Source: an uncultured Lachnospiraceae bacterium
GTDB lineage: Bacteria; Bacillota; Clostridia; Lachnospirales; Lachnospiraceae
Reading direction: 5' to 3'
Assembly: GCA_902770965.1 (NCBI GenBank)
Contig: CACXUY010000011.1
Span: 1 to 64,000, forward strand
DNA: 64,000 nt
Positions 1 through 64,000 of this stretch are shown here, one piece after another (positions within the stretch are counted from its first letter, which is position 1; each line of letters opens with the position of its first letter). The position numbers were made by a program, and so were the translations under genes. The notes under the pieces are model-generated. The model was given only the letters and a program-made list of their open reading frames with translations, ran no database searches and was not told the origin of the DNA.

Positions 1-676
1 ATTCTATATTGCCTTCACTGTCTATAGTTGCGGGAATCGCCTCAACATGTGACAGATCATGATCCGTTGAAGGTATGACCCAAGAATCCTCCGGAATCTC
101 ATTTTCCCCGTCGGCATCAGAGAAGTATTTCCCACACTCTTCGCAATACCAATATGCGCTGTTTCCAGGTGTAGTACAAGTCGCACCTTTTAACGGCACT
201 TCCGTCATGGAGTGTACATGTGAGCCGCCTGTAATCGTTATGCTGCCGGCAGTAATAGCTACATCAACTACTTCTTCGACCTCATCAAAGGCTTCCAAGG
301 CTTCAACGCTCACCACCGTATCCCCGGCTGGCGCATCCTCCTTGATATGAAATGTCAGGGTGAGAATATCACCAGTATCATACGTATTATCCGCGTCAGA
401 CCAGACCGCACTTGTCTTGATCGTCCACTTCACTCCTCCTAAATTGATGCCCTTGATTGTCGGGGCATCAAGCACGTTCTCATCATATACTGGTTTAAGA
501 TTAGTAAAAGCAAATCCGGGATTTTCCGTAAGACTTACAGTCACGGTAACAGTATCACCAGGCTGACCTTCCGCTGAAGATACTGAGATACCTATGTCGC
601 CTGCCGCATAGGCTACGGACGTGAAACAGCTCAGTAACAAACAGACTGATAAAAGCAGCGAAATAATTCTTTTCAT
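1..676 (-). CDS. Secreted cohesin-like domain protein, C-terminus beyond the window
   Basis: The frame is open from an ATG at 676 to the window edge, giving 225 residues. A Sec signal peptide is clear: MKRI, a hydrophobic core (SLLLSVCLLLSC), then a probable cut after VAYA. Residues about 25-145 read as a cohesin-type beta-sandwich, with GQPGDTVTVTVSLTENPG, an L.P.YD strand and a late DILTLTFHIKEDAPAGD strand. After this comes a short Cys-containing segment (ATCTTPGNSAYWYCEECGKY followed by FSDADGE), a repeat type common in cell-surface proteins of gut Firmicutes. An RBS (GGAGG) lies five bases upstream. Cohesins normally bind dockerin modules, but lone cohesin-like domains also serve as adhesion or scaffold modules, so the partner cannot be named. 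The gene is divergent from the XRE regulator at 881 and shares its promoter region. Confidence 0.8.
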   Translation of the reverse strand, partial: MKRIISLLLSVCLLLSCFTSVAYAAGDIGISVSSAEGQPGDTVTVTVSLTENPGFAFTNLKPVYDENVLDAPTIKGINLGGVKWTIKTSAVWSDADNTYDTGDILTLTFHIKEDAPAGDTVVSVEALEAFDEVEEVVDVAITAGSITITGGSHVHSMTEVPLKGATCTTPGNSAYWYCEECGKYFSDADGENEIPEDSWVIPSTDHDLSHVEAIPATIDSEGNIE

Positions 677-744
677 TTTTCCTCCTTGTTAATTATGCTT
701 GAATGAAATGTTGTTACTAACGTATTTTCCCAAAGGTGACTTAA

Positions 745-773
745 TTGTAGCTATATCGTAATTACGATATAGT
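745..773 (+). promoter_or_regulatory. Predicted promoter of the XRE regulator gene
   Basis: TTGTAG at 745-750, a 17-base spacer, then TATAGT at 768-773. The palindrome at 751-772 covers the spacer and most of the -10. The start codon lies about 105 bases downstream. Confidence 0.5.
751..772. promoter_or_regulatory. Perfect 22-bp palindrome, probable operator
   Basis: The half-site CTATATCGTAA is followed directly by its exact inverse, with no mismatch or spacer. It fills the spacer and overlaps the -10 of the predicted rightward promoter (745-773), and lies just downstream of the -10 of the predicted leftward promoter (771-800). The gene next to it encodes an XRE-type HTH protein. The simplest reading is an autoregulatory operator controlling both directions; that is an inference from position. 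Confidence 0.65.
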
Positions 774-800
774 ATATCGCTCTAACAGTACTTTCGTCAA
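771..800 (-). promoter_or_regulatory. Predicted promoter of the cohesin-like protein gene
   Basis: On the minus strand TTGACG (800-795), an 18-base spacer and TATACT (776-771) make a good sigma-A-like promoter. Transcription would start near 764, inside the palindrome at 751-772. Confidence 0.5.
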
Positions 801-880
801 GTCGTTCTCAATCATAAAATTAAACTGGTTTATCGAAAATTGAACCGTGAGTTCAATAATCAATCACAAAGGAGCGTGCC

Positions 881-1261
881 ATGCCACCGGAATACTTTCC
901 CATGTTTGATGTACTTGGAAGATTGACTCAGATACGTGAAGCTAAGGGACTCTCCGTCTATCGTCTGGCAAAGCTATCCGGCATCCCTCAGCCTACTATC
1001 GCGACCTGGTATCAGAAACAGTATTATCCACCTATCGATAAGCTTGAGATTCTGTGCCATACAATGGGCATATCGCTCGTAGATTTCTTCAACACTGATC
1101 CGGACACCGTCATCATCACCGATCCTGATGATTCCAAAGCTTTCGAACTCTACCGTCTTCTTCCCGGATCACAAAAAGAATTGATGGTACAGCTTATGGA
1201 GAATCTGCTGTCAAGCAGAAGCATAAAAGAACACGATAACGAAAAAAGACCTGAAGAGTAG
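881..1261 (+). CDS. XRE-family HTH transcriptional regulator
   Basis: 126 residues. The N-terminal 65 residues form a Cro/CI-type five-helix DNA-binding domain: LTQIREAKGLSVYRLAKLSG is helix 1 to helix 2, IPQPTIATWYQ is the recognition helix, and PPIDKLEILCHTMGISLVDF closes the fold. The C-terminal 60 residues carry no recognisable sensor domain; LYRLLPGSQKELMVQLMENL looks like an amphipathic helix that could serve for dimerisation. AGGAG six bases before the ATG supports this start. It stands alone and diverges from the cohesin-like gene, with a perfect palindrome between them, so it probably represses itself and that neighbour. The signal it responds to cannot be read from the sequence. Confidence 0.85.
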   Translation: MPPEYFPMFDVLGRLTQIREAKGLSVYRLAKLSGIPQPTIATWYQKQYYPPIDKLEILCHTMGISLVDFFNTDPDTVIITDPDDSKAFELYRLLPGSQKELMVQLMENLLSSRSIKEHDNEKRPEE

Positions 1262-1597
1262 TAAACATGTTTCCTCAGGCACTTTTTTGTTTTTACTCTT
1301 TCTAATTAATCCTTGTCTATATTAATGATCTCTTTATTCTGTCCGTGCAAGCCTGTTCACTGAAGGCCATGAATGGCTTATTTCATACCAAATACCTATA
1401 CCTGTCTGTGTCAAAGCAAAGGATTTCAAAGAACTATTAAAATCATGAAGAGCTGTCAATCATTACCATCCGTCATATCTTGTTTTTAACTTGAATCTCC
1501 TCGTTCTTTTCTGTACAATCTATGACAATGACGGCATGATGATACATATGCATATAAGGTTTTGAAGTACAGTTTATAAAATACGGACGAGAAAAAC
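1262..1597. other. Intergenic region before the ABC transporter gene
   Basis: An AT-rich 336-base gap. A weak stem (CCTGA...TCAGG) followed by TTTTTTG at about 1251-1290 may end the XRE transcript. A predicted promoter sits at 1491-1519. I see no ORF, RNA gene or repeat-family copy here. Confidence 0.5.
1491..1519 (+). promoter_or_regulatory. Predicted promoter of the interrupted ABC transporter gene
   Basis: TTGAAT at 1491-1496, a 17-base spacer, and TACAAT at 1514-1519, about 80 bases upstream of the start codon. Confidence 0.45.
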
Positions 1598-3418
1598 ATG
1601 GAAAGACCTAACAGTAATTCACTCCATCATAAAATAGTTAGTGAAAATTATAGCGGAAATATCTCCTATCTCAAGAATGAACAGGCAGGCACTGTGAGGT
1701 GGCTCTTTTCCGTTCCGGGCCGCAGGAAGCTGTTTATCGTCGCCCTGACGCTGGCGCAGGCGGTCAACGGCGGGTCGGGGGTCTTGTATGCCCTGCTTAT
1801 GCGGAAGATCGTTGACTCCGCCGCGGAAAAAGACAGCGGCGGTTTCTGGGAGGGCATTTCATTCATCCTGATCCTCGTGCTTATTCAGCTGGCTCTCAGG
1901 GCTGTCATCCGCTGGCTGAATGAACTCTCAAAAGCAACCTTCGAGAACATCTTTAAGAGCCGCCTGACGGAGACTCTCTTACGCAAGGATTACCTTCGTG
2001 TAAATGCCGTCCATTCCGGCGAATGGATGAACCGCCTGACCAATGATACCGTTGTGGTCGCGAATGGCTATGTGGATATACTGCCCGGACTTACAGGCAT
2101 GGCGGTGAAGCTAGCGAGCGCCCTCATAATGATCATATTTATTGAGCCACGGTTCGCGGCCATCCTGATACCCGGCGGGCTGCTCATGTTTTTTTTCACC
2201 TGGCTTTTCCGCAAATTGCTCAAGCGTCTGCACAAAGAGGTACAGGAAGCGGACGGGCAGGTGAGGATCTTTCTTCAGGAACGGATCGGGAGTCTTCTTA
2301 TGATCCGTTCCTTCGCGGCTGAGGCTCAGACCTCAGAGGAAACAGCGGAGAAGCTTGAAGCATATTAGGCCGCGAGGATGCACAGGAATCATTTCTCCAA
2401 CATGTGCAACATTGGGTTCGGAGCCGCGATGACCGGCATGCGCCTGTTCGGTATCGGCTGGTGCGGATATGGCATACTTAAGGGTACCATCAGCTTTGGC
2501 ACGCTGACCGCCATCAACCAGCTCATAACACAGATACAGTCGCCCTTCGCCAACATATCCGGCTATTTGCCGAGGTATTATTCCATGCTCGCAAGCGCGG
2601 AGAGGCTCATGGACGCGGAGCATTTTCCTGATACTGACTCACATAGCAAGCCCCTCTCTCTCAAAGAGGTGGCTTCGTTATACCGAGACGGCATCGCCTC
2701 CATCGGGCTTCGTGACGCCTCGTTCGCCTATTTTCCTTCAGCCGTGGGAACGGACGCGCTCGATAAGGCAAACATGCCGGTGGTGCTGAACCAAATATCG
2801 CTTGAGATCAAAAAAGGCGAATATGTCGCCTTCACCGGGACGAGCGGCTGCGGAAAGTCCACGGTGCTGAAGCTCTTGATGTGCGTCTACCTCCCTGATG
2901 CCGGAGAAAGGTACTATATTAATATGGAAGGAACCCGGCACGAGCTTACTTCGGCGCACCGCCGTCTCTTCGCCTATGTCCCCCAGGGGAATGCTCTGAT
3001 GAGCGGTACTATCAGGGACATCGTCAGCTTCGCCGCACCGGAGGCAAAGCATGACGACGAGCGGCTGCAGAGGGCGCTTCGCATCGCCTGCGCCGATGAT
3101 TTTGTTGATGGGCTGGATAACGGAGCTGACACTCTTCTCGGCGAGAGGGGAACGGGCCTGTCAGAGGGACAGACGCAGAGGCTCGCCATAGCGAGGGCTG
3201 TCTTCTCCGACTGCCCGATCCTGCTGCTCGACGAAGTCACCAGCTCCCTCGATGTGGATACAGAGAAGCAGCTGCTTAAAAACCTGAGACAGCTTACCGA
3301 CAAGACTGTGATCACCGTGACTCACAGGCCGGCCGTGCTGTCCATCTGCGACAGGGTGCTGCGTTTTACAGAAAACGGTATTATTACTGAAAAATATGCT
3401 TCTGAAGTACCAGAATGA
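1598..3418 (+). pseudogene. ABC exporter (permease-ATPase half-transporter) split by an in-frame amber stop
   Basis: Read straight through, the frame gives a 606-residue half-transporter of normal size. A TAG at 2366-2368 interrupts it at codon 257, and the same frame continues with no shift to 3418. Residues about 45-350 are the ABC_membrane (six-helix) region; the stop falls inside a long intracellular helix. The ATPase domain is intact: Walker A GTSGCGKST near residue 413, signature LSEGQTQR near 520, Walker B ILLLDEVTS and the H-loop VTHR. One base change (for example AAG to TAG) explains the break, so the loss is recent, or the stop is read through, or it is an error in the read. The second half has an ATG at 2378 but no good RBS, and lacks most of the membrane domain. 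No partner gene identifies the substrate. Confidence 0.75.
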
Positions 3419-3533
3419 CGGACAGCTTCGCGCATAACCGCATGTAAATCTGCCCCGTCTCTCGGTGTCGCGGGCAAGACAAATTGCTCCGCGCTGCCCT
3501 CTGCGGCAAGCATCCACTTGTTATACAAAATTA

Positions 3534-3578
3534 GCCCCCTGCCTCTCTTCTTCATCAAGAGGCAGGGGGCGGTTTTTT
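3534..3578 (+). terminator. Rho-independent terminator after the ABC transporter gene
   Basis: A perfect 13-bp GC-rich stem (3534-3546 with 3558-3570, loop of 11) is followed by GGTTTTTTG. It ends the plus-strand transcript. Confidence 0.9.
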
Positions 3579-3589
3579 GATTCTTAGGT

Positions 3590-3650
3590 AACTGTCCAGC
3601 ACCCCAGACTCGGGATACCGCGCATCCTCGTTGTTCTAAATTATTACTGT
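3590..3650. repeat. Dispersed repeat family A, copy 1
   Basis: Begins AACTGTCCAGCACCCCAGAC, then a GGATaCCGCGCATCC core and a degenerate right end (AAATTATTACTG). Same order of blocks as the copies at 7021 and 45892. It lies between the 3' ends of the ABC transporter gene and valS. Confidence 0.75.
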
Positions 3651-3654
3651 CCTT

Positions 3655-6321
3655 TTATTTCTTCAGCTGCGCAAGCCTTGCCTGCACCTGCTCCATCAGC
3701 TGGGTGTACTTTGCTTCCTTCGCTTTCTCCTCGGCTATCTTGTCCGCAGGAGCCTTGCTGAGGAACTTCTCGTTGCGGAGCATGCCTGCGCTGCGAGCCA
3801 GCTCTCCCTTGAGACGCTTCTCTTCCTTCTCCAGACGCGCGATCTCCTTGTCGATATCAATCAGCTCGGCGAGAGGGATGTACATGGAGGCGTTCGCGGT
3901 CACGGCGGAGACAGCATCGTCCGGGATGCCGGCCTTGTCAGCCTGGATAGCAACGTGGCTGGCCGAACCCAAGGCAGCGAAGAATGCCTTGCCGTCCTCA
4001 AAGACCTTGCGGACAGCTTCATTTTCCGACACCACAAATACAGCGGCTTTCTTGCCGGGCGCGACGTTCATGTCGGTGCGGACCTGACGGATGGCGCGAA
4101 CGGCTTCCTTCATCATCTCGACCTTGTGCTCGACATCGTCGAAGCTCCACTCCTGCTTCTCGACAGGCCACGCCGAGACCATGATGCTCTCCTCATCATC
4201 CTGAAGATTACAGAAAATCTCCTCTGTGATGAAGGGCATGTAGGGGTGGAGGAGCTTGAGGGACTGGATAAGCACGGTCTTGAGCGTCCAGCAGGCCGCA
4301 CGGCGGCTCTGCAGGAAGGCCGCGTCATCCTCCTGACCCTCCCTGGCATACATGCGGGGCTTGACCATCTCGATGTACCAGTCACAGAACTCGTCCCAGA
4401 TGAAATCATATATCTTTTGAAGCGCGATGCCGAGATCGTAGTTGTCCATGTTGTCGGTGACCTCGGCTGCAAGATGGTTGACCTTCGTAAGGATCCATTT
4501 GTCCTCGTCCGCGAGCATGTCCGTCGTCACCTTGGCCGTGTCAACGCCTTCCATGTTCATCATGATGAAACGGGAGGCATTCCATACCTTGTTCGCGAAA
4601 TTGCGGCTCGCGTCCATCTTGGTATAGGAGAAGCGCATGTCGTTGCCGGGCGCGTTGCCGGTGACCAGCGTCAGACGGAGCGCGTCCGCGCCGTATCTGT
4701 CGATGACCTCCAAAGGATCTATGCCGTTGCCAAGGGACTTGCTCATCTTGCGGCCGAGCTCGTCGCGGACCAGGCCGTGGATGAGAACCGTGTGGAAGGG
4801 ACTCTTCCCTGTCTGCTCGTAGGATGAGAAGACCATGCGGATGACCCAGAAGAAAATGATATCGTAGCCGGTAACAAGGACATCTGTAGGGAAGAAATAT
4901 TCCATCTCAGGGGTCTTCTCCGGCCAGCCAAGTGTCGAAAACGGCCACAGGGCGGATGAGAACCAGGTGTCAAGGGAATCCTCGTCCTGAACGAGACGGG
5001 TGCCTCCGCACTTCGGGCAGACGGTCGGATCCTCTCGTGACACGATCAGCTCGCCGCAGTCCGGGCAAGTCCAGGCCGGGATGCGGTGACCCCACCAGAG
5101 CTGGCGTGAAATGCACCAGTCGTGTATGGTCTCAAGCCAATGGAGATATGTCTTGTCAAAATGCTCCGGGACGAATTTCAATTCGCCGGTCTTTATCGCC
5201 TCGATGGCGGGCTTCGCGAGCTCGTCCATGCGGACAAACCACTGCTTCTTGATCATCGGCTCGACTGTAGTATGGCAGCGGTCATGCGTGCCGACATTGT
5301 GGGTGTGGTCAACTACCTTGACAAGCAGGCCCTGCTCTTTGAGCTCCTCGACCATGACCTTACGGGCTTCATAGCGGTCCATGCCGCAGTATTTCCCGCC
5401 GTTCTCATTGATCGTGCCGTCATCGTTGAGGATATTGATCTCCTCCAGATTGTGACGCTTGCCAACCTCAAAATCGTTGGGGTCATGGGCGGGCGTGATC
5501 TTGACGCAGCCGGTGCCGAACTCCTTATCGACGTAAGCATCGGCGATGACCGGGATCTCGCGGTCTGTCAGAGGGAGCTTCAGCATCTTGCCGACAAGCT
5601 CCTTGTAACGCTCGTCGTCAGGATTGACCGCTACTGCCGTGTCGCCGAGCAGCGTCTCGGGACGGGTGGTCGCGATCTCGACGAAGCCGTCCTGACCGAC
5701 GATAGGATAGAGGATATGCCAGAAATGGCCGTGCTGCTCCTCATGCTCGACCTCGGCATCGGAAAGGGAGGTCTGGCAGACAGGGCACCAGTTGATGATG
5801 CGGCTGCCCTGATAGATATAGCCCTTCTCATAGAGGCGGCAGAATACTTCGCGGACTGCTTTCGAGCAGCCTTCATCCATGGTGAAACGCTCGCGGTCCC
5901 AGTCGGCGGATGAGCCGAGCTTCTTGAGCTGGCTGACTATACGGCTGCCGTACTCGGCGCGCCATTTCCACGCCTCCTTCAGGAAGCCCTCGCGTCCGAG
6001 CTCCGCCTTGTCGATGCCCTTGTCCTTGAGCATGTTCGTGATCTTGACTTCGGTGGCTATGCTCGCGTGGTCGGTACCGGGCTGCCACAGAGCTTCGAAG
6101 CCCTGCATCCTCTTCCAGCGGATGAGGATGTCCTGCAGGGTGTTATCAAGGGCGTGGCCCATGTGCAGCTGGCCCGTGATGTTTGGCGGAGGCATGACGA
6201 TAGTGAAAGGCTTCTTCGCCTTGTTGACATTGGCCGCGAAATATTTCTTGTTGAGCCATTTCTGATAGAGTCTGTCCTCTATCTCGGTGGGATTGTAGGT
6301 CTTGCTGAGTTCTTTTGCCAT
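3655..6321 (-). CDS. valS: Valine--tRNA ligase
   Basis: 888 residues, the usual length for bacterial ValRS, a class I synthetase that charges tRNA-Val and edits mischarged threonine. The HIGH motif appears as QLHMGHA near residue 52 and the KMSKS motif as GRKMSKSLGN near 525. Between them are the editing (CP1) domain and a Cys pair set (CPDCGE ... CPKCGG, about 418-445) that can bind zinc. The C-terminus is the ValRS coiled-coil arm, rich in Lys and Glu. AAGGAG lies eight bases before the ATG. A T-box leader upstream makes expression respond to uncharged tRNA-Val. It appears to be transcribed alone. Confidence 0.98.
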   Translation of the reverse strand: MAKELSKTYNPTEIEDRLYQKWLNKKYFAANVNKAKKPFTIVMPPPNITGQLHMGHALDNTLQDILIRWKRMQGFEALWQPGTDHASIATEVKITNMLKDKGIDKAELGREGFLKEAWKWRAEYGSRIVSQLKKLGSSADWDRERFTMDEGCSKAVREVFCRLYEKGYIYQGSRIINWCPVCQTSLSDAEVEHEEQHGHFWHILYPIVGQDGFVEIATTRPETLLGDTAVAVNPDDERYKELVGKMLKLPLTDREIPVIADAYVDKEFGTGCVKITPAHDPNDFEVGKRHNLEEINILNDDGTINENGGKYCGMDRYEARKVMVEELKEQGLLVKVVDHTHNVGTHDRCHTTVEPMIKKQWFVRMDELAKPAIEAIKTGELKFVPEHFDKTYLHWLETIHDWCISRQLWWGHRIPAWTCPDCGELIVSREDPTVCPKCGGTRLVQDEDSLDTWFSSALWPFSTLGWPEKTPEMEYFFPTDVLVTGYDIIFFWVIRMVFSSYEQTGKSPFHTVLIHGLVRDELGRKMSKSLGNGIDPLEVIDRYGADALRLTLVTGNAPGNDMRFSYTKMDASRNFANKVWNASRFIMMNMEGVDTAKVTTDMLADEDKWILTKVNHLAAEVTDNMDNYDLGIALQKIYDFIWDEFCDWYIEMVKPRMYAREGQEDDAAFLQSRRAACWTLKTVLIQSLKLLHPYMPFITEEIFCNLQDDEESIMVSAWPVEKQEWSFDDVEHKVEMMKEAVRAIRQVRTDMNVAPGKKAAVFVVSENEAVRKVFEDGKAFFAALGSASHVAIQADKAGIPDDAVSAVTANASMYIPLAELIDIDKEIARLEKEEKRLKGELARSAGMLRNEKFLSKAPADKIAEEKAKEAKYTQLMEQVQARLAQLKK

Positions 6322-6344
6322 GATGAAATCTCCTTTTATACACT

Positions 6345-6740
6345 AAAAAACGCGGTCATTAGCCGTCGCCCGCATCCTGCGCGCATCACTTATGACGTAG
6401 GCGCTATAGATGCGAAGGGCGGCTGGTGACCGCGGTACCACCTTCGTTTATCACTTCATCTGCCCTTAACGTGGGCGGGGCGGGAATACCTACCGAATAT
6501 AGCTCATCAGTTCATATTACCTGTAAGTACTCGAAGCCCGGCATCATGCGTATCATCGGTACAAACTGTTATATGTACTTGTTCAGTTATAATTGTTCAG
6601 TGTTCCGGCTCGGAAGCGACCTTCTGCTGCCATCTCTCTTAAACCCCTCTCAGCCGATGAAGGTTCTCTCTGTCAGTGACCGGCGGCGTACTCCTCTTCG
6701 TCATAGCCTTTATATCCTATCGATTGTTGACTGCTGTTAG
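6345..6740 (-). promoter_or_regulatory. T-box leader of valS, Val specifier candidate
   Basis: The conserved T-box (GAAGGTGGTACCGCGG, minus strand, about 6445-6430) binds the free acceptor end of uncharged tRNA. It is followed by a terminator stem whose left arm CGCGGTCA...CAGCCG pairs with CGGCTAATGACCGCG and ends in TTTTTTAG (6350-6343). Stem I is visible at about 6720-6605: an AGTA (GA-motif) at 6693-6690, an AG-bulge block CAGAGAGAACC, and a distal loop with GGCTG. Opposite the AGTA strand, flanked by GAAG/CTTC pairing, is a GTC triplet at 6620-6618, a valine codon in the position expected for the specifier. The T-box and terminator are certain; the specifier is from hand folding. Confidence 0.92.
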
Positions 6741-6852
6741 AGTGAACGGAGGCATACATAAGGAAAATATACCGGCATGTCGCGGGCTTCAGAATGATCA
6801 CGCGTATCTGGATGCCAAGCACATCGTTACTCTAAAACAGTAGACTTTACCT

Positions 6853-6881
6853 ATCTTAGTCAATGGGAAGGTATTTGTCAA
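6853..6881 (-). promoter_or_regulatory. Predicted promoter of the valS leader
   Basis: On the minus strand TTGACA (6881-6876), exactly 17 bases, then TAAGAT (6858-6853). Transcription would begin about 100 bases before Stem I of the T-box leader. The -35 hexamer is part of an arm of the inverted repeat at 6876-6915. Confidence 0.7.
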
Positions 6882-6915
6882 GCATAATATCCGTGAACAG
6901 ATATTATGCTTGACA
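6876..6915. repeat. Inverted repeat with 15-bp arms over the valS -35 box
   Basis: TGTCAAGCATAATAT at 6876-6890 is repeated in perfect inverse at 6901-6915, with a 10-base loop. Each arm carries a TTGACA hexamer facing outward. It could be a regulator site or a cruciform. Confidence 0.8.
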
Positions 6916-6917
6916 CA

Positions 6918-6989
6918 CCATAAAATATCCATATGGAATCAGTTTCTTCCATATGGATATTTATATGACTAATTTATGATATTTTATGG
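6918..6989. repeat. Nested inverted repeats upstream of the HTH-Uma2 gene
   Basis: Two structures share bases. AAATATCCATATGGAA (6923-6938) pairs perfectly with 6947-6962 across an 8-base loop. CCATAAAATATC (6918-6929) pairs perfectly with GATATTTTATGG (6978-6989), a competing outer stem. There is no T-run, so it is not a simple terminator. Confidence 0.75.
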
Positions 6990-7020
6990 TTGATTTATGG
7001 ATTGCAGATTGATATAATTG

Positions 7021-7084
7021 TAACTGTTCAGCACCCCAGACTCAGGATGCTGCGCGTCACTCGTCGGGGTGCTGGATAATTACA
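7021..7084. repeat. Dispersed repeat family A, copy 2
   Basis: The cleanest full copy. The left end TAACTGTTCAGCACCCC is an imperfect inverse of the right end GGGGTGCTGGATAATTACA, around a central GGATGCTGCGCGTC block. It lies just before the HTH-Uma2 gene. Confidence 0.8.
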
Positions 7085-7132
7085 TATGATGAAGCGTAGG
7101 ACTGCTTCACGTTTTCAAGGAGGTTGAAGACT

Positions 7133-8029
7133 ATGACTATTGAAGAGATGAGAACCAGAAAGATTGAACTTGGTTTCACGAACGAGATGCTCTCCCGGGC
7201 CTCCGGCGTGCCGCTGAGTACCGTCCAGAAGATTATGGGCGGTCTCACGAAAGCGCCGCGGAAGCTGACTGTCGATGCGCTAAGGAAGGTATTGGAGGCT
7301 GCTGATACCGGACAAGACAACATGAGCGGTCAGCGGCGGTATTCATACACCTCACAACCGTATGACTCGGGTCTTAAGCCGGCCGCAAGCATGATGTGCG
7401 AACCAGCGATGAATTATGGGGATACCGATCAGTCCGGTCAGACGGCAGACAAAGCATGTGAACCAGTGGGTAATTATACGGAGGCTGAGAAGATCCGGAA
7501 GTATACCTTGGATGATTACTATGCCCTTCCGGATGACCAGCGAGTTGAGCTGATCGACGGCGTATTTTATGATATGTCAGCACCTTCCGCTATACATCAG
7601 ATCATTCTCGGAGACCTATATATACTTTTTCGTGAATGCGCTGACCGTCACGGCATGCCCTGCCATGTCTTCCTGTCCCCTTTCGATGTGAGGCTTGACA
7701 GGGACAACTATACCATGGTGCAGCCTGACCTGGTCATATTTTGTCATGATTTCGATATCGATATGAAGCGTTACGAGGGAGCGCCTGACCTTGCTGTTGA
7801 GATCCTGTCCCCTTCCACGCGGAGAAAAGATCTCACCTTGAAGCTTTTCAAGTATGAGCAGGCAGGAGTCAGGGAGTATTGGGTGGTAGATCCGAAGGTG
7901 CGCAAGGTTACGGTACACTGCTTTGAGAAGGAGGACTACCATCCTGTTCAGTATGACTTTTCGGATCAGATACCTATAGGCATCTCGAACGGCGAGTGTG
8001 CCATCGATTTTTCCAGAGTCAAGGTATGA
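7133..8029 (+). CDS. HTH domain fused to a Uma2-family (DUF820) PD-(D/E)XK nuclease domain
   Basis: 298 residues from the ATG at 7133; AAGGAGG ends nine bases before it, whereas a TTG at 7124 touches the RBS and is unlikely. Residues about 1-60 are an XRE-like HTH (MLSRASGVPLSTVQKIMGGL). A linker of about 55 residues with poor complexity follows. Residues about 120-295 match Uma2 restriction-endonuclease-like proteins: YTLDDYYALPDDQRVELIDG, then VQPDLVIF, LAVEILSPSTRRKDLTLKLF, and YEQAGVREYWVVDP, which supply the Asp, Glu and Lys expected of the PD-(D/E)XK fold. The biological role of Uma2 proteins is unknown. The last 11 bases overlap the end of convergent ispD. Confidence 0.85.
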   Translation: MTIEEMRTRKIELGFTNEMLSRASGVPLSTVQKIMGGLTKAPRKLTVDALRKVLEAADTGQDNMSGQRRYSYTSQPYDSGLKPAASMMCEPAMNYGDTDQSGQTADKACEPVGNYTEAEKIRKYTLDDYYALPDDQRVELIDGVFYDMSAPSAIHQIILGDLYILFRECADRHGMPCHVFLSPFDVRLDRDNYTMVQPDLVIFCHDFDIDMKRYEGAPDLAVEILSPSTRRKDLTLKLFKYEQAGVREYWVVDPKVRKVTVHCFEKEDYHPVQYDFSDQIPIGISNGECAIDFSRVKV

Positions 8030-8846
8030 TAAAGCTCTCCGCAAGGAGCATGTCCTCCGGCGTCGTTATCTTGATGTTGCGGTAATCGCCTTCCACAAGG
8101 CGGATTCTTCCGCCCGCCATCTCGATCAGCATGCAGTCATCGGTGATGCCCGGAGTACAGCGAAAGCGTTCATGTGCCGCAAGCAGAGGCGCTGTCATGA
8201 AGCACTGGGGTGTCTGCACCTGCCAGGCGCGTTCTCGGGGAACAGTCTCTTCGACCAATCCTGTGCTGTCCGTAAGCTTGATCGTATCCTTAGCGCGTAC
8301 CGCTGCTGCGGAGCCCTGCACGATAGCCTTTATATCAAGCGCTTCCACAGCAGATGCCTCCGTAGCAGATGCTTCCACAGCAGGTGCCTCCGCAGCAGAC
8401 GCCTCCGCAGCAGGCGCTTCCATATCAGGCGCTTCCATATCAGGCATATCCGCAACAGGCGCTTCCACATCAAGCGCTTCCAGGCAGCGGACTATATACT
8501 CCTCCGTGATGAAAGGCCTCGCTCCGTCCTGAATAACTACCGCCTGCCCGCAGCCGGCCTTCAGCGCGTTATATACCGATTCCTGGCGCGTGCCTCCGCC
8601 GTGGACAAGGCGGTAAGGCTTATCTAGCCCCAGGCTCTCGCATATGCGTCGAGGTACATCCTCCTCGCCCTGGCGGCAGACGATTATTATGTCATCTATG
8701 AGGCGGCTTTTACTCATGACCTCCAGGCTATAGGACAGCACAGGCCTTCCTCGCATATCCTGATATACTTTGTTTACCGCGCCTCCGAAACGGCTTCCGG
8801 ACCCTCCCGCAAGAAGGATGCCGGTCACCCTTAAAGCTTGATACAT
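8019..8846 (-). CDS. ispD: 2-C-methyl-D-erythritol 4-phosphate cytidylyltransferase with a repeat insertion
   Basis: 275 residues against about 230 for most family members. IspD joins CTP and MEP in the third step of the MEP isoprenoid pathway. The nucleotide-binding start ILLAGGSGSRFGG, the GGxxRQESVYNAL block and VVIQDGARPFITEEY are all present, as are the late AKDTIKL and WQVQTPQCF blocks. Between them, residues about 121-169 are a run of short Ala/Glu-rich repeats (VEAP, MEAP, AEAS) encoded by a 15-bp DNA repeat. The insertion falls at a surface region before the AVRAKDTIK strand, so the enzyme may well remain active. GGAGG lies six bases before the ATG. The other MEP genes of this window (ispF-ispE) are 8 kb away. 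Confidence 0.92.
   Translation of the reverse strand: MYQALRVTGILLAGGSGSRFGGAVNKVYQDMRGRPVLSYSLEVMSKSRLIDDIIIVCRQGEEDVPRRICESLGLDKPYRLVHGGGTRQESVYNALKAGCGQAVVIQDGARPFITEEYIVRCLEALDVEAPVADMPDMEAPDMEAPAAEASAAEAPAVEASATEASAVEALDIKAIVQGSAAAVRAKDTIKLTDSTGLVEETVPRERAWQVQTPQCFMTAPLLAAHERFRCTPGITDDCMLIEMAGGRIRLVEGDYRNIKITTPEDMLLAESFIIP
8338..8484. repeat. In-frame 15-bp tandem repeat inside ispD
   Basis: About ten degenerate copies of a 15-bp unit close to GCTTCCACAGCAGGT. The unit length keeps the reading frame and encodes a five-residue Ala/Glu pattern. Confidence 0.85.
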
Positions 8847-9006
8847 CTGCGTCCTCCATCTATACGAATATGGTTTTCCATACCTTTGTCACACAGTCTG
8901 TTCAAAAAGGATACATTGCAGAGTATACATTGCGGATTCCTTCCGGTCAACCCACCCATCTGCCATCCTTTAGCTTCGTACGTATTTTGTACGTATTTTT
9001 CGGTTG

Positions 9007-12000
9007 TCATCTCTTCCTGGCTGACTTCAGCGCGTTTTTATTTTTATACATCATATGGTCCGCGCGTTCAAACACCGATGCCACGCAGCCATCATTCTCG
9101 AATCTCGCCATGCCGCAGGCGATCACTATCCCTCCGTTCTTAGTCGCGAGTTCATTGTGATCGCTCATCTTACCGATGAGTTCCGAGATGCTCGCGTAAT
9201 CCTTTCCCTGCGCAATAACCGCGAACTCATCGCCTCCTACACGGAAAACCGGGCTGTGCTTGAATACATCACAGATCACCTCACACGCATCATGAAGGTA
9301 TTTGTCTCCGGCCTGATGACCATATGTATCATTGACCTTTTTTAGATCGTTTATGTCCAGCATCACAATTGCGAACGGCGACTGACGATGCTCCAGAATT
9401 TGGTGATCCATATGCGCCTCCACCTCCAAATACGCATGCTTGTTTTTGACCCCGGTCAAAGCATCTATACTGGCCTCGTTCTGTGCCTTTGCCAGCTGCC
9501 TAATATATTCTTCCTCCTGCCGTACCTGCGCGTCGATATCGTTAAGTCCGACTATCAAGCGAGGACCTTCCTTTTCCTCCACCATGGCCGCCTTCATCTG
9601 TACGTGGATGGGCCTCTCCTCCATCATCAGGCGATATCCCAATGTGAATATGCCTCTGCGTTCAATTTCTGCCAGGACATTCTCTTTCGTGAAAGACGCG
9701 AGGAAACGCTTCAGATCATCAGGGTGGTTGAATTTATGAGCCACTTCCCTTACTCTGCTGAAAAAGGACCCACCCTCCTTCGCCTGGGCGAATTTCTCTA
9801 CATAAGCATCGGTGGCGCTGAACTCACGGTAGCTGTCTGTCTCTATATCCACGACATAGACACAGATAAAATTACCTGTGAGGGCGTGAAGCCGGGCGTA
9901 GATGATGCGTTCCTCCTGTATCCTTTCCTCCGCGCGGCGCTGCCTCATGAGCTCATCTATATCTGACACAGCTATGACGATGACATTTTCATCCTCCTCA
10001 ATCCGCGAGATCTGCATCTTTACATAAAACGTCCGTGATCCTTTTATCCTTCGATAAACGAACTCATATGTATGCTGCCCGCGCAGAACATCCCTTAGAA
10101 ATGTCTTGTTCATCGTTCTGACAAAAATTGCCTGATCATCATGATGCACGTATAGCTTGGCGTCCCTCTCACAGCCCTCAAAGAAATCCTTTCCTCTTCT
10201 AAGCTCGGTGAGTACGCCGCTCTCATCGTCGGTATAGTATTCGATGAGTTCATTCGTCTCCATATTTACATAATATAGATCCGTGTAGCCACGGGCAAGC
10301 GCATGCGCTATGTGCGTATAAATAATGACGTCATTTCGCGCCTGCTCGTAAGCTTCCTTATTCATGGCGTTCTCGCGCTGTATACGGAGCATTTCTAATT
10401 CATATTTAGGTTGAGCTGTATCAATCTTGCTTACGCCAAGTATGATCTTCTCTCCGTCGTCTTCTTCAACCAGAGATGCCTTCAGGCTGACGGGCACAGA
10501 TTTCCCATCCATTATAAGACGATAATTATGTACGAATACGCCATGCGCCTGTATCTCGCTCATCATGTTTTCTTTTGTGAGAACCCGCAGATGTGTCTCA
10601 ATATCCTTGGGGTCTATTGCTTTCGCGGCATCACGCTTAACATCAGTGAAAAAATCTTCTCCCTGATGCGCCAGACCGAACTTTTCAAATTCATATGACG
10701 GATTATACTGGGTATAGCTTCCTGTCTCAATGTCAACCGTATAAAGCACTATGTAATACGGGGACAATGCGGCTATTCTTCCTAAAGAAATTCTCTCCTG
10801 CCTGAGCTTTTTCTCTTCCTCCTGCTGCTTCATCTGCGCGTCTACGATGCTGACGCCTATAATGATGCGGTTTCCTTCCTTCATCCGGGTTGTCTTCATG
10901 TTGACGTATGTCGGTGTTCCGGTATCGATCAGCCTGTATGTCGTCGTGAAAACACCCTGCGTATCCAGTTCATGCAGAACATTTTCCTTTGTAAACCATT
11001 TCAGGAACGGTCCTCTGTCCTCATCATAGATGCGTGTCATAGCATCGTATCTTGCTGATTCAAAAAAACTCGCGCCATGGCGTTCTATCGACAGCTCCTC
11101 TCCGCCGACCTTGGAGGAGTACTCTATATAGTTGTCGGTATCAAGGTCGACCACAAAAATATTATAGTAGTCAGCTGCCAGTGACCTCGCGATATCCGCA
11201 TAAGTCGTATTTTCATCCGGTTCGGCAACCGACAGAACAGCAATAACAACGGCTATCGTCCCTGTGACCGGGTTGACATTGACCTGCCTCGCAAACGAAT
11301 GGACGACCGACCCATCCGGCATCTTCTCATTGAAAAATATGTTGTTTTCGCTGTTAATGCATTGATCGATCACAGTGAAGAACTGCGTACCATGGCTTAT
11401 GTTTGATTCTCTGAAATCATTGTATTCTATGGATGTATCTATATCGAAGAAACGTTTTATGAAGCTCCGGTAAGAGCGATTACTTCTTATGTACCTGACC
11501 ACATTGCCGTTTATCTCCAGAATTGCGATTGGAATCGTACTGAAGGTGTTCTGGAAAGCATCCGAGTCCGAGCTGGCTATAACTCCAAGATCGAAAAGAT
11601 TCACCCGTCCGATACTTTGATAATAATCAGACTCCTCTTCGTTCTCGGTTTCAATGATCGTTTTGTCACGATGCATCTTTAGGATATTTTCAAACGGCAT
11701 GGGTTTGCTGAAATAATAGCCTTGAAGTTTTGAACAGCCTATCTCCTGTAAAAACCGTACCTGAGCTTCAGTTTCCACTCCTTCACATACCGTGTCTACT
11801 CCCAGAGATGTAGCCATCCTCATCAGCTCGGTCAGTATTATTTTACCGTTTTCGCCTTCATCGAGCTTCCTCATGAAGCTCATGTCAAATTTTATCAGGT
11901 CGAATTTGATGCTTTGCAGAACATCCAACGAAGAATAACCGCTTCCGAAATCATCCATCCAAACAGGAAAACCGAGCGAACGGAATCTCTTGATCTGCTC

Positions 12001-12990
12001 CTTCATGAAGTCAAAATCCCTGCCGATGATGCTCTCCGTTATTTCTATAGTGATCCTGTCACGGGCAATTCCGGCGGCATCCACTTTCTTCCGTATCTCC
12101 TCCACTATATCACAGGCATCGAAATCCGAGCGTGAGAGATTGATAGAATGAGAGACGACGGTGAACCCATCTGTTATCTGCGTCTTGATGATCTCCAGTA
12201 TCTGGTCAACCATATATAGATCCAGCTTGTAAATAAGCCTGGCATCCTCCAACGCCGGGATAAAGCTGGCCGGTGACAGTATTCCTTTCTCCGGGTCGAT
12301 CCATCTTGCCAACGCCTCCACATCACATATTTTTCCATTTACGGTTCGGATGATAGGCTGAATATAAACCTGTATCCATTTCTCACGAATAGCGGTATCT
12401 ATGTTTTCTATTATGTATTGTCTTTTTAAGGCATCTTCACTCAGTTCAGTACTGAAGTAATTGAACGCGGAATTATACGCATCTTTTATAGCGACTGAAG
12501 CAAGCTTCGCCTTGTCGCATGCTGAGCTGACATGTACGTCTTCAAGCCTGTAAGGATAAATGCCTACATGGACAGGGGGTGTTTTTCCGCCGTGCAATTC
12601 CTTAAAGTCATTAAATATACCGTATAGCTTTTCTTCAAGGTCTTTTTCTTCCGTTATAACCGCAAAATGGTCCGCCCCGATACGGCAGCATCTCTCGTGG
12701 CTGAAAGCAGAGGACAGCAGGTCTGCGAAGGCCTGAAGAATCTTATCGCCTTCCGCGAAGCCGTATTTCGCATTGAAGAATTTCATGCCTTTGAAATCGA
12801 CGTACAGCAGCATCGGCCGGCCGCCTTCCTCTAGGATGGCATCCTTCTGATGGTCACCCGATTCAAAAAAAGCAGTCATGCTCTTCAAGCCGGTCAATTC
12901 GTCATAATGCATGGTTTTAGTAAGGCTCTGATCATAAATGGCTTTGTTCTGTGCTCCGGAGCTTTGTTCCGTAAATATGTCTCGTTCCAT
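9007..12990 (-). CDS. Multidomain cyclic-di-GMP protein: GGDEF-EAL-PAS-like repeats-GGDEF
   Basis: 1327 residues, no membrane segment seen. Residues about 27-165 are a GGDEF domain whose signature is degenerate (IGADHFAV), so probably inactive or regulatory. Residues about 190-435 are an EAL phosphodiesterase with every catalytic motif: DVEALARW, SINLS, EITES, DDFGSGYSS, CEGVE and LQGYYFSKP. A PAS-like stretch (about 455-590) follows, then four copies of a module of about 140 residues (starting near 593, 733, 886 and 1023), each with a ...YFVVDxETDxYxEY-like strand, a FF..xxxDA block, a TKENVL helix and a final YxNMK..R strand. Residues about 1170-1320 are a second GGDEF with an intact RVGGDEFAV; no RxxD inhibitory site precedes it. 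The protein could both make and destroy c-di-GMP in response to ligands of the PAS-like modules. It is transcribed alone. Confidence 0.95.
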   Translation of the reverse strand: MERDIFTEQSSGAQNKAIYDQSLTKTMHYDELTGLKSMTAFFESGDHQKDAILEEGGRPMLLYVDFKGMKFFNAKYGFAEGDKILQAFADLLSSAFSHERCCRIGADHFAVITEEKDLEEKLYGIFNDFKELHGGKTPPVHVGIYPYRLEDVHVSSACDKAKLASVAIKDAYNSAFNYFSTELSEDALKRQYIIENIDTAIREKWIQVYIQPIIRTVNGKICDVEALARWIDPEKGILSPASFIPALEDARLIYKLDLYMVDQILEIIKTQITDGFTVVSHSINLSRSDFDACDIVEEIRKKVDAAGIARDRITIEITESIIGRDFDFMKEQIKRFRSLGFPVWMDDFGSGYSSLDVLQSIKFDLIKFDMSFMRKLDEGENGKIILTELMRMATSLGVDTVCEGVETEAQVRFLQEIGCSKLQGYYFSKPMPFENILKMHRDKTIIETENEEESDYYQSIGRVNLFDLGVIASSDSDAFQNTFSTIPIAILEINGNVVRYIRSNRSYRSFIKRFFDIDTSIEYNDFRESNISHGTQFFTVIDQCINSENNIFFNEKMPDGSVVHSFARQVNVNPVTGTIAVVIAVLSVAEPDENTTYADIARSLAADYYNIFVVDLDTDNYIEYSSKVGGEELSIERHGASFFESARYDAMTRIYDEDRGPFLKWFTKENVLHELDTQGVFTTTYRLIDTGTPTYVNMKTTRMKEGNRIIIGVSIVDAQMKQQEEEKKLRQERISLGRIAALSPYYIVLYTVDIETGSYTQYNPSYEFEKFGLAHQGEDFFTDVKRDAAKAIDPKDIETHLRVLTKENMMSEIQAHGVFVHNYRLIMDGKSVPVSLKASLVEEDDGEKIILGVSKIDTAQPKYELEMLRIQRENAMNKEAYEQARNDVIIYTHIAHALARGYTDLYYVNMETNELIEYYTDDESGVLTELRRGKDFFEGCERDAKLYVHHDDQAIFVRTMNKTFLRDVLRGQHTYEFVYRRIKGSRTFYVKMQISRIEEDENVIVIAVSDIDELMRQRRAEERIQEERIIYARLHALTGNFICVYVVDIETDSYREFSATDAYVEKFAQAKEGGSFFSRVREVAHKFNHPDDLKRFLASFTKENVLAEIERRGIFTLGYRLMMEERPIHVQMKAAMVEEKEGPRLIVGLNDIDAQVRQEEEYIRQLAKAQNEASIDALTGVKNKHAYLEVEAHMDHQILEHRQSPFAIVMLDINDLKKVNDTYGHQAGDKYLHDACEVICDVFKHSPVFRVGGDEFAVIAQGKDYASISELIGKMSDHNELATKNGGIVIACGMARFENDGCVASVFERADHMMYKNKNALKSARKR

Positions 12991-13025
12991 AGGTTCACCA
13001 TAGCTTTCTTTATCTGCAACAAAAT

Positions 13026-13054
13026 ATTATGTGGGTAAAATTCGAGATTGGCAA
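13026..13054 (-). promoter_or_regulatory. Predicted promoter of the GGDEF-EAL gene
   Basis: On the minus strand TTGCCA (13054-13049), 17 bases, CATAAT (13031-13026). The start codon is about 35 bases downstream. Confidence 0.45.
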
Positions 13055-13285
13055 ATATTGTCCTTCAGATTCTGATACCATCACTGAAAGATCAGTACAA
13101 AGACGGAATTAGTTCATGGATAATAAGGAATTAATCTGATTAATGATGACGGATTTAGAATCGTAGTAAGTTTGAATTAGAACTAATATAGCACATCTCC
13201 ATATTATTTTCCAGTCCCTGATAATAAATAAATGTAATAAATGACCACAAATATACTGATGATTAATACATGGATAAGCATGTGC

Positions 13286-13314
13286 TTGAAATTCTCTGGT
13301 CAGTCGGATATAGT
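13286..13314 (+). promoter_or_regulatory. Predicted promoter of the ATP-grasp gene
   Basis: TTGAAA (13286-13291), 17 bases, TATAGT (13309-13314), about 35 bases before the GTG start. Confidence 0.55.
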
Positions 13315-13349
13315 ATGAGCATATCACCATCGAAAAAGGAGGCATTGCC

Positions 13350-14531
13350 GTGAATTATATCTTCATCTCCCCGAATTTCCCTCACACCGGCACTTTCTTC
13401 TGCGACCGCCTTCATAATAACGGCGTAAACGTCCTGGGTATCGGCGACACACCTTACGACGAGCTTGACGGTCTTTTGAAGGCGGCGCTCACGGAGTACT
13501 ATTACGTGACTTCACTCGAGGATTATAATCAGGTATATCGGGCGGTAGCATTTTTCTCATTTATGTATGGGAAGATAGACTGGCTTGAGTCCATGAACGA
13601 ATACTGGCTTGAGCTGGATGCCAGGCTGCGGACTGATTTCAACATCGCGGTCGGCACGCGCTCAGACCGCATCTCGATCATCAAAGAAAAATCCCTGATG
13701 AAGCATGTATATCATGAGGCCGGCATCCCCACAGCCCGTCAGCATGTAGTGACGACAAGAGAAGCCGGGCGAAAGTTCGTTGCCGAAGTCGGATATCCCG
13801 TTATCGTCAAGCCGAATATCGGAGTCGGCGCCAACGACACATGGAAGCTGACAGACGATTCCTCGCTCGAAGCGTTTTACGATGCCCTTCCTTCCGTTCC
13901 CTATGTCATGGAAGAATTCATCGAAGGTGACATCTGGACCTATGACGCTATCATCAATTCCCGCGGCGAACCGCTCTTTGAGAACACATGCACCTATGCT
14001 CCTGTCCTGGATTCGGTTCTGGACGATCAGGATGTCGCTTTTTACGCCTGCCCTTACCAGCCCCTGGAGCTGCGCGACCTCGGACGCAGGACGGTGCTCG
14101 CCTTCGGCGTTAAGCAGCGCTTCGTGCATCTTGAATACTTCCGTCTTGAAAAAGCGAAGCCCGGGCTTGGCAAGGCAGGAGATTTCGTCGCGCTCGAAGT
14201 CAACATGCGGCCTGCCGGCGGCCATGTCACGGACATGATGAATTTTGCTCATTCCGTAGATGTCTTCCAGATCTACGCGGACATGGTTTCGACTGACCGC
14301 CGCCTCTTCCCCGCCGCGGACAAGGAGCGCTACTGCGCTTACGCGGCACGCAAGGATAGCCACAGCTACACGCACTCCGGCGAGGATATCCTTGCCCATT
14401 ACGGCAGCCAAGTCGTGCTCTGGGAGGAATTGCCCTCTATCGACTGGGTGGCTATGGGCCGTTACCTCTACCTCGCGCGCTTCGACACTTATGAGGAGGT
14501 GCAGGATTTTATAGCTTTCGTCAGGGCATAA
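13350..14531 (+). CDS. ATP-grasp carboxylate-amine ligase family enzyme, substrate unknown
   Basis: 393 residues with a GTG start; AAAGGAGG precedes it by seven bases. The N-terminal 110 residues look like a pre-ATP-grasp domain (MNYIFISPNFP). Residues about 115-310 form the ATP-grasp fold: EKSLMKHVYHEAGIPTA, the YPVIVKPNIGVGAND lysine and glycine loop, the hinge VMEEFIEGDIWTYD, and the metal-binding VALEVNMRPAGGHVTD, where Glu and Asn should bind Mg2+. Such enzymes activate a carboxylate as an acyl phosphate and couple it to an amine or thiol. It is a single-gene unit, so the neighbours do not reveal the acid or the acceptor. A terminator follows at 14710. Confidence 0.85.
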   Translation: MNYIFISPNFPHTGTFFCDRLHNNGVNVLGIGDTPYDELDGLLKAALTEYYYVTSLEDYNQVYRAVAFFSFMYGKIDWLESMNEYWLELDARLRTDFNIAVGTRSDRISIIKEKSLMKHVYHEAGIPTARQHVVTTREAGRKFVAEVGYPVIVKPNIGVGANDTWKLTDDSSLEAFYDALPSVPYVMEEFIEGDIWTYDAIINSRGEPLFENTCTYAPVLDSVLDDQDVAFYACPYQPLELRDLGRRTVLAFGVKQRFVHLEYFRLEKAKPGLGKAGDFVALEVNMRPAGGHVTDMMNFAHSVDVFQIYADMVSTDRRLFPAADKERYCAYAARKDSHSYTHSGEDILAHYGSQVVLWEELPSIDWVAMGRYLYLARFDTYEEVQDFIAFVRA

Positions 14532-14709
14532 GAATTATTCTCCGCCGCTTAGATCATGGCAGCGTCGAATCCCGAATATGTGATGCCGGGCATCTGCGCG
14601 GGTTTCAGCGATATTTTCGAATCATGAAGGGCAGATGCGACCGGATTCTGCTAGCTGCGTGGTCCGTGCCCGCAGAGCCGGGATTATTTCTTGCACGAGC
14701 CTGTGAAGA

Positions 14710-14755
14710 AAAGAGACAGGGACTGCTCAATGATCGCAGCAATCCCTGTCTCTTT
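14710..14755. terminator. Bidirectional terminator between convergent ATP-grasp and ABC exporter genes
   Basis: AAAGAGACAGGGA (14710-14722) pairs perfectly with 14743-14755, with a short inner CTGC/GCAG stem, and T-rich tracts follow on both strands. Confidence 0.9.
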
Positions 14756-14807
14756 TTGTTCAACAGTTCAGCAGTTCGCCGCTCAACAGCGCCAATCGAA
14801 AAACGCT

Positions 14808-16700
14808 TCATGCTTCATGCTCAGATGTCATGGTTTCCACAGCTTCCTCATCGGAGCTTTGTGTACGCGCGGGCACCTGCGCCGCCTTGGAAAACTGTGT
14901 CTCATAAAGCCTCGTGTAGACACCTCCCAGCGCAACCAGCTCATTATGCTGCCCCTTCTCAACGATCTTCCCGTCCTGCAGCACCAATATCTCATCCGCC
15001 GCCAGGATAGTTGAGAGCCTGTGGGCGATCAGGATGCTCGTCCGCGCCTTGATCAGCGGATCGATGGCATCCTGGATGGCCTTCTCGGAAATGGAATCCA
15101 GAGCAGAAGTCGCTTCGTCGAATATAAGGAGAGCCGGATCCTTCAGCAGGACGCGGGCTATCGAGAGTCTCTGCTTCTCACCGCCTGAGAGCTTCAGGCC
15201 GCGATTTCCGACCATCGTATCCAAGCCGTCAGGCTGGTTCTCGATGAATTCATATATGTTTGCCTTTCGGCAGGCCTCAACCAGATCCTCCTCCGTGGCA
15301 TCAGGTTTCGCGTAGAGAAGGTTCTCCCTTATGGTGCCGTTGAAAAGATAGGTGTCCTGAGTCACGATGCCTATGTTCTTCCGAAGCCATCTCAGGTCGA
15401 GCGTCTTGACATCCATCCCATCGAAGAACACAGTTCCGCCTGTGGAATCATAAAGACGCGGGATAAGGTTTATCATGGTACTCTTGCCGGAGCCGGAGGG
15501 TCCGACGATAGCGATGCAGTCCCCCGCGTTCAGGGTGAAGCTGACATCCTTGAGAATCTGGCGCGAGGGTTCATAATGGAAATCCACATGGTCGAACCGA
15601 ACCGTACCGGTGACCTCGTCCGGGATCTTCGCGTCAGGCGGATTCTCGATTTCAAGAGGCATATCGTAGTACTCGAAGATTCTGGTGAACAGCGCCATGG
15701 AACGGATCCAATCGACCTGAATGTTAAGCAGGTTGTTCACAGGTCCGTACATGCGTCCGAGAAGAGCTACCAGGACTGTGATATCTCCTACCGTAAGGCT
15801 CTGATCATAACGGATCATCAGTATGCCGCCGACCAGATACAAAAGCATCGGTCCTATGCTGGAAAATGTGACTATGACGACCCTGAACCAGCGGCCGGCC
15901 ATGCTCTCCCTGATATTCAGGCCGATCATCTTCCGGTTCAGCTCCTCGTAGCGTTTGTACTCATAATCCTCCTTGCCGAAGAGCTTCACCAGCATCTGGC
16001 CGCTGACTGAAAGCGTCTCGTTCAGCACGCCATTTATCTCATCATTGTAGGCCTGCGCCTCGCGGGTCAGAGTCCAGCGCGTCTTTCCCGCCTTGCGCGT
16101 CGGCAGAGTGAAAAGCGGCACGACGAGCAGTCCCACAAACGCAAGTATGCTGTTTTTCTGGAACATAGCCACGAGGGCTACGATGAGAGTGACAGCATTT
16201 GACAGGATATTGGTGAATGTATTGGTAATGATCGTCTTGACGCCATCGATGTCGCTTGTCATCCTGGTGATTATATCGCCCTGATTATTCGCGGTGAAGA
16301 AGCGCTGGGACATGGCCTGTAGATGCCTGAACATCGAGTTGCGCATGTCAAATGTGATATGCTGGGCTATCCAGGTGTTCAGATAGCTTTCCGCCACGCC
16401 TATCAGGTTCGCGCCGAGGGTGACGGCGAGAGACAGGATGATCAGCTTGATCAGCTGCCCTAGGTCACGGCCGATCAGTCCTTCATCGATGATCCTTCCT
16501 GTCAGGATCGAAGGGAGCAAGGAAAAATATGAGGACACAACAATACAGACCAGCACAAGTACCAGCTGCTTCCAATACGGCTTTAGATATGAAAAAATCC
16601 TCGCGAGCAGGGCGCCCGTCACTTTCGGGCGGTTTGCCAGCTCTTCTTCTGTCAGATATCCACGGCCTCCGTGGCCTCCCTGTCCCATTCCTGGCGGCAT
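14808..16700 (-). CDS. ABC transporter, fused permease and ATPase (MsbA/LmrA-type exporter)
   Basis: 630 residues. After a Gly/His-rich N-terminus, residues about 45-345 form the six-helix exporter membrane domain, and residues about 365-600 the ATPase. Walker A is GPSGSGKST (near 398), the signature LSGGEKQR (near 503), Walker B LLIFDEATS, and the H-loop IAHRLS. It would work as a homodimer or with a second half-transporter not in this window. It starts 15 bases after the ispF-ispE stop, so it is probably in the same operon. Family members export lipids, peptides or drugs; the substrate is not known. Confidence 0.95.
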   Translation of the reverse strand: MPPGMGQGGHGGRGYLTEEELANRPKVTGALLARIFSYLKPYWKQLVLVLVCIVVSSYFSLLPSILTGRIIDEGLIGRDLGQLIKLIILSLAVTLGANLIGVAESYLNTWIAQHITFDMRNSMFRHLQAMSQRFFTANNQGDIITRMTSDIDGVKTIITNTFTNILSNAVTLIVALVAMFQKNSILAFVGLLVVPLFTLPTRKAGKTRWTLTREAQAYNDEINGVLNETLSVSGQMLVKLFGKEDYEYKRYEELNRKMIGLNIRESMAGRWFRVVIVTFSSIGPMLLYLVGGILMIRYDQSLTVGDITVLVALLGRMYGPVNNLLNIQVDWIRSMALFTRIFEYYDMPLEIENPPDAKIPDEVTGTVRFDHVDFHYEPSRQILKDVSFTLNAGDCIAIVGPSGSGKSTMINLIPRLYDSTGGTVFFDGMDVKTLDLRWLRKNIGIVTQDTYLFNGTIRENLLYAKPDATEEDLVEACRKANIYEFIENQPDGLDTMVGNRGLKLSGGEKQRLSIARVLLKDPALLIFDEATSALDSISEKAIQDAIDPLIKARTSILIAHRLSTILAADEILVLQDGKIVEKGQHNELVALGGVYTRLYETQFSKAAQVPARTQSSDEEAVETMTSEHEA

Positions 16701-16715
16701 AGCTTTACCTCCTCG

Positions 16716-18233
16716 TTACGATAATGACTTCCATTGATTAATGCTCTGCCCCAGATATACGAGGTCTCCTTCAGGCAGGCAGGCTTCAAGTTCAGCCTTT
16801 GCCTTAGCCGCGGATTCCTGATCCTTGAAGATGCCGTAGACACAGGAGCCGGACCCTGTCATAAGGGCGGCTTTAGCTCCTGCTTTTATCAGGAGTTCCT
16901 TCCTTAATGCCAGTCCGTCCTTATCAGGGACAGCAAGCTCAAATACGTTGAAGGCTGCCTCACAGACCGCATCAAGGTCGCCTTTCTCAAGACCTGCTGC
17001 CGCCATATCCGTGAGGTCGTCTATCTTTATGCTTCCTGAACCCAAGTGGGAAGCCGCGTTGCCGTCTGCCTTTTCCTCGTGAGGGGCTGTGTTGCCGTCT
17101 GTCTTTTCCTCGTGAGGGGCCGCGTTGCCGTCTGCCTTTTCCTCGTGAGGGGCTGTGTTGCCGTCTGTCTCACCATTTCTGTCAAATCCCAGCACCAGAT
17201 CCAGCTCCTTGTACATCTTTCCGGTCGGATATGCCGCCATCGGCTTAACAAATACCATGTGGAAGATGAGTCCCGTCTTCACCGGGGCGAGCCGCTCTCC
17301 TATGCCCTCACCGACAGACGCGCCCTTCAGTATGAGCGCCGGAACGTCCGCTCCCAGCTCTGCTCCCATCGCCATCAGTTCATCGTCGGGGAGGCGGAGC
17401 CCATATAGCTCGTTCAGCGCCTCGAGCATGGCCGCCGCGTCGCCGCTCCCGCCGCCTAAACCGGCGCCTGACGGCACATTTTTCTTAAGCATCACACGGC
17501 AGCCTTCGATCTTAGGGAAACGCTCTTTCATCAGCCGGTATGCTCTGCACACTATGTTGTCGTCTCCCTCAAGTCCCGGCTCAGAGCACTCCAGGCTTAT
17601 ACCGGCTTCATCAGCCTTCCTGACAGTGAGCTCGTCCGACAGGCTGACCGGCTGGAACAGGGTGCGGATGTCATGATATCCGTCCGGGCGTAAACCCACT
17701 ACATCAAGAGTCAGGTTCACCTTAGAAAGTGTCTGCTTTACGACCTTCTCTGTTTTTTTTACCGTCAGCACACAGAAAACACTCACGCCTTCCCCGCGCC
17801 CGAAGGCTGTCAGTCCTTCTCCTGTTGTAGCGGTGATTCCGACACAGTCTTCCCCTATTCCAAGGAGCTTCGCTATAGAGCTTCTCATCTCATCTGCTTT
17901 CGGGGAAATCTTCGGGCGCTTTCCTTCTATCGTTACGGAGAGATGAACCGCCTCAAATCCGGCTTTCGCCAGGTCCTTCATGGCGACTTCCAGATATTCG
18001 CGGGAATCTGTTATGCCCGCGCGGCACATGGCATCCGCCCTCGCGCCGAGTATGTTGCGGCAGGTGATACCTGAGACCGCGTTTGTGACCGCGTGAAGAA
18101 CGACATCCCCGTCGCTGTTAGCAAGAAAAGGAGGGGCATCCTCAAATACTGCCCCTCCTAAGATGCAGCTGCCTGCTGTACCGTCAGCCGCGAACCTATG
18201 GCTGTCCTGTCCTATCGACACCCGAATATCCAT
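16716..18233 (-). CDS. ispFE: Bifunctional IspF-IspE fusion (MECDP synthase / CDP-ME kinase)
   Basis: 505 residues from the ATG at 18233 (a GTG at 18236 is the alternative; GGAGGGG precedes both). Residues about 1-158 are IspF: RVSIGQDSHRF with the metal-binding Asp and His, DGDVVLHAVTNAVSG with the third ligand His, and ATTGEGLTAFGRGEG at the C-terminus. Residues about 165-505 are IspE, a GHMP kinase: LSKVNLTLDVVGLRPDGYHD, the ATP loop PSGAGLGGGSGDAAA near 254, and MTGSGSCVYGIF near the end. IspE phosphorylates CDP-ME and IspF cyclises the product, so the fusion joins consecutive steps. Residues about 355-396 in IspE are four tandem copies of an 11-residue unit (TDGNTAPHEEK type) absent from normal IspE. 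IspD-IspF fusions are well known; this domain pair is not one I recall as common. The start overlaps the stop of the TPR-like gene. Confidence 0.9.
   Translation of the reverse strand: MDIRVSIGQDSHRFAADGTAGSCILGGAVFEDAPPFLANSDGDVVLHAVTNAVSGITCRNILGARADAMCRAGITDSREYLEVAMKDLAKAGFEAVHLSVTIEGKRPKISPKADEMRSSIAKLLGIGEDCVGITATTGEGLTAFGRGEGVSVFCVLTVKKTEKVVKQTLSKVNLTLDVVGLRPDGYHDIRTLFQPVSLSDELTVRKADEAGISLECSEPGLEGDDNIVCRAYRLMKERFPKIEGCRVMLKKNVPSGAGLGGGSGDAAAMLEALNELYGLRLPDDELMAMGAELGADVPALILKGASVGEGIGERLAPVKTGLIFHMVFVKPMAAYPTGKMYKELDLVLGFDRNGETDGNTAPHEEKADGNAAPHEEKTDGNTAPHEEKADGNAASHLGSGSIKIDDLTDMAAAGLEKGDLDAVCEAAFNVFELAVPDKDGLALRKELLIKAGAKAALMTGSGSCVYGIFKDQESAAKAKAELEACLPEGDLVYLGQSINQWKSLS
17046..17170. 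repeat. In-frame 33-bp tandem repeat inside the IspE part of ispFE
   Basis: Nearly four copies of a 33-bp unit encoding TDGNTAPHEEK / ADGNAAPHEEK in alternation. The copies are almost identical at DNA level, so the expansion is recent. Confidence 0.92.
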
Positions 18234-19048
18234 CACAGTCCCCTCCGGTACTCTTTCTTCCAGCCAAGAACCAGCTCCTTCATGCCTGAAGAGCGGCGAT
18301 GCTTGTCCTTGTCCTTGAGGCTGGCAGCTTCAAGCGCGCTTCCCTCGTAACCAATCTGTGACAGAATGCTGTCATACTCGCTCTTCCATTTCTGAAGAGT
18401 GAGCTCAGGAACCCTGTTCATGAGCTCCTCCGGAGGCTTTACACTCTCGTCCAGCCTTCCTACCATGTATATTTTCTTCAGAACCTCATCGCTGCCGAGC
18501 AGCTGGTATGCCTCAATATAGCTTTGCATCGCCTGCTCGAATGAGAAAAGTCCGCAGAGCGAGGAGCCTCTGTTGAACCAAAGACGGCCGGAAAGCTCCC
18601 TGTCCTTCGCCTCCACTCCCATCTCAGGCAGCAGCCTGTCATAGAGCAGGACTGCCTCATAGTAACGGTGCTTGGAGAAAAGATTGTCTGCTTTCTGCCT
18701 CAGCCGCTCCTGCGCGGACGCATTTGCCACATGCGCGACCCGTTCCTGAAAGCCCGAAAGCTCATCACTGCGGTAATAATGGAGATCCTGTAGGATAACC
18801 AGCAGAAGCTCCCCTTGGCTTGAGTTCTTCGACCAGCGCCTGAGCTTTGAGGCGAGCACCGGCCGACCGAGTTCATCGGAAATGAAGCGGAAAAGCTTCT
18901 CATTGACGAAGTCCTCGCCCATGATCAGCTCAAGATTATTGAATATATAGAAGCTAAGCTCCTCCGCGGTATAAATATTGATGTCAAGCTCCTCAATATA
19001 CAGCGGATTCGATGCCGGAAGCTCACGGCATAAGATCAATTGTCCCAT
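18233..19048 (-). CDS. TPR-like protein of unknown function
   Basis: 271 residues. I do not recognise a named family. The N-terminal 90 residues (ELDINIYTAEELSFYIFNNL, then a GEDFVNEKLFRFI block) are helical and acidic. Residues about 110-190 look like two TPR units: RLRQKADNLFSKHRYYEAVL followed by LYDRLLPEM, and RLWFNRGSSLCGLFSFEQAM followed by QSYIEAYQLLGSDE. The C-terminus is charged. No signal peptide or membrane segment is present, so it should act in the cytoplasm. It lies four bases after the Hsp70-like gene and its stop overlaps the ispF-ispE start (TGATG), so all three should be translated in step. TPR proteins often hold client or chaperone partners, which fits the Hsp70-like neighbour; that is an inference. 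Confidence 0.85.
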   Translation of the reverse strand: MGQLILCRELPASNPLYIEELDINIYTAEELSFYIFNNLELIMGEDFVNEKLFRFISDELGRPVLASKLRRWSKNSSQGELLLVILQDLHYYRSDELSGFQERVAHVANASAQERLRQKADNLFSKHRYYEAVLLYDRLLPEMGVEAKDRELSGRLWFNRGSSLCGLFSFEQAMQSYIEAYQLLGSDEVLKKIYMVGRLDESVKPPEELMNRVPELTLQKWKSEYDSILSQIGYEGSALEAASLKDKDKHRRSSGMKELVLGWKKEYRRGL

Positions 19049-19052
19049 AGCT

Positions 19053-20315
19053 TTACCCCATCAGATAAAAATCGCGGCGTATGACAGTGTTCGAGGCGGG
19101 GAAAAGATCCCCGAAGCCCTTATCTATCACTCGTACCGTAAAGTCCTTCTCGGATGAGAAGACCAGGCTAAGTCCGATCCTCGTTGTCCTGTTCGGACGC
19201 GCCGGCAGCTGCCCCAGAGGTATCGTAAATTTCTGAGGCAAGGGAGAACCCACAGACGAGGCTGACAGGACTATCTCATCCATATCATCCACTATGAGGT
19301 CAACATTCGAACGGGCTTCGTACCAGTTAGTGCCCGCCAGTGCCAGCACTACCTGCTCCGTCCTTCCGTCAAGCAGGGCGTTCAAGGTGACAGTACAGGC
19401 GATCCTCCCCTCGCAGATACATATGAAGGGATAAGACGGCCTGTTCTTTGAGATATCAAAGGCCGCGTATGCCGCTCCTCCTGAGAAGAGCTGCTGTCCT
19501 GTGTAGCATCTTCTCTTGGCGCAGACTACTCTCTTGAAGGATTCTGCCCAGTCCCAGGTCAGGAAGCCTTTGCCGGTAAGGAAGACAGATGAGATGACCT
19601 TCTTCCCAAAAAGCTTACCGGCACAGGTGGTCATGATGCTGTCGGCGAGCCTCTTTCCCTGAGGCGTATCCATGACATCGAGGCTGAAGCTCTCCTCAAG
19701 CGGCTGCCTGACCGCCTCCGCGATATGGGGCTTGCGCCCACGGATGACCCTCATCTCATAATAAGTGAGTCCTTCATCCGTCAGGTCGAAAAGCGACGCC
19801 GTGTTCGCCCATATCTCCGGCTGCTGCCTGACCACATAGCTGACGAAGCTCTCGCAGTGGCTCTGAATATGGACCCTGTCCCGCGGAATTCCCAGTTCTT
19901 CAGACACATCAACGAGATAATCCATGAAGGCGGCGTTCATCTCTGCCACCGTGAACATGAGGCAGCGGATCTCATCTGAACCGAATCTTGCTTTGGCAAG
20001 GCTCAGTAGTGAGCTGATATATATCTTCAGGAGCTCACCGGCTTCGTATCTTACGCCTTCGATGGTAGCGAAACCATTCTTCGCGGAAAGCTTCAGCAGC
20101 TGATCCACCATCGTGCCGCCGCCAAAAAGCGCCAGCCGGTAGGCTTCCTCTCCTATATACCAGGAATCCTCCCCCTTCTTCTTACATATCACAGTCGGAA
20201 TGAGGCCGTGAGAATCATTGTCCGTTCCCACAGAATCAATAACCATATTCTCTCTGCAGCAGCTGACCTCGCTGTAATTGTTTCGAAGGTCAATGCCAAG
20301 TACCAGTCCGTCCAA
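19053..20315 (-). CDS. Divergent Hsp70/actin-fold (ASKHA) protein, DUF5716-like
   Basis: 420 residues from a TTG at 20315 that follows GGGAGGTG by six bases; an ATG at 20366 would add 17 residues but lies in tandem-repeat DNA (20339-20483) and has no RBS. GLVLGIDLRNNYSEVSCC is the phosphate-1 loop of the fold, with RNN in place of the usual Gly-Thr-Thr. FTVAEMNAAFMDYLVDVSEE and HIQSHCESFVSYVV match the Hsp70 blocks TVP...R...A and the E.AAA helix. VFLTGKGF is the adenosine loop (VxLxGG type). Residues after about 320 are beta-rich, like an Hsp70 substrate-binding domain. It resembles the family I remember as DUF5716. It sits between the giant protein and the TPR-like protein. Whether it hydrolyses ATP is open, because the first phosphate loop is changed. 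Confidence 0.8.
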   Translation of the reverse strand: MDGLVLGIDLRNNYSEVSCCRENMVIDSVGTDNDSHGLIPTVICKKKGEDSWYIGEEAYRLALFGGGTMVDQLLKLSAKNGFATIEGVRYEAGELLKIYISSLLSLAKARFGSDEIRCLMFTVAEMNAAFMDYLVDVSEELGIPRDRVHIQSHCESFVSYVVRQQPEIWANTASLFDLTDEGLTYYEMRVIRGRKPHIAEAVRQPLEESFSLDVMDTPQGKRLADSIMTTCAGKLFGKKVISSVFLTGKGFLTWDWAESFKRVVCAKRRCYTGQQLFSGGAAYAAFDISKNRPSYPFICICEGRIACTVTLNALLDGRTEQVVLALAGTNWYEARSNVDLIVDDMDEIVLSASSVGSPLPQKFTIPLGQLPARPNRTTRIGLSLVFSSEKDFTVRVIDKGFGDLFPASNTVIRRDFYLMG

Positions 20316-20338
20316 TATCCTCACCTCCCGCAGCGATT

Positions 20339-20483
20339 CGCCGCTCTTGCCATCTGCATCTGACATCCCGCGGACACAGTGCCGCTTTTGCTATCTGTAT
20401 CTGACATTCTGCGGACACAGCGCCACTCCTGTCATCTGCGTCTGACATTCCGCGGACACAGCGCCGCGCCTGTCTTATCACCA
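20339..20483. repeat. 41-bp minisatellite between the giant gene and the Hsp70-like gene
   Basis: Three full copies (from 20362, 20403 and 20444) and a partial copy of a 41-bp unit that begins GACATTCCGCGGACACAGCG. On the minus strand each unit carries an ATG followed by TCAGA, which is why start codons appear here in more than one frame. Confidence 0.9.
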
Positions 20484-20530
20484 GTCTGTCACAGCCTGTT
20501 AAGAAACACTGCGCTGCGACACGCTCTCTA

Positions 20531-23500
20531 TCACATAAGGTCAAACAGCTTCTTCACCAGCGTATCCATGCGGGCGAACTCCACGACCTCCTCCTGCCAT
20601 TCCTCTGATTCGGAGAAATCGACGCGTCCGAGAAGATGTCTGAACCTATGATACCTGTTGTCGGAGCGTATGTCATCGCTCACAACCTTTATCATTCCTT
20701 CGCCCTGCAGCTGAACTACTAAACGCGCCTTTCCATCCTCCCTGCGGGCGCTCCCCTTAAATACTGTCAGCGGAGTGCCTTCGCGGTTGAGGATTATCTC
20801 AAATTCCATGACCTCATCGTCAAAGAGCTGGACAGGCCTCATGAATATGCCCTCATAGCTCCTTATCATCGGAACCAAAGCCACAGGCTTTTTCGAGACG
20901 TCGCTTCCGTCTGCTTCCTTCGGTACGAAGCGGAAGCGCAGCTCAGGCTCGTCCTCAGCCTGTCCCCTGTACTCAACGATCGTCTTATCGATCATCTCAT
21001 CGGGCACAGACACCATCCGTCCCAGGGGCTGGAAGAAGGAGAAAAGCCTGCCGTTCCTGCAGCAATCCTGCAGCAGCTTTTCCGCAAGCTTTACATCCTG
21101 TTCCGACATCTCGTCCATCTCAGAATAATTCCTCAGCACGGCATACCTCAGTATCTCCGGGATCTCGGTGAAGGAATTGCCGGCGCGGACGCTCTCGCGG
21201 ATGTAGCTCATGACTTCTTCGTCAATAGGTATGTCCTTAAAGATATAGTCGGCACATTTCATGACAAAATAAGCCCTGACGACCAGCTCATTCGCCGGCC
21301 CGTCCTCGACATAGCATCTGAAGACGAAGCCTATCTCGTCAATATCTCCGGTAAATATTTTCTGGCTTAAGAGACGGCCCGCTATGTCGTATCTGTTGAC
21401 TCGCGCCTCATGGCTGCTTCTCAGTATGGCGAGCATCTCGCAGCTAAGGCCGTTGTAATACCGGCACAGCCACGAAAGGATCGCGTCATCGGCATATCCC
21501 TCTGCGAAGAGCCTGTAGGCGACCTCAGTGAGGAACTTATCCTCCTTGCCAGGTTCGGCGGCTTCCCTGCCTCTCGCCCAGCTTGACACAAGAGTCCGAA
21601 GCCTCTCTCTGTCGATGCCGTTGAAACCATACTGGCGAACAAGTCCCGCCGCCTCTGACATGTATCTCTTCCCGATGAGAGTCTCCGTCAGGTATATCCT
21701 GTCAGCCGTCCTCATGCTCCTGGACCTGACACAGGCAAGAAGCTGTTCTTCTCCTTCGCCGTCCGAAGCCGAGAATATCTCTATCAGGGTTCTCACTATG
21801 CGGCTCTGGTATACAGGCCTCAGACCCTCGACTCCAAGCTGAGCCTCTAGCGTGCGGAGGGCTTTATCGTTATATTTTCCGGAACGCATGAAGCTTTCAC
21901 AGGCGGAAAGCCTCAGCATCGGCATGTCGGGGTAATACTCGTAACAGAGGTTCAGAAGCGGAGCGGCCTCCTCCGGGGTAAAGAACGGGGTCAGCCTGCA
22001 GGCAAGGCCGGTATAGCGGTTATTCATGCTGTCGACCATAAAGACCTTGTAGCTGTCAGTATACAGCGGTATGACCGTGCTGCCGTTCTTGAGAGGATAC
22101 AGCTTCTCCCCCATGAGCTCGCCGCAGCAGACAGTGGCCGAACGGTACGGTCCTTTTGCCGTGACGAGGCAGCTCTTAAGTATATCCGGCAGGACTCTCG
22201 CGATCCTGCGATCCACCACCTCCGGCCTGAGGATCCTCTTGTACATCTCGGCAAGCTCGACGTTCACCCGGCCTTTGAAAAGCTGTTCGAGAGCATACGA
22301 CTGTATCTGTACCTGATAAGCCCTAAACATCTTCGAATTCTCGGGATATTCCTTCAGGACATGGCAGTACAGCCTCTCTCTCGAATGTGAATCCGCGTGG
22401 CTGTTATATGAGAAATACAAAAGAAGTTCTGACGGCAGACTGCCTGTAAAACCATCTGGCAGGCTGTAAAGATAATAATCGTACAGCCATGTGAGCTGAA
22501 TGTCCTGTTTGACTCCCAGCTCAAACCAGCGGAAAAATTCCGGTGAGCGAACGTTGCTGCGTATGAGCATCTCGCAGATAGCAGACAGGATCTTTTTATC
22601 GTGCCATTTCTCATAGAACGCGCTGAGCGCGCGATAGAGCATGCGGCGGAATGTGGTCTCCTCACCGGCAAGGCCTGCTGCCTGAAGCACCACTTCTTTA
22701 TCTATACAGCCGTGGCGGGCTCCGAACCAGAGAACCTGCAGCTCATAATCCCCGAGTCTGTGCAAAATATTTGGATAACGATTATATATGAGGCAGCCCT
22801 CCAGATAGATGAATGGGCTGCGAAGTCCCTGTCTGTAGTACTCGCGGAGCCTGTTCAGGGAATCCTTCGGCTTGTCATTTTCAAGATCTGCCGACCTCAT
22901 CCTGAGCATGGCTATGGTAGGGCTGAAATAACCTTTGTCAGAGTAACTGTCGAGTATGCGTATGAACCTGTTTCTGGCTTCGGCGCTGCCATCCAGGCAC
23001 ATCTGAAGATACATATAAAAACAATAGGCGTCCGGGTCGCGCTTCGCCACCCGCGTCATCTCGGAGTGCATCGCTGCGGCTGCTTTCTCAGCCCTCGGCT
23101 TGTTGCCGCTAAGAAGCAGTATCTCGATCTGCCACAGGCGCTGATATACGTCAGGGATGGCAAGCTCTGACATCTTCACCCAGGCTTCCTTCATGTCCTG
23201 AAGCCTTGCTTCTCTTCCGGCTTTTATATATGAGAGTTCAAGGTATGCCCGCATCATGCGCACATAGTTGCGGTCATACTCGGCATGCATCTCACGTTTC
23301 TTGCGCTTGTCCTCTGTCTCGCTGACCTCTACCATGACAGGAAGGCTCTGGTTATATCTCAAGCCCTCCAGCTTGATGAACCCCATATTCCGTCCGGCGT
23401 GAAGCTTCTCAGGCGCTATACGGTATTCAAATGAAGCAACGCTCCCGTTGGCTTTGAAATCATCATCGGTCAGCGTGTTCTTGGGAAGATCAATAAAAGA

Positions 23501-24190
23501 CGAATCAGCAGATATCTTAACAGCGGTGTGTCCCCAGCCCTCGCGCCTTACTGTAACCTCTCCGAAAAGCTCCTTTCCGTCACATACGAAGCTTTTCTCT
23601 CTGACATCGGCAAAATATTTCTGCTCTGGTTTCGCTTTTGTCGCAAGCAGGAACTCCTCCATGGCTTTTGCCTGATCCAGGCTGCGATGAAGTCCGTCAT
23701 AAAGAGCCTGAATGCCAAGCTCCTGCATAAAATCAAGCTTTATGAATTCATTTGACGCAAACAGCTTCACGGCAGCGCCCACGTCAGTCCTGGCGTACTC
23801 CGCGAAATCCTCCAGCTTAGTGAGCGCCCCGTATTTTTTGCCTCCGGGCTCGCCCGCCACAAAGTGATAAGGAATCTTGAATTCTCCGCCGTTGGTGACA
23901 AGCGAAAAAAAGCCTTCGATGTCCTCGCCGGATTCGAGGGCTTTGCCCTTGACCTCATATGCAAGTATCGCTCCTTCGCCGGCAAAATATTGCTGTTTGA
24001 GCCTGATATTACTGCTCCCGGAATAAATAAGCCCGCGAATAGAGACCCTGTTGGTGCTTCTTACCTGGATCTCGCCTTGATAAGACGCTCCATAAGGGAT
24101 CACTGCCTCAATGCTCGGTTGTAAGATCTCTACCTGGGGCTTCTTGTCATCGACCTTACCCCTGGCAAGACGTGTTATGCGTTCCTTCAA
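20531..24190 (-). CDS. Giant protein of unknown function, DUF5717-like
   Basis: 1219 residues from a TTG at 24190, six bases after AGGTGG. The frame stays open to an ATG at 24304, but those 38 codons are a copy of repeat family B and have no RBS. Residues about 20-330 hold two beta-sandwich-like domains (for example YQGEIQVRSTNRVSIRGLIY and ELFGEVTVRREGWGHTAVKI). Residues about 335-1050 are almost all helical, in repeats that look like TPR or HEAT solenoids (WQIEILLLSGNKPRAEKAAA). The last 150 residues are beta-rich again (EIILNREGTPLTVF). No signal peptide or membrane segment is present. It resembles the Lachnospiraceae family I remember as DUF5717. It is followed on the same strand by the Hsp70-like and TPR-like genes and probably works with them. 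Function unknown. Confidence 0.82.
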   Translation of the reverse strand: MKERITRLARGKVDDKKPQVEILQPSIEAVIPYGASYQGEIQVRSTNRVSIRGLIYSGSSNIRLKQQYFAGEGAILAYEVKGKALESGEDIEGFFSLVTNGGEFKIPYHFVAGEPGGKKYGALTKLEDFAEYARTDVGAAVKLFASNEFIKLDFMQELGIQALYDGLHRSLDQAKAMEEFLLATKAKPEQKYFADVREKSFVCDGKELFGEVTVRREGWGHTAVKISADSSFIDLPKNTLTDDDFKANGSVASFEYRIAPEKLHAGRNMGFIKLEGLRYNQSLPVMVEVSETEDKRKKREMHAEYDRNYVRMMRAYLELSYIKAGREARLQDMKEAWVKMSELAIPDVYQRLWQIEILLLSGNKPRAEKAAAAMHSEMTRVAKRDPDAYCFYMYLQMCLDGSAEARNRFIRILDSYSDKGYFSPTIAMLRMRSADLENDKPKDSLNRLREYYRQGLRSPFIYLEGCLIYNRYPNILHRLGDYELQVLWFGARHGCIDKEVVLQAAGLAGEETTFRRMLYRALSAFYEKWHDKKILSAICEMLIRSNVRSPEFFRWFELGVKQDIQLTWLYDYYLYSLPDGFTGSLPSELLLYFSYNSHADSHSRERLYCHVLKEYPENSKMFRAYQVQIQSYALEQLFKGRVNVELAEMYKRILRPEVVDRRIARVLPDILKSCLVTAKGPYRSATVCCGELMGEKLYPLKNGSTVIPLYTDSYKVFMVDSMNNRYTGLACRLTPFFTPEEAAPLLNLCYEYYPDMPMLRLSACESFMRSGKYNDKALRTLEAQLGVEGLRPVYQSRIVRTLIEIFSASDGEGEEQLLACVRSRSMRTADRIYLTETLIGKRYMSEAAGLVRQYGFNGIDRERLRTLVSSWARGREAAEPGKEDKFLTEVAYRLFAEGYADDAILSWLCRYYNGLSCEMLAILRSSHEARVNRYDIAGRLLSQKIFTGDIDEIGFVFRCYVEDGPANELVVRAYFVMKCADYIFKDIPIDEEVMSYIRESVRAGNSFTEIPEILRYAVLRNYSEMDEMSEQDVKLAEKLLQDCCRNGRLFSFFQPLGRMVSVPDEMIDKTIVEYRGQAEDEPELRFRFVPKEADGSDVSKKPVALVPMIRSYEGIFMRPVQLFDDEVMEFEIILNREGTPLTVFKGSARREDGKARLVVQLQGEGMIKVVSDDIRSDNRYHRFRHLLGRVDFSESEEWQEEVVEFARMDTLVKKLFDLM

Positions 24191-24208
24191 ATCTTTCCAC
24201 CTGCTTAC

Positions 24209-24327
24209 TTTGAGTGTCGGCCCCCCGCGAAGCGGGTGGCCATATAGGGATGCATACATACATCGCCTGTATGCTGCCACAACTATCACACTTTGTGGCA
24301 GCACAGGCGCGCTATGGATGCTTACAT
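24209..24327. repeat. Dispersed repeat family B, copy 1
   Basis: Starts GTCGGCCCCCCGCGAAGCGG, then GTGGCCATATAGG, and ends with a long imperfect hairpin whose core is CTGCCACAA ... TTTGTGGCAG and whose outer arms are GGATGCATAC... and ...GCTATGGATGC. It lies directly upstream of the start of the giant gene. Confidence 0.9.
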
Positions 24328-24353
24328 TAGAGTGATACGTTTTGGACTTGCCG

Positions 24354-24449
24354 TTCTCATCAGCTCATAGCTTCGGCCTGGTCACATTGGCTGAAATGAT
24401 TCCGATCGTTCTTGACATTTTATGATCTCATCAGCTCATAGCTTCGGCT
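24354..24449. repeat. Pair of 23-bp direct repeats upstream of the giant gene
   Basis: TCTCATCAGCTCATAGCTTC followed by GGC occurs at 24354-24376 and again at 24427-24449, 73 bases apart. The 50 bases between them are unique. Confidence 0.85.
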
Positions 24450-24483
24450 CAAACACAGATCCAGCGAGGATGGAATACGCCGG

Positions 24484-25803
24484 CTACAGGCTTTTGCACC
24501 ACTCCATGTATTCCTTTACTTCCTTCTCGTATCCGTTATCCCCGGGTTCAAAAAATACTGCTCCCGCAAGCTCGTCCGGCAGGTACTGCTGCCTGACGTA
24601 GTGTCCGGGGAAGTCGTGCGCGTATTTGTAACCCGTCCCCCGTCCAAGCTTCGCCGCCCCCTTGTAATGCGCGTCCTGAAGATGTGGCGGGACTGTCTTT
24701 ATCTGGGTCTGCCGCACTGCGTTTCTGGCATTCTCTATAGCCATATATGAGGCATTGCTCTTCGGCGCGGTGGCGACATAGACCGCGGCCTCCGCAAGAG
24801 GTATCTGTCCTTCGGGCATGCCCACCCTCTCAAGCGCGAAATCTGCCGCTGCGGCAACCATCAGAGCGCGGGGATCCGCCATGCCTACATCCTCCGCGGC
24901 GCATATCATGATGCGCCTGGCTATGAACTTCGGGTCCTCACCCGCCTCGATCATGCGCGCAAGATAATATACCGCGGCATCAGGATCTGAACCCCGCATG
25001 CTCTTGATAAACGCTGAGATGACATCATAGTGGTTATCCCCGCCCTTATCATAACGGAGCTTCCTCCTCTGTATGCATTCCTCCGCCACGTCAAGAGTGA
25101 TGTGTATGAGTCCATCCGCCGAAGGCGCCGTTGACAAAACGCCTATCTCCAGGGCGTTGAGCGCGGATCTGGCATCGCCGCCGCATATGTCCGCAAGAAA
25201 AGTCCTGGCATCCTCCTCAAGGACGGCTCCGTAAGCCCCCATACCCTTCTCTTCATCCTCTACCGCCCTCTGCAAGAGCTTCTCGACATCCTTCGGCTCC
25301 AGGGGCTGAAGCTCGAAGAGGAGCGACCTGGACACCAGCGCGGGATTTACTTCAAAATAAGGGTTCTCTGTCGTGGCACCGATAAGGATCACCGTTCCGT
25401 CCTCAACAAAGGGGAGCAGATAGTCTTGCTGTCCTTTGTTGAATCTGTGGATCTCATCTATGAAAAGAATGGTCTTTCTCCCATACATGGTGAGGGATTC
25501 TTTAGCCTTTGATACCACTTCCTCCATATCCTTCTTTCCGGAGGACGTGGCGTTGATCTGCTCGAACAAGGCATGAGTGGTATTGGCTATAACCTTTGCT
25601 ATAGTGGTTTTCCCTGTTCCTGGAGGGCCATAGAAGATCAGTGAATTAAGCTTATCAGCGAGAATGGCACGGCGCAGCAGCTTCCCCTCTCCCAGGATAT
25701 GCTCCTGCCCTACGATCTCGTCCACCGATTCCGGACGCATGCGCGAAGCAAGCGGGGCATCAGTCTTGCTGCTTTTTTCTTTCATATAGTCGAAAAGATC
25801 CAT
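24484..25803 (-). CDS. rarA: Replication-associated recombination protein A (AAA+ ATPase)
   Basis: 439 residues, the usual length. RarA (MgsA) is a tetrameric clamp-loader-like ATPase that acts at stalled replication forks. Walker A is GPPGTGKTT near residue 57, Walker B is LFIDEIHRFNK, sensor 1 is IGATTENPYF and the arginine finger region is ALVSRS. The C-terminal half has the MgsA tetramerisation domain (MRGSDPDAAVYYLARMIEAG, EDPKFIARRIMICAAEDVG). It is a single-gene unit. Confidence 0.97.
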   Translation of the reverse strand: MDLFDYMKEKSSKTDAPLASRMRPESVDEIVGQEHILGEGKLLRRAILADKLNSLIFYGPPGTGKTTIAKVIANTTHALFEQINATSSGKKDMEEVVSKAKESLTMYGRKTILFIDEIHRFNKGQQDYLLPFVEDGTVILIGATTENPYFEVNPALVSRSLLFELQPLEPKDVEKLLQRAVEDEEKGMGAYGAVLEEDARTFLADICGGDARSALNALEIGVLSTAPSADGLIHITLDVAEECIQRRKLRYDKGGDNHYDVISAFIKSMRGSDPDAAVYYLARMIEAGEDPKFIARRIMICAAEDVGMADPRALMVAAAADFALERVGMPEGQIPLAEAAVYVATAPKSNASYMAIENARNAVRQTQIKTVPPHLQDAHYKGAAKLGRGTGYKYAHDFPGHYVRQQYLPDELAGAVFFEPGDNGYEKEVKEYMEWCKSL

Positions 25804-25825
25804 GCCGCCCTCTCAATAAAGCCCG

Positions 25826-25905
25826 CATAGCACCGCATGTACTGCCACGGCCTGTAAAAGTCATGTCAGCTGACATGCGTTTATGCGTGCATCCCTTAAT
25901 AAAAA
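25826..25905. repeat. Degenerate partial copy of repeat family B
   Basis: GCATAGCACCGCATGTACTGCCACG resembles the hairpin half of family B in reverse, and CATGTCAGCTGACATG follows as a short palindrome. Much changed from the consensus. Confidence 0.4.
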
Positions 25906-25978
25906 CATCAGCCCACATTCATTTTAGTTTATCACAGTCACGCCCCTTAAGCAAGTAATGAATGCGCTCACATACAAT

Positions 25979-26016
25979 CCAAGAGGCATCCGGCCGAGTG
26001 TCCGGATGCCTCTTGG
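25979..26016. terminator. Hairpin at the 3' end of the V-ATPase operon
   Basis: A perfect 15-bp stem (CCAAGAGGCATCCGG, 25979-25993, with 26002-26016) lies after ntpK. There is no T-run on either side, so it may stabilise the mRNA 3' end rather than terminate transcription. Confidence 0.55.
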
Positions 26017-26048
26017 AGATATACCGTCATCGACGGCTTAACTATTCA

Positions 26049-26483
26049 TCAGCCAAGCAGCAGCAGGCTGAAAACGAGTGTGAACAATGCGACCGTCTCA
26101 ATAACACCGACGACGATGAAGTAGTTCGCCGTACCTTTTCCTGTCGCCCCAAGAGCATCGGACGCGGCGGCGGCGCACTTGCCCTGGAACAGGGCTGAAA
26201 GACCAATGGCAAGGCCTCCGAAGAGACCGACTCCGAAAGCAAGGCCCGCGTCAGCTCCGCCGGCTACAGCAGCGCGGATGAAATTCATCAGCAGGAAGCC
26301 GTAGATGGTCTGGGTCAGAGGAGCGCCCGAGAAGGCGATCATGATAAAGGGAGCGGGCTTGCCCGCGGCATAGCATTTCTTCCATGCGCCAACCGAAGCC
26401 ATACCTGCGAAACCAGTACCGAATGCAGAACCAGAAGCGGACAGACCGAGAGCAGCTGCCATTCCAACAAATGCTAAATTCAT
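26049..26483 (-). CDS. ntpK: V-type ATP synthase subunit K (rotor ring)
   Basis: 144 residues, four transmembrane helices arranged as two hairpins, as in V-type c-subunits. Helix 2 contains PLTQTIYG, helix 3 ALFQGK and helix 4 VVGVIETVALF. Thr-Gln, Gln and Glu at these positions are the Na+ ligands known from the Enterococcus hirae NtpK ring, so Na+ is the likely coupling ion; H+ cannot be excluded. It is the last gene of the operon, 16 bases after ntpI. Confidence 0.93.
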   Translation of the reverse strand: MNLAFVGMAAALGLSASGSAFGTGFAGMASVGAWKKCYAAGKPAPFIMIAFSGAPLTQTIYGFLLMNFIRAAVAGGADAGLAFGVGLFGGLAIGLSALFQGKCAAAASDALGATGKGTANYFIVVGVIETVALFTLVFSLLLLG

Positions 26484-26499
26484 ATTCTTTCTCCTTTTA

Positions 26500-28326
26500 C
26501 TATTTTATCTTTTTGTTCTTTTTAAAAGGTTCATATGCTATGCCTGTCCACTCCAAGCCTGCCTGACCGGAGAATTCAAGCACGTTCAGACGCACGCCAT
26601 GCACGACCACAGACAGCAGTCCCATGATAAGATTGAGGCCATGCCCTATCAGGAGCACCACTACAGCCAGGATCACCATGGGGCCTTTGAGGCCGGCGGC
26701 AATATCGTTGAAGCTCTGCGCGATGGCCAGAGATGCCATGCCTACGGCAAAGAGACGTATGTAGCTCATGACATTGCCGAAGCAGCTTATCGTATCCAGA
26801 AATACCGTGAAGGCGTTGCCAAGTCCGGCCTTAAGCCCCTGTGAGAAGCTCTTGTCGGGAGACATGCCGCCGAACAGGACGACGATGACGAAAGCCACGC
26901 CTATCGCCGCGAAGACGGGTACGATGTTGATGCTCTGGCCGATGACCAGGTACAGTGACAAAAGATACATGGACACGACTGCTATAAGCCATCCTATGTC
27001 AGCTACGAAGCTAAGATTCTTCTCACTGATCTTCTTCTTGATGCTCAGCAGGCAGCCCAATGATATCTGTATCACGCCGAGAGTGAAAGCGAACTTCATG
27101 ATCGTGTTCTGCTGTTCTGTCGCCGTCACCCCGAAAAGTTCAGGATAGTTGGAGAAGTTCGGTATGACCAAAGCTTTGAGGAACGGAACCTTCATCGCCA
27201 GCTCCGTGCCGAACCATGTTCCCGTTATCGCGCCCCACACTATCGTGGCTATCGAGAGGATGTAAACCAGAAAGATCGCGTTGTTTACCTTCTTGAATTT
27301 GACGGTAAGAGCGATTGCAACGATCAGGAAGATACAGCCATACGCTCCGTCGCCTATGATCATCGCGGTGAATATCGTGAAGAATATCAGAAACCACAGC
27401 GATACATCCTGCTCATGATAACCGGGAAGTATGCCCAGTATGTCAAACAGCGGTTCAATAAATCTTGTTACTTTGTTGTACCTGACCTTGGTGGGAACGA
27501 GTTCATCGTCTTCCGCGGGATCCTCGGCAGCCCAGGCAAGCTGGTTTTTCGCCGCGAATTCCTTGAAGCTGTCCAAGTCCGCCTCAGGCACATAGCCTGT
27601 CAGCCAGGTAAAATCCTCGTCCTCCTCAGCCGTGCGGCTGGCTGCGGAGAAAGCTTCATCGTTCTGTGTCTTCAGCATCTGCTGGCGGAAGCTGGACTCA
27701 TATGCCGAAGCCTTCTCAAGCTCCCTGTCACATGCTTCCACTCCGGCGTCGCAGTCGGCTATCTCCTTGCGAAGCTCCGACAGTCCCTTCTCCGGGACAA
27801 CGAACTCAGATGCCGGAATGTCGTCAGGCAGCTTGCCTAAGACCGCTATCGTGTCCATATTATCCACAGATGCCAGCCTGACCAGCTTCACATCAGGAGA
27901 TTGCAGGGCTGCCTCCAGGTCGCCTGGCGCGATCTTGTAGAAATGGAGGTCGAATCCGAGGTTTCTTAGTTCTTTTATCTGAGAAGGAGAAAAATCCCCC
28001 CAGTCAAATATCCTCTCCGCCTCCGACACAGCGGCGCTTCTCTCCTGAATAAGCACGGACTTTTGGTCCATCGTCTCCTGAGTCTTTTTGAACAGCTCTT
28101 CAAACTCCTCATCGGTAAGAAGCTCTGCTCTAGGCTGATCCTTCTTTGCGTAGTCCTTCAGAGCCATCTCAACCTTTGAAAGGTTCGCGAAGCGTTCGCT
28201 CAGGACTCGATCAGGACTCTTCCTCTCCGCAAGATGCAGAACGCCAAGATCACGTAAAGACTCCAGCATCTTATCTTTTTTGGAGACAGAGGACACGATA
28301 TAGACCTTCTTCATCTTCTCTATCAT
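26500..28326 (-). CDS. ntpI: V-type ATP synthase subunit I (stator, membrane channel)
   Basis: 608 residues. The N-terminal half is soluble and helical (MIEKMKKVYIVSSVSKKDKM, coiled-coil stretches). The C-terminal half has about eight membrane helices (LFILGILPG-like start through GHGLNLIMGLLSVVVHGVRL), with the conserved IRLFAVGMA arginine that faces the K ring. It pairs with subunit K to form the ion path. It overlaps ntpD by four bases. Confidence 0.95.
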   Translation of the reverse strand: MIEKMKKVYIVSSVSKKDKMLESLRDLGVLHLAERKSPDRVLSERFANLSKVEMALKDYAKKDQPRAELLTDEEFEELFKKTQETMDQKSVLIQERSAAVSEAERIFDWGDFSPSQIKELRNLGFDLHFYKIAPGDLEAALQSPDVKLVRLASVDNMDTIAVLGKLPDDIPASEFVVPEKGLSELRKEIADCDAGVEACDRELEKASAYESSFRQQMLKTQNDEAFSAASRTAEEDEDFTWLTGYVPEADLDSFKEFAAKNQLAWAAEDPAEDDELVPTKVRYNKVTRFIEPLFDILGILPGYHEQDVSLWFLIFFTIFTAMIIGDGAYGCIFLIVAIALTVKFKKVNNAIFLVYILSIATIVWGAITGTWFGTELAMKVPFLKALVIPNFSNYPELFGVTATEQQNTIMKFAFTLGVIQISLGCLLSIKKKISEKNLSFVADIGWLIAVVSMYLLSLYLVIGQSINIVPVFAAIGVAFVIVVLFGGMSPDKSFSQGLKAGLGNAFTVFLDTISCFGNVMSYIRLFAVGMASLAIAQSFNDIAAGLKGPMVILAVVVLLIGHGLNLIMGLLSVVVHGVRLNVLEFSGQAGLEWTGIAYEPFKKNKKIK

Positions 28327-28940
28327 CTTCCCGCCTCCACTAACTTTTTCTTTGATATCTTGCCGCGGACAACAGCTGCTGTCTGCTGATCGCCAAGATA
28401 CACGCCTATGATGCGAATGTTCTCGATCGCCTCCGGTATCTTCACCTTCTCAAACAGGTTGACCCTCTGGGATGTAGACCTCAATTCCTTCTCGAGGAGC
28501 TCGACCTGGGTACGAAGGGTTTTTGCCAGAGCATCCAGCCGCGCTATCTCCCGCAGCTTGATGACTGCAGTATCGACCCAGAGAGGGTAGTCGTCCACAT
28601 CATAGGAGATGTCCTTGAACGTGAGCTCCTGAAATGTAGGAATGAGCACTCCGGCGATATTCTCCTGCTTCGTGACGACTCGGTCCGGCTGCACCAGGTT
28701 ATCGAGCTTCAGCTCCTCGTCAAAGAGACGGTTCTCGGCAAATACCGCTACCCAGTCATCTAAGTCCCCGATCACCCGCGCGCGCTCGGCCTCTTTTTCC
28801 TCCAGCTCCTGGTTGATCCTCATTATCACTGACTGCAGCTGCTGTTTTTTCAGCTGCAGGGTGGGAAGGTAACGCCGGTACTGTTTGAGATGGTCCTTCT
28901 GCACTTTCTGCTCATTTTTGGTAAGTTTAATCGTAGCCAT
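28323..28940 (-). CDS. ntpD: V-type ATP synthase subunit D (central shaft)
   Basis: 205 residues, mostly two long coiled-coil helices at the N- and C-termini (TKNEQKVQKDHLKQYRRYLP; FEKVKIPEAIENIRIIGVYL), the standard form of subunit D, the rotating shaft. It lies 11 bases after ntpB and overlaps ntpI. Confidence 0.95.
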   Translation of the reverse strand: MATIKLTKNEQKVQKDHLKQYRRYLPTLQLKKQQLQSVIMRINQELEEKEAERARVIGDLDDWVAVFAENRLFDEELKLDNLVQPDRVVTKQENIAGVLIPTFQELTFKDISYDVDDYPLWVDTAVIKLREIARLDALAKTLRTQVELLEKELRSTSQRVNLFEKVKIPEAIENIRIIGVYLGDQQTAAVVRGKISKKKLVEAGR

Positions 28941-28951
28941 AGACAGCTCCT

Positions 28952-30247
28952 TTAATTAAACACGTCCTTTTTGGGCCATCTCTCCTTTATCAGGCTGGTC
29001 TTCAGTCCCGTCTCGTTCGGCTCGAAGCATTCTGCCAGTATCTCCCAGCCAAGGTCAAGCGCCTCTTCAAGCGGAATATTCACGGAGAGATCCATCAGCT
29101 TGCTCTCGAAAAGCTCTCCGTAACGAAGGAGCTTGTTATCCCACTCAGTCATCATGAAGCCCATCGATTTCTTCTCAAGGCTCTCCTTGTACGATGCATA
29201 TATACGTATCATGCCGTCCATGAGGGCGCGGTGGTCGTCTCTCGTCAAGCTGTTGACATTCTGCTTCAGACGTGAGAGCGAGCCAAAAGGTTCGATGTGA
29301 CCGTTCTTAAGGTAATACTGGCCCTCAGTGATGTATCCGGTATTGTCGGGGACCGGATGAGTCACGTCGTCGCCGGGCATCGTAGTGACGCCAAGGATGG
29401 TTATCGAGCCTGCTCCTTCAAAGTCAACTGCCTTCTCATAGCGATAGGCAAGGCAGCTGTACAGATCGCCCGGGTAACCACGGTTGGAAGGAACTTTTTC
29501 CATGGTGATGGCCATTTCTTTCTGCGCGTCAGCGAAGTTAGTCATATCCGTGAGGAGGACAAGGACTCTCTTGCCGCCCAGCGCAAACTGTTCAGCTACC
29601 GCAAGCGACATGTCCGGGACCAGCGTGCACTCGACTATCGGATCCGCCGCAGTGTGGATGAACATGACCGTGTGGCTCATGGCTCCGCCCTTCTCAAGGG
29701 TGTCACGGAAGGTGAGGTAATCATCATATTTCAGGCCCATGCCGCCGAGGATGATGACATCGACCTCAGCCTGAAGCGCTATCCTGGAAAGCAGGGCGTT
29801 GTAAGGCTCGCCGGATACCGAGAAGATAGGAAGCTTCTGGCTCTCAACAAGGGTGTTGAAGACGTCGATCATCGGGATACCGGTGCGGATCATCTTCTTC
29901 GGAACAATACGTTTGGCGGGATTGACCGAAGGACCGCCGATAGGGATCATGTTTTCGGTGAGGGCAGGCCCGTTGTCCCTGGGAACTCCCGCGCCGTCAA
30001 AAACACGGCCGAGCAGATTCTCGGAGAAGGAGACCATCATAGGCCTTCCGAGGAAGCGGACAGGGTCTGTCGTGGATACGCCCTGACCGCCGGCAAAAAC
30101 CTGAAGCGAGACGATATCCTGGTCAAGCTTAATTACAGTGGCATAGCTGTCGCCGACAAGCGCGAGGTCTCCGTTTCTTACGCCCTTCGCGCGGACGGTG
30201 ACAACGTTACCGATAATTGAGTCGATCTTTGTATATACTTTCTGCAT
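28952..30247 (-). CDS. ntpB: V-type ATP synthase subunit B (non-catalytic)
   Basis: 431 residues. It has the alpha/beta-ATPase fold without a Walker A loop ([11 protein letters not shown] replaces it), as usual for subunit [27 protein letters not shown] and the TDMTNFADA block mark the family. It alternates with subunit A in the head ring. It starts nine bases after ntpA. Confidence 0.96.
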
Positions 30248-30256
30248 ATAGACCTC

Positions 30257-31987
30257 CTAGTCAATGGCTTTCGCCATATAAAAGTCCGTTATCTTCTTGC
30301 CCTGAGCATCGAATTCCGGCGTCTCGAATAACGTACCGTGCCAGTCAAGGAATTCCTGCCTGAGCTGGTTGAAGAAACCGCGGATCTCTTTCTTGTCGGT
30401 CAAATCATATGTCTTCATCAATGCGTCATAAAGCTTGTCAAATTCCTGTCTCTGTCTCTCAGGAACACAGACTGCGTCGATCGGATCAAAGGAGTTCTGC
30501 TGCAGATATACGGCATCAAGGAGCTCGCCCTTCTGATAGACGATGTAATCCTCGGAAGACGTTCCCTCTTCACCGACGACCTTCATCATCTGGTTGACCT
30601 CGTTGCTCCTGATAAGGATGGCGCGAGCCTGCTCCACACGTTCCATATCCACGACGCCTGCATACTTTGACCAGGAATCCATAGGATGGATGGCGGGATA
30701 TTTACGCGCATCTGAGCGCTCCCTGGACAATCCGTGGAACGCGCCGACCACCTTCAATGTAGCCTGCGTGACCGGCTCCTCAAAGTTGCCGCCCGCAGGG
30801 GAGACCGTTCCTCCTATAGTGATGGAACCGATACGTCCGTCCTTAAGGCGAACCTTGCCGGCACGCTCGTAGAAAGCGGCGATAGTAGATTCCAGATAGG
30901 CGGGGAAGGCTTCTTCACCGGGGATCTCTTCAAGTCTTCCGCTCATCTCACGCATGGCCTGAGCCCAGCGGCTGGTTGAGTCGGCAAGCAGGAGGACGTC
31001 AAGTCCCATCTGCCTGTAATACTCTGCCAGGGTTACCGCGGTATAGCATGACGCTTCTCTGGCGGCGACAGGCATCGAAGAGGTGTTGCAGATGATAATG
31101 GTTCTCTCCATCAGAGAACGGCCTGTCTTGGGATCTTCCAGTTCAGGGAATTCCTTCAGAATCTCGACGACCTCACCGGCACGCTCTCCGCAGGCGGCAA
31201 CGATGACGATATCCGCCTCTGAGTTCTTCGCCTCAAGGTGCTGGAGGACCGTCTTGCCGGCTCCAAAAGGTCCGGGGACGCAGAAGGTACCGCCCTTGGC
31301 CACAGGCAGGAAAGCATCTATGCAGCGGATCTTAGTTACCAGCGGCTCATCCGGGCGAAGCCTTTCGGTATAATTCTTGATAGGCATCTTGATGGGCTGG
31401 GCGAAAACCATGGACAGCTCCTTCTCATCGCCCTTGCTGTTCTCGATAACGGCGACCGTCGAGCGCACATGGTAAGTTCCTTTCTTCTTGACGGACTTGA
31501 CCTTCCAGTCCTTCCCCCTGAGAGTGAAAGGAACCATGATCTGATGAGTGAAGATACCTTCGGGAACCGTTCCGACAGTGGAACCTGCTTCCACGCTGTC
31601 GCCTGCTTTGACAGCAGGAGTGAACTCCCACTCGCGATCCGGTATGGGATCAAGATAAACTCCTCTCTCAAGGAAGAAACCGCACTTCTCGGCAAGGTCA
31701 GGGAGCGGGTTCTGAAGTCCGTCAAAAACCTGCGTAAGAAGGCCAGGCCCCAGCTCAACGCTCATGAGCTCGCCGGTGAACTCCACAGGGTCACCGACTT
31801 TTATGCCTTCTGACATCTCGTAAATCTGCATGCTGGCCACACCGTTATTGATACGGATCACCTCTCCCTTGAGGCGTTTTCCGTCAGTCACGATGTAACC
31901 GACCTCATTTTTACGAACGGAGCCTTCGAAACTGACATTCAGCATGTTTCCGTTAACTCCGGTCACATATCCTGTTACAATTTCCAT
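30257..31987 (-). CDS. ntpA: V-type ATP synthase subunit A (catalytic)
   Basis: 576 residues. Walker A is PGPFGAGKTVLQH near residue 238, and the A-subunit-specific non-homologous region (EKCGFFLERGVYLDPIPDRE to the barrel) lies before it. GERAGEVVEILKEFPEL and LLADSTSRWAQAMREMSGRL are the catalytic glutamate and arginine regions. It hydrolyses or makes ATP, coupled to ion flow through K and I. Confidence 0.97.
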   Translation of the reverse strand: MEIVTGYVTGVNGNMLNVSFEGSVRKNEVGYIVTDGKRLKGEVIRINNGVASMQIYEMSEGIKVGDPVEFTGELMSVELGPGLLTQVFDGLQNPLPDLAEKCGFFLERGVYLDPIPDREWEFTPAVKAGDSVEAGSTVGTVPEGIFTHQIMVPFTLRGKDWKVKSVKKKGTYHVRSTVAVIENSKGDEKELSMVFAQPIKMPIKNYTERLRPDEPLVTKIRCIDAFLPVAKGGTFCVPGPFGAGKTVLQHLEAKNSEADIVIVAACGERAGEVVEILKEFPELEDPKTGRSLMERTIIICNTSSMPVAAREASCYTAVTLAEYYRQMGLDVLLLADSTSRWAQAMREMSGRLEEIPGEEAFPAYLESTIAAFYERAGKVRLKDGRIGSITIGGTVSPAGGNFEEPVTQATLKVVGAFHGLSRERSDARKYPAIHPMDSWSKYAGVVDMERVEQARAILIRSNEVNQMMKVVGEEGTSSEDYIVYQKGELLDAVYLQQNSFDPIDAVCVPERQRQEFDKLYDALMKTYDLTDKKEIRGFFNQLRQEFLDWHGTLFETPEFDAQGKKITDFYMAKAID

Positions 31988-32000
31988 AGAAATTCTCCCA

Positions 32001-32522
32001 TCATAAGCTCAGAACCCGCTGCTGTGCCTGCTCGAAAAGATGCTTGAACTCTTCCTTGCCCTGATCGACAGTAAAACAGCTTACGCGTTCCAATAGTTTA
32101 AGTTTTATAGCATATCCAAAAAGCAGATAATCATCAAACATATGCAGACCCTGCAGAGAATCAATATACTCGAATTCATAGTTGAGGAGCAGCTTCTCTG
32201 CTTCAAGCGGATTCTTGGCGGCAAGCGCTGCCGAGACAACGGCCGCTGACTCCGGTTCCTTGTCAAAAGCCGAGGAATAGGGTCTTCCCATTCGCATGCT
32301 CCTCTGATAGCTCAGTTCCTTCATAAGCTGCCTGTAAAAGACAGCCCACTCTTCCACCAAGGGACCTTCAGTTGAAGCGAGAGTAAGGTTCTTGAGGATA
32401 TCATACTTCGATTCGCTGACGTTCGACTCGCACATATTCAAGAATGTCTTATAGTCAAACGGCATCTCTCCATCCGCTGAAAGGGTCGGCAGGCTTGATA
32501 CCAGATAATAATAAGAAGCCAT
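32001..32522 (-). CDS. DUF2764 protein of the V-ATPase operon
   Basis: 173 residues, helical. MASYYYLVSSLPTLSADGEM and the late YEFEYIDSLQGLHMFDDYLL match DUF2764 proteins, which lie between E and A in V-ATPase operons of chlamydiae, spirochaetes and Bacteroidetes. In those operons no subunit C gene is present, so DUF2764 may take the place of subunit C. It is 13 bases from both neighbours. Confidence 0.85.
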   Translation of the reverse strand: MASYYYLVSSLPTLSADGEMPFDYKTFLNMCESNVSESKYDILKNLTLASTEGPLVEEWAVFYRQLMKELSYQRSMRMGRPYSSAFDKEPESAAVVSAALAAKNPLEAEKLLLNYEFEYIDSLQGLHMFDDYLLFGYAIKLKLLERVSCFTVDQGKEEFKHLFEQAQQRVLSL

Positions 32523-32535
32523 AGGACACCTCCTG

Positions 32536-33096
32536 TCAGAAATTAAGGTTTCTGAAGTACGGCATCAGCATCTGCATGATCTCATCGTCTGAACAATCAA
32601 AGTAACCTGAACCATCCTTAGCTGCAAGACGGAAGCCTGCCTGTACATTTTTGGTAGGCCTGATCTCCAGCCCTTCCTTGATCTCCTTGGCCAGCTTTGC
32701 CTTCAGGGCATCGGTGACCTCTGCAACTTCAACGCTGAGACCGGAAAGATCCTCACCGCTGATCGCTGCCTGGATAAGCTTCACGAGCGTATCCGTAGAA
32801 AGTGCTTTCTTGATGTCAACAGAAAGGAGCTTCTTGAACTCCGCCTGGACCTCTTCCTTGAAAGACAAGACCGCGTCTCTCTTGGCCTGCTCAGCGCTTA
32901 CAAGAGCGCTCTCCTTGAGGATGCCGATCTCTCTTTCTGTTGTCTCTTTCTTACTTTTTGCCTCGGCTGTCGCCTGCGCTACTATCGATTCGGCCTTCTT
33001 CTTCGCCTCATCAATTATCACAGCCGCTTCAGCCTGTGCCGCATCGATACCTTCCTTCCGGATCGATGAAACAAGATCTTGAATCTGCAATTCCAT
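32536..33096 (-). CDS. ntpE: V-type ATP synthase subunit E (peripheral stalk)
   Basis: 186 residues. The N-terminal 95 residues are a Lys/Glu/Ala coiled coil (VIIDEAKKKAESIVAQATAE), and the C-terminal part is the globular E domain (GLEIRPTKNVQAGFRLAAKD followed by GSGYFDCSDDEI). It is the first gene of the operon. Subunit G/H, the usual coiled-coil partner, is not found here. Confidence 0.9.
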   Translation of the reverse strand: MELQIQDLVSSIRKEGIDAAQAEAAVIIDEAKKKAESIVAQATAEAKSKKETTEREIGILKESALVSAEQAKRDAVLSFKEEVQAEFKKLLSVDIKKALSTDTLVKLIQAAISGEDLSGLSVEVAEVTDALKAKLAKEIKEGLEIRPTKNVQAGFRLAAKDGSGYFDCSDDEIMQMLMPYFRNLNF

Positions 33097-33146
33097 GCTT
33101 GCCCTCCTTCTCTACGGCGGTCAATATGCTGAAATCTGGTTACATT

Positions 33147-33284
33147 GAAAGTCGGCCCCCGCGAAGCGGGTGGCCATATAGGTATGCATTCATACACGCA
33201 TGTATGCTGCAACGACTTCTACACGTCGTGGCAGCACATGCGTGCTATGAATGGGCAGCACATGCGTGCTATGAATGCTTACTA
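33147..33284. repeat. Dispersed repeat family B, copy 2, with an internal duplication
   Basis: AAAGTCGGCCCCCGCGAAGC starts the element; GGTATGCATTCATACACGCA and the hairpin core CAACGACTT ... ACGTCGTGG follow. The right arm (GCAGCACATGCGTGCTATGA) occurs twice in tandem, at 33231 and 33255. Confidence 0.92.
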
Positions 33285-33366
33285 AGCAGTAAATCTACAT
33301 GCCAGGATTTGCACTGCCACATATAAGTCCCGAACACTTACCACTTTCAAAAAACTCATAAATAAT

Positions 33367-33395
33367 ACTTTACACTAAATATCTTAAGAAATCAA
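33367..33395 (-). promoter_or_regulatory. Predicted promoter of the V-ATPase operon
   Basis: On the minus strand TTGATT (33395-33390), 17 bases, TAAAGT (33372-33367). The leader would be about 265 bases long and would include repeat family B. Confidence 0.35.
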
Positions 33396-33438
33396 TCTTT
33401 TTGGTGCTTTTGGCTTTATATATTTAATACATAATTGT

Positions 33439-34899
33439 TTACCAATCCGCTCCCTTCAGCCTCCACATGCCCGGAGACAGCAGGAGCAGGACAGGGAAGA
33501 TCTCAAGCCTTCCTATCAGCATGTCTATCGTCAGTACGATCTTCGAAAATGCAGACAAGGTGCTGTAATTCCCCACAGAACCTACAATGTCGCCTATGCC
33601 AGGTCCAACATTGTTTAGACAAGATATGACGGCGGATATGGATGTCATCAGGTCTTTCCCGTCAATGGCCACCAGAAAGCAGGATACGAACATGATAACA
33701 ACGTAGAAAAGCATGTATACGAAGACGCCGCTGATCGCTTTGTCATCGACCCTCTTTCCATCTATCTTGATCACCTGGACAAGACGCGGATGTACCAGCT
33801 TTTTCAGCTCCCTTCTCATGGCTTTGGCTATGATCACGACTCTTGCGATCTTAATACCGCCTCCGGTGGAGCCAGCGCAGCCGCCCAGGATCATGAGGAG
33901 AAGGATTATCGTCTTCGAAAAATTCGGCCAGAGATCATAGTTTGCCGTCCCGAAACCCGTAGTACTTATAATGGAGGTCACGGTGAAGAAAGCGTCGCGA
34001 AGCGCATGTCCCAATGAAGTGTACATCCCGATTATGTCAACGGTTATCAATGTGATCGCCGAAGCAATTATCGCGAAATATGTCCACATCTCGGTATTCT
34101 TTACCGCATCCTTTATCTTGCGATTCATCAGATAGTAGTAAATGTTAAAATTGATACCGAAGAGCATCATGAAAATGGCTATGACAATCTCATAAAAAGG
34201 ATTTCCATATGAGCCTATGCTCCCATCCCTGACAGCGAAACCGCCTGTTCCGGCCGTACCGAATGCGTTGCAGAGCGCGTCATAGATCGGCATTCCTCCG
34301 AACGCCAGAATAGCAGCTAAGGCCATTGTCATAGCGAAGTACATGAGGTAGAGTGTCTTTGCGGTGGCTCCGGCCTTCGGCAGGATCTTCCCAGCCACAG
34401 GACCCGGAACCTCAGCGCCCATAATGTACATAGACCGATTTTTCGCCAAAGGGATAAGAGCCATAACGAAGACAAGCACGCCCATGCCCCCAACCCAGTG
34501 GGAAAAGCTGCGCCAGAAAAGCACGCTTTTAGGGACGTCAGCTACTGTGATAAATACACTGGCTCCGGTAGTCGTGAAGCCAGAAACCATCTCGAAGAAG
34601 CAGTCCACCAGCGTCGGCAGCACTCCGCTGAAATAGAACACGAGGCAGCCGAAAAATGACCACAGCACCCAGGTCATACCCACGATGAAAAAGCCTTCTC
34701 TGGCAAAAATACGAGTATTCCCTTTGACGCGCCTGTCTCCAAGCAGAAGTCCGCCTATTATAAGGACGGCCGAAATGGCAGCAAACACCTTCCATTCCTT
34801 TTCGTTGTAGATAACAGCCACGATCAAAGGCAGTATCAGCAAGATTCCCTCAGCCATCATCAGCTTCATAATGATGTTTCGAATCATCTTGAAATTCAT
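33439..34899 (-). CDS. trkH: Trk-type K+ uptake channel subunit
   Basis: 486 residues, about ten to twelve membrane helices, with four pore-loop repeats: SGFTTTGASVF, GTAGTGGFAV, ISTTGFGTAN and the late CLNNVGPGIGD. The glycines of these loops form the K+ filter. GCAGSTGGGIKIARV is the cytoplasmic gate region. It lies 91 bases downstream of trkA, whose product gates it, so the two form a transcription unit. Confidence 0.95.
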   Translation of the reverse strand: MNFKMIRNIIMKLMMAEGILLILPLIVAVIYNEKEWKVFAAISAVLIIGGLLLGDRRVKGNTRIFAREGFFIVGMTWVLWSFFGCLVFYFSGVLPTLVDCFFEMVSGFTTTGASVFITVADVPKSVLFWRSFSHWVGGMGVLVFVMALIPLAKNRSMYIMGAEVPGPVAGKILPKAGATAKTLYLMYFAMTMALAAILAFGGMPIYDALCNAFGTAGTGGFAVRDGSIGSYGNPFYEIVIAIFMMLFGINFNIYYYLMNRKIKDAVKNTEMWTYFAIIASAITLITVDIIGMYTSLGHALRDAFFTVTSIISTTGFGTANYDLWPNFSKTIILLLMILGGCAGSTGGGIKIARVVIIAKAMRRELKKLVHPRLVQVIKIDGKRVDDKAISGVFVYMLFYVVIMFVSCFLVAIDGKDLMTSISAVISCLNNVGPGIGDIVGSVGNYSTLSAFSKIVLTIDMLIGRLEIFPVLLLLSPGMWRLKGADW

Positions 34900-34990
34900 T
34901 TTGCAGATACCTCCGATTCCAGATATATCCCTGCGATCACTGATTATTCATCTTCAAGGATTTTTATAGTTCCAAATAAACGTCCGATAC

Positions 34991-36361
34991 TCACTGGGGC
35001 TTCACCTTGAAGATCTCCTGAAGGGAATTGATCTGTGAATTCGTAGTCACTATGATTATGTCATCGTCCTTCTTAATGCAGTCATTTCCGCCTGGGATAA
35101 TGATATCTGCTCCGCGGACAATGCTGGCGACCAAACAGCCTTTTGTAGTTATAAGCTCCTTGAAGGGCACATTAAGGAAGTCATCGTTTCCAATGACCCG
35201 GAATTCGAGTGCCTCGACCTTGCCCCCTACCAGGAAGCTAAGGGATTCTACCTTGCTCTTATCACGGGAATTATGCAGAGCCCGGACGTAGCTAAGTATC
35301 GAATTCGCCGTGATATCCTTCGGAGAAATAGCTGATTCGATGCCCAGATCCATCAGCATATCCGTAAAATCTATCTGAGTGACTTTGGATATGGCTTTTC
35401 CGACATTGCGCGATTTCGCGTAAAGAGACAGGATGATATTGATCTCATCCATACCTGTAAGTGAAACGAAGGCATCATATCCCGCGATGCGCTCCTCCTC
35501 GAGAAGCTCCTGATCGGTGCCATCGCCCTTTATAACAATAAGCTCCGGAAGCTTGTCAGAGAGTTCATCGCAGCGAGTCTGCTTCTGCTCTATGACCTTC
35601 ACTTTTATGCCGCGTTTTATGAGGCGGAGAGCAAGATAATATCCTAGCTTGCCTCCTCCCACTATCATGACGCTGCGGACAGGCGTCATGAGAATACCTA
35701 TCTCGCTGAAAAAGTCATGGATGTTCTGGCGTGACGAGGCGACATATATGCGGTCTGCTTTCTTCAAGACAGTATCGCCATCGGGGATGAACACATCCTC
35801 GCCGCGCTGCACAGCGCACAGCAGGACATTGTTGCTGTAGGTTCTGTGAATATTCTTCAAAGACTTACCCACTAAAGGATTGGTCTCATCAAGCGTGAAT
35901 TCAACCAGCTCTACCTTCCCTTTCGCAAAAGTCTCCACACTGTTCGCGGCGGGGAACAGGAGGACTCGCGAAATAGCGGATGCCGCCTCCATCTCCGGAT
36001 TTATGAACATACTAAGCCCCATGGCATCACTGATATATCTCATCTGCTTGATGTATTCAGGACTCCTGACCCTGGCTATGGTCTTGGCCGCGCCATGGTT
36101 CTTGCACAAAAGACAGCAGAGCATGTTCAGCTCATCGCTGTCCGTACATGCTATAACCAGGTCGCTCTCCTTTACGCCCGCTTCAACCTGTATGTCATAC
36201 TCTGCGGCGTTTCCTGTGATGCACATCACGTCCTCACTGTTAGCAAGAACTGACGTGGCTTTTGGATCGATGTCGATGACAACGATGTCATGATCCTCTT
36301 TGGCAAGCTGCTGAGCAAGTTTATGACCAACCTTGCCAGCACCGATAATTACTATCTTCAA
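34991..36361 (-). CDS. trkA: Trk system NAD(H)-binding regulatory protein
   Basis: 456 residues made of two copies of RCK_N plus RCK_C. Copy 1 starts MKIVIIGAGKVGHKLAQQLA with the GxGxxG loop and the acidic residue at the end of strand 2 (VVIDID). Copy 2 has MIVGGGKLGYYLALRL. Such proteins form a ring on the cytoplasmic side of TrkH and open or close it by nucleotide binding. Confidence 0.96.
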   Translation of the reverse strand: MKIVIIGAGKVGHKLAQQLAKEDHDIVVIDIDPKATSVLANSEDVMCITGNAAEYDIQVEAGVKESDLVIACTDSDELNMLCCLLCKNHGAAKTIARVRSPEYIKQMRYISDAMGLSMFINPEMEAASAISRVLLFPAANSVETFAKGKVELVEFTLDETNPLVGKSLKNIHRTYSNNVLLCAVQRGEDVFIPDGDTVLKKADRIYVASSRQNIHDFFSEIGILMTPVRSVMIVGGGKLGYYLALRLIKRGIKVKVIEQKQTRCDELSDKLPELIVIKGDGTDQELLEEERIAGYDAFVSLTGMDEINIILSLYAKSRNVGKAISKVTQIDFTDMLMDLGIESAISPKDITANSILSYVRALHNSRDKSKVESLSFLVGGKVEALEFRVIGNDDFLNVPFKELITTKGCLVASIVRGADIIIPGGNDCIKKDDDIIIVTTNSQINSLQEIFKVKPQ

Positions 36362-36437
36362 TTCATATTACCTCTTTGGTGATTCTGCTGATAAACAAAA
36401 ATTGAACCATATCCGCTTATCAGATGTACGCACATGC

Positions 36438-37700
36438 TTACAGTACTAAAGGATTGATAAAAAATTCTCTGAAGCTGTCATATCCGCCCTGTCTCAACTG
36501 ATCCTTCTGGTATTTTTTATTCTTTGCCATCTCAGCGATCAGTATAGTGTGTCCGGCAGCCCTCTCTTCGCCGGCTTCCTTCAAAATATCAGCCAGTCTG
36601 TCGGCAGGCATGCCCTTCTCAACGAGATATGCTTTCTTTTCCGCACGGGCGGGGACGACATAGCCCTGATCCAGAAGTATGGTTATGATCCGCTCAAAAC
36701 CGATGGAGAAACCGCACGCGGGCACCTGCTGACCGGTGAACTTGCCCACCATTCCGTCATATCTGCCGCCTCCGCCCGCGGAGCAGTTCAGTCCGGCGAT
36801 CTCGATCTCGAATATGGTGCCGGTATAATAGGACATGCCGCGGACCAGAGTCGGGTCAAAGATCAGGTCAAAATCAGTCTTTGAAGCAGCCTCGACGCAG
36901 TTTATGATCTCATAAAGCCCCTCCGCGGTACCTGACGGAAGAAAGCCACTGAGCTTGTCCTTCAACCACATTATGCCGTCATTTTCTTTTTTGAGCTCCT
37001 CGAAGAGAGCAAGATACCTGCTGACGCTCTCCTTCGCGAAGCCACTCTCCTCAAGCTCCCGGCGAACCCCGTCTTCACCGATCTTATCCATCTTATCAAG
37101 AATGATAAACACCCGGTCACAGCTTTCCGCGGCAAAGCCGGCGTATTCGGCCATAGCCTTGAGCATGCGGCGATCATTGATATGAACTTTGAAGCCTGAA
37201 AAACCGATCTCTCCAAGAAGGGCGGTGGTAGCAAGTATGAGTTCCATCTCCGCGAGATTTGTACCTTCCCCCAGAATGTCTATATCACACTGATAAAACT
37301 CACGGAACCGACCTTTCTGTGGGCGGTCAGCGCGGAACACAGGACCTATCTGGAGTGCCTTGAAGGGCTTTGGAAGCTGAGCGGCATTATTGGTATAATA
37401 CCTCACCAGCGGAACCGTTAGGTCATATCTCAAGCCGCTGTCAGCCAGGTCATTCTCTTCTCTGGCGTCTTCGAGCCTTAGCTTTTCACCCCTCTTCATG
37501 ATCTTAAAGATCAGCTTCTCGTTATCGCCTCCCGACTTGCTCTGGAGATTCGCAAGGCTCTCAACAACAGGAGTCTCTATCTGGGTAAAACCGAAGCTTC
37601 CGTAAACCTCACGTATTTTTCCGAGAACATACTCTCTTATCTCCATCTCGCGAGGCAGAATATCCTTCATGCCATTCACAGGCTTTTTTGTAAGAGCCAT
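36438..37700 (-). CDS. hisS: Histidine--tRNA ligase
   Basis: 420 residues from an ATG at 37700 preceded by GGAGAGG; the frame is open further upstream to 37760, but those 20 residues have no family counterpart. The class II motifs are present: motif 2 (FRADRPQKGRFREFYQCDID), the His A box (LVRGMSYYTGTIFEIE) and motif 3 (GFSIGFERI). The C-terminal anticodon-binding domain is shorter than usual. In many Firmicutes hisS follows hemZ; here 6.8 kb of transporter genes lie between them. Confidence 0.96.
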   Translation of the reverse strand: MALTKKPVNGMKDILPREMEIREYVLGKIREVYGSFGFTQIETPVVESLANLQSKSGGDNEKLIFKIMKRGEKLRLEDAREENDLADSGLRYDLTVPLVRYYTNNAAQLPKPFKALQIGPVFRADRPQKGRFREFYQCDIDILGEGTNLAEMELILATTALLGEIGFSGFKVHINDRRMLKAMAEYAGFAAESCDRVFIILDKMDKIGEDGVRRELEESGFAKESVSRYLALFEELKKENDGIMWLKDKLSGFLPSGTAEGLYEIINCVEAASKTDFDLIFDPTLVRGMSYYTGTIFEIEIAGLNCSAGGGGRYDGMVGKFTGQQVPACGFSIGFERIITILLDQGYVVPARAEKKAYLVEKGMPADRLADILKEAGEERAAGHTILIAEMAKNKKYQKDQLRQGGYDSFREFFINPLVL

Positions 37701-37783
37701 AACAATCCTCTCCTTCCCTTTCAAAACCTTTTTCCTGCAAACTGACTTTATCCAATACATTATCCCCTATACTGCGAGAAAAA

Positions 37784-38689
37784 TCAACTCAGCTTTTTCT
37801 TGACAGAGTTCGAGCTGGCAGATTTTGCTTCAAAGGCGCTTAGAACGACATCAAAGGATATCAGGATCAGCCCGATAAAAAAAGTGGGTTTGAAGCTCTC
37901 ATGGAGTATGACTGCGCCTAGCAGCGCCGCAAAAAGCGGCTGAAGCGGATAAAAGAGCGAACAGGTGCTTGCGGGGAGCAGCCCAAGCACGGTCGTCCAC
38001 GTGTACTGTGCCAGGCCAGAACCGATGAATCCCAGATAAAGCAGCACGAGTAAATCACTTCCCGTAAAATGTATGCCGCCTTCACGTATGACAGTGATTA
38101 TGCTCACAGGTACATAAAAAACCATGCTTATAACCATGCCATAGGCCGTCACTAGAATCGAAGGGTATTTGGCAGTCAGTTTTCTCATATAACAGGACGC
38201 GACGCTGAATGCCAAAACCGCGACGAGAACTGCCGCTATACCCACCAGCTGGCCATGCGTATCAGCTCCGAAGGTGATGATAGCAGTCCCTGCGATCGCG
38301 AGGACCAGGCATATCACCTTGATCGGGGTTATGCGCTCATTCAAAATAAAAACAGCAAGCACCGTGATGCCTATCGGGGTCGTTGCGTTGACCAAGGCAG
38401 CCATGGAGGCTCCGGTATAGGATATGCCTAGCTGTACCATGAAGACAGTCAGAAAATATCCGAGCGCGCCCACCGCTATAAAATACTTAATATCATCCTT
38501 ATCGATCTTAACACCAAAATGCTTACGAGCCATCACAAGCAGAGGAAAGCATGCTATGAAACATCTCAATGCCGCCACAACAGACGCAGGAATATCACTA
38601 ACCAGTTTGCCGGCAACATATATGCTCCCCCACAAAAAAAATGTCAAAACCAAGAGGAAAAACGCTTTACCTTTTCTCAAAAATTCCAT
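37784..38689 (-). CDS. EamA/DMT-family exporter
   Basis: 301 residues with about ten membrane helices in two EamA repeats. FLWGSIYVAGKLVSDIP and GYFLTVFMVQLGISYTGASM mark the first repeat, and GSGLAQYTWTTVLGLLPAST the second. Such transporters export metabolites or amino acids; nothing indicates the substrate. The gene lies downstream of the TRAP operon terminator, so it is probably a separate unit. Confidence 0.93.
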   Translation of the reverse strand: MEFLRKGKAFFLLVLTFFLWGSIYVAGKLVSDIPASVVAALRCFIACFPLLVMARKHFGVKIDKDDIKYFIAVGALGYFLTVFMVQLGISYTGASMAALVNATTPIGITVLAVFILNERITPIKVICLVLAIAGTAIITFGADTHGQLVGIAAVLVAVLAFSVASCYMRKLTAKYPSILVTAYGMVISMVFYVPVSIITVIREGGIHFTGSDLLVLLYLGFIGSGLAQYTWTTVLGLLPASTCSLFYPLQPLFAALLGAVILHESFKPTFFIGLILISFDVVLSAFEAKSASSNSVKKKLS

Positions 38690-38730
38690 ATGTATACCCC
38701 CGATCAGCCATTGACCGATGCGCCATGAAA

Positions 38731-38894
38731 AAGAGCTTTAAAGCCTGTGCCGCCTCCAATGCACTGGTAAGAAGAGCTTCCAAGCCTGTGCCGCCTCCAA
38801 TGCACTGATAAGAAGAGCTTCCAAGCCTGTGCTGCCACCAATGCACTGATAAGAAGAGCTTCCAAGCCTGTGCTGCCACCAATGCACTGATAAA
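38731..38894. repeat. 41-bp minisatellite, four copies
   Basis: Four head-to-tail copies (from 38731, 38772, 38813 and 38854) of a unit that starts AAGAGCTTCCAAGCCTGTGC and ends AATGCACTGATAAG. Copies 3 and 4 are identical; copies 1 and 2 differ at a few bases. No spacers, so not a CRISPR. It lies between the dctP terminator and the EamA gene. Confidence 0.95.
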
Positions 38895-38919
38895 AAGAGC
38901 CGGCGATAAACGCCGGCTC
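38892..38919 (-). terminator. Rho-independent terminator of the TRAP operon
   Basis: GAGCCGGCG (38897-38905) pairs perfectly with 38911-38919 around a 5-base loop. On the minus strand TTTTTATC follows. Confidence 0.9.
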
Positions 38920-38961
38920 AAATTGTAGAGATATCGTGAGTTCATTAACCAAAAGGGTTAA

Positions 38962-40086
38962 TTACTTCGCAAGCTCATTCTGCAGGATGGTTCCAAGACC
39001 GTCAACAGCAGTATCAATGTCAGCATACAGTTCCTTCACGCCGTCAAGATTAAGAACCTCATCATAGAAGGAATCATCATACTCAACCATCTCCATGCCG
39101 CCGGCAGCGAGCTTATCTTTGCTGTCTTTGTCAAGCTTCTCAAGCTCAGGGCGAACCTCATCGATGGACTTCTGAACAGCCTCAAGAAGTGCCTGCTGAT
39201 ATGCAGGATCAAGGCTATCAAACTTCTCGTTGTTCATAACGACCTGATTGAGGTACAGGATGTGGTTGGTGAAGTTAAGGTACTTCTGGACTTCCTGGAA
39301 GTTTGCGCTGGCGCAGGTATCAGCTGCGTTCTCCTGAGCGGCGATAGTACCGTTCTGCAGGGAGATATAAACCTCAGGCCATGCAAGAGGAGTGGGATTA
39401 GCGCCAAGAGCAGTCCAGAATGCCATGTGGTTCTTGTTCTCCATGGTGCGGATCTTGAGATCCTTAAAAGCAGCCAGGGTATCAAGCTTGACGTTGGAAG
39501 TGGTCAGACGGTAGGTCGCGTTCTGAAGGTATCCAAGGAGCTTGTAGTTGTGGTCAGCATACTTCTCGGAAATGGTCTTATGGAACTCAGAATCCTCGCT
39601 GTTCAGAGCCTCATCGATCTTGTCGCCATCATACTTTGCGAAGACCATGGGAAGATCAAAAACAGCAGCTTCGGGGACGAAGGAGACTGAAGGAGCAGTC
39701 TGCAGGACGATGTAGTCCAGAAGACCGTCGATCATGCCCTGCTGGATATCGTTGTCGCCGCCCATCTCAGAGTTCGGGAAGTAGGTGACCGTCATCTTGC
39801 CGCCGGTGATCTCTTCGACGTTCTTCGCAATCGCTTCGCCAAGAAGCTGTCCGGCAGAGCCTACACCTGCGGAATCAGCACCCTTGAGTTCTACGGGAGC
39901 AAGCTCAGCAAATGAAGAGGCATCAATCTCAACGTCTGCTTTGTCTTCACCGTCAGTCTTCTCGGGAGCCTTGGTCTCGGTGTTGGTGTTGGTGTTGTTG
40001 TTAGGGGTAGTGGTGGAAGTGTTTGAGCATGCGACCATGCTCATCGCCATAGCCGCTGCCATGGCAAGCGCAACAAATTTTTTCAT
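38962..40086 (-). CDS. dctP: TRAP transporter substrate-binding lipoprotein (DctP family)
   Basis: 374 residues. The N-terminus is a lipoprotein signal (KKFVALAMAAAMAMSMVACS) with the lipid-bearing Cys in VACS, then a Thr/Asn-rich linker. The rest is a DctP fold: TYFPNSEMGGDNDIQQGMID, then KIRTMENKNHMAFWTALGAN, whose arginine normally holds the carboxylate of the ligand. It catches an organic acid outside the cell and hands it to DctQM. It is the last gene of the operon, separated from dctM by a hairpin. Confidence 0.95.
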   Translation of the reverse strand: MKKFVALAMAAAMAMSMVACSNTSTTTPNNNTNTNTETKAPEKTDGEDKADVEIDASSFAELAPVELKGADSAGVGSAGQLLGEAIAKNVEEITGGKMTVTYFPNSEMGGDNDIQQGMIDGLLDYIVLQTAPSVSFVPEAAVFDLPMVFAKYDGDKIDEALNSEDSEFHKTISEKYADHNYKLLGYLQNATYRLTTSNVKLDTLAAFKDLKIRTMENKNHMAFWTALGANPTPLAWPEVYISLQNGTIAAQENAADTCASANFQEVQKYLNFTNHILYLNQVVMNNEKFDSLDPAYQQALLEAVQKSIDEVRPELEKLDKDSKDKLAAGGMEMVEYDDSFYDEVLNLDGVKELYADIDTAVDGLGTILQNELAK

Positions 40087-40142
40087 GTCTTTTTAGTTTC
40101 CTCCTTTAGAAACACAAGAAAAATACAACGTGTTACCTTTCT

Positions 40143-40191
40143 AAAAAATTATCTAACCCGGGTTGACTGGTACGCGGTCAGCCAACCCAGG
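40143..40191 (-). promoter_or_regulatory. Hairpin with T-run between dctM and dctP
   Basis: GGGTTGaCTG (40160-40169) pairs with CAGcCAACCC (40179-40188), and TTTTTT follows on the minus strand at 40148-40143. It may act as a partial terminator that sets dctP levels, or protect an mRNA end. Confidence 0.5.
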
Positions 40192-40223
40192 ATAAATAAC
40201 AGGCTTATACGACTTTTATTCTA

Positions 40224-41525
40224 TCACGGTTTTCTAAGAAGCACAAGTGAAATCGCAGGAATATAAACGATCATGACAAGTGCCACAAGGAAGGCAATGA
40301 TAAAAGGTATAGCCCTCTTAGCAACTGCCATAGGAGGTTCATCAGCAAGGTTTCCGGCGACGAACAGGTCGAGACCGAAGGGCGGTGTCGCAAGTCCGAT
40401 GGACAAGCAGCAGACAAGGACGACACCAAAGTGGATCTCATTGACTCCCAGCTGCTTGACCGCAGGCAGAAGGATAGGAGACAGGATGATGATCGCGGGA
40501 CCCGTATCCATGACCATGCCAAGGATCAGGAAGATAACGACCAGCACTGTGAGAACCGAGATGCGGCTGTGGAAATTACTCACGATGAAACCTTCGATAG
40601 CCTTTGTCGCGCGGGTAAGTGAAAGCACGCGTCCAAAAGCTGTCGCGTACGCCAGAACGAAAGCAAGTCCGCCATAGGTAGCGACAGAGGTTGTAAGCAA
40701 ACCCCAGACTTCCTTGATGCTGATCGAACGGTACAGCAGCAGGGAAACGAGCACCGCGTAGAAAACAGAAATCGTAGCAGCTTCAGTAGGGGTGACAAAT
40801 CCGGAATATATACCGCCAAGAACGATTATAGGGCAAAGCAGGGCAGCCCAGGATTCACCGAGAAGGTGCAGGAAGCCGTTGCTGCGAAGCTCCTTCATCT
40901 TAGCGTGAATCTTTTCCTTGTCCTCACCCTTGGTGATGCAGTAGAAAACAGCGTATGCCATCATGGCGCAGCCTATCAATATGCCCGGAAGAATACCGCC
41001 CAGGAACAGGTTGCCAGTAGAAACGCCCGTCGCCAGGGAATAAAGGACGAAGGGGATCGAAGGCGGGATGATAACTCCAAGGCCGCCGGCGACAGCGATA
41101 AGACCCGCGCTCCACTGACGGTCATAGCCTAGATCCACCAGGAAAGGAATGCACATGCCGCCGACAGCAGCGGTCGTGGCGGGTCCGGAACCAGAGATGG
41201 CTCCGTAGAAAAGGCAGGTGATAACGGCTGCGCAGGGAAGACCACCGGGAATGTTTCCGATAAAGAATGAAAAGAAGTTGAACAGCCTGCGTGAGATACC
41301 GCCCTTCGCCATGATTACGCCGCCAAGGATGAACAGCGGAACAGCCAGTATAGGAGTTGAGTCAGCTCCTGAGACCGCGAAGTTGATCAGCTGGTCAAGC
41401 GGGGCTCCCTTTCCTCCCAGGAAGAAATAAGGGAAGAACGTTCCGACTGCCATGGATATCGCGATCGGAATTGAAAGCGCTATACCGATCAAGAAAACGA
41501 TAAATACTGATAATGACGCTAACAT
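40224..41525 (-). CDS. dctM: TRAP transporter large permease (DctM family)
   Basis: 433 residues with about twelve membrane helices. It carries family blocks such as GGVIMAKGGISRRLFNFFSF, SGSGPATTAAVGGMCIPFLV, GGLGVIIPPSIPFVLYSLAT and GLATPPFGLDLFVAGNLADE. It moves the substrate with Na+. Its start overlaps the dctQ stop (TAATG). Confidence 0.97.
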   Translation of the reverse strand: MLASLSVFIVFLIGIALSIPIAISMAVGTFFPYFFLGGKGAPLDQLINFAVSGADSTPILAVPLFILGGVIMAKGGISRRLFNFFSFFIGNIPGGLPCAAVITCLFYGAISGSGPATTAAVGGMCIPFLVDLGYDRQWSAGLIAVAGGLGVIIPPSIPFVLYSLATGVSTGNLFLGGILPGILIGCAMMAYAVFYCITKGEDKEKIHAKMKELRSNGFLHLLGESWAALLCPIIVLGGIYSGFVTPTEAATISVFYAVLVSLLLYRSISIKEVWGLLTTSVATYGGLAFVLAYATAFGRVLSLTRATKAIEGFIVSNFHSRISVLTVLVVIFLILGMVMDTGPAIIILSPILLPAVKQLGVNEIHFGVVLVCCLSIGLATPPFGLDLFVAGNLADEPPMAVAKRAIPFIIAFLVALVMIVYIPAISLVLLRKP

Positions 41526-42088
41526 TAATTATCGCCTCCTTCCGTAAGGTCTGCCTGTGCCGCGGCAGTCTCAGCTCTTGCTTCTTCCATACTCTGTTCA
41601 AGCGTGGTCTTCTCTCTCTCGTTGAAGTGCTTGATGTGAATGAGGAGCATCTGTATGGAACGAATCACACCAAGTCCGAAACCAATTACCAGGCACAGAT
41701 ACACGATATACATGGGAAGCTGTAAGGCGGGTGACTTGCGCTGGCTCTTGATAGCGTTCTGGATGACCGTGAAGGACGATCTCAGAAGCAGCGCCATGAC
41801 TGTAAGGATGATCGCATCGACCAAAATGTTGATGGTGTTGCGAACCTTTGTAGGGAAAAGGTCTACGAGGACATTCACGCGAAGCATGTTGCCCTTCCTG
41901 ATAGTATAGGGCAGTGAAAGAAACACTGTCCAGATCCAACAGTAACGGTCAAATTCTTCCGGCCAAGGCAGGCCGCCGAAGAATGTCCTGGCAATGATCT
42001 GCAGCAGGCTGACGAACGCGATGAGTATAAGGAAGATGACAAGCAATGTCTCTTCAAAATGCTCATCAAACCACTTTACTACTTTCAT
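41525..42088 (-). CDS. dctQ: TRAP transporter small permease (DctQ family)
   Basis: 187 residues, four membrane helices. LPWPEEFDRYCWIWTVFLSL and RVNVLVDLFPTKVRNTINIL match DctQ proteins. The C-terminal 30 residues are acidic. AGGAGG precedes the ATG. Confidence 0.94.
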   Translation of the reverse strand: MKVVKWFDEHFEETLLVIFLILIAFVSLLQIIARTFFGGLPWPEEFDRYCWIWTVFLSLPYTIRKGNMLRVNVLVDLFPTKVRNTINILVDAIILTVMALLLRSSFTVIQNAIKSQRKSPALQLPMYIVYLCLVIGFGLGVIRSIQMLLIHIKHFNEREKTTLEQSMEEARAETAAAQADLTEGGDN

Positions 42089-42177
42089 GAACTACTTCCT
42101 CCTGTTCATTGAAGAGCCTGCCTTCGGGCAGGTGTATTTAAATGCTTGATGAAACAATAAGGCTCTGTATGCGATCA

Positions 42178-43047
42178 TTATTTAGCGTTCTTCTCTTCGA
42201 GAATCGTGAGGAGCTCCTTGCGCATGGCTTCAACCGGAGCGGACTGACCGGACCACAGCTCGACCTGCTTCGCGCCCTGATACAATGACATGCCAAGACC
42301 GTTGAGGATCCTGCCGCCGGCTGCTTCCGCATCAAGAAGGAACTGGGTCTTCTCGGGATTGTAGCAGGCGTCAAAGTAGAACTTAGAACCATCGATGAAC
42401 TCCGCGGGAAGGGGATTCTGTCCGATAGTCTTGCCCATTCCTATTCCTGAAGCGTTAAGGATCGCGTCAGAATCAGCTACCTTGGTGTAATCACCGAAAG
42501 GCACAAACTCCGCGCAGTCAGCCTTGAAGTTCTCGTTGATGTCCTTGACCAGAGACTTCGCGCTCTCCTCGAAGTAATCGGTGATATATATCTTCTTGGC
42601 TCCGTAGTAAGCAAGAACACAGGTCATGGCACGTCCCGCGCCGCCGGCACCGATATTAAAGAAAGTGGTGTTAGGAACATCAATCTTGCCTTCTTCAATC
42701 AAAGAGGTATAGAAGCCAACGCCATCGGTGTTATAACCAACAAGCTTGCCATCCGCAGTCTTAACGACCGTATTGGAAGCTCCCATCTTCTCGCAGAGAG
42801 GATCCAGCTCGTCAAGATACTTCAGGACTTCGACCTTATTGGGTTTGGTAACCGCGAAGCCTGCGAAGTTCATGTAACGAAGGCCATTGACGATTTCTCC
42901 GAGGTGCTCATTCTCAGTCTCAGTGTAAAAATACAGCATGTTCAGCCCGGCAGCTTCGTAACCGGCATTCTGCATGCGGGCGGCAAAAGACTGTCCGAGA
43001 GGCTTCCCAAGAAGGGTTACCATTTTGGTGTTGATGTCAACTTTCAC
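42178..43047 (-). CDS. Shikimate/quinate dehydrogenase-like oxidoreductase
   Basis: 289 residues from a GTG at 43047 that follows AAAGGAGG by seven bases; longer readings to 43185 have no RBS. The SDH fold is clear: substrate domain FAVTKPNKVEVLKYL with the catalytic Lys, GASNTVV, YNTDGVGFYTSL with the catalytic Asp, NAD(P)-binding GAGGAGRAM, and GLGMSLYQGAKQVELWSG. In the substrate loop, GQSFAARMQN stands where most family members have SxSxxxHN, so one of the two serines that hold the shikimate carboxylate is Ala. The true substrate may therefore be a related acid. It is the first gene of an operon with the TRAP transporter, which points to catabolism of an imported acid rather than to aromatic biosynthesis. 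Confidence 0.88.
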   Translation of the reverse strand: MKVDINTKMVTLLGKPLGQSFAARMQNAGYEAAGLNMLYFYTETENEHLGEIVNGLRYMNFAGFAVTKPNKVEVLKYLDELDPLCEKMGASNTVVKTADGKLVGYNTDGVGFYTSLIEEGKIDVPNTTFFNIGAGGAGRAMTCVLAYYGAKKIYITDYFEESAKSLVKDINENFKADCAEFVPFGDYTKVADSDAILNASGIGMGKTIGQNPLPAEFIDGSKFYFDACYNPEKTQFLLDAEAAGGRILNGLGMSLYQGAKQVELWSGQSAPVEAMRKELLTILEEKNAK

Positions 43048-43209
43048 AACAATTACCTCCTTTAATAATGTGTGATGATTACATAAAAGTGACTGTCCAG
43101 AAATCCTTCTCTCAATATCAACAATGACAACCCTATGCCTTACGTAGATGTCATCCTGAACACTCACACAAAAAACATAGCCCATATTGGAAGCCTTCGC
43201 GCGGCTGTC

Positions 43210-44361
43210 TCATACGGCATCCCTTCGCCAAAATAAGAGCACCGCTGCTGCCAGAATCGCTGTCGCTCCGGCAAATACCGTACAGCTGACAGTGCTTCCG
43301 AAAGACTCCATAAGACAGCCCATCATGATAGGACCTACGGTCATGCCAAGCCCGTATACAGCCTGAAATGTTCCGACCACCGTTGACCGTTCCCCGTCCG
43401 GTACATCCCTTACACATTCCGACAGCAGAAGTGAAGCGAGGATCGCGGAACCGACCGCTGCCGCAGCCTGACCGACCAGCATCACACGGACGTCACCGGA
43501 ATATCCCAGCATCAGCATATATACAGCAAGAAGGGCATATCCTCCCGCCAAAGCCCTGTTCCTCCGTAAACGGAGAAAACCGGGCGATGATATCAATACA
43601 GCGGACAGTATCTGAACCGCTGTAAATACAGCTGTCAAAACACTGAGCATGCCTGACGACGCGCCCGCCTGCCTGGCGATATCAGATGTAAAAGAAAAAA
43701 CCGTGGCATGGAGCGCCATCTGCTGCGCAGCCATGAGAAGAGACGGGATAATAACCCTTGCCGAAGTCATGGCCAGTATGACCTTCCTGATCGAAAGACG
43801 CTCCCTGCGGATCTCGACCTTTTCTACAAAGAAAGCCAGCACCAGTCCCACAAGACCTGCGGCAAAACTCACAAAAAGAGCAGCTCTATAACCAGCTGCC
43901 GCCGCTGCCGCTCCCCCGGCGGCAAAAGCAAGCAGCTTTCCGCCGTTGTTCAGGGCATTCAGTCTGGCTGAGGCATGAACACTATCCGATACAGGATAAT
44001 ATGTCATATATGCCACTGTCGACGCTATCCATGTAGACGACGCGACCCCTGCCAGCACCCTGCAGATAAATATCAACACAATGTTCGTGGTAATAAACAG
44101 CCCAAGGGAAGAAACTGTCGTAAAAAACAGTCCTGAGATAATCACAAACCTGTAAGCGCCTGTTACATCAGTCGCGATGCCGATGGGTATCCTCAGCATC
44201 ATCTGGGTAAATCCATATGCCGCTACGATCATGCCAACCAGAGTCGCGCCTGTTCCCAAAAAACGCAGATAAGGCGTAAAATAAGGCACATGGGCATACT
44301 CAGATGTCCAAAACAAAACTATGACTATTTCAAGAATTAATTGACTGTTTAGTTTCTTCAT
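43210..44361 (-). CDS. MFS transporter
   Basis: 383 residues, about twelve membrane helices. Blocks GYFTPYLR-like start, GATLVGMIVAAYGFTQMMLR, RIPIGIATDVTGAYRFVIIS (the loop 2-3 signature with Asp and Arg) and, in the second half, ERSTVVGTFQAVYGLGMTVG are typical. It probably exports a small molecule. It is upstream of the AroE-like gene with a gap of 162 bases and could be in the same unit. Confidence 0.92.
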   Translation of the reverse strand: MKKLNSQLILEIVIVLFWTSEYAHVPYFTPYLRFLGTGATLVGMIVAAYGFTQMMLRIPIGIATDVTGAYRFVIISGLFFTTVSSLGLFITTNIVLIFICRVLAGVASSTWIASTVAYMTYYPVSDSVHASARLNALNNGGKLLAFAAGGAAAAAAGYRAALFVSFAAGLVGLVLAFFVEKVEIRRERLSIRKVILAMTSARVIIPSLLMAAQQMALHATVFSFTSDIARQAGASSGMLSVLTAVFTAVQILSAVLISSPGFLRLRRNRALAGGYALLAVYMLMLGYSGDVRVMLVGQAAAAVGSAILASLLLSECVRDVPDGERSTVVGTFQAVYGLGMTVGPIMMGCLMESFGSTVSCTVFAGATAILAAAVLLFWRRDAV

Positions 44362-44450
44362 TATGATTTAATTTTAACATGCTACAACTCATAGTGTCAA
44401 CAGCTAGTTATTACTGACAATTGAGAAACATATATTACTTATATGTACGA

Positions 44451-44497
44451 CTTTTCACGTTGTGGCAGCACGCGCGGTGCTATATGGGTTTTATGAG
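44451..44497. repeat. Partial copy of repeat family B (hairpin half)
   Basis: ACGACTTTTCACGTTGTGGC followed by AGCACGCGCGGTGCTATA matches the right half of the family B consensus. It lies next to the hemZ stop. Confidence 0.6.
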
Positions 44498-45877
44498 TTA
44501 AAACCCGCTGAGAAGTTTAGCCTTCCTCGCGATATATTCGTCAACCGCTCCCATATAAAGCAATATGTCTTTTGCGTTGTCGCAGCGTTCTATCCTGCCG
44601 TCCGGCCACACCGCCTTTGTCACGGTACCGGCGCCCAGAGCCACGACTGTCTGCACCTCCTCCATGTTGACAATATTGTAAAGACAGAGCTTACTGTCCT
44701 TCGCATAACCCACGTTCTCCAGATTTCCTGCCATATTTTTCTGCCGGTACAGATAATATGGCTTAAGGCCGATAGAAGCTGCCGCAGCGGCGGCTGTCTT
44801 CATCATCTCTTCAAGCTCCTTCTGTGTCCCTCCGGCGACCACAGTGCCCTCGGCTTCCATCTTCAGCCTTGACGCTCGCTTTACCGCGAGGGCATGCACG
44901 GTCAGGCTGTCCGGCGAAAGCTCTTCCAGCTTCTCTGCCGTGTTTGCGACATCAGCCGGCTTTTCCTCCGGAAGACCTATTATTATATCCATATTGATAT
45001 TGTCGAAGCCCTTTTCACGCGCCAGATAGTACGCATTCACGGTGTCGTATACAGTATGCTTACGCCCTATCCTGTCGAGTGTGGCCTGGCTCATCGTCTG
45101 AGGGTTGACTGATATGCGGTTCACAGGGTATTTTCTTAATACATCAAGCTTTTCAGCATCTATGCTGTCAGGACGTCCCGCCTCAACGGTGAATTCCTGT
45201 CCTCTTCCCAGATCAAACCGTGAGCACAGGCGGTCAAGCAGCTGATCCAGCAGGTCAGACGATAACGCTGTTGGCGTTCCGCCTCCAATATAGATAGTAT
45301 CGGGAGGTGAAGTGAATCTGCGGCATGTCCAATCTATCTCCTTATACAGACTGTCAAGGTAGTCTTCCATCCTCCCATACCATGCGGCTGCCGGGTAAGA
45401 GGTAAAGGAACAGTACAGGCATCTGGTCGGGCAAAAGGGAATTCCCACATAGAGGCTGTAGCCCGAGTTCAGGTTGAGACCTTTCAGCGCGGCTCTTTCC
45501 CTAAGGGCAATATCAACTGATAGTTCTGTCTTCTCAGGACTCACATAATAGTCACGTGAAAATACTTCGGCAGCCTGCTCTGGAGAATACCCTGCTTTAA
45601 TGAGATCAGAGACGATGCGTACCGGCCTTATGCCTGTGAGCGTCCCCCACGGCAGAGTCCTTCCCGTCATCTCCGACAGCTGATCATACACACGTCTCTT
45701 AAATATATTTTTTCTATGATTTTTCTCTCCCTCAAAAGGGATATCAGGGAGGATTATAGTCTGATCGACATCATTTCCAGAAGGGTTCATCACGAACTCT
45801 TCGCCCGGAAAAAAGGACATCAGCAAGCCTCTTGCGTCATACTCGAACTCTCCTCCCGGCAGCACAAAACCAATCAT
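44498..45877 (-). CDS. hemZ: Coproporphyrinogen dehydrogenase-like radical SAM protein
   Basis: 459 residues. An N-terminal HemZ-specific domain (about 1-130, with KRRVYDQLSEMTGRTLPWGT and LTGIRPVRI) precedes a radical SAM core. The cluster motif is FCPTRCLYCSF near residue 149. YIGGGTPTALS, RISVNPQTMSQ and the NMDIIIGLPEEK block complete the barrel. HemZ proteins lie near hisS and relA in many Firmicutes. Their exact reaction in anaerobes without haem synthesis is not settled. Confidence 0.92.
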   Translation of the reverse strand: MIGFVLPGGEFEYDARGLLMSFFPGEEFVMNPSGNDVDQTIILPDIPFEGEKNHRKNIFKRRVYDQLSEMTGRTLPWGTLTGIRPVRIVSDLIKAGYSPEQAAEVFSRDYYVSPEKTELSVDIALRERAALKGLNLNSGYSLYVGIPFCPTRCLYCSFTSYPAAAWYGRMEDYLDSLYKEIDWTCRRFTSPPDTIYIGGGTPTALSSDLLDQLLDRLCSRFDLGRGQEFTVEAGRPDSIDAEKLDVLRKYPVNRISVNPQTMSQATLDRIGRKHTVYDTVNAYYLAREKGFDNINMDIIIGLPEEKPADVANTAEKLEELSPDSLTVHALAVKRASRLKMEAEGTVVAGGTQKELEEMMKTAAAAAASIGLKPYYLYRQKNMAGNLENVGYAKDSKLCLYNIVNMEEVQTVVALGAGTVTKAVWPDGRIERCDNAKDILLYMGAVDEYIARKAKLLSGF

Positions 45878-45891
45878 TCGGTCTCCTCGTC

Positions 45892-45966
45892 AAACTGTTG
45901 CAGCTATTCAGCGCCACATACTCGGGATGCCGCGCATCCCTCGTTGTGGATCTGAATAATTACAAC
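45892..45966. repeat. Dispersed repeat family A, copy 3
   Basis: CAAACTGTTGCAGCTATTCA, then CTCGGGATGCCGCGCATCCC and TCTGAATAATTACA. It lies in the hemZ-MBL gap. Confidence 0.75.
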
Positions 45967-45975
45967 CTGTTATGG

Positions 45976-46614
45976 TCACGGCATCGAGAGAGGATTATAC
46001 CGCCTCTCATAGCCTATGGTCGTTCGATCCATGTGACCCGGAAATACATCCGTTTCTTCAGGCAGCCTTGTCAGCAGCATCTGAACGGAAGCGATGATCT
46101 CATCTTCGCTGCCTGTCGGAAGATCCGTCCTGCCATAAGAATCTTTGAAAAGGGTATCGCCGGAGAAAAGCACCCCTTCTTCATACATATAATAGCAGCA
46201 GCTCCCGCAGGTGTGACCGGGTGTGTGGATGACCCTGATATGGAATCCGGCAAGCTCGATCTCCTGTCCGTCGCTGAGCCATTCATCGGCATTAAGAGTG
46301 GTGGGCGTCGCCCAGTTGGCAGAACGGTTGCGGTACTTATCTGTGAGGATCTTCTCCTCGTCTTTGTAGGCATAGATCTTCACGCCCGTCGCTTTCCGAA
46401 TAGCATCCGCCGCCATGATATGGTCAAAATGACCATGCGTCAAAAGAACGGCGCATATGCGGTAATCGCGCAGCTTCGCCTGTTCGAGGAGATAGTCGGC
46501 TTCATCTGCCGGGTCTATTATAATTGTCTCCCTGGTAGTTTTATTTATCACGAAATAAACGTTAGTGCCTATGCTTCCCAGCACGCGGTATGAAAGCTCA
46601 AGATTATCTCTCAT
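45976..46614 (-). CDS. MBL-fold metallohydrolase (glyoxalase II-like)
   Basis: 212 residues. The metal-binding motif is THGHFDH, followed by HTPGHTCGSCCYY and LFSGDTLFKDSYGRTD, and a last ligand in FPGHMDRTT. These are the two-metal ligands of glyoxalase II-like hydrolases. The substrate is unknown. In Firmicutes a gene of this type often lies between relA and hemZ, as here. Confidence 0.93.
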   Translation of the reverse strand: MRDNLELSYRVLGSIGTNVYFVINKTTRETIIIDPADEADYLLEQAKLRDYRICAVLLTHGHFDHIMAADAIRKATGVKIYAYKDEEKILTDKYRNRSANWATPTTLNADEWLSDGQEIELAGFHIRVIHTPGHTCGSCCYYMYEEGVLFSGDTLFKDSYGRTDLPTGSEDEIIASVQMLLTRLPEETDVFPGHMDRTTIGYERRYNPLSMP

Positions 46615-46664
46615 TTACGCTCCCTTTCTTTGGTGATCTGTTCGAAAAACTCTCATATGGCCCT

Positions 46665-46772
46665 GTTGATGCCAGCCTTTTGACCTCAGCCTTTCGCTAT
46701 CGACCGTCTAACCTCGGCCTTTTGGCATCAGCCTTTTAAGCTCTGCCTTTTGACCTCAGCCTTTTGGTCTTT
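46665..46772. repeat. Degenerate short tandem repeats at the relA 3' end
   Basis: Six to seven copies of a 14-bp-like unit near TTTTGACCTCAGCC, varied in sequence and length. The last copy includes the relA stop codon at 46756-46758. Confidence 0.7.
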
Positions 46773-49050
46773 GTACATCTCTTATGCCATCTATCTGGCG
46801 CAGCCTCGCCATTACCTTCTGGACATCATCAGTGTTCTTTGTCCTGAATTTGATGACACATGTGACGATGCCGTTGCGGTTGGTCCTTGTCCCGAGCGAG
46901 ACGATCTCCAGCTCCTGTTCCGCTATTGTCTTCGAGATATCAGCGAGCAGGCCGATACGATCCATGGCAAAGATCTGTATCTCGGTCAGGTAGCTCTGTG
47001 ATGCCGAGTCTGGCAGCCTCTGCCATTCCGCGTCGATCAGGCGGTCCTTCTCTGACTCCGGCAGGTTCACTATATTGACGCAGTCCGTCCGGTGAACAGA
47101 TATGCCTCTGCCTCTCGTAACGAAGCCTACGATCTCATCGCCCGGAATAGGGTTGCAGCAGTGTGAAAAATGTACAGCCAGATCATTCAGGCCCTTGACG
47201 ACTATGCCGCTCTTGCTGGTATTGCGGTGACCCGAAGGCACTTCCTGACTTGCGCTCTCATCCAGCTTCAGAAGAGCATCCTCATCAGTGAGTTTTTCTT
47301 CCTTGTCCTTGCGCCACTCCTCCGCGAGGCGGTTGGCTATCTGACCCTCCTTGATACCGCCGTGCCCGACAGCCGCAAGCATCGTATCCCAGTCCTTGAA
47401 GCCATATTTATTCAGAGCCTTCTCTTGATATTCAGGCTTGTTCAACTCAGCTAAAGGCAGGGAATGAGCCTTGCAGTAGCGTTCGATAAGCTCCTTTCCA
47501 CGCTGGATATTTATTGATTTATCCTGATTCCTGAACCACTGATTGATCTTCGTCCTTGCCTGGGTGCTTTTTACTATCTTCAGCCAGTCGCGAGAAGGTC
47601 CTTTCGTGTTGAGCGAAGTCATGATATCTATACGGTCTCCGCTCTTGATATGATAATCGAAGGGAACCATCCTGTCGTTTACTTTGGCTCCCACCATACG
47701 GTTACCAACTGCCGAATGTATCATGTAGGCAAAATCAACTGGAGTGGAACCCTTAGGAAGAGTGACGATGTCGCCTCTGGGGGTGAAGCAATAGACCTCC
47801 TCGGAGAAAATATCCAGATCGCTCTTAACAGTGTCCAGGAATTCACTGTTGTCCTGAACATCCTTCTGCCACTCAAGGATCTGGCGCAGCCATGACATCT
47901 TTTCTTCATCCTTAGTCATGCCGGACGGACCGCCCTCCTTGTATTTCCAGTGGGCGGCAACGCCGTATTCGGCGACACGGTGCATCTCATATGTCCTGAT
48001 CTGTATCTCGAACGGTATGCCCGTCTTGCCGATCAATGTAGAATGAAGAGACTGGTAGTGATTCGGTTTCGGGACCGCGATATAATCCTTAAAACGTCCG
48101 GGTACAGGAGTGTACATCTCGTGTATGATGCCGAGCACCGCATAACAGTCCGCGAGGCTGTTGACGAGGACGCGGACCGCGAAAAGATCATATATCTGAT
48201 CAAGGTTCTTGTTCTGGATAAGCATTTTCTTGTAAATGCTGAAATAATGCTTCACCCGGCCATAAACCTCGCATTTTATCCCCGCGTCCTGTATGGTTGT
48301 CTTTACCTCATCAACTATCTGCGAAATATACTCCTCGCGCTGCTGTTTCCTGAGGTCGATATCCTCTATCAGCTTCTTGTATTTCTCAGGCTCAAGATAG
48401 CTGAGCGAGAGGTTGTCAAGCTCTATCTTCAGGCGGGATATGCCAAGACGCCCCGCCAAGGGAGCGTAGATATCCAGAGTCTCCCTGGCCTTCTCCCTTT
48501 GCTTTTCAGGCTTCATATACTGAAGAGTCCGCATATTGTGAGTGCGGTCCGCCAGCTTGATGATGATCACCCTGATATCCTTCGCCATCGCAATGAACAT
48601 CTTGCGGAGGTTTTCCGCCTGTTTGTCCTCCTTGCCGGCATCCCATGTCAGGTTAGTCAGCTTGGTAACGCCGTCGACCAGCTCGGCCACTGTATCGCCG
48701 AACCTCGCCCTGACATCATCAAGGCTGATATCCGTGTCTTCCACCACATCATGAAGTATGCCGGCGATAATGGAGTTCATGTCCATCTCCATCTCGGCCA
48801 GGATCGTGGCGACGCAAAGCGGATGTATGATATAGGGTTCTCCGGACTTTCGCCTCTGGTCCTTATGTGCGTCCATGGCCAGCTCAACTGCTTCTTTAAC
48901 TTTAGTCAAGTCAGCTCCGGGTTTCAGACGCTTTATGGTTTCGTATAGATTATCCCTGAGCACCTCCGGTGATTCCCTGTTTTCGACAGGAGTGATGCTC
49001 AAGCTACAGTCTGTCACATTATATTTATCCGGTAAAATCGGATCCAGCAT
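46756..49050 (-). CDS. relA: Bifunctional (p)ppGpp synthetase/hydrolase (RelA/SpoT family)
   Basis: 764 residues, full length. The HD hydrolase domain is intact (HDVVEDTD near residue 98). The synthetase domain has RFKDYIAVPKPNHYQSLHST. TGS (VDFAYMIHSAVGNRM), a zinc-finger-like region with HCCNPIPGDEI, and the C-terminal ACT domain (DRIGLLADISKTIAEQELEI) follow. It makes and removes the stringent-response alarmone. GGAGG lies eight bases before the ATG. Confidence 0.98.
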   Translation of the reverse strand: MLDPILPDKYNVTDCSLSITPVENRESPEVLRDNLYETIKRLKPGADLTKVKEAVELAMDAHKDQRRKSGEPYIIHPLCVATILAEMEMDMNSIIAGILHDVVEDTDISLDDVRARFGDTVAELVDGVTKLTNLTWDAGKEDKQAENLRKMFIAMAKDIRVIIIKLADRTHNMRTLQYMKPEKQREKARETLDIYAPLAGRLGISRLKIELDNLSLSYLEPEKYKKLIEDIDLRKQQREEYISQIVDEVKTTIQDAGIKCEVYGRVKHYFSIYKKMLIQNKNLDQIYDLFAVRVLVNSLADCYAVLGIIHEMYTPVPGRFKDYIAVPKPNHYQSLHSTLIGKTGIPFEIQIRTYEMHRVAEYGVAAHWKYKEGGPSGMTKDEEKMSWLRQILEWQKDVQDNSEFLDTVKSDLDIFSEEVYCFTPRGDIVTLPKGSTPVDFAYMIHSAVGNRMVGAKVNDRMVPFDYHIKSGDRIDIMTSLNTKGPSRDWLKIVKSTQARTKINQWFRNQDKSINIQRGKELIERYCKAHSLPLAELNKPEYQEKALNKYGFKDWDTMLAAVGHGGIKEGQIANRLAEEWRKDKEEKLTDEDALLKLDESASQEVPSGHRNTSKSGIVVKGLNDLAVHFSHCCNPIPGDEIVGFVTRGRGISVHRTDCVNIVNLPESEKDRLIDAEWQRLPDSASQSYLTEIQIFAMDRIGLLADISKTIAEQELEIVSLGTRTNRNGIVTCVIKFRTKNTDDVQKVMARLRQIDGIRDVQRPKG

Positions 49051-49134
49051 ATCGATCTCTCCTCCTGTCTTGATATTTGACTTCGCGCCCTGGTGATTTC
49101 TCTGTTCGAGACTCGCCTCACAGCTTTAATAATA

Positions 49135-49172
49135 AGTAGACATTCATAGCGCGCCTGTGCTGCCACGACGTA
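49135..49172. repeat. Partial copy of repeat family B (inverted)
   Basis: ACATTCATAGCGCGCCTGTG followed by CTGCCACGACGT is the inverse of the right arm of the family B consensus. It lies between pfkA and relA. Confidence 0.7.
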
Positions 49173-49175
49173 TGA

Positions 49176-50162
49176 TCAAATATTTCTTTGTCTTATCAAG
49201 GTCTTGCTCAGCCTCACAAGATCGTCCGGAAGGGTTTTCGTCATGTTGATAGCCGTCTCAAGATCCTCGTCAGTGAACTCTCCGTTCATATGACATACCG
49301 CGCGGTTCCTCTTGCCCTCAACTATAAGCTCGACTGCTTTGGCACCCATCGCTGAGGCGTATACGCGGTCTTTGCAGGTAGGGCTTCCGCCACGCTGCAT
49401 GTAGCCAAGTATAGTCGCCCTAGTCTCGATTCCGGTCGCGGCCTCTATGCGCGCGGCCAGACTGGCGGAATGGCCTATGCCCTCAGCATTCACGATGATA
49501 TGATGGTTCTTGCCGTGCTTCCTGCGTTCCGTCAGGCTGTCGATTATGGCCTGTTCATTGTAATCATATTTTTCGGGTAGAATTATCTCCTCTGCGCCGC
49601 CGGCTATGCCGCACCACAGGGCGATATAACCTGCGGACCTTCCCATAACCTCAACTATGACGCAGCGTTCATGGGAGGCAGAAGTATCGCGGAGCTTATC
49701 AATGGACTCTGTCACCGTATTGATCGATGTGTCGAAGCCGATGGTATAATCTGTGCAGCCGATGTCAAGGTCTATCGTACCGGGAACGCCCATCACGTTG
49801 ATCCCCTGTTTTGACAGGGCAAGAGCGCCGCGGTATGAACCGTCGCCCCCTATGACCACGAGTGCATCGATCCCATTCTTACGGCATATCTCCGCCGCTT
49901 TCTTCTGCGTCTCTAGAAGATGCATACTCCTGGATCTTGCAGTATATAGAATAGTACCGCCACGCTGGATGATATCCGCGACGCTTTTTGTGTCAAGCAC
50001 ACAGAAATCCTCTTCCAAAAGCCCTGCGTAGCCCCTCATGATGCCCTTGACCTCACAGCCATAATTATCAGCCGTCCTGACCACCGCGCGGATTGCGGCA
50101 TTCATGCCAGGTGCATCGCCTCCGCTTGTAAGAAGCCCTATCGTTAATTTCTTCTCGCTCAT
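49176..50162 (-). CDS. pfkA: ATP-dependent 6-phosphofructokinase
   Basis: 328 residues from the ATG at 50162, which follows AGGAGG by five bases; the open frame upstream to 50219 is not conserved. GLLTSGGDAPGMNAAIR starts the fold, and VIGGDGSYRGA near residue 102 has Gly after GGD, typical of ATP use rather than pyrophosphate. PGTIDLDIGCTDYTIGFDTS holds the catalytic Asp (TID); most bacterial enzymes have TIDND, so Leu replaces Asn here. GGSPTCKDRVYASAMG is the second substrate block. Confidence 0.96.
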   Translation of the reverse strand: MSEKKLTIGLLTSGGDAPGMNAAIRAVVRTADNYGCEVKGIMRGYAGLLEEDFCVLDTKSVADIIQRGGTILYTARSRSMHLLETQKKAAEICRKNGIDALVVIGGDGSYRGALALSKQGINVMGVPGTIDLDIGCTDYTIGFDTSINTVTESIDKLRDTSASHERCVIVEVMGRSAGYIALWCGIAGGAEEIILPEKYDYNEQAIIDSLTERRKHGKNHHIIVNAEGIGHSASLAARIEAATGIETRATILGYMQRGGSPTCKDRVYASAMGAKAVELIVEGKRNRAVCHMNGEFTDEDLETAINMTKTLPDDLVRLSKTLIRQRNI

Positions 50163-50258
50163 AATGCCTCCTCTGTTAAAGCTTTTTCTGCCTTGATTTT
50201 TCATGAGCCCTTGTACCATCTAATTAAACCGCGATCTTCTTTATGGATAGAAACTTTA

Positions 50259-50371
50259 GAAGTCGGCCCCCTGCGAAGCAGGGTGGCCATGTAGGTATGC
50301 ATTCATAAACGCATGTATGCTGCAACGACTTCTACACGTCGTGGCAGCACATGCGTGCTATGAATGTTTAC
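50259..50371. repeat. Dispersed repeat family B, copy 3
   Basis: GAAGTCGGCCCCCTGCGAAG, GTGGCCATGTAGGTATGCAT, and the hairpin with CAACGACTT/ACGTCGTGG core, ending GTGCTATGAATG. The GC stem has a compensating pair change (CTGCGAAGCAG in place of CCGCGAAGCGG), which supports selection for the stem. It fills the pfkA-dnaE gap up to the dnaE stop. Confidence 0.93.
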
Positions 50372-50373
50372 TT

Positions 50374-53300
50374 TTATCTCTCGTATCGCCTGATCATTTC
50401 TGCCAATGTCTTCTCAGTGACTTTAACATTGTCAGCCCCATAGCAACGCCGCAGTCTGGATATATCAGCCTCATCCATACCGTCGGAGCTGGTTCCGCGG
50501 CGCTGAAACCGCTGCCGTTCCTTAGCCAAATATACGGTGAAGCCTTTATCGCCTGATATCGCCAGGAGCTCGTCTCTATGTTCCTCAAATACGGCTCTGT
50601 CCGGAAAGCGTATCCATACCTCCATCGGCCATGGCTCGATGGGCATGATCCCATCCGCTATCAGCTTACCCTGAGTGTCATCTCCAACAGTCACCCTGCC
50701 CCACACGAAAAATCTGGAATCTATGGAGAGCATGCTTCTGACATTGGCAAAAAGCTTCGGGAAGAACAATATCTCAAGCGTCCCTGTCAAGTCCTCGATC
50801 GTAACAAAAGCCATGGATTCGCCTGATCTGGTCGCTTTGACAGTCACCGCAGTCACCAAACCTCCCACAGTCGCCCTGCTTCCGTCCGAAACCGCGGCGC
50901 TTCCGCCTTCCTCATCAACGTAAAAATCCAGCGCGGTGGCGGTGACGTTCTTTCTCCACCTGGACTCGACATCATCCAGCGGATGGCCGGTGACATAAAG
51001 ACCAAGGACCTCTTTTTCAAAGGCAAGATAATCTTCTTTTCGGTATTCACCGACCGGAGGAAGGTTGTCCGAAAGCTCCTCTTTATCCTCGGGGGAAAGA
51101 AGGTCGAAGAGATTCATCTGGCCGCTTATCCCATCCTTCTTCTCCCGGACCGACCTCTCTAAAAGCCCCGGATAGCCCAGCATCTTCTGCTTTCTCGTGC
51201 CCGGCAGACAGTCCAGCGCGCCCGCCTTGATAAGGTTCTCAATGGTTCGTCTGTTAACGTCCCCTCCTGCCATGCGCTTTATGAAATCCGACAGGTCACG
51301 GTACTTCCCTGAGTTCTTCCTCTCACGTATGATGGACTCTATGACATTTCGCCCGATGCTCTTGATGGCGGACAGGCCATATCTTATGCCGTCCGCGGAG
51401 ACAGAGAAACCGCTGTCTCCTTCATTTACATCCGGAGGCAGGATCCTGATGCCCATCCTTCGGCAGACACGGATATATCCCGTAACCTTCACAGTCACGT
51501 CATTGACGGACGTCATAAGCGAAGCCATGAATTCCTTAGGATAATAATATTTGAGCCAGGCCGTCTGATATGCCACTACCGCATAACACGCGGCATGCGA
51601 CTTGTTGAAGGCATATTTCGCGAAATCAACCATCTCGTCGAAGATCCTGTCAGCAATCTCCGGGGCAATGCCGCGTGCCACACAGCCCGGCACGCCCTCT
51701 TCGGGATTGCCATACACGAAATTGTGCCGTTCCTTCAGCATCACGGCTTCCTTTTTCTTGCTCATCGCGCGGCGGACAAGATCGCTCCTGCCCCAGGAAT
51801 AGCCGCTGAGATCGCGGACGATCTGCATGACCTGCTCCTGATATACGATGCAGCCATAGGTGGCCTTTAGTATGGGTTCAAGCTCGGGACAGTGGTAGGT
51901 GACCTGCTCCGGATGCTCCTTGCCTTTTATATATTGCGGTATGAAATCCATAGGTCCTGGCCTGTAAAGCGATATGCCGGCTGTCAGGTCCTCTATGCTG
52001 CCGGGCTTCAATTCTTTCATGAAGCTCTTCATACCGGCGCTCTCAAGCTGGAAGATGCCCTCATCCCTGCCTGTACTAATCATACTGAAGACTTCCTTGT
52101 CATCATAGTCTATGGCATCGATATCTATCTCTTTCCCCGTTGAACGGGCTATCATCTCGATGCAGTGCCTGATGACCGTCAGCGTCCTCAGACCCAGGAA
52201 ATCCATCTTCAGCAATCCAAGCTCCTCAAGCGTCGTCATCGTAAACTGCGTGGTCAGCTGGCTTTCCGACGACCTTGATACCGGCACATACTCCATGACA
52301 GGCTCCTGGGTGATGACCACCCCTGCGGCATGCATGGATGTATTTCTGGGGAGTCCCTCCAGGCGAAGCGCCATGTCTATGAGCTTCTTGACTCGTTGGT
52401 CTCCCTCATAGGCGGCTCTCAGTTCATTGCTCACCTTCATGGCCTTTTCAATTGTGATATTCAGCTCCTGAGGAACCATCTTTGCTATCTGGTCGCATAG
52501 CGAATACGGAAGGTCCATGACCCTTCCGACGTCCCTGATCACGCCTCTGGCCGCCATCGTGCCGAAGGTCACTATCTGAACCACCTGATCCTGACCATAT
52601 TTATCCGTGACATAGTCTATGACCTCCTGCCTTCTTTCAAAGCAGAAATCCACGTCTATATCAGGCATGCTTACACGTTCCGGGTTAAGGAACCGCTCAA
52701 ATATGAGCTGGTATTTCACCGGGTCTATGTTGGTGATGCCGAGACAGTAGGAGACCATGCTGCCCGCTGCAGATCCTCTGCCCGGACCTACCGGTATGCC
52801 GCGGCTCCTGGCAAAATTAATGTAATCCCATACTATGAGGAAATAGTCAACATAGCCCATGTCACGGATGACGGAAAGCTCGTAATCCAGCTGACCGCGA
52901 AGATCATCGACAGTCTTATAAGAAAGATCGGCAGGATTCAGTACGTCGGTCGTGTTGTCCGGAGCTTTTGAATATGACATAGTGTCCGGAGCTTTATCCG
53001 CGGATGGATCACGCAGGTAACGATTTGTAAATCCCCTGTCGCAAAGCTCATTCAGATATGTCCAGGATGTATATCCTTCCGGTACATCGTAGCGCGGCAG
53101 CCTTGTGATGCCGAACTCTATCTCGACATGGCAGCGGGCAGCGATGGCAGCGGTGTTGTCAAGTGCCTGCGAGGCATACGGGAAAAGCTCTCGCATCTGC
53201 TGCTCGGATTTAAGATAGAACTGCCCGCCCGTATAACGCATGCGATCCTCATCGGAAAGCTTCTTGTTCGTCTGAAGGCATAGCAGGATGTCGTGCGGTT

Positions 53301-53946
53301 CCGCGTCCTCCTCGCAAATATAGTGTACATCATTCGTCGCGACGATCGGTATGCCCGTGTCCTTATGCAGGCGAAGTATGCCCGAATTGACCACCTGTTG
53401 GTCGGCATAGCCATGATCCTGAATCTCAAGGAAATAGTTGCCCTTGCCGAAAAGCGCCTCGTATCTAAGAGCCGTCTTCTTCGCCATGTCGTACATGTTG
53501 TGCGTCAGGTTTTTGGCGACTTCACCGGCAAGGCAGGCCGAAAGAGCTATGATGCCCTCGTGATAGCGCTCGAGAATCTCAATATCGACCCTTGGTTTAT
53601 AGTAATAACCATCTATAAATCCATATGAGACTATCTTCATCAAGTTGCTGTAGCCGATATTATTCTCAGCAAGCAGCACCAGATGGTAGTATTTGTCCGC
53701 GCCGGAGCCGGCTTCCTTATCAAGCCTTGATCCCGGGGCGACATATACCTCACAGCCTATTATGGGATTGATGCCCTCGGCCTTTGCCGCTTTATAAAAA
53801 TCTATGACTCCGTACATGACGCCATGGTCAGTGATCGCCAGGCTGTCCATGCCAAGCTCTGCCGCTCTTTTTACAAGTTCTTTTATCTTGCAGGAGCCGT
53901 CAAGGAGGCTGTATTCCGTATGGACATGTAGATGTGTAAATGCCAC
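50374..53946 (-). CDS. dnaE: DNA polymerase III subunit alpha
   Basis: 1190 residues with a GTG start after GGAGGAGG. The PHP domain (HLHVHTEYSLLDGSCKIKEL) is first, then the Pol III palm and fingers with the catalytic PDIDVDF near residue 427, the helix-hairpin-helix region (GIRYGLSAIKSIGRNVIESI) and a C-terminal OB domain. There is no DnaQ-type exonuclease insertion, so it is DnaE and not PolC. It copies DNA, in Firmicutes mainly the lagging-strand primers. Confidence 0.98.
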   Translation of the reverse strand: MAFTHLHVHTEYSLLDGSCKIKELVKRAAELGMDSLAITDHGVMYGVIDFYKAAKAEGINPIIGCEVYVAPGSRLDKEAGSGADKYYHLVLLAENNIGYSNLMKIVSYGFIDGYYYKPRVDIEILERYHEGIIALSACLAGEVAKNLTHNMYDMAKKTALRYEALFGKGNYFLEIQDHGYADQQVVNSGILRLHKDTGIPIVATNDVHYICEEDAEPHDILLCLQTNKKLSDEDRMRYTGGQFYLKSEQQMRELFPYASQALDNTAAIAARCHVEIEFGITRLPRYDVPEGYTSWTYLNELCDRGFTNRYLRDPSADKAPDTMSYSKAPDNTTDVLNPADLSYKTVDDLRGQLDYELSVIRDMGYVDYFLIVWDYINFARSRGIPVGPGRGSAAGSMVSYCLGITNIDPVKYQLIFERFLNPERVSMPDIDVDFCFERRQEVIDYVTDKYGQDQVVQIVTFGTMAARGVIRDVGRVMDLPYSLCDQIAKMVPQELNITIEKAMKVSNELRAAYEGDQRVKKLIDMALRLEGLPRNTSMHAAGVVITQEPVMEYVPVSRSSESQLTTQFTMTTLEELGLLKMDFLGLRTLTVIRHCIEMIARSTGKEIDIDAIDYDDKEVFSMISTGRDEGIFQLESAGMKSFMKELKPGSIEDLTAGISLYRPGPMDFIPQYIKGKEHPEQVTYHCPELEPILKATYGCIVYQEQVMQIVRDLSGYSWGRSDLVRRAMSKKKEAVMLKERHNFVYGNPEEGVPGCVARGIAPEIADRIFDEMVDFAKYAFNKSHAACYAVVAYQTAWLKYYYPKEFMASLMTSVNDVTVKVTGYIRVCRRMGIRILPPDVNEGDSGFSVSADGIRYGLSAIKSIGRNVIESIIRERKNSGKYRDLSDFIKRMAGGDVNRRTIENLIKAGALDCLPGTRKQKMLGYPGLLERSVREKKDGISGQMNLFDLLSPEDKEELSDNLPPVGEYRKEDYLAFEKEVLGLYVTGHPLDDVESRWRKNVTATALDFYVDEEGGSAAVSDGSRATVGGLVTAVTVKATRSGESMAFVTIEDLTGTLEILFFPKLFANVRSMLSIDSRFFVWGRVTVGDDTQGKLIADGIMPIEPWPMEVWIRFPDRAVFEEHRDELLAISGDKGFTVYLAKERQRFQRRGTSSDGMDEADISRLRRCYGADNVKVTEKTLAEMIRRYER

Positions 53947-53987
53947 GGTTTCCTCCTCCTTCCGCTTCAGTCTTCAGCTCCTGCCTT

Positions 53988-54104
53988 CGGTTCTGGTCTT
54001 CGGCTCTGACCTTCGGGTCTCACTCTCGGTTCTGGTATTCGGCTCTGACCTTCGGGTCTCACTCCCGGTTCTGGTCTTCGGCTCTGACCTTCGGGTCTTA
54101 CCTT
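53988..54104. repeat. 39-bp minisatellite upstream of dnaE
   Basis: Three copies (53988, 54027 and 54066) of a unit that begins CGGTTCTGGTCTTCGGCTCT and continues GACCTTCGGGTCTCACT. It lies between whiA and dnaE on the coding side of dnaE, within 45 bases of its start codon. Confidence 0.95.
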
Positions 54105-54157
54105 CATCCCTGGCTTTTAGCCGTGTATTGTTGTCAAATATACCAAATATACAGTAC

Positions 54158-55096
54158 TCAACGTAGCTTATCCGCTATCGCCTTTAGTCTGCGGAAACGA
54201 TGGTTCATGCCGGATTTGCCCACCGGCGGATCCATCTTACTTCCAAGCTCTGCCAAAGACTCCTCCGGATATTCCATACGGGCAAATGCCGCCTTCTGAA
54301 GTGAATCCGGCAGACTTTCAAGTCCCAGCTTTTCGCTGATAAGCTCTATGTCTGAGATCTGTTCCATGCCTGCATTCACGCTCTTCGCGAGATTGGCGGT
54401 CTCGCAGTTGACCTTGCGGTTCACATCCCCTGTTATCGAGCGCAATATCCTCGCGTTTTCATATTCCATGAGGCTGCGCGACGCGCCGATCACCCGGAAA
54501 ATGTCTGCTATACGGTCGCTCTCTTTTATGTAGACGACGCTCATATTCTTGTGAGCAGTGATCTTAGCATCGATGCCGAAGGAGCCGATCAGTTCAACCG
54601 CCTGCGCCGCCCGTTTCTTATCCTCGAAGGATATCTCAAAATGATATGACCTGGCAGGATTATTGACAGAACCGGAACATAGAAACAGCCCCCTGAGATA
54701 TGCCTTCTTGCAGCACTCGCCCTGCACAACGCGCCTGTCAACAGGAAGCCTCAGCTCCAGCAGGACACCGTTCCCCAGCATATATTTCGTTGCGGCAAGC
54801 ACCCTTTCCACTTCTTTCTGGTCACGGACAACCAAAGCACATGATATCCCGTTCCAGTCGCGGCTTCTCGCCACCGTCAGCTCTGGCACTATCGAAAAAG
54901 CAAGGCGCAGCAGCTGTTCGGCCTTTCGTATGAGGAAAATGTTCTCCGACGTCATAGTCAGCACGACCGCCCCGCCCGGACGAAGGATATAGCTGCCGTT
55001 CTGCCCTATTATAGCGGCAAGCTCCGCTATCTGGCAGTGACGCGCCCTGTCTATGATCTCTGAAAGCTCATTCTTCACGGAAGAAGAAAATGTCAT
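54158..55096 (-). CDS. whiA: Sporulation/cell-division regulator WhiA
   Basis: 312 residues. The N-terminal domain is LAGLIDADG-like (MTFSSSVKNELSEI; CCKKAYLRGLFLCSGSVNNP). The C-terminal HTH is LPDSLQKAAFARMEYPEESL followed by AELGSKMDPPVGKSGMNHRF. In Firmicutes WhiA affects cell division and membrane composition. Its start overlaps the murB stop (TGATG). In many genomes rapZ and yvcK lie directly upstream of whiA; both are missing here. Confidence 0.97.
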   Translation of the reverse strand: MTFSSSVKNELSEIIDRARHCQIAELAAIIGQNGSYILRPGGAVVLTMTSENIFLIRKAEQLLRLAFSIVPELTVARSRDWNGISCALVVRDQKEVERVLAATKYMLGNGVLLELRLPVDRRVVQGECCKKAYLRGLFLCSGSVNNPARSYHFEISFEDKKRAAQAVELIGSFGIDAKITAHKNMSVVYIKESDRIADIFRVIGASRSLMEYENARILRSITGDVNRKVNCETANLAKSVNAGMEQISDIELISEKLGLESLPDSLQKAAFARMEYPEESLAELGSKMDPPVGKSGMNHRFRRLKAIADKLR

Positions 55097-56007
55097 CAGA
55101 ATTCTCCTATGCAGCGGATCTCTTTCTCGAGCCGCACATCGAACTTCTCTTTAACCTTATTCTGTATGTACTCACACAGCTCAAGGACATCCGCTGCCGT
55201 TGCTTCTCCTTTGTTGATCACAAAGCCGCAGTGCTTCTGAGAGACGGCGGCGCCTCCTATTGAAAAACCGGCAAGCCCGCAGTCCTGAATGAGCTTTCCT
55301 GCGAAGAAACCCTCCGGACGTTTGAATGTGCTCCCCGCGCTGGGATACTCCAAGGGCTGCTTAGTTCGACGACGTACACTCAGCTCCGCCATCTTAGTTT
55401 TGATAGCGCTGCTGTCACCCTTTTGCAGCTCTATCTCAGCAGCCAGGGCAATGCCCCCCTCTTTCTGCAGAATGCTGTGGCGGTATCCGAACTCCATGTC
55501 ATGAGCATCCACCCACCGAAGAAGTCCGTCAGGGGTGAACACCTGAACAGCTTTGACCACGTCTTTCATCTCGCCTCCATAGGCTCCCGCGTTCATAACA
55601 AGGGCTCCACCAAGCGACCCCGGTATGCCGGCTGCGAATTCCAGTCCCTCAAGGGATTCCTCCAGCGCCTTATGAGCCAACATGGCCAGAGAAATACCGG
55701 CCTCGGCATATATTTTCCCGTCCTCTATAACGCATTTGGACACGCTGTCACCGATATGTATGACCACTCCGCGGATCCCGCGGTCTCCTACAAGAAGGTT
55801 GCTTCCCCTTCCGATCACGTAGTATGGAAGCTTCTGCCGACGGCAGATGATGATGGTATCCATAGTATTCTTCGCGCCGGCAGGCTCCACAAAATAGTCC
55901 GCCGGACCTCCTACGCGGAAGGTGGTGTGAAGGCTCATGGGTTCTGCCAGCTTCACGCTGCCCCCCGAGACATCCTTCAGCAAAGCCTGTATAGAATCTA
56001 CACTCAT
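55096..56007 (-). CDS. murB: UDP-N-acetylenolpyruvoylglucosamine reductase
   Basis: 303 residues from the ATG at 56007 (MSVDSIQ). An ATG at 56037 is possible. The frame is open to 56124, but that part is repeat family A DNA. FAD-binding FRVGGPADYFVEP and YVIGRGSNLLVGD, GAYGGEMKDVV and YPSAGSTFKRP (with the catalytic Ser) mark a type II MurB. It makes UDP-MurNAc for peptidoglycan. Confidence 0.96.
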   Translation of the reverse strand: MSVDSIQALLKDVSGGSVKLAEPMSLHTTFRVGGPADYFVEPAGAKNTMDTIIICRRQKLPYYVIGRGSNLLVGDRGIRGVVIHIGDSVSKCVIEDGKIYAEAGISLAMLAHKALEESLEGLEFAAGIPGSLGGALVMNAGAYGGEMKDVVKAVQVFTPDGLLRWVDAHDMEFGYRHSILQKEGGIALAAEIELQKGDSSAIKTKMAELSVRRRTKQPLEYPSAGSTFKRPEGFFAGKLIQDCGLAGFSIGGAAVSQKHCGFVINKGEATAADVLELCEYIQNKVKEKFDVRLEKEIRCIGEF

Positions 56008-56088
56008 TAATCCTATCCCCTTTATACCGCGGTTCATAGCCGCCCGATCCTTAATCTCGCTCTGCACAGCATATACCCAATAAAACCG

Positions 56089-56253
56089 AACCCCACAGTA
56101 TCCCTGACTCGGAATGCTGCGCATCCCTCGTCGCGGGGCGGTCCAGAGGCGCTGCGCGCCTTGTCCGCCCCAAAATAACTGTTATAATACGTCCGAAACG
56201 CAAGCACATCATCCAGTATTCTAACAGTTATCTTGGGGTGCTGAATAATTACA
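56089..56253. repeat. Dispersed repeat family A, long composite copy
   Basis: Left part: ACCCCACAGTATCCCTGACT, CGGAATGCTGCGCATCCCTC and GGGGCGGTCCAGAGGCGCTG. Right part: TTGGGGTGCTGAATAATTAC. Between them, ATAACTGTTATAATAC (56177-56192) pairs with GTATTCTAACAGTTAT (56216-56231), one mismatch. The right end touches the hprK stop. Confidence 0.8.
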
Positions 56254-57175
56254 TATTCTTAAGGAGGTTATTCTGTACTCTTTTATACAGCTCCTCGGTG
56301 GCGTCATAGCCCATCTGCTTCTGCCTGTAGTTAATGGCCGCCGTCTCTACGATCACCGCGACATTGCGGCCGGGACGAATGGGTATAGAATAACAGATAA
56401 GGCGATTGCCGAGATATTCGACATACTGGTCGCCCTTGCCAAGACGATCATAGGTCTTCTCCCTGTCCCAATCCTCAAGGTAAATGACCATGTCGACCTT
56501 CTTCTCGTCCTCCACGCTCTCGACACCGAACAGCGTCTTGACATCGATAATTCCGATGCCGCGCAGTTCGATGAAATGCTTCGTGACCTCGGGAGCCCGG
56601 CCTTTTATGCAGGTATTGCTCACGCGCCATAAAGTGACTGCATCGTCCGCCACAAGACGATGTCCGCGCTTTATGAGTTCAAGCGCCGCCTCGCTCTTGC
56701 CTATTCCACTTTCGCCTGTGATAAGAACACCGGTTCCGAAGACATCTATGAGCACCCCATGTATAGTCAGCTCAGGCGCTGTCCTCTCCTGGATATAATG
56801 CAGTATCCTTGACGATGTCTCCGAAGTACCCACATCTGTCACAAATACAGGAATGCCGTACTTGTTAGCCTGTTCCATGACAAGAGAACTCGGCTTATGC
56901 CCTCTGCAATACACTATACACGGAATGTTGAAGGAAAAAAGCTTGTCGAAAACCTCTGCTCTCCTCTCCTCGGAAAGCGTCTCCAGATACGCGCTTTCGA
57001 CATTTCCTATCACCTGAACGCGGTTCGCGTCAAAATGATCGAAGAAACCGGTCAGCTGAAGTGCCGGGCGGTTTATGTCCTCACCCAGGAATTCCCTGTT
57101 TTCGATCTCGACCTCCGGGTTGTTCAGGTTCAGCCCTGCCTCCTGGGCCATCTTTCCAACATACATCTTCTCCAT
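56249..57175 (-). CDS. hprK: HPr kinase/phosphorylase
   Basis: 308 residues. The P-loop is GESGIGKSE near residue 152; HFIELRGIGIIDVKTLFGVE is the HprK signature, and LIKRGHRLVADDAVTL the second phosphate region. It phosphorylates HPr on Ser in response to sugar flux and so drives carbon catabolite control. AGGAGAG precedes the ATG. Confidence 0.98.
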   Translation of the reverse strand: MEKMYVGKMAQEAGLNLNNPEVEIENREFLGEDINRPALQLTGFFDHFDANRVQVIGNVESAYLETLSEERRAEVFDKLFSFNIPCIVYCRGHKPSSLVMEQANKYGIPVFVTDVGTSETSSRILHYIQERTAPELTIHGVLIDVFGTGVLITGESGIGKSEAALELIKRGHRLVADDAVTLWRVSNTCIKGRAPEVTKHFIELRGIGIIDVKTLFGVESVEDEKKVDMVIYLEDWDREKTYDRLGKGDQYVEYLGNRLICYSIPIRPGRNVAVIVETAAINYRQKQMGYDATEELYKRVQNNLLKNM

Positions 57176-57374
57176 ATTGACTCTCCTGTTAATCCAGATC
57201 CTCAGGTTAATAAAATGACAACTTGCCTTGACATCCGTTTTCGCATCAATTAATCCGCAGACAGATACTTAATATGTAAACCTACATGCCAAGTTTGGCA
57301 CAACCATACTTTATAAGCCTCCGCGTGGCTCCGTGCTTCGCACTCCCGCCACGCTGACCGGTATTCGCACTTTC

Positions 57375-57430
57375 CGCCCGCTGCGCGGGATGCGCAGCAT
57401 CTCGAGTCTGGGGTGCTGAATAGTTACAAT
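57375..57430. repeat. Dispersed repeat family A, inverted copy
   Basis: GGGATGCGCAGCATCTCGAG, then TCTGGGGTGCTGAATAGTTA. This is the reverse complement of the left half of the consensus. It lies between uvrC and hprK. Confidence 0.75.
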
Positions 57431-57467
57431 TTTATAACTATAACCTTTGAAATGCAATAGTCTTATA

Positions 57468-59351
57468 TCATTGCGCATCAGACGGAATCTCGCCATCGTG
57501 GAAGAAGGCGTAAACCCGGATCGCCGCCGTGTGATTCATCTCAGGCACGGCTTCAAGCTCCTTCAGGCCCGCTCCTTCAAGGGCCTCCCTCGTGCGGAAC
57601 TCCCTCATCAGCGCCTTTCGCCTCACAGGACCTATTCCGTCTATATCGTCAAGCAGCGAATGCACCTGTGCTTTGTTGCGGCGGTCCCTGTGAAATTCGA
57701 TAGCGAATCTATGCGCCTCATCCTGAATTCGCGTGATAAGCGAAAATTCATCGGAGTGCTTATCTATCGGAAGCTCCTCATTCCTCCAAAAAAGGCCTCT
57801 TGTGCGGTGATTGTCGTCCTTTACCATACCGCAAACCGGGATGTCCAGCCCCAGGCGACCGAGAACAGACTCTGCTATATTCACCTGTCCCCTTCCGCCG
57901 TCCATAAGAATCAGGTCCGGAAATGAACTGAATTTCCCAGATATCTCTCCGACGCCTGCTTCATCAAGCGTCCGCGCCTCTCTCAGGCCGTGAGCGAAAC
58001 GCCTGGACAATACCTCGTCCATGGAAGCGTAATCATCCGAACCCACGACGGTCTTAATGCGGAACTTGCGGTAATCGCCGCGCTTCGGCCGCCCTCCCTC
58101 GAAAACTACCATCGAGCCGACCGACTCAAAGCCGCTTGTATTTGATATATCGAAGGCTTCTATACGGCTGATATCCGGGTGGCCTATCATGCCTCCCAGT
58201 TTTCTGACCGCGCCCCGGGTCCTCTGCTCCTCCCTGCGTTCCCGCTCCTTATCCTGCTTCAGGATCAGCTCCGCATTCCTTGCGGCAAGCTCCACCAATC
58301 TGTGCTTTTCACCTCTCTGAGGAGTAAGCACCGTGACCTTATGCCCTGCCCTGACGCTCAGCCATTTATTTATCGCGTAAGCGTCGTCGAGATTCTCCGG
58401 AACCAATATCTCGTGGGGAAGAAAAGGAGTGCCTGAGTAGAACTGTTTGACGAAGTCATTAAGTATATCCTTCGTCTCATCGCCTTCCGCGACCTGAACA
58501 TGGAAATGCTCTCTCCCGATCATCCTTCCCATCCTGATGAAGAAGACCTGTACGATAGCATCGCTCTCCTCCGAAGCGCAGGCTATGATATCCCTGTTTG
58601 CCAGCTGGTGGTCTACAACCTTCTGCTGCTCGTCCATCCTCCTGACGTTGGCTATCGTGTCGCGGTAAGTCGCCGCAAGCTCAAAATCCATGGCCTCCGC
58701 AGCTTCCTTCATCTTCTCCGTAAGGTAGCGTATGACTTCCTTATAATTTCCCTTCAGGAAATCCTGAACCTTGGCAATCCGCTCGGCGTATTTTTCAGGC
58801 GTCACCAACCCCTTGCACGGAGCGTCGCACTGATGGATATGATAGTTGAGGCACGGTCTTTCCTTGCCTATGTCCTCAGGAAGCTTCCTGCTGCAGGTTC
58901 TTATCTTATAAAGCTTGCGCACCAGCCTCAGGCTGTCCTTCGCCGCGCCCGCGTCAGGAAAAGGGCCATAGTAGTTAGCGCCGTCCCGCCTGACCTTTCT
59001 TGTGAGAATAGCCCTTGGAAATGCTTCCGGCGTTGTGACCTTAATATAAGGATAGGTCTTGTCATCTGTCAGCATGGTGTTATAGCGCGGACGATGTTCT
59101 TTGATAAGATTGCATTCCAGCACCAAAGCTTCCGTCTCGGAGTCAACTATCGTGGTCTCGAACCAGGCGATCTGACTGACCATACGGAGGATCTTCGGAG
59201 ATTTATTTCCGGTGCCTGAAAAATATTGGTGCACTCTCCTGTTAAGGTTGACCGCCTTTCCTACATATATTATATGGTCATCCTTGTCGTGCATCAGATA
59301 CACGCCTGGCTTGTTAGGGAGCTTTTTTAATTCCTCCTGTAGATCAAACAT
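57468..59351 (-). CDS. uvrC: Excinuclease ABC subunit C
   Basis: 627 residues. GIY-YIG nuclease (GVYLMHDKDDHIIYVGKAVN) at about 16-90, UVR/UvrB-binding region (MKEAAEAMDFELAATYRDTI) at about 210-245, the RNase-H-like C-terminal nuclease (IEAFDISNTSGFESVGSMVV; DLILMDGGRGQVNIAESVL) and a final HhH pair (DDIDGIGPVRRKALMREF). It cuts on both sides of DNA lesions with UvrAB. Confidence 0.98.
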   Translation of the reverse strand: MFDLQEELKKLPNKPGVYLMHDKDDHIIYVGKAVNLNRRVHQYFSGTGNKSPKILRMVSQIAWFETTIVDSETEALVLECNLIKEHRPRYNTMLTDDKTYPYIKVTTPEAFPRAILTRKVRRDGANYYGPFPDAGAAKDSLRLVRKLYKIRTCSRKLPEDIGKERPCLNYHIHQCDAPCKGLVTPEKYAERIAKVQDFLKGNYKEVIRYLTEKMKEAAEAMDFELAATYRDTIANVRRMDEQQKVVDHQLANRDIIACASEESDAIVQVFFIRMGRMIGREHFHVQVAEGDETKDILNDFVKQFYSGTPFLPHEILVPENLDDAYAINKWLSVRAGHKVTVLTPQRGEKHRLVELAARNAELILKQDKERERREEQRTRGAVRKLGGMIGHPDISRIEAFDISNTSGFESVGSMVVFEGGRPKRGDYRKFRIKTVVGSDDYASMDEVLSRRFAHGLREARTLDEAGVGEISGKFSSFPDLILMDGGRGQVNIAESVLGRLGLDIPVCGMVKDDNHRTRGLFWRNEELPIDKHSDEFSLITRIQDEAHRFAIEFHRDRRNKAQVHSLLDDIDGIGPVRRKALMREFRTREALEGAGLKELEAVPEMNHTAAIRVYAFFHDGEIPSDAQ

Positions 59352-59368
59352 GTCTTGGCCTCATATAA

Positions 59369-59416
59369 CTTCATCCAGCATATTAACAGTTACCTTGGAG
59401 TGCTGAATCATTACCA
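59369..59416. repeat. Partial repeat family A (right half)
   Basis: TTCATCCAGCATATTAACAG followed by TTACCTTGGAGTGCTGAATC matches the right half of the composite copy at 56205-56253. Confidence 0.7.
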
Positions 59417-59515
59417 TATCAAATGAAAATAAATCAGGCGGAGTTCTTGGGCAGGATGCGTCATCTAGTGTCGTGTTCCGCTTCAGACTCCGTCTGATCT
59501 TATTCTAATAAAGCT

Positions 59516-61549
59516 TTAAAATGTATCCTGGCTGGCGTCAATCTTTTGGACAGCGTCCGCCTGGCGCATGGAACCTACCGAATCTTTATCAGAGTCCCCG
59601 GCTTTACGCAGGGTTTCCGCTGTCTCGGTATGGTTTCCCACAGACTGATGCCTACGCTCAGCCTCTCCCTTCGCCGCGTCCATGTCCTGATCTTGAGCGG
59701 ATTTCACCTGATTCAGGATATCCATGAATTCCTTGCCCGTAATGGTCTCCTTCTCTATAAGGTATGCGGCGATGCGGTTCATGGCTTCTATATTCTCCCT
59801 GACCAGCTTCAAAGCGTTCTGATAGGCAGTCTTCAGCATAGCCTTGACGACATCATCGATCTGCGCCGCAGTCTGCTCACCACAGGTCGCGACGCGGGTT
59901 CCGGTCAGGTACTGGTTCTCCACGCTCTCAAGGCTCATGAGTCCGAACTCCTCGCTCATACCGAAGCGGGTGACCATATCCCTCGCAAGCCTGGTAGCCC
60001 TCTCGATGTCATTAGCGGCACCCGTAGACACAGACTCAAAGAATATCTCCTCGGAAGCGCGGCCCGCAAGCAGAGTGTTCAGCTCTGCAAGCAGCTCATC
60101 CCTGGTATTCATAAACTTCTCTTCGTCAGGAGTCTGCAGCACATAGCCCAACGCGCCCATGGTTCTGGGCACTATCGTGATCTTCTGCACAGGCTCAGTG
60201 TTCTTCTGAAGGGCGGCAACCAAAGCATGGCCGACTTCATGATAGGCGACCATACGTTTTTCTTTGTCATTCAGCACCCTGTCCTTCTTCTCTTTGCCGG
60301 CTATAACGACTTCCACCGACTCAAAAAGATCAGCCTGGCTGACTGCCTTCCTGTGGTTCTTAACCGCAAGGATGGCGGCTTCATTTATCATATTCGCAAG
60401 ATCCGAACCGACGGCGCCTGGTGTCGCCATGGCGATCGCCTCAAGATCAACGGTCTCATCCATGCGGACATCCTTGGAATGAACCTTCAGGATCGCAATC
60501 CTCCCCTTAAGGTCTGGCTTGTCGACGATGATCCTGCGGTCCAGACGGCCGGGACGAAGGAGGGCGGGATCCAGAACCTCCGGCCTGTTTGTGGCCGCGA
60601 GCATGAAAACGCCCTTGCTGGAATCAAAGCCGTCCATCTCCGCAAGCAGCTGATTCAGGGTCTGCTCCCTCTCGTCATTGCTGCCAAGGCGGTTGTCGCG
60701 GCTCTTGCCTATGGCGTCTATCTCATCGATAAATATGATGCAGGGAGCCTGCTGCTGCGCCTGCTTGAACAGGTCGCGCACCCTTGAGGCGCCGACTCCG
60801 ACGAACATCTCAACGAAATCCGAACCTGCCAGCGAGAAAAACGGAACCTTCGCCTCGCCCGCGACTGCTTTGGCAAGAAGGGTCTTGCCTGTTCCGGGAG
60901 GTCCCACGAGAAGGGCTCCCTTCGGAAGCTTCGCGCCGATAGCGGTGTACTTACCGGGGTTGTGGAGGAAATCGACTATCTCATGCAAGGATTCCTCAGC
61001 CTCATCCACTCCGGCGACATCGTCAAAGGTCACTCCGGTGGATTTTTGCATATAAATCTTCGCTGTGCTCTTTCCGACTCCCATAATGCCGCCACCGCCT
61101 CTTCTCATAATGAAATTGAAGGCGATAAGGACCATTGCCATAGGGATCAGATACACAAGCAGCTCGACCAGCCAGGAGTTTTTCTGTACTATCTCGCCCT
61201 TGTACTCTATTCCCTTCTGGTTGAGATAATTGACCAGGATCTCCTTGCTGTTGCCGGTGATAAGCGCAGTATAGTAGCTCTTCTCTCCCGACGCGGTCTT
61301 GACGGTCATAGTTGCCTTATTGTAAATCTCGTCTATCGTCACGTCCTTGACGTTCTCAGTCTGAAGAAGCTCCGTGAACTTCGTATAAGGCACTTCCTCC
61401 GACCGCACATTCGTCATCATCCTCGACAGCATGGAGACACAGAACAAGGTGATGAGGATGAGCGTTGCCATCGTCATATAGTTCTGGGTTTTCCTGCCGT
61501 CGTCCTTTCTGTTATTGTTGTTATTGTTGCTGCCGTTGTTATTTTCCAT
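59516..61549 (-). CDS. ftsH: ATP-dependent zinc metalloprotease FtsH
   Basis: 677 residues. Two membrane helices (about 27-45 and 126-147) flank a short extracytoplasmic domain. AAA+ module: Walker A GPPGTGKT near 216, Walker [13 protein letters not shown], and the second region of homology [20 protein letters not shown]. The zinc site is HEVGHALVA near 438. The last 50 residues are polar and low in complexity ([20 protein letters not shown]). It degrades membrane and short-lived soluble proteins. Confidence 0.98.
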
Positions 61550-61575
61550 TCATTCTCCTTATATTAATACAGATC

Positions 61576-61642
61576 AATTCAGCATTCCGTATTCGGGATG
61601 CTGTGCATTCCTCGCTGCGGGGCGGCCAGAGACGCCGCGCCG
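61576..61642. repeat. Dispersed repeat family A, copy upstream of ftsH
   Basis: TTCAGCATTCCGTATTCGGG, ATGCTGTGCATTCCTCGCTG and CGGGGCGGCCAGAGACGCCG. The last block also occurs in the composite copy at 56134-56160. Confidence 0.75.
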
Positions 61643-61727
61643 GATGATCCTGATATTTGAACAAAGAAACGCCACAGCTTCGTACAATCATGCACCCCAC
61701 CGCAGCGTCCCTACTTCATAATGCAAA

Positions 61728-61801
61728 TGCGTCATACAGGATTCGAACCTGCCACCCCCAGAGTCGGAGTCTGGTACTCTATCCAAATGAGCTAATGACG
61801 C
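61728..61801 (-). tRNA. tRNA-Arg, anticodon CCG
   Basis: A full cloverleaf of 74 bases folds by hand: acceptor GCGTCAT with ATGACGC, D-arm GCTC/GAGT, anticodon stem CCAGA/TCTGG with loop CTCCGAC, a 5-base variable loop, and T-arm GCAGG-TTCGAAT-CCTGT. The anticodon CCG reads CGG. The 3' CCA is not encoded. It stands alone between ftsH and the DUF5688-like gene. Confidence 0.97.
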
Positions 61802-62164
61802 AGAACACAGAGGCGGCTTGAGCGAGCCTCTAAAAACATTTACAGCCATTATAATAAAAAGCTATAATTAAGTCAACGGAAAAAAGAATCCTTTCTATAG
61901 TAACAAATACTCTTTAGCTTGTTACTATTGAGGTATCATATCGATCAATTTAAGGCTTCAACGCATTATTATGTTTCATTTTGTTACATTTTCCGTTACA
62001 TCCGTAATTTCCCTTGAAATATATAGACACAGATAATATAATCATCGGGTATTATTTTTCGCTGTCACTGTACTCTTGTGTCATTATGCCCATAAACATT
62101 TTGACGCATCACCCTCTGGCGAAAAAGCTGTTTTACAGCATAACATTTTAGCCGGAGGTTAAGT
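61802..62164. other. Intergenic region between tRNA-Arg and the DUF5688-like gene
   Basis: 363 AT-rich bases. The only signal I can support is the promoter at 62014-62042. TTGTTAC occurs three times (61918-61985) without clear symmetry. Confidence 0.5.
62014..62042 (+). promoter_or_regulatory. Predicted promoter of the DUF5688-like gene
   Basis: TTGAAA (62014-62019), 17 bases, and a perfect TATAAT (62037-62042). The leader would be about 115 bases. Confidence 0.7.
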
Positions 62165-63436
62165 ATGACTTATAACGAACTGATATCCTATTTCATGGAT
62201 GGCGTCCGCCGTTCCCTGCCTGAAGGAGCTGAGGTTTCCTTCCTGAAGATTCCTCAGATAAACAGGGATTCCGTCGATGTCCTGCGCGTGGTGCGCAGCG
62301 GGCAGATGATCTCGCCCGCGATCTGCGTGAAGGACTACTGGAACCGATATTACGCGGAGGAGGCTACCCCAGAAACCCTGCTGAGGGAGATCGTTGACAT
62401 ATATGACGTATCCACTAATACCCGCAGCCTGCCGGAGTCACATCTGAAGAGTTACTCAGAGGCCAAGGAACATCTGTACCCTATCCTGCTGAACCCGCTC
62501 CGCAACCGTGAACTCCTGCAGACCACCCCTCACAGGCAGCTGCTGGATCTGGCGATAGTCAGCGCGGTATTCTTCATCGGCGAAGGCAAGTCCATGACCA
62601 TGTCCATAGTCGGCAGACGGCTTCTGGACAACTGGGGAATCCCGGAGGAGACGCTCATGGACGATACCATAGCCAATCAGCAGCGTCTTCTCTCGCCCAT
62701 CATCGTACCTATCGAGGACATGATCAGCACCCTGTCGGCGCAGGAAAGCGCACGGCAGAATCCCGAAGTAGAGGTCAAATATCCCGAAACCACCCTGGAT
62801 GACGGTATCCCTTACAGCTCAGATAAAAACTGCCGTACCGCTGTTTCAAAGAGCGCCTGTGAGGATTCACCCCGACAGGAAGCTTATCGACCCGATACCA
62901 GCCGACCTGACGCTCCCCATGCGGACACCATGAATATGGATGCTGTGAATGCGGGGGCTGTAAATACGGAAAGCACCTTCCATTCATACAGTGAGTCCGA
63001 TGCTGCCTCCGCGAAAAACTCCCGCGATAAAAACAGCTCTGCCTGTACCGGCAATCGCAGCTATACCTATAGCCCAAGATGCATCAACGGCTCGGACTCT
63101 TCCAGCCGTCGCTGTGAAGATGAAAGCAAGAAGACCCCCGACTGCATCCCTATGTACGTAATGACCAATCGCATCCATCACTATGGCGCGTCTTCGATCC
63201 TGGATAAGGAGCAGCTGAAGCTTTTTTCTGACCGCATCGGCTCAGACCTTTACATCCTGCCCTCAAGCATACACGAGGTCATCCTTATCTGCAAGGACGA
63301 GGATCGCCTCAGCTACTTCCAGCGAATGGTTCAGGATATAAATTCCTTCGCAGTCAGCGAGAATGAATGGCTGGCGGACGCGGTTTATGAGTGGAACCGC
63401 GAGACACAGCAGATAACTATCGCCGGACGCGACTGA
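62165..63436 (+). CDS. DUF5688-like protein of unknown function
   Basis: 423 residues; CCGGAGG lies seven bases before the ATG. The N-terminal 190 residues form one conserved-looking domain (MTYNELISYFMDGVRRSLPE; LRNRELLQTTPHRQLLDLAI). The C-terminal 95 residues form another, with MYVMTNRIHHYGASSILDKE and YILPSSIHEVILICKD. I recall this pattern as DUF5688, common in Lachnospiraceae. The two are joined by about 130 residues rich in Ser, Asp and Asn, with a short repeat (PDTSRPDAPHADTMNMDAVN), which is probably disordered. No signal peptide or membrane helix. It is a single-gene unit with a strong promoter. Function unknown. Confidence 0.85.
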   Translation: MTYNELISYFMDGVRRSLPEGAEVSFLKIPQINRDSVDVLRVVRSGQMISPAICVKDYWNRYYAEEATPETLLREIVDIYDVSTNTRSLPESHLKSYSEAKEHLYPILLNPLRNRELLQTTPHRQLLDLAIVSAVFFIGEGKSMTMSIVGRRLLDNWGIPEETLMDDTIANQQRLLSPIIVPIEDMISTLSAQESARQNPEVEVKYPETTLDDGIPYSSDKNCRTAVSKSACEDSPRQEAYRPDTSRPDAPHADTMNMDAVNAGAVNTESTFHSYSESDAASAKNSRDKNSSACTGNRSYTYSPRCINGSDSSSRRCEDESKKTPDCIPMYVMTNRIHHYGASSILDKEQLKLFSDRIGSDLYILPSSIHEVILICKDEDRLSYFQRMVQDINSFAVSENEWLADAVYEWNRETQQITIAGRD

Positions 63437-63457
63437 TAAAAAAAGGCAGACGCAGCA

Positions 63458-63564
63458 AACATCCATAGCACTCCTGCGCTGCCACAATGTATGAACGTTG
63501 TGGCAGCATACAGGCGATGTATGCATCCCTATTTGACCACCCGCTTCGCGAGGACCGACTTTCA
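63458..63564. repeat. Dispersed repeat family B, copy 4 (inverted)
   Basis: Reads ACATCCATAGCACTCCTGCG, CTGCCACAATGTATGAACGT and TGTGGCAGCATACAGGCGAT, then GACCACCCGCTTCGCGAGGA and CCGACTTTCA. This is the reverse complement of the consensus, between the DUF5688-like gene and its terminator. Confidence 0.92.
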
Positions 63565-63567
63565 ATG

Positions 63568-63609
63568 AAAAAAAGAGCAGCAGGTTATTGTCCCTGCCGC
63601 TCTTTTTTT
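63568..63609. terminator. Bidirectional terminator between the DUF5688-like gene and pnp
   Basis: AAAAAGAGCaGCAGG pairs with CCTGCcGCTCTTTTTTT around an 8-base loop. The A- and T-runs let it serve both strands. Confidence 0.9.
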
Positions 63610-63653
63610 ACGCACGGTCCGTGCAAGAAATCGTCCCGAAGCAGAACACTCAT

Positions 63654-64000
63654 TCAAGGCTGCTCGCAGTCCTTCATGGAGAGATTGATCCTGCCCATGC
63701 GGTCGATCTCGAGAACCTTTACGTTCACGATATCACCGACATTGACGACATCCTCTACCCTCGCGACACGCTTCTGGGAGAGCTTGGATATGTGGACCAT
63801 GCCGTCCTTGCCGGGAGCAAGCTCAACAAAAGCTCCGATATTGATGATGCGAACGACCTTGCCCGTGAATACCTGACCGGGTTCCACGTCGTTCACTATA
63901 GTCTCGATGATGCGGATAGCCTTCATGATCATGTCAAGATCAGTGCCGCAGACCGCGCAGCTTCCGTCATCCTCGATGTCGATCTGGACTCCTGTCTCAT
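63654..64000 (-). CDS. pnp: Polyribonucleotide nucleotidyltransferase, C-terminal part
   Basis: The last 115 residues only; the gene continues beyond 64000. The visible part is the end of the KH domain (GVQIDIEDDG, then MIMKAIRIIETIV) and the S1 domain (GQVFTGKVVRIINIGAFVEL, GKDGMVHISKLSQKRVARVE). This order and spacing are those of PNPase, which degrades RNA 3' to 5' with phosphate. Two Cys (CAVCGTD) appear between the KH and S1 parts, where most family members have other residues. Confidence 0.93.
   Translation of the reverse strand, partial: ETGVQIDIEDDGSCAVCGTDLDMIMKAIRIIETIVNDVEPGQVFTGKVVRIINIGAFVELAPGKDGMVHISKLSQKRVARVEDVVNVGDIVNVKVLEIDRMGRINLSMKDCEQP

Follow-up and report, generated by a model that had tools for sequence, protein, structure and literature searches.

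The DUF5717-DUF5716 gene cluster of the window (the whole 64,000 nucleotide stretch of DNA that was analysed) encodes a giant solenoid protein (S), a pseudo-Hsp70 (B) and a shortened TPR adaptor (T), and is, in our reading, probably the surviving core of a seven-gene operon, S-A-E-B-C-D-T, which would now serve as a nucleotide-independent pseudo-Hsp70 adaptor or scaffold complex. As far as we could find, there is no earlier description of the seven-gene operon, whose products include four Hsp70 paralogs, one of them dead, and a GrpE-like protein. Lying outside the window, it escaped the original prediction.

The S gene is located on the minus strand at 24190-20531 and encodes a 1219 amino acid protein from a TTG start, which matches the family consensus start MKxxIxxLxxGxF. 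It is followed on the same strand by B (20366-19053), a 437 amino acid protein, and by T (19048-18233) with 271 amino acids. These open reading frames are exactly the three same-strand genes of the original prediction, including the four bases between B and T and the overlap of the stop of T with the GTG start at 18236 of an ispF-ispE reading frame (18236-16716, minus strand). The S-B spacer of 164 bp is unusually long in the window genome because of a 41 bp tandem repeat in 3.1 copies (20339-20467, Tandem Repeats Finder), which covers the spacer and continues into the start of the B coding sequence; the first residues of B are thus repeat-derived.

In Pfam the window's S (PF18984 and PF18983) matches DUF5717_N with 5e-215 (716.5 bits) and DUF5717 with 9e-56 (189.8 bits), at a gathering score of 25, and B matches DUF5716_C (PF18980) with 1.5e-88 (297 bits against a gathering score of 34.7). 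Both proteins are full-length members of their families, far over the cut-offs, and the proposed resemblance to DUF5717 and DUF5716 holds. For T only TPR_2 was detected, with 16.3 bits and under the cut-off of 27, and an NCBIfam search returned nothing over the cut-offs. The neighbouring ispF-ispE frame carries YgbB (1.8e-34) and GHMP kinase (1.7e-18) domains in one frame, and a 33 bp tandem repeat (17058-17167) within its IspE part codes for HEEKADGNAAP-like repeats. We rejected it as a functional partner of the three genes, since other genes are found at that place in relatives.

B belongs to the Hsp70 superfamily by fold and ancestry. Its AF2 model (mean pLDDT 78.7, from a shallow alignment of 29 rows) has a degenerate NBD without the IIB region, followed by a C-terminal beta domain; the helical lid (SBD-alpha) is absent from the model, the C-terminus being made of beta strands without helices. 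In Foldseek the best match is DnaK (4ani, 1.1e-16), with a TM score of about 0.5 to solved Hsp70s as would be expected if the domain orientation differs, and the other top structures include BiP, the Hsp110 Sse1 (2qxl) and Ssz1 in RAC (7x3k, 6sr6). Alignment by hhalign to Hsp70 C of the seven-gene operon gave 99.7% (E 1.4e-26, 411 columns), and the B protein of Defluviitalea matches both PF18980 and PF00012. The Hsp70/actin (ASKHA) fold foreseen for the second protein is therefore present by model, structure search and profile alignment alike.

The ATP-site motifs of this fold are destroyed. In the window's B, GIDLRNNYS replaces GIDLGTTNS, FDLTDEGLT replaces DLGGGTFD and LTGKGF replaces GGSS, LLKLSA is found where the VKR motif of the K70 region should stand, and the IIB region is deleted. 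The changed phosphate loop had been recognised before. The damage extends further, to K70, phosphate 2, the adenosine motif and subdomain IIB, and the B proteins of the window's family that were examined share these losses together with that of the P-loop. The B proteins of seven-gene operons have already lost most of these motifs, which indicates that the catalytic death of B preceded the loss of genes described below. Residual features are the glycines of the adenosine region and a KGA motif; judged by its sequence, B may bind nucleotide weakly. The original prediction cast B as a switch and the other two proteins as platforms for clients or partners, a reading that would make B an ATP-driven Hsp70. 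B does have an Hsp70 fold, an NBD-like beginning and chaperone ancestry, but its ATP-site motifs and IIB region are gone and ATP-driven switching is for this reason improbable, whereas the sister Hsp70s keep their motifs. We consider the switch very unlikely, and it finds no support in the present data.

S was modelled by AF2 over residues 21-1219 (mean pLDDT 82.6, from a shallow alignment of 36 rows), with tandem Ig-like beta domains at the N-terminus, a TPR/HAT-like alpha solenoid with a small internal beta domain, and a C-terminal beta domain. The beta domains at both ends and the solenoid of about 700 residues had been correctly anticipated, and the internal beta domain comes in addition. 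Foldseek matched the N-terminal part to chains of the ciliary central apparatus and the solenoid to TPR-HAT chains of CTR9, SKI and splicing complexes, all at low TM; kinship of S with ciliary or splicing proteins was rejected, as the resemblance is confined to beta domains and TPR/HAT repeats of a generic kind. In several families the first 390 residues of S (SN) are encoded by a gene of their own just upstream; in the window's family they are fused to the remainder.

T carries a conserved N-terminal motif, YSxEELCYY..., and is the ortholog of the T protein of the seven-gene operon, which has about 387 amino acids and, in Defluviitalea, many clear TPR matches; phmmer E-values between the window's T and T proteins of seven-gene loci range from 1e-6 to 1e-10. 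The TPR-like character ascribed to the third protein is thus clear in the longer orthologs and sub-threshold in the window's T itself. In one genome (G025) B and T are naturally fused in an open frame of 713-717 amino acids with no stop (L044:9246-11387, plus strand). This fusion and that of SN with the remainder of S (SC) suggest contact between the joined parts.

The adjacency and order of S, B and T are not due to chance. In each of the 25 family loci (the window and L043-L066) the genes follow one another on one strand and in one order, most of them overlapping or separated by no more than about 30 bases, so that the joint occurrence expected of the three genes is borne out. Separate searches of the same 61 genomes detected S in 47, B in 47 and both in 46 (Fisher 3e-11), and strong matches to T were counted in 46; the two genomes in which S and B disagree are 67% and 80% complete, and one genome without S and B (G029) has no strong T match either. 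Within the window's family, which comprises more than 250 genera, B was detected, as a rule once per genome, in 244 of 250 genera and in 199 of 202 good genomes. A class-wide sample of 341 genomes yielded beyond the family a sole DUF5716 match, under the cut-off; the occurrence of DUF5716 within the order and outside the family is known from the searches of the 61 genomes and of the seven-gene loci. In three genomes named Lachnospiraceae there is one DUF5716 gene each (E 5e-88 to 6e-95), as in the window's family, and Defluviitalea and Petrocella, which belong to other families of Lachnospirales, show a weaker, multi-copy DUF5716 pattern. This pattern and the size of the window's family point to Lachnospiraceae. 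The dN/dS ratio in the closest congeneric species pair is about 0.02-0.03 for S, B and T, from which we conclude that all three genes are functional. The idea of a conserved three-gene unit of chaperone origin is supported.

Related loci in other families were recovered by a genome scan with an alignment of Hsp70 A against 84,980 species, which returned 79 loci. Hsp70 A was chosen because the alignments of S and B are too divergent for search patterns; a search with the window's S alone as query returned no related locus. The close loci (at least 59% identity) belong to Defluviitaleaceae, to Vallitaleaceae including Petrocella, and to MAGs labelled Epulonipiscium, Eubacteriaceae, Clostridiales or similar. 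All 21 complete loci have the order S-A-E-B-C-D-T on one strand, that is S, Hsp70 A, the GrpE-like E, the pseudo-Hsp70 B, Hsp70 C, the Hsp70-VWA protein D and the TPR protein T. In Defluviitalea phaphyphila the Pfam Hsp70 matches are 6e-78 for A, 2e-63 for C and 8e-92 for D, the latter with an additional VWA match (7e-10), B matches both DUF5716 (2e-33) and HSP70 (2e-14), and S matches DUF5717 (8e-41). E is a GrpE with a long helical extension, with Pfam values of 7e-11 in D. phaphyphila and 9e-13 and 5e-12 in two further genomes; E proteins score 48.7, 42.5 and 46.1 bits against a GrpE gathering score of 25.8. A, C and D retain GxDxGTTNS, K70, DxGGGT(F/L)D and GGSS, and C ends in a DUF5716-like C-terminus.

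A different multi-Hsp70 island was observed in scattered phyla (L126 of Peribacillus kribbensis, L129, L132, L133, L134 and partly L128 and L130), with the layout Hsp70, about 250 amino acids, Hsp70, 260-580 amino acids, Hsp70, about 470 amino acids, Hsp70, the last Hsp70 being an Hsp70-VWA protein in Peribacillus. It looks mobile or conflict-related, with dynamin-like GTPases or an SNF2 helicase near some of the islands, and may be distantly related to the seven-gene operon. In an attempted one-to-one mapping of A, C and D onto these islands only C grouped with one of the four Hsp70s, in a tree with badly translated rows. A further group of proteins (A2, e.g. L061:6786-7958, minus strand) consists of coiled-coil proteins of about 390 amino acids with a two-helix membrane hairpin, without any Pfam match over the cut-off. 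A2 genes lie beside T in many genomes of the window's family and elsewhere in other families. They were rejected as a fourth member of the cluster, being present in about half of the same-family genomes, and are optional neighbours, since they also occur in genomes without S-B-T and are missing from the window genome.

The relation between the two gene arrangements could be traced by phylogeny and synteny. With C as the root, all B proteins from the window's family fall into one clade (100/99, bootstrap 100) nested within the B proteins of seven-gene operons, with B of locus L031 as sister, and a clade of their own for the seven-gene B proteins was rejected by the AU test (p = 0.002), in trees which contain long branches. 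A divergent cobD-like gene is found upstream of S in about nine loci of the family and in 16 seven-gene loci, and valS is located downstream in both types; these shared flanks place the trio and the seven-gene operon at the same locus. Hsp70 A was absent from all 250 sampled genera/genomes of the family. In six genomes from other families the same query matched at E-values under 1e-280. Nesting, shared flanks and absence of A together point to the loss of A-E from between S and B and of C-D from between B and T. The family-wide search covered A; for C, D and E the loss is deduced from the 25 family loci and from an Hsp70 search of the window genome. S-B-T is thus, very probably, a remnant of the seven-gene operon.

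In the opposite scenario S-B-T would be the older state, to which other families later added A, E, C and D; this would account for S-B-T being the part common to both states. Against such an addition, B of the family is nested in seven-gene B by a statistically preferred topology, B is a degenerate paralog of C with the same C-terminal domain, and A, C and fragments of the other genes survive at the transitional locus L031; we take later addition to be most unlikely. L031 (genome G039), from the sister lineage, has kept A and C, its E is short (279 amino acids), and D and T are each split into two open reading frames, interruptions which represent either decay in progress or assembly errors. 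In another lineage (G051) S-B is kept and no match to A is found, which implies either repeated loss of A or a more complex course of events.

We propose that the ancestral S-A-E-B-C-D-T operon would have been a dedicated Hsp70 machine formed by A, C and D, the exchange factor E, the dead B, T and the solenoid S, from which the window's family would have shed the half that ran on ATP (A, E, C and D), keeping S, B and T in order. Physical assembly of S, B and T is inferred from the gene fusions and the co-occurrence. As no competent ATPase is left in the trio, we read it as a standing complex with the role of an adaptor or scaffold. B would sit between S and T as a rigid docking module, and the complex would hold or present a client and not fold it by cycles of ATP hydrolysis. 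That the three proteins form one ATP-independent complex appears quite likely. On balance we also favour, somewhat more cautiously, the view that the whole family keeps as a core trait such a nucleotide-independent S-B-T chaperone machine without ATPases, and that its relatives run the full version with four Hsp70s and a GrpE-like protein.

The main competing explanation makes B, together with S and T, a regulator of the housekeeping DnaK, in the manner of the exchange factor Hsp110 or of Ssz1, the non-canonical Hsp70 in the RAC co-chaperone. Both proteins are among the Foldseek matches of B, and Ssz1 is a known atypical partner Hsp70 (PMC8476630, PMC7083937). A canonical DnaK of its own is present in each of three genomes checked, the window genome having one and no other close Hsp70, and the ancestral operon had three ATP-competent partners together with a GrpE-like protein. 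The likeness to Hsp110 and Ssz1 is, however, that of the general Hsp70 fold, with no specific kinship, the loci examined show no linkage to dnaK, and the operon is without a J-domain protein: a check of its genes for the HPD motif revealed none in a J domain, the HPDs of C lying near residue 394 and outside any such domain. Regulation of DnaK is accordingly the less expected role, though a tenable one, and the specific choice of a scaffold or adaptor over a regulator of DnaK we regard as evenly balanced.

For DUF5716 and DUF5717 this provides an origin, a domain anatomy and a hypothesis that can be tested. The full machine of Defluviitalea and Petrocella versus the stripped core of the window's family constitutes a natural experiment on a pseudo-chaperone subunit without motor, and the strong purifying selection on the trio probably reflects a basic cell function. 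No described role had been known to the original prediction, and our literature search, with most subscription journals outside its coverage, found no paper on the function of DUF5716 or DUF5717 or on either operon state; DUF5716 turned up only as a passing mention in work on an unrelated subject. The Pfam entries DUF5716 (PF18980) and DUF5717 (PF18984/PF18983) give no function, operon or Hsp70 origin.

The nearest published arrangement to the seven-gene operon is that of Kaur et al. (2020, PMC7159879), in which a subset of the GAP1-N2 GTPase conflict systems combines HSP70 and GrpE with a second, reduced HSP70 and with partners that carry TPRs. S-B-T could in principle be part of a similar conflict or anti-phage system, given these common parts and the multi-Hsp70 islands which elsewhere lie near dynamin-like GTPases or a helicase. 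Yet the seven-gene operon lacks the GTPase, the FNIII protein and the effector, no GTPase being present among the seven genes or as a recurrent neighbour, and PADLOC gave no specific match, only generic HSP70-like ones in C and D. S-B-T is moreover single-copy, near-universal and syntenic in one family and apparently vertically inherited, whereas the GAP1-N2 systems are scattered. With neither GTPase nor effector in the operon, and with a near-universal reduced form, we do not file it under the GAP1-N2 systems, and a role in conflict is highly improbable.

The bacterial DnaK-GrpE system resembles the seven-gene operon in its combination of Hsp70s with intact motifs and a GrpE-family protein, and DnaK is the closest solved fold to B; the operon differs in having four Hsp70 paralogs, one dead and one fused to VWA, a long GrpE and no J-domain protein. 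Ssz1 of RAC and Hsp110 (PMC8476630, PMC7083937) are comparable to the adaptor proposed here in that a non-canonical Hsp70 acts as a partner and not as an ATP-driven folder. They are, in distinction to B, eukaryotic, and the ATP-site motifs of B are heavily eroded; the partner of Ssz1 is a J-protein, whereas the gene neighbourhood of B gives it the giant solenoid S and the TPR protein T as partners.
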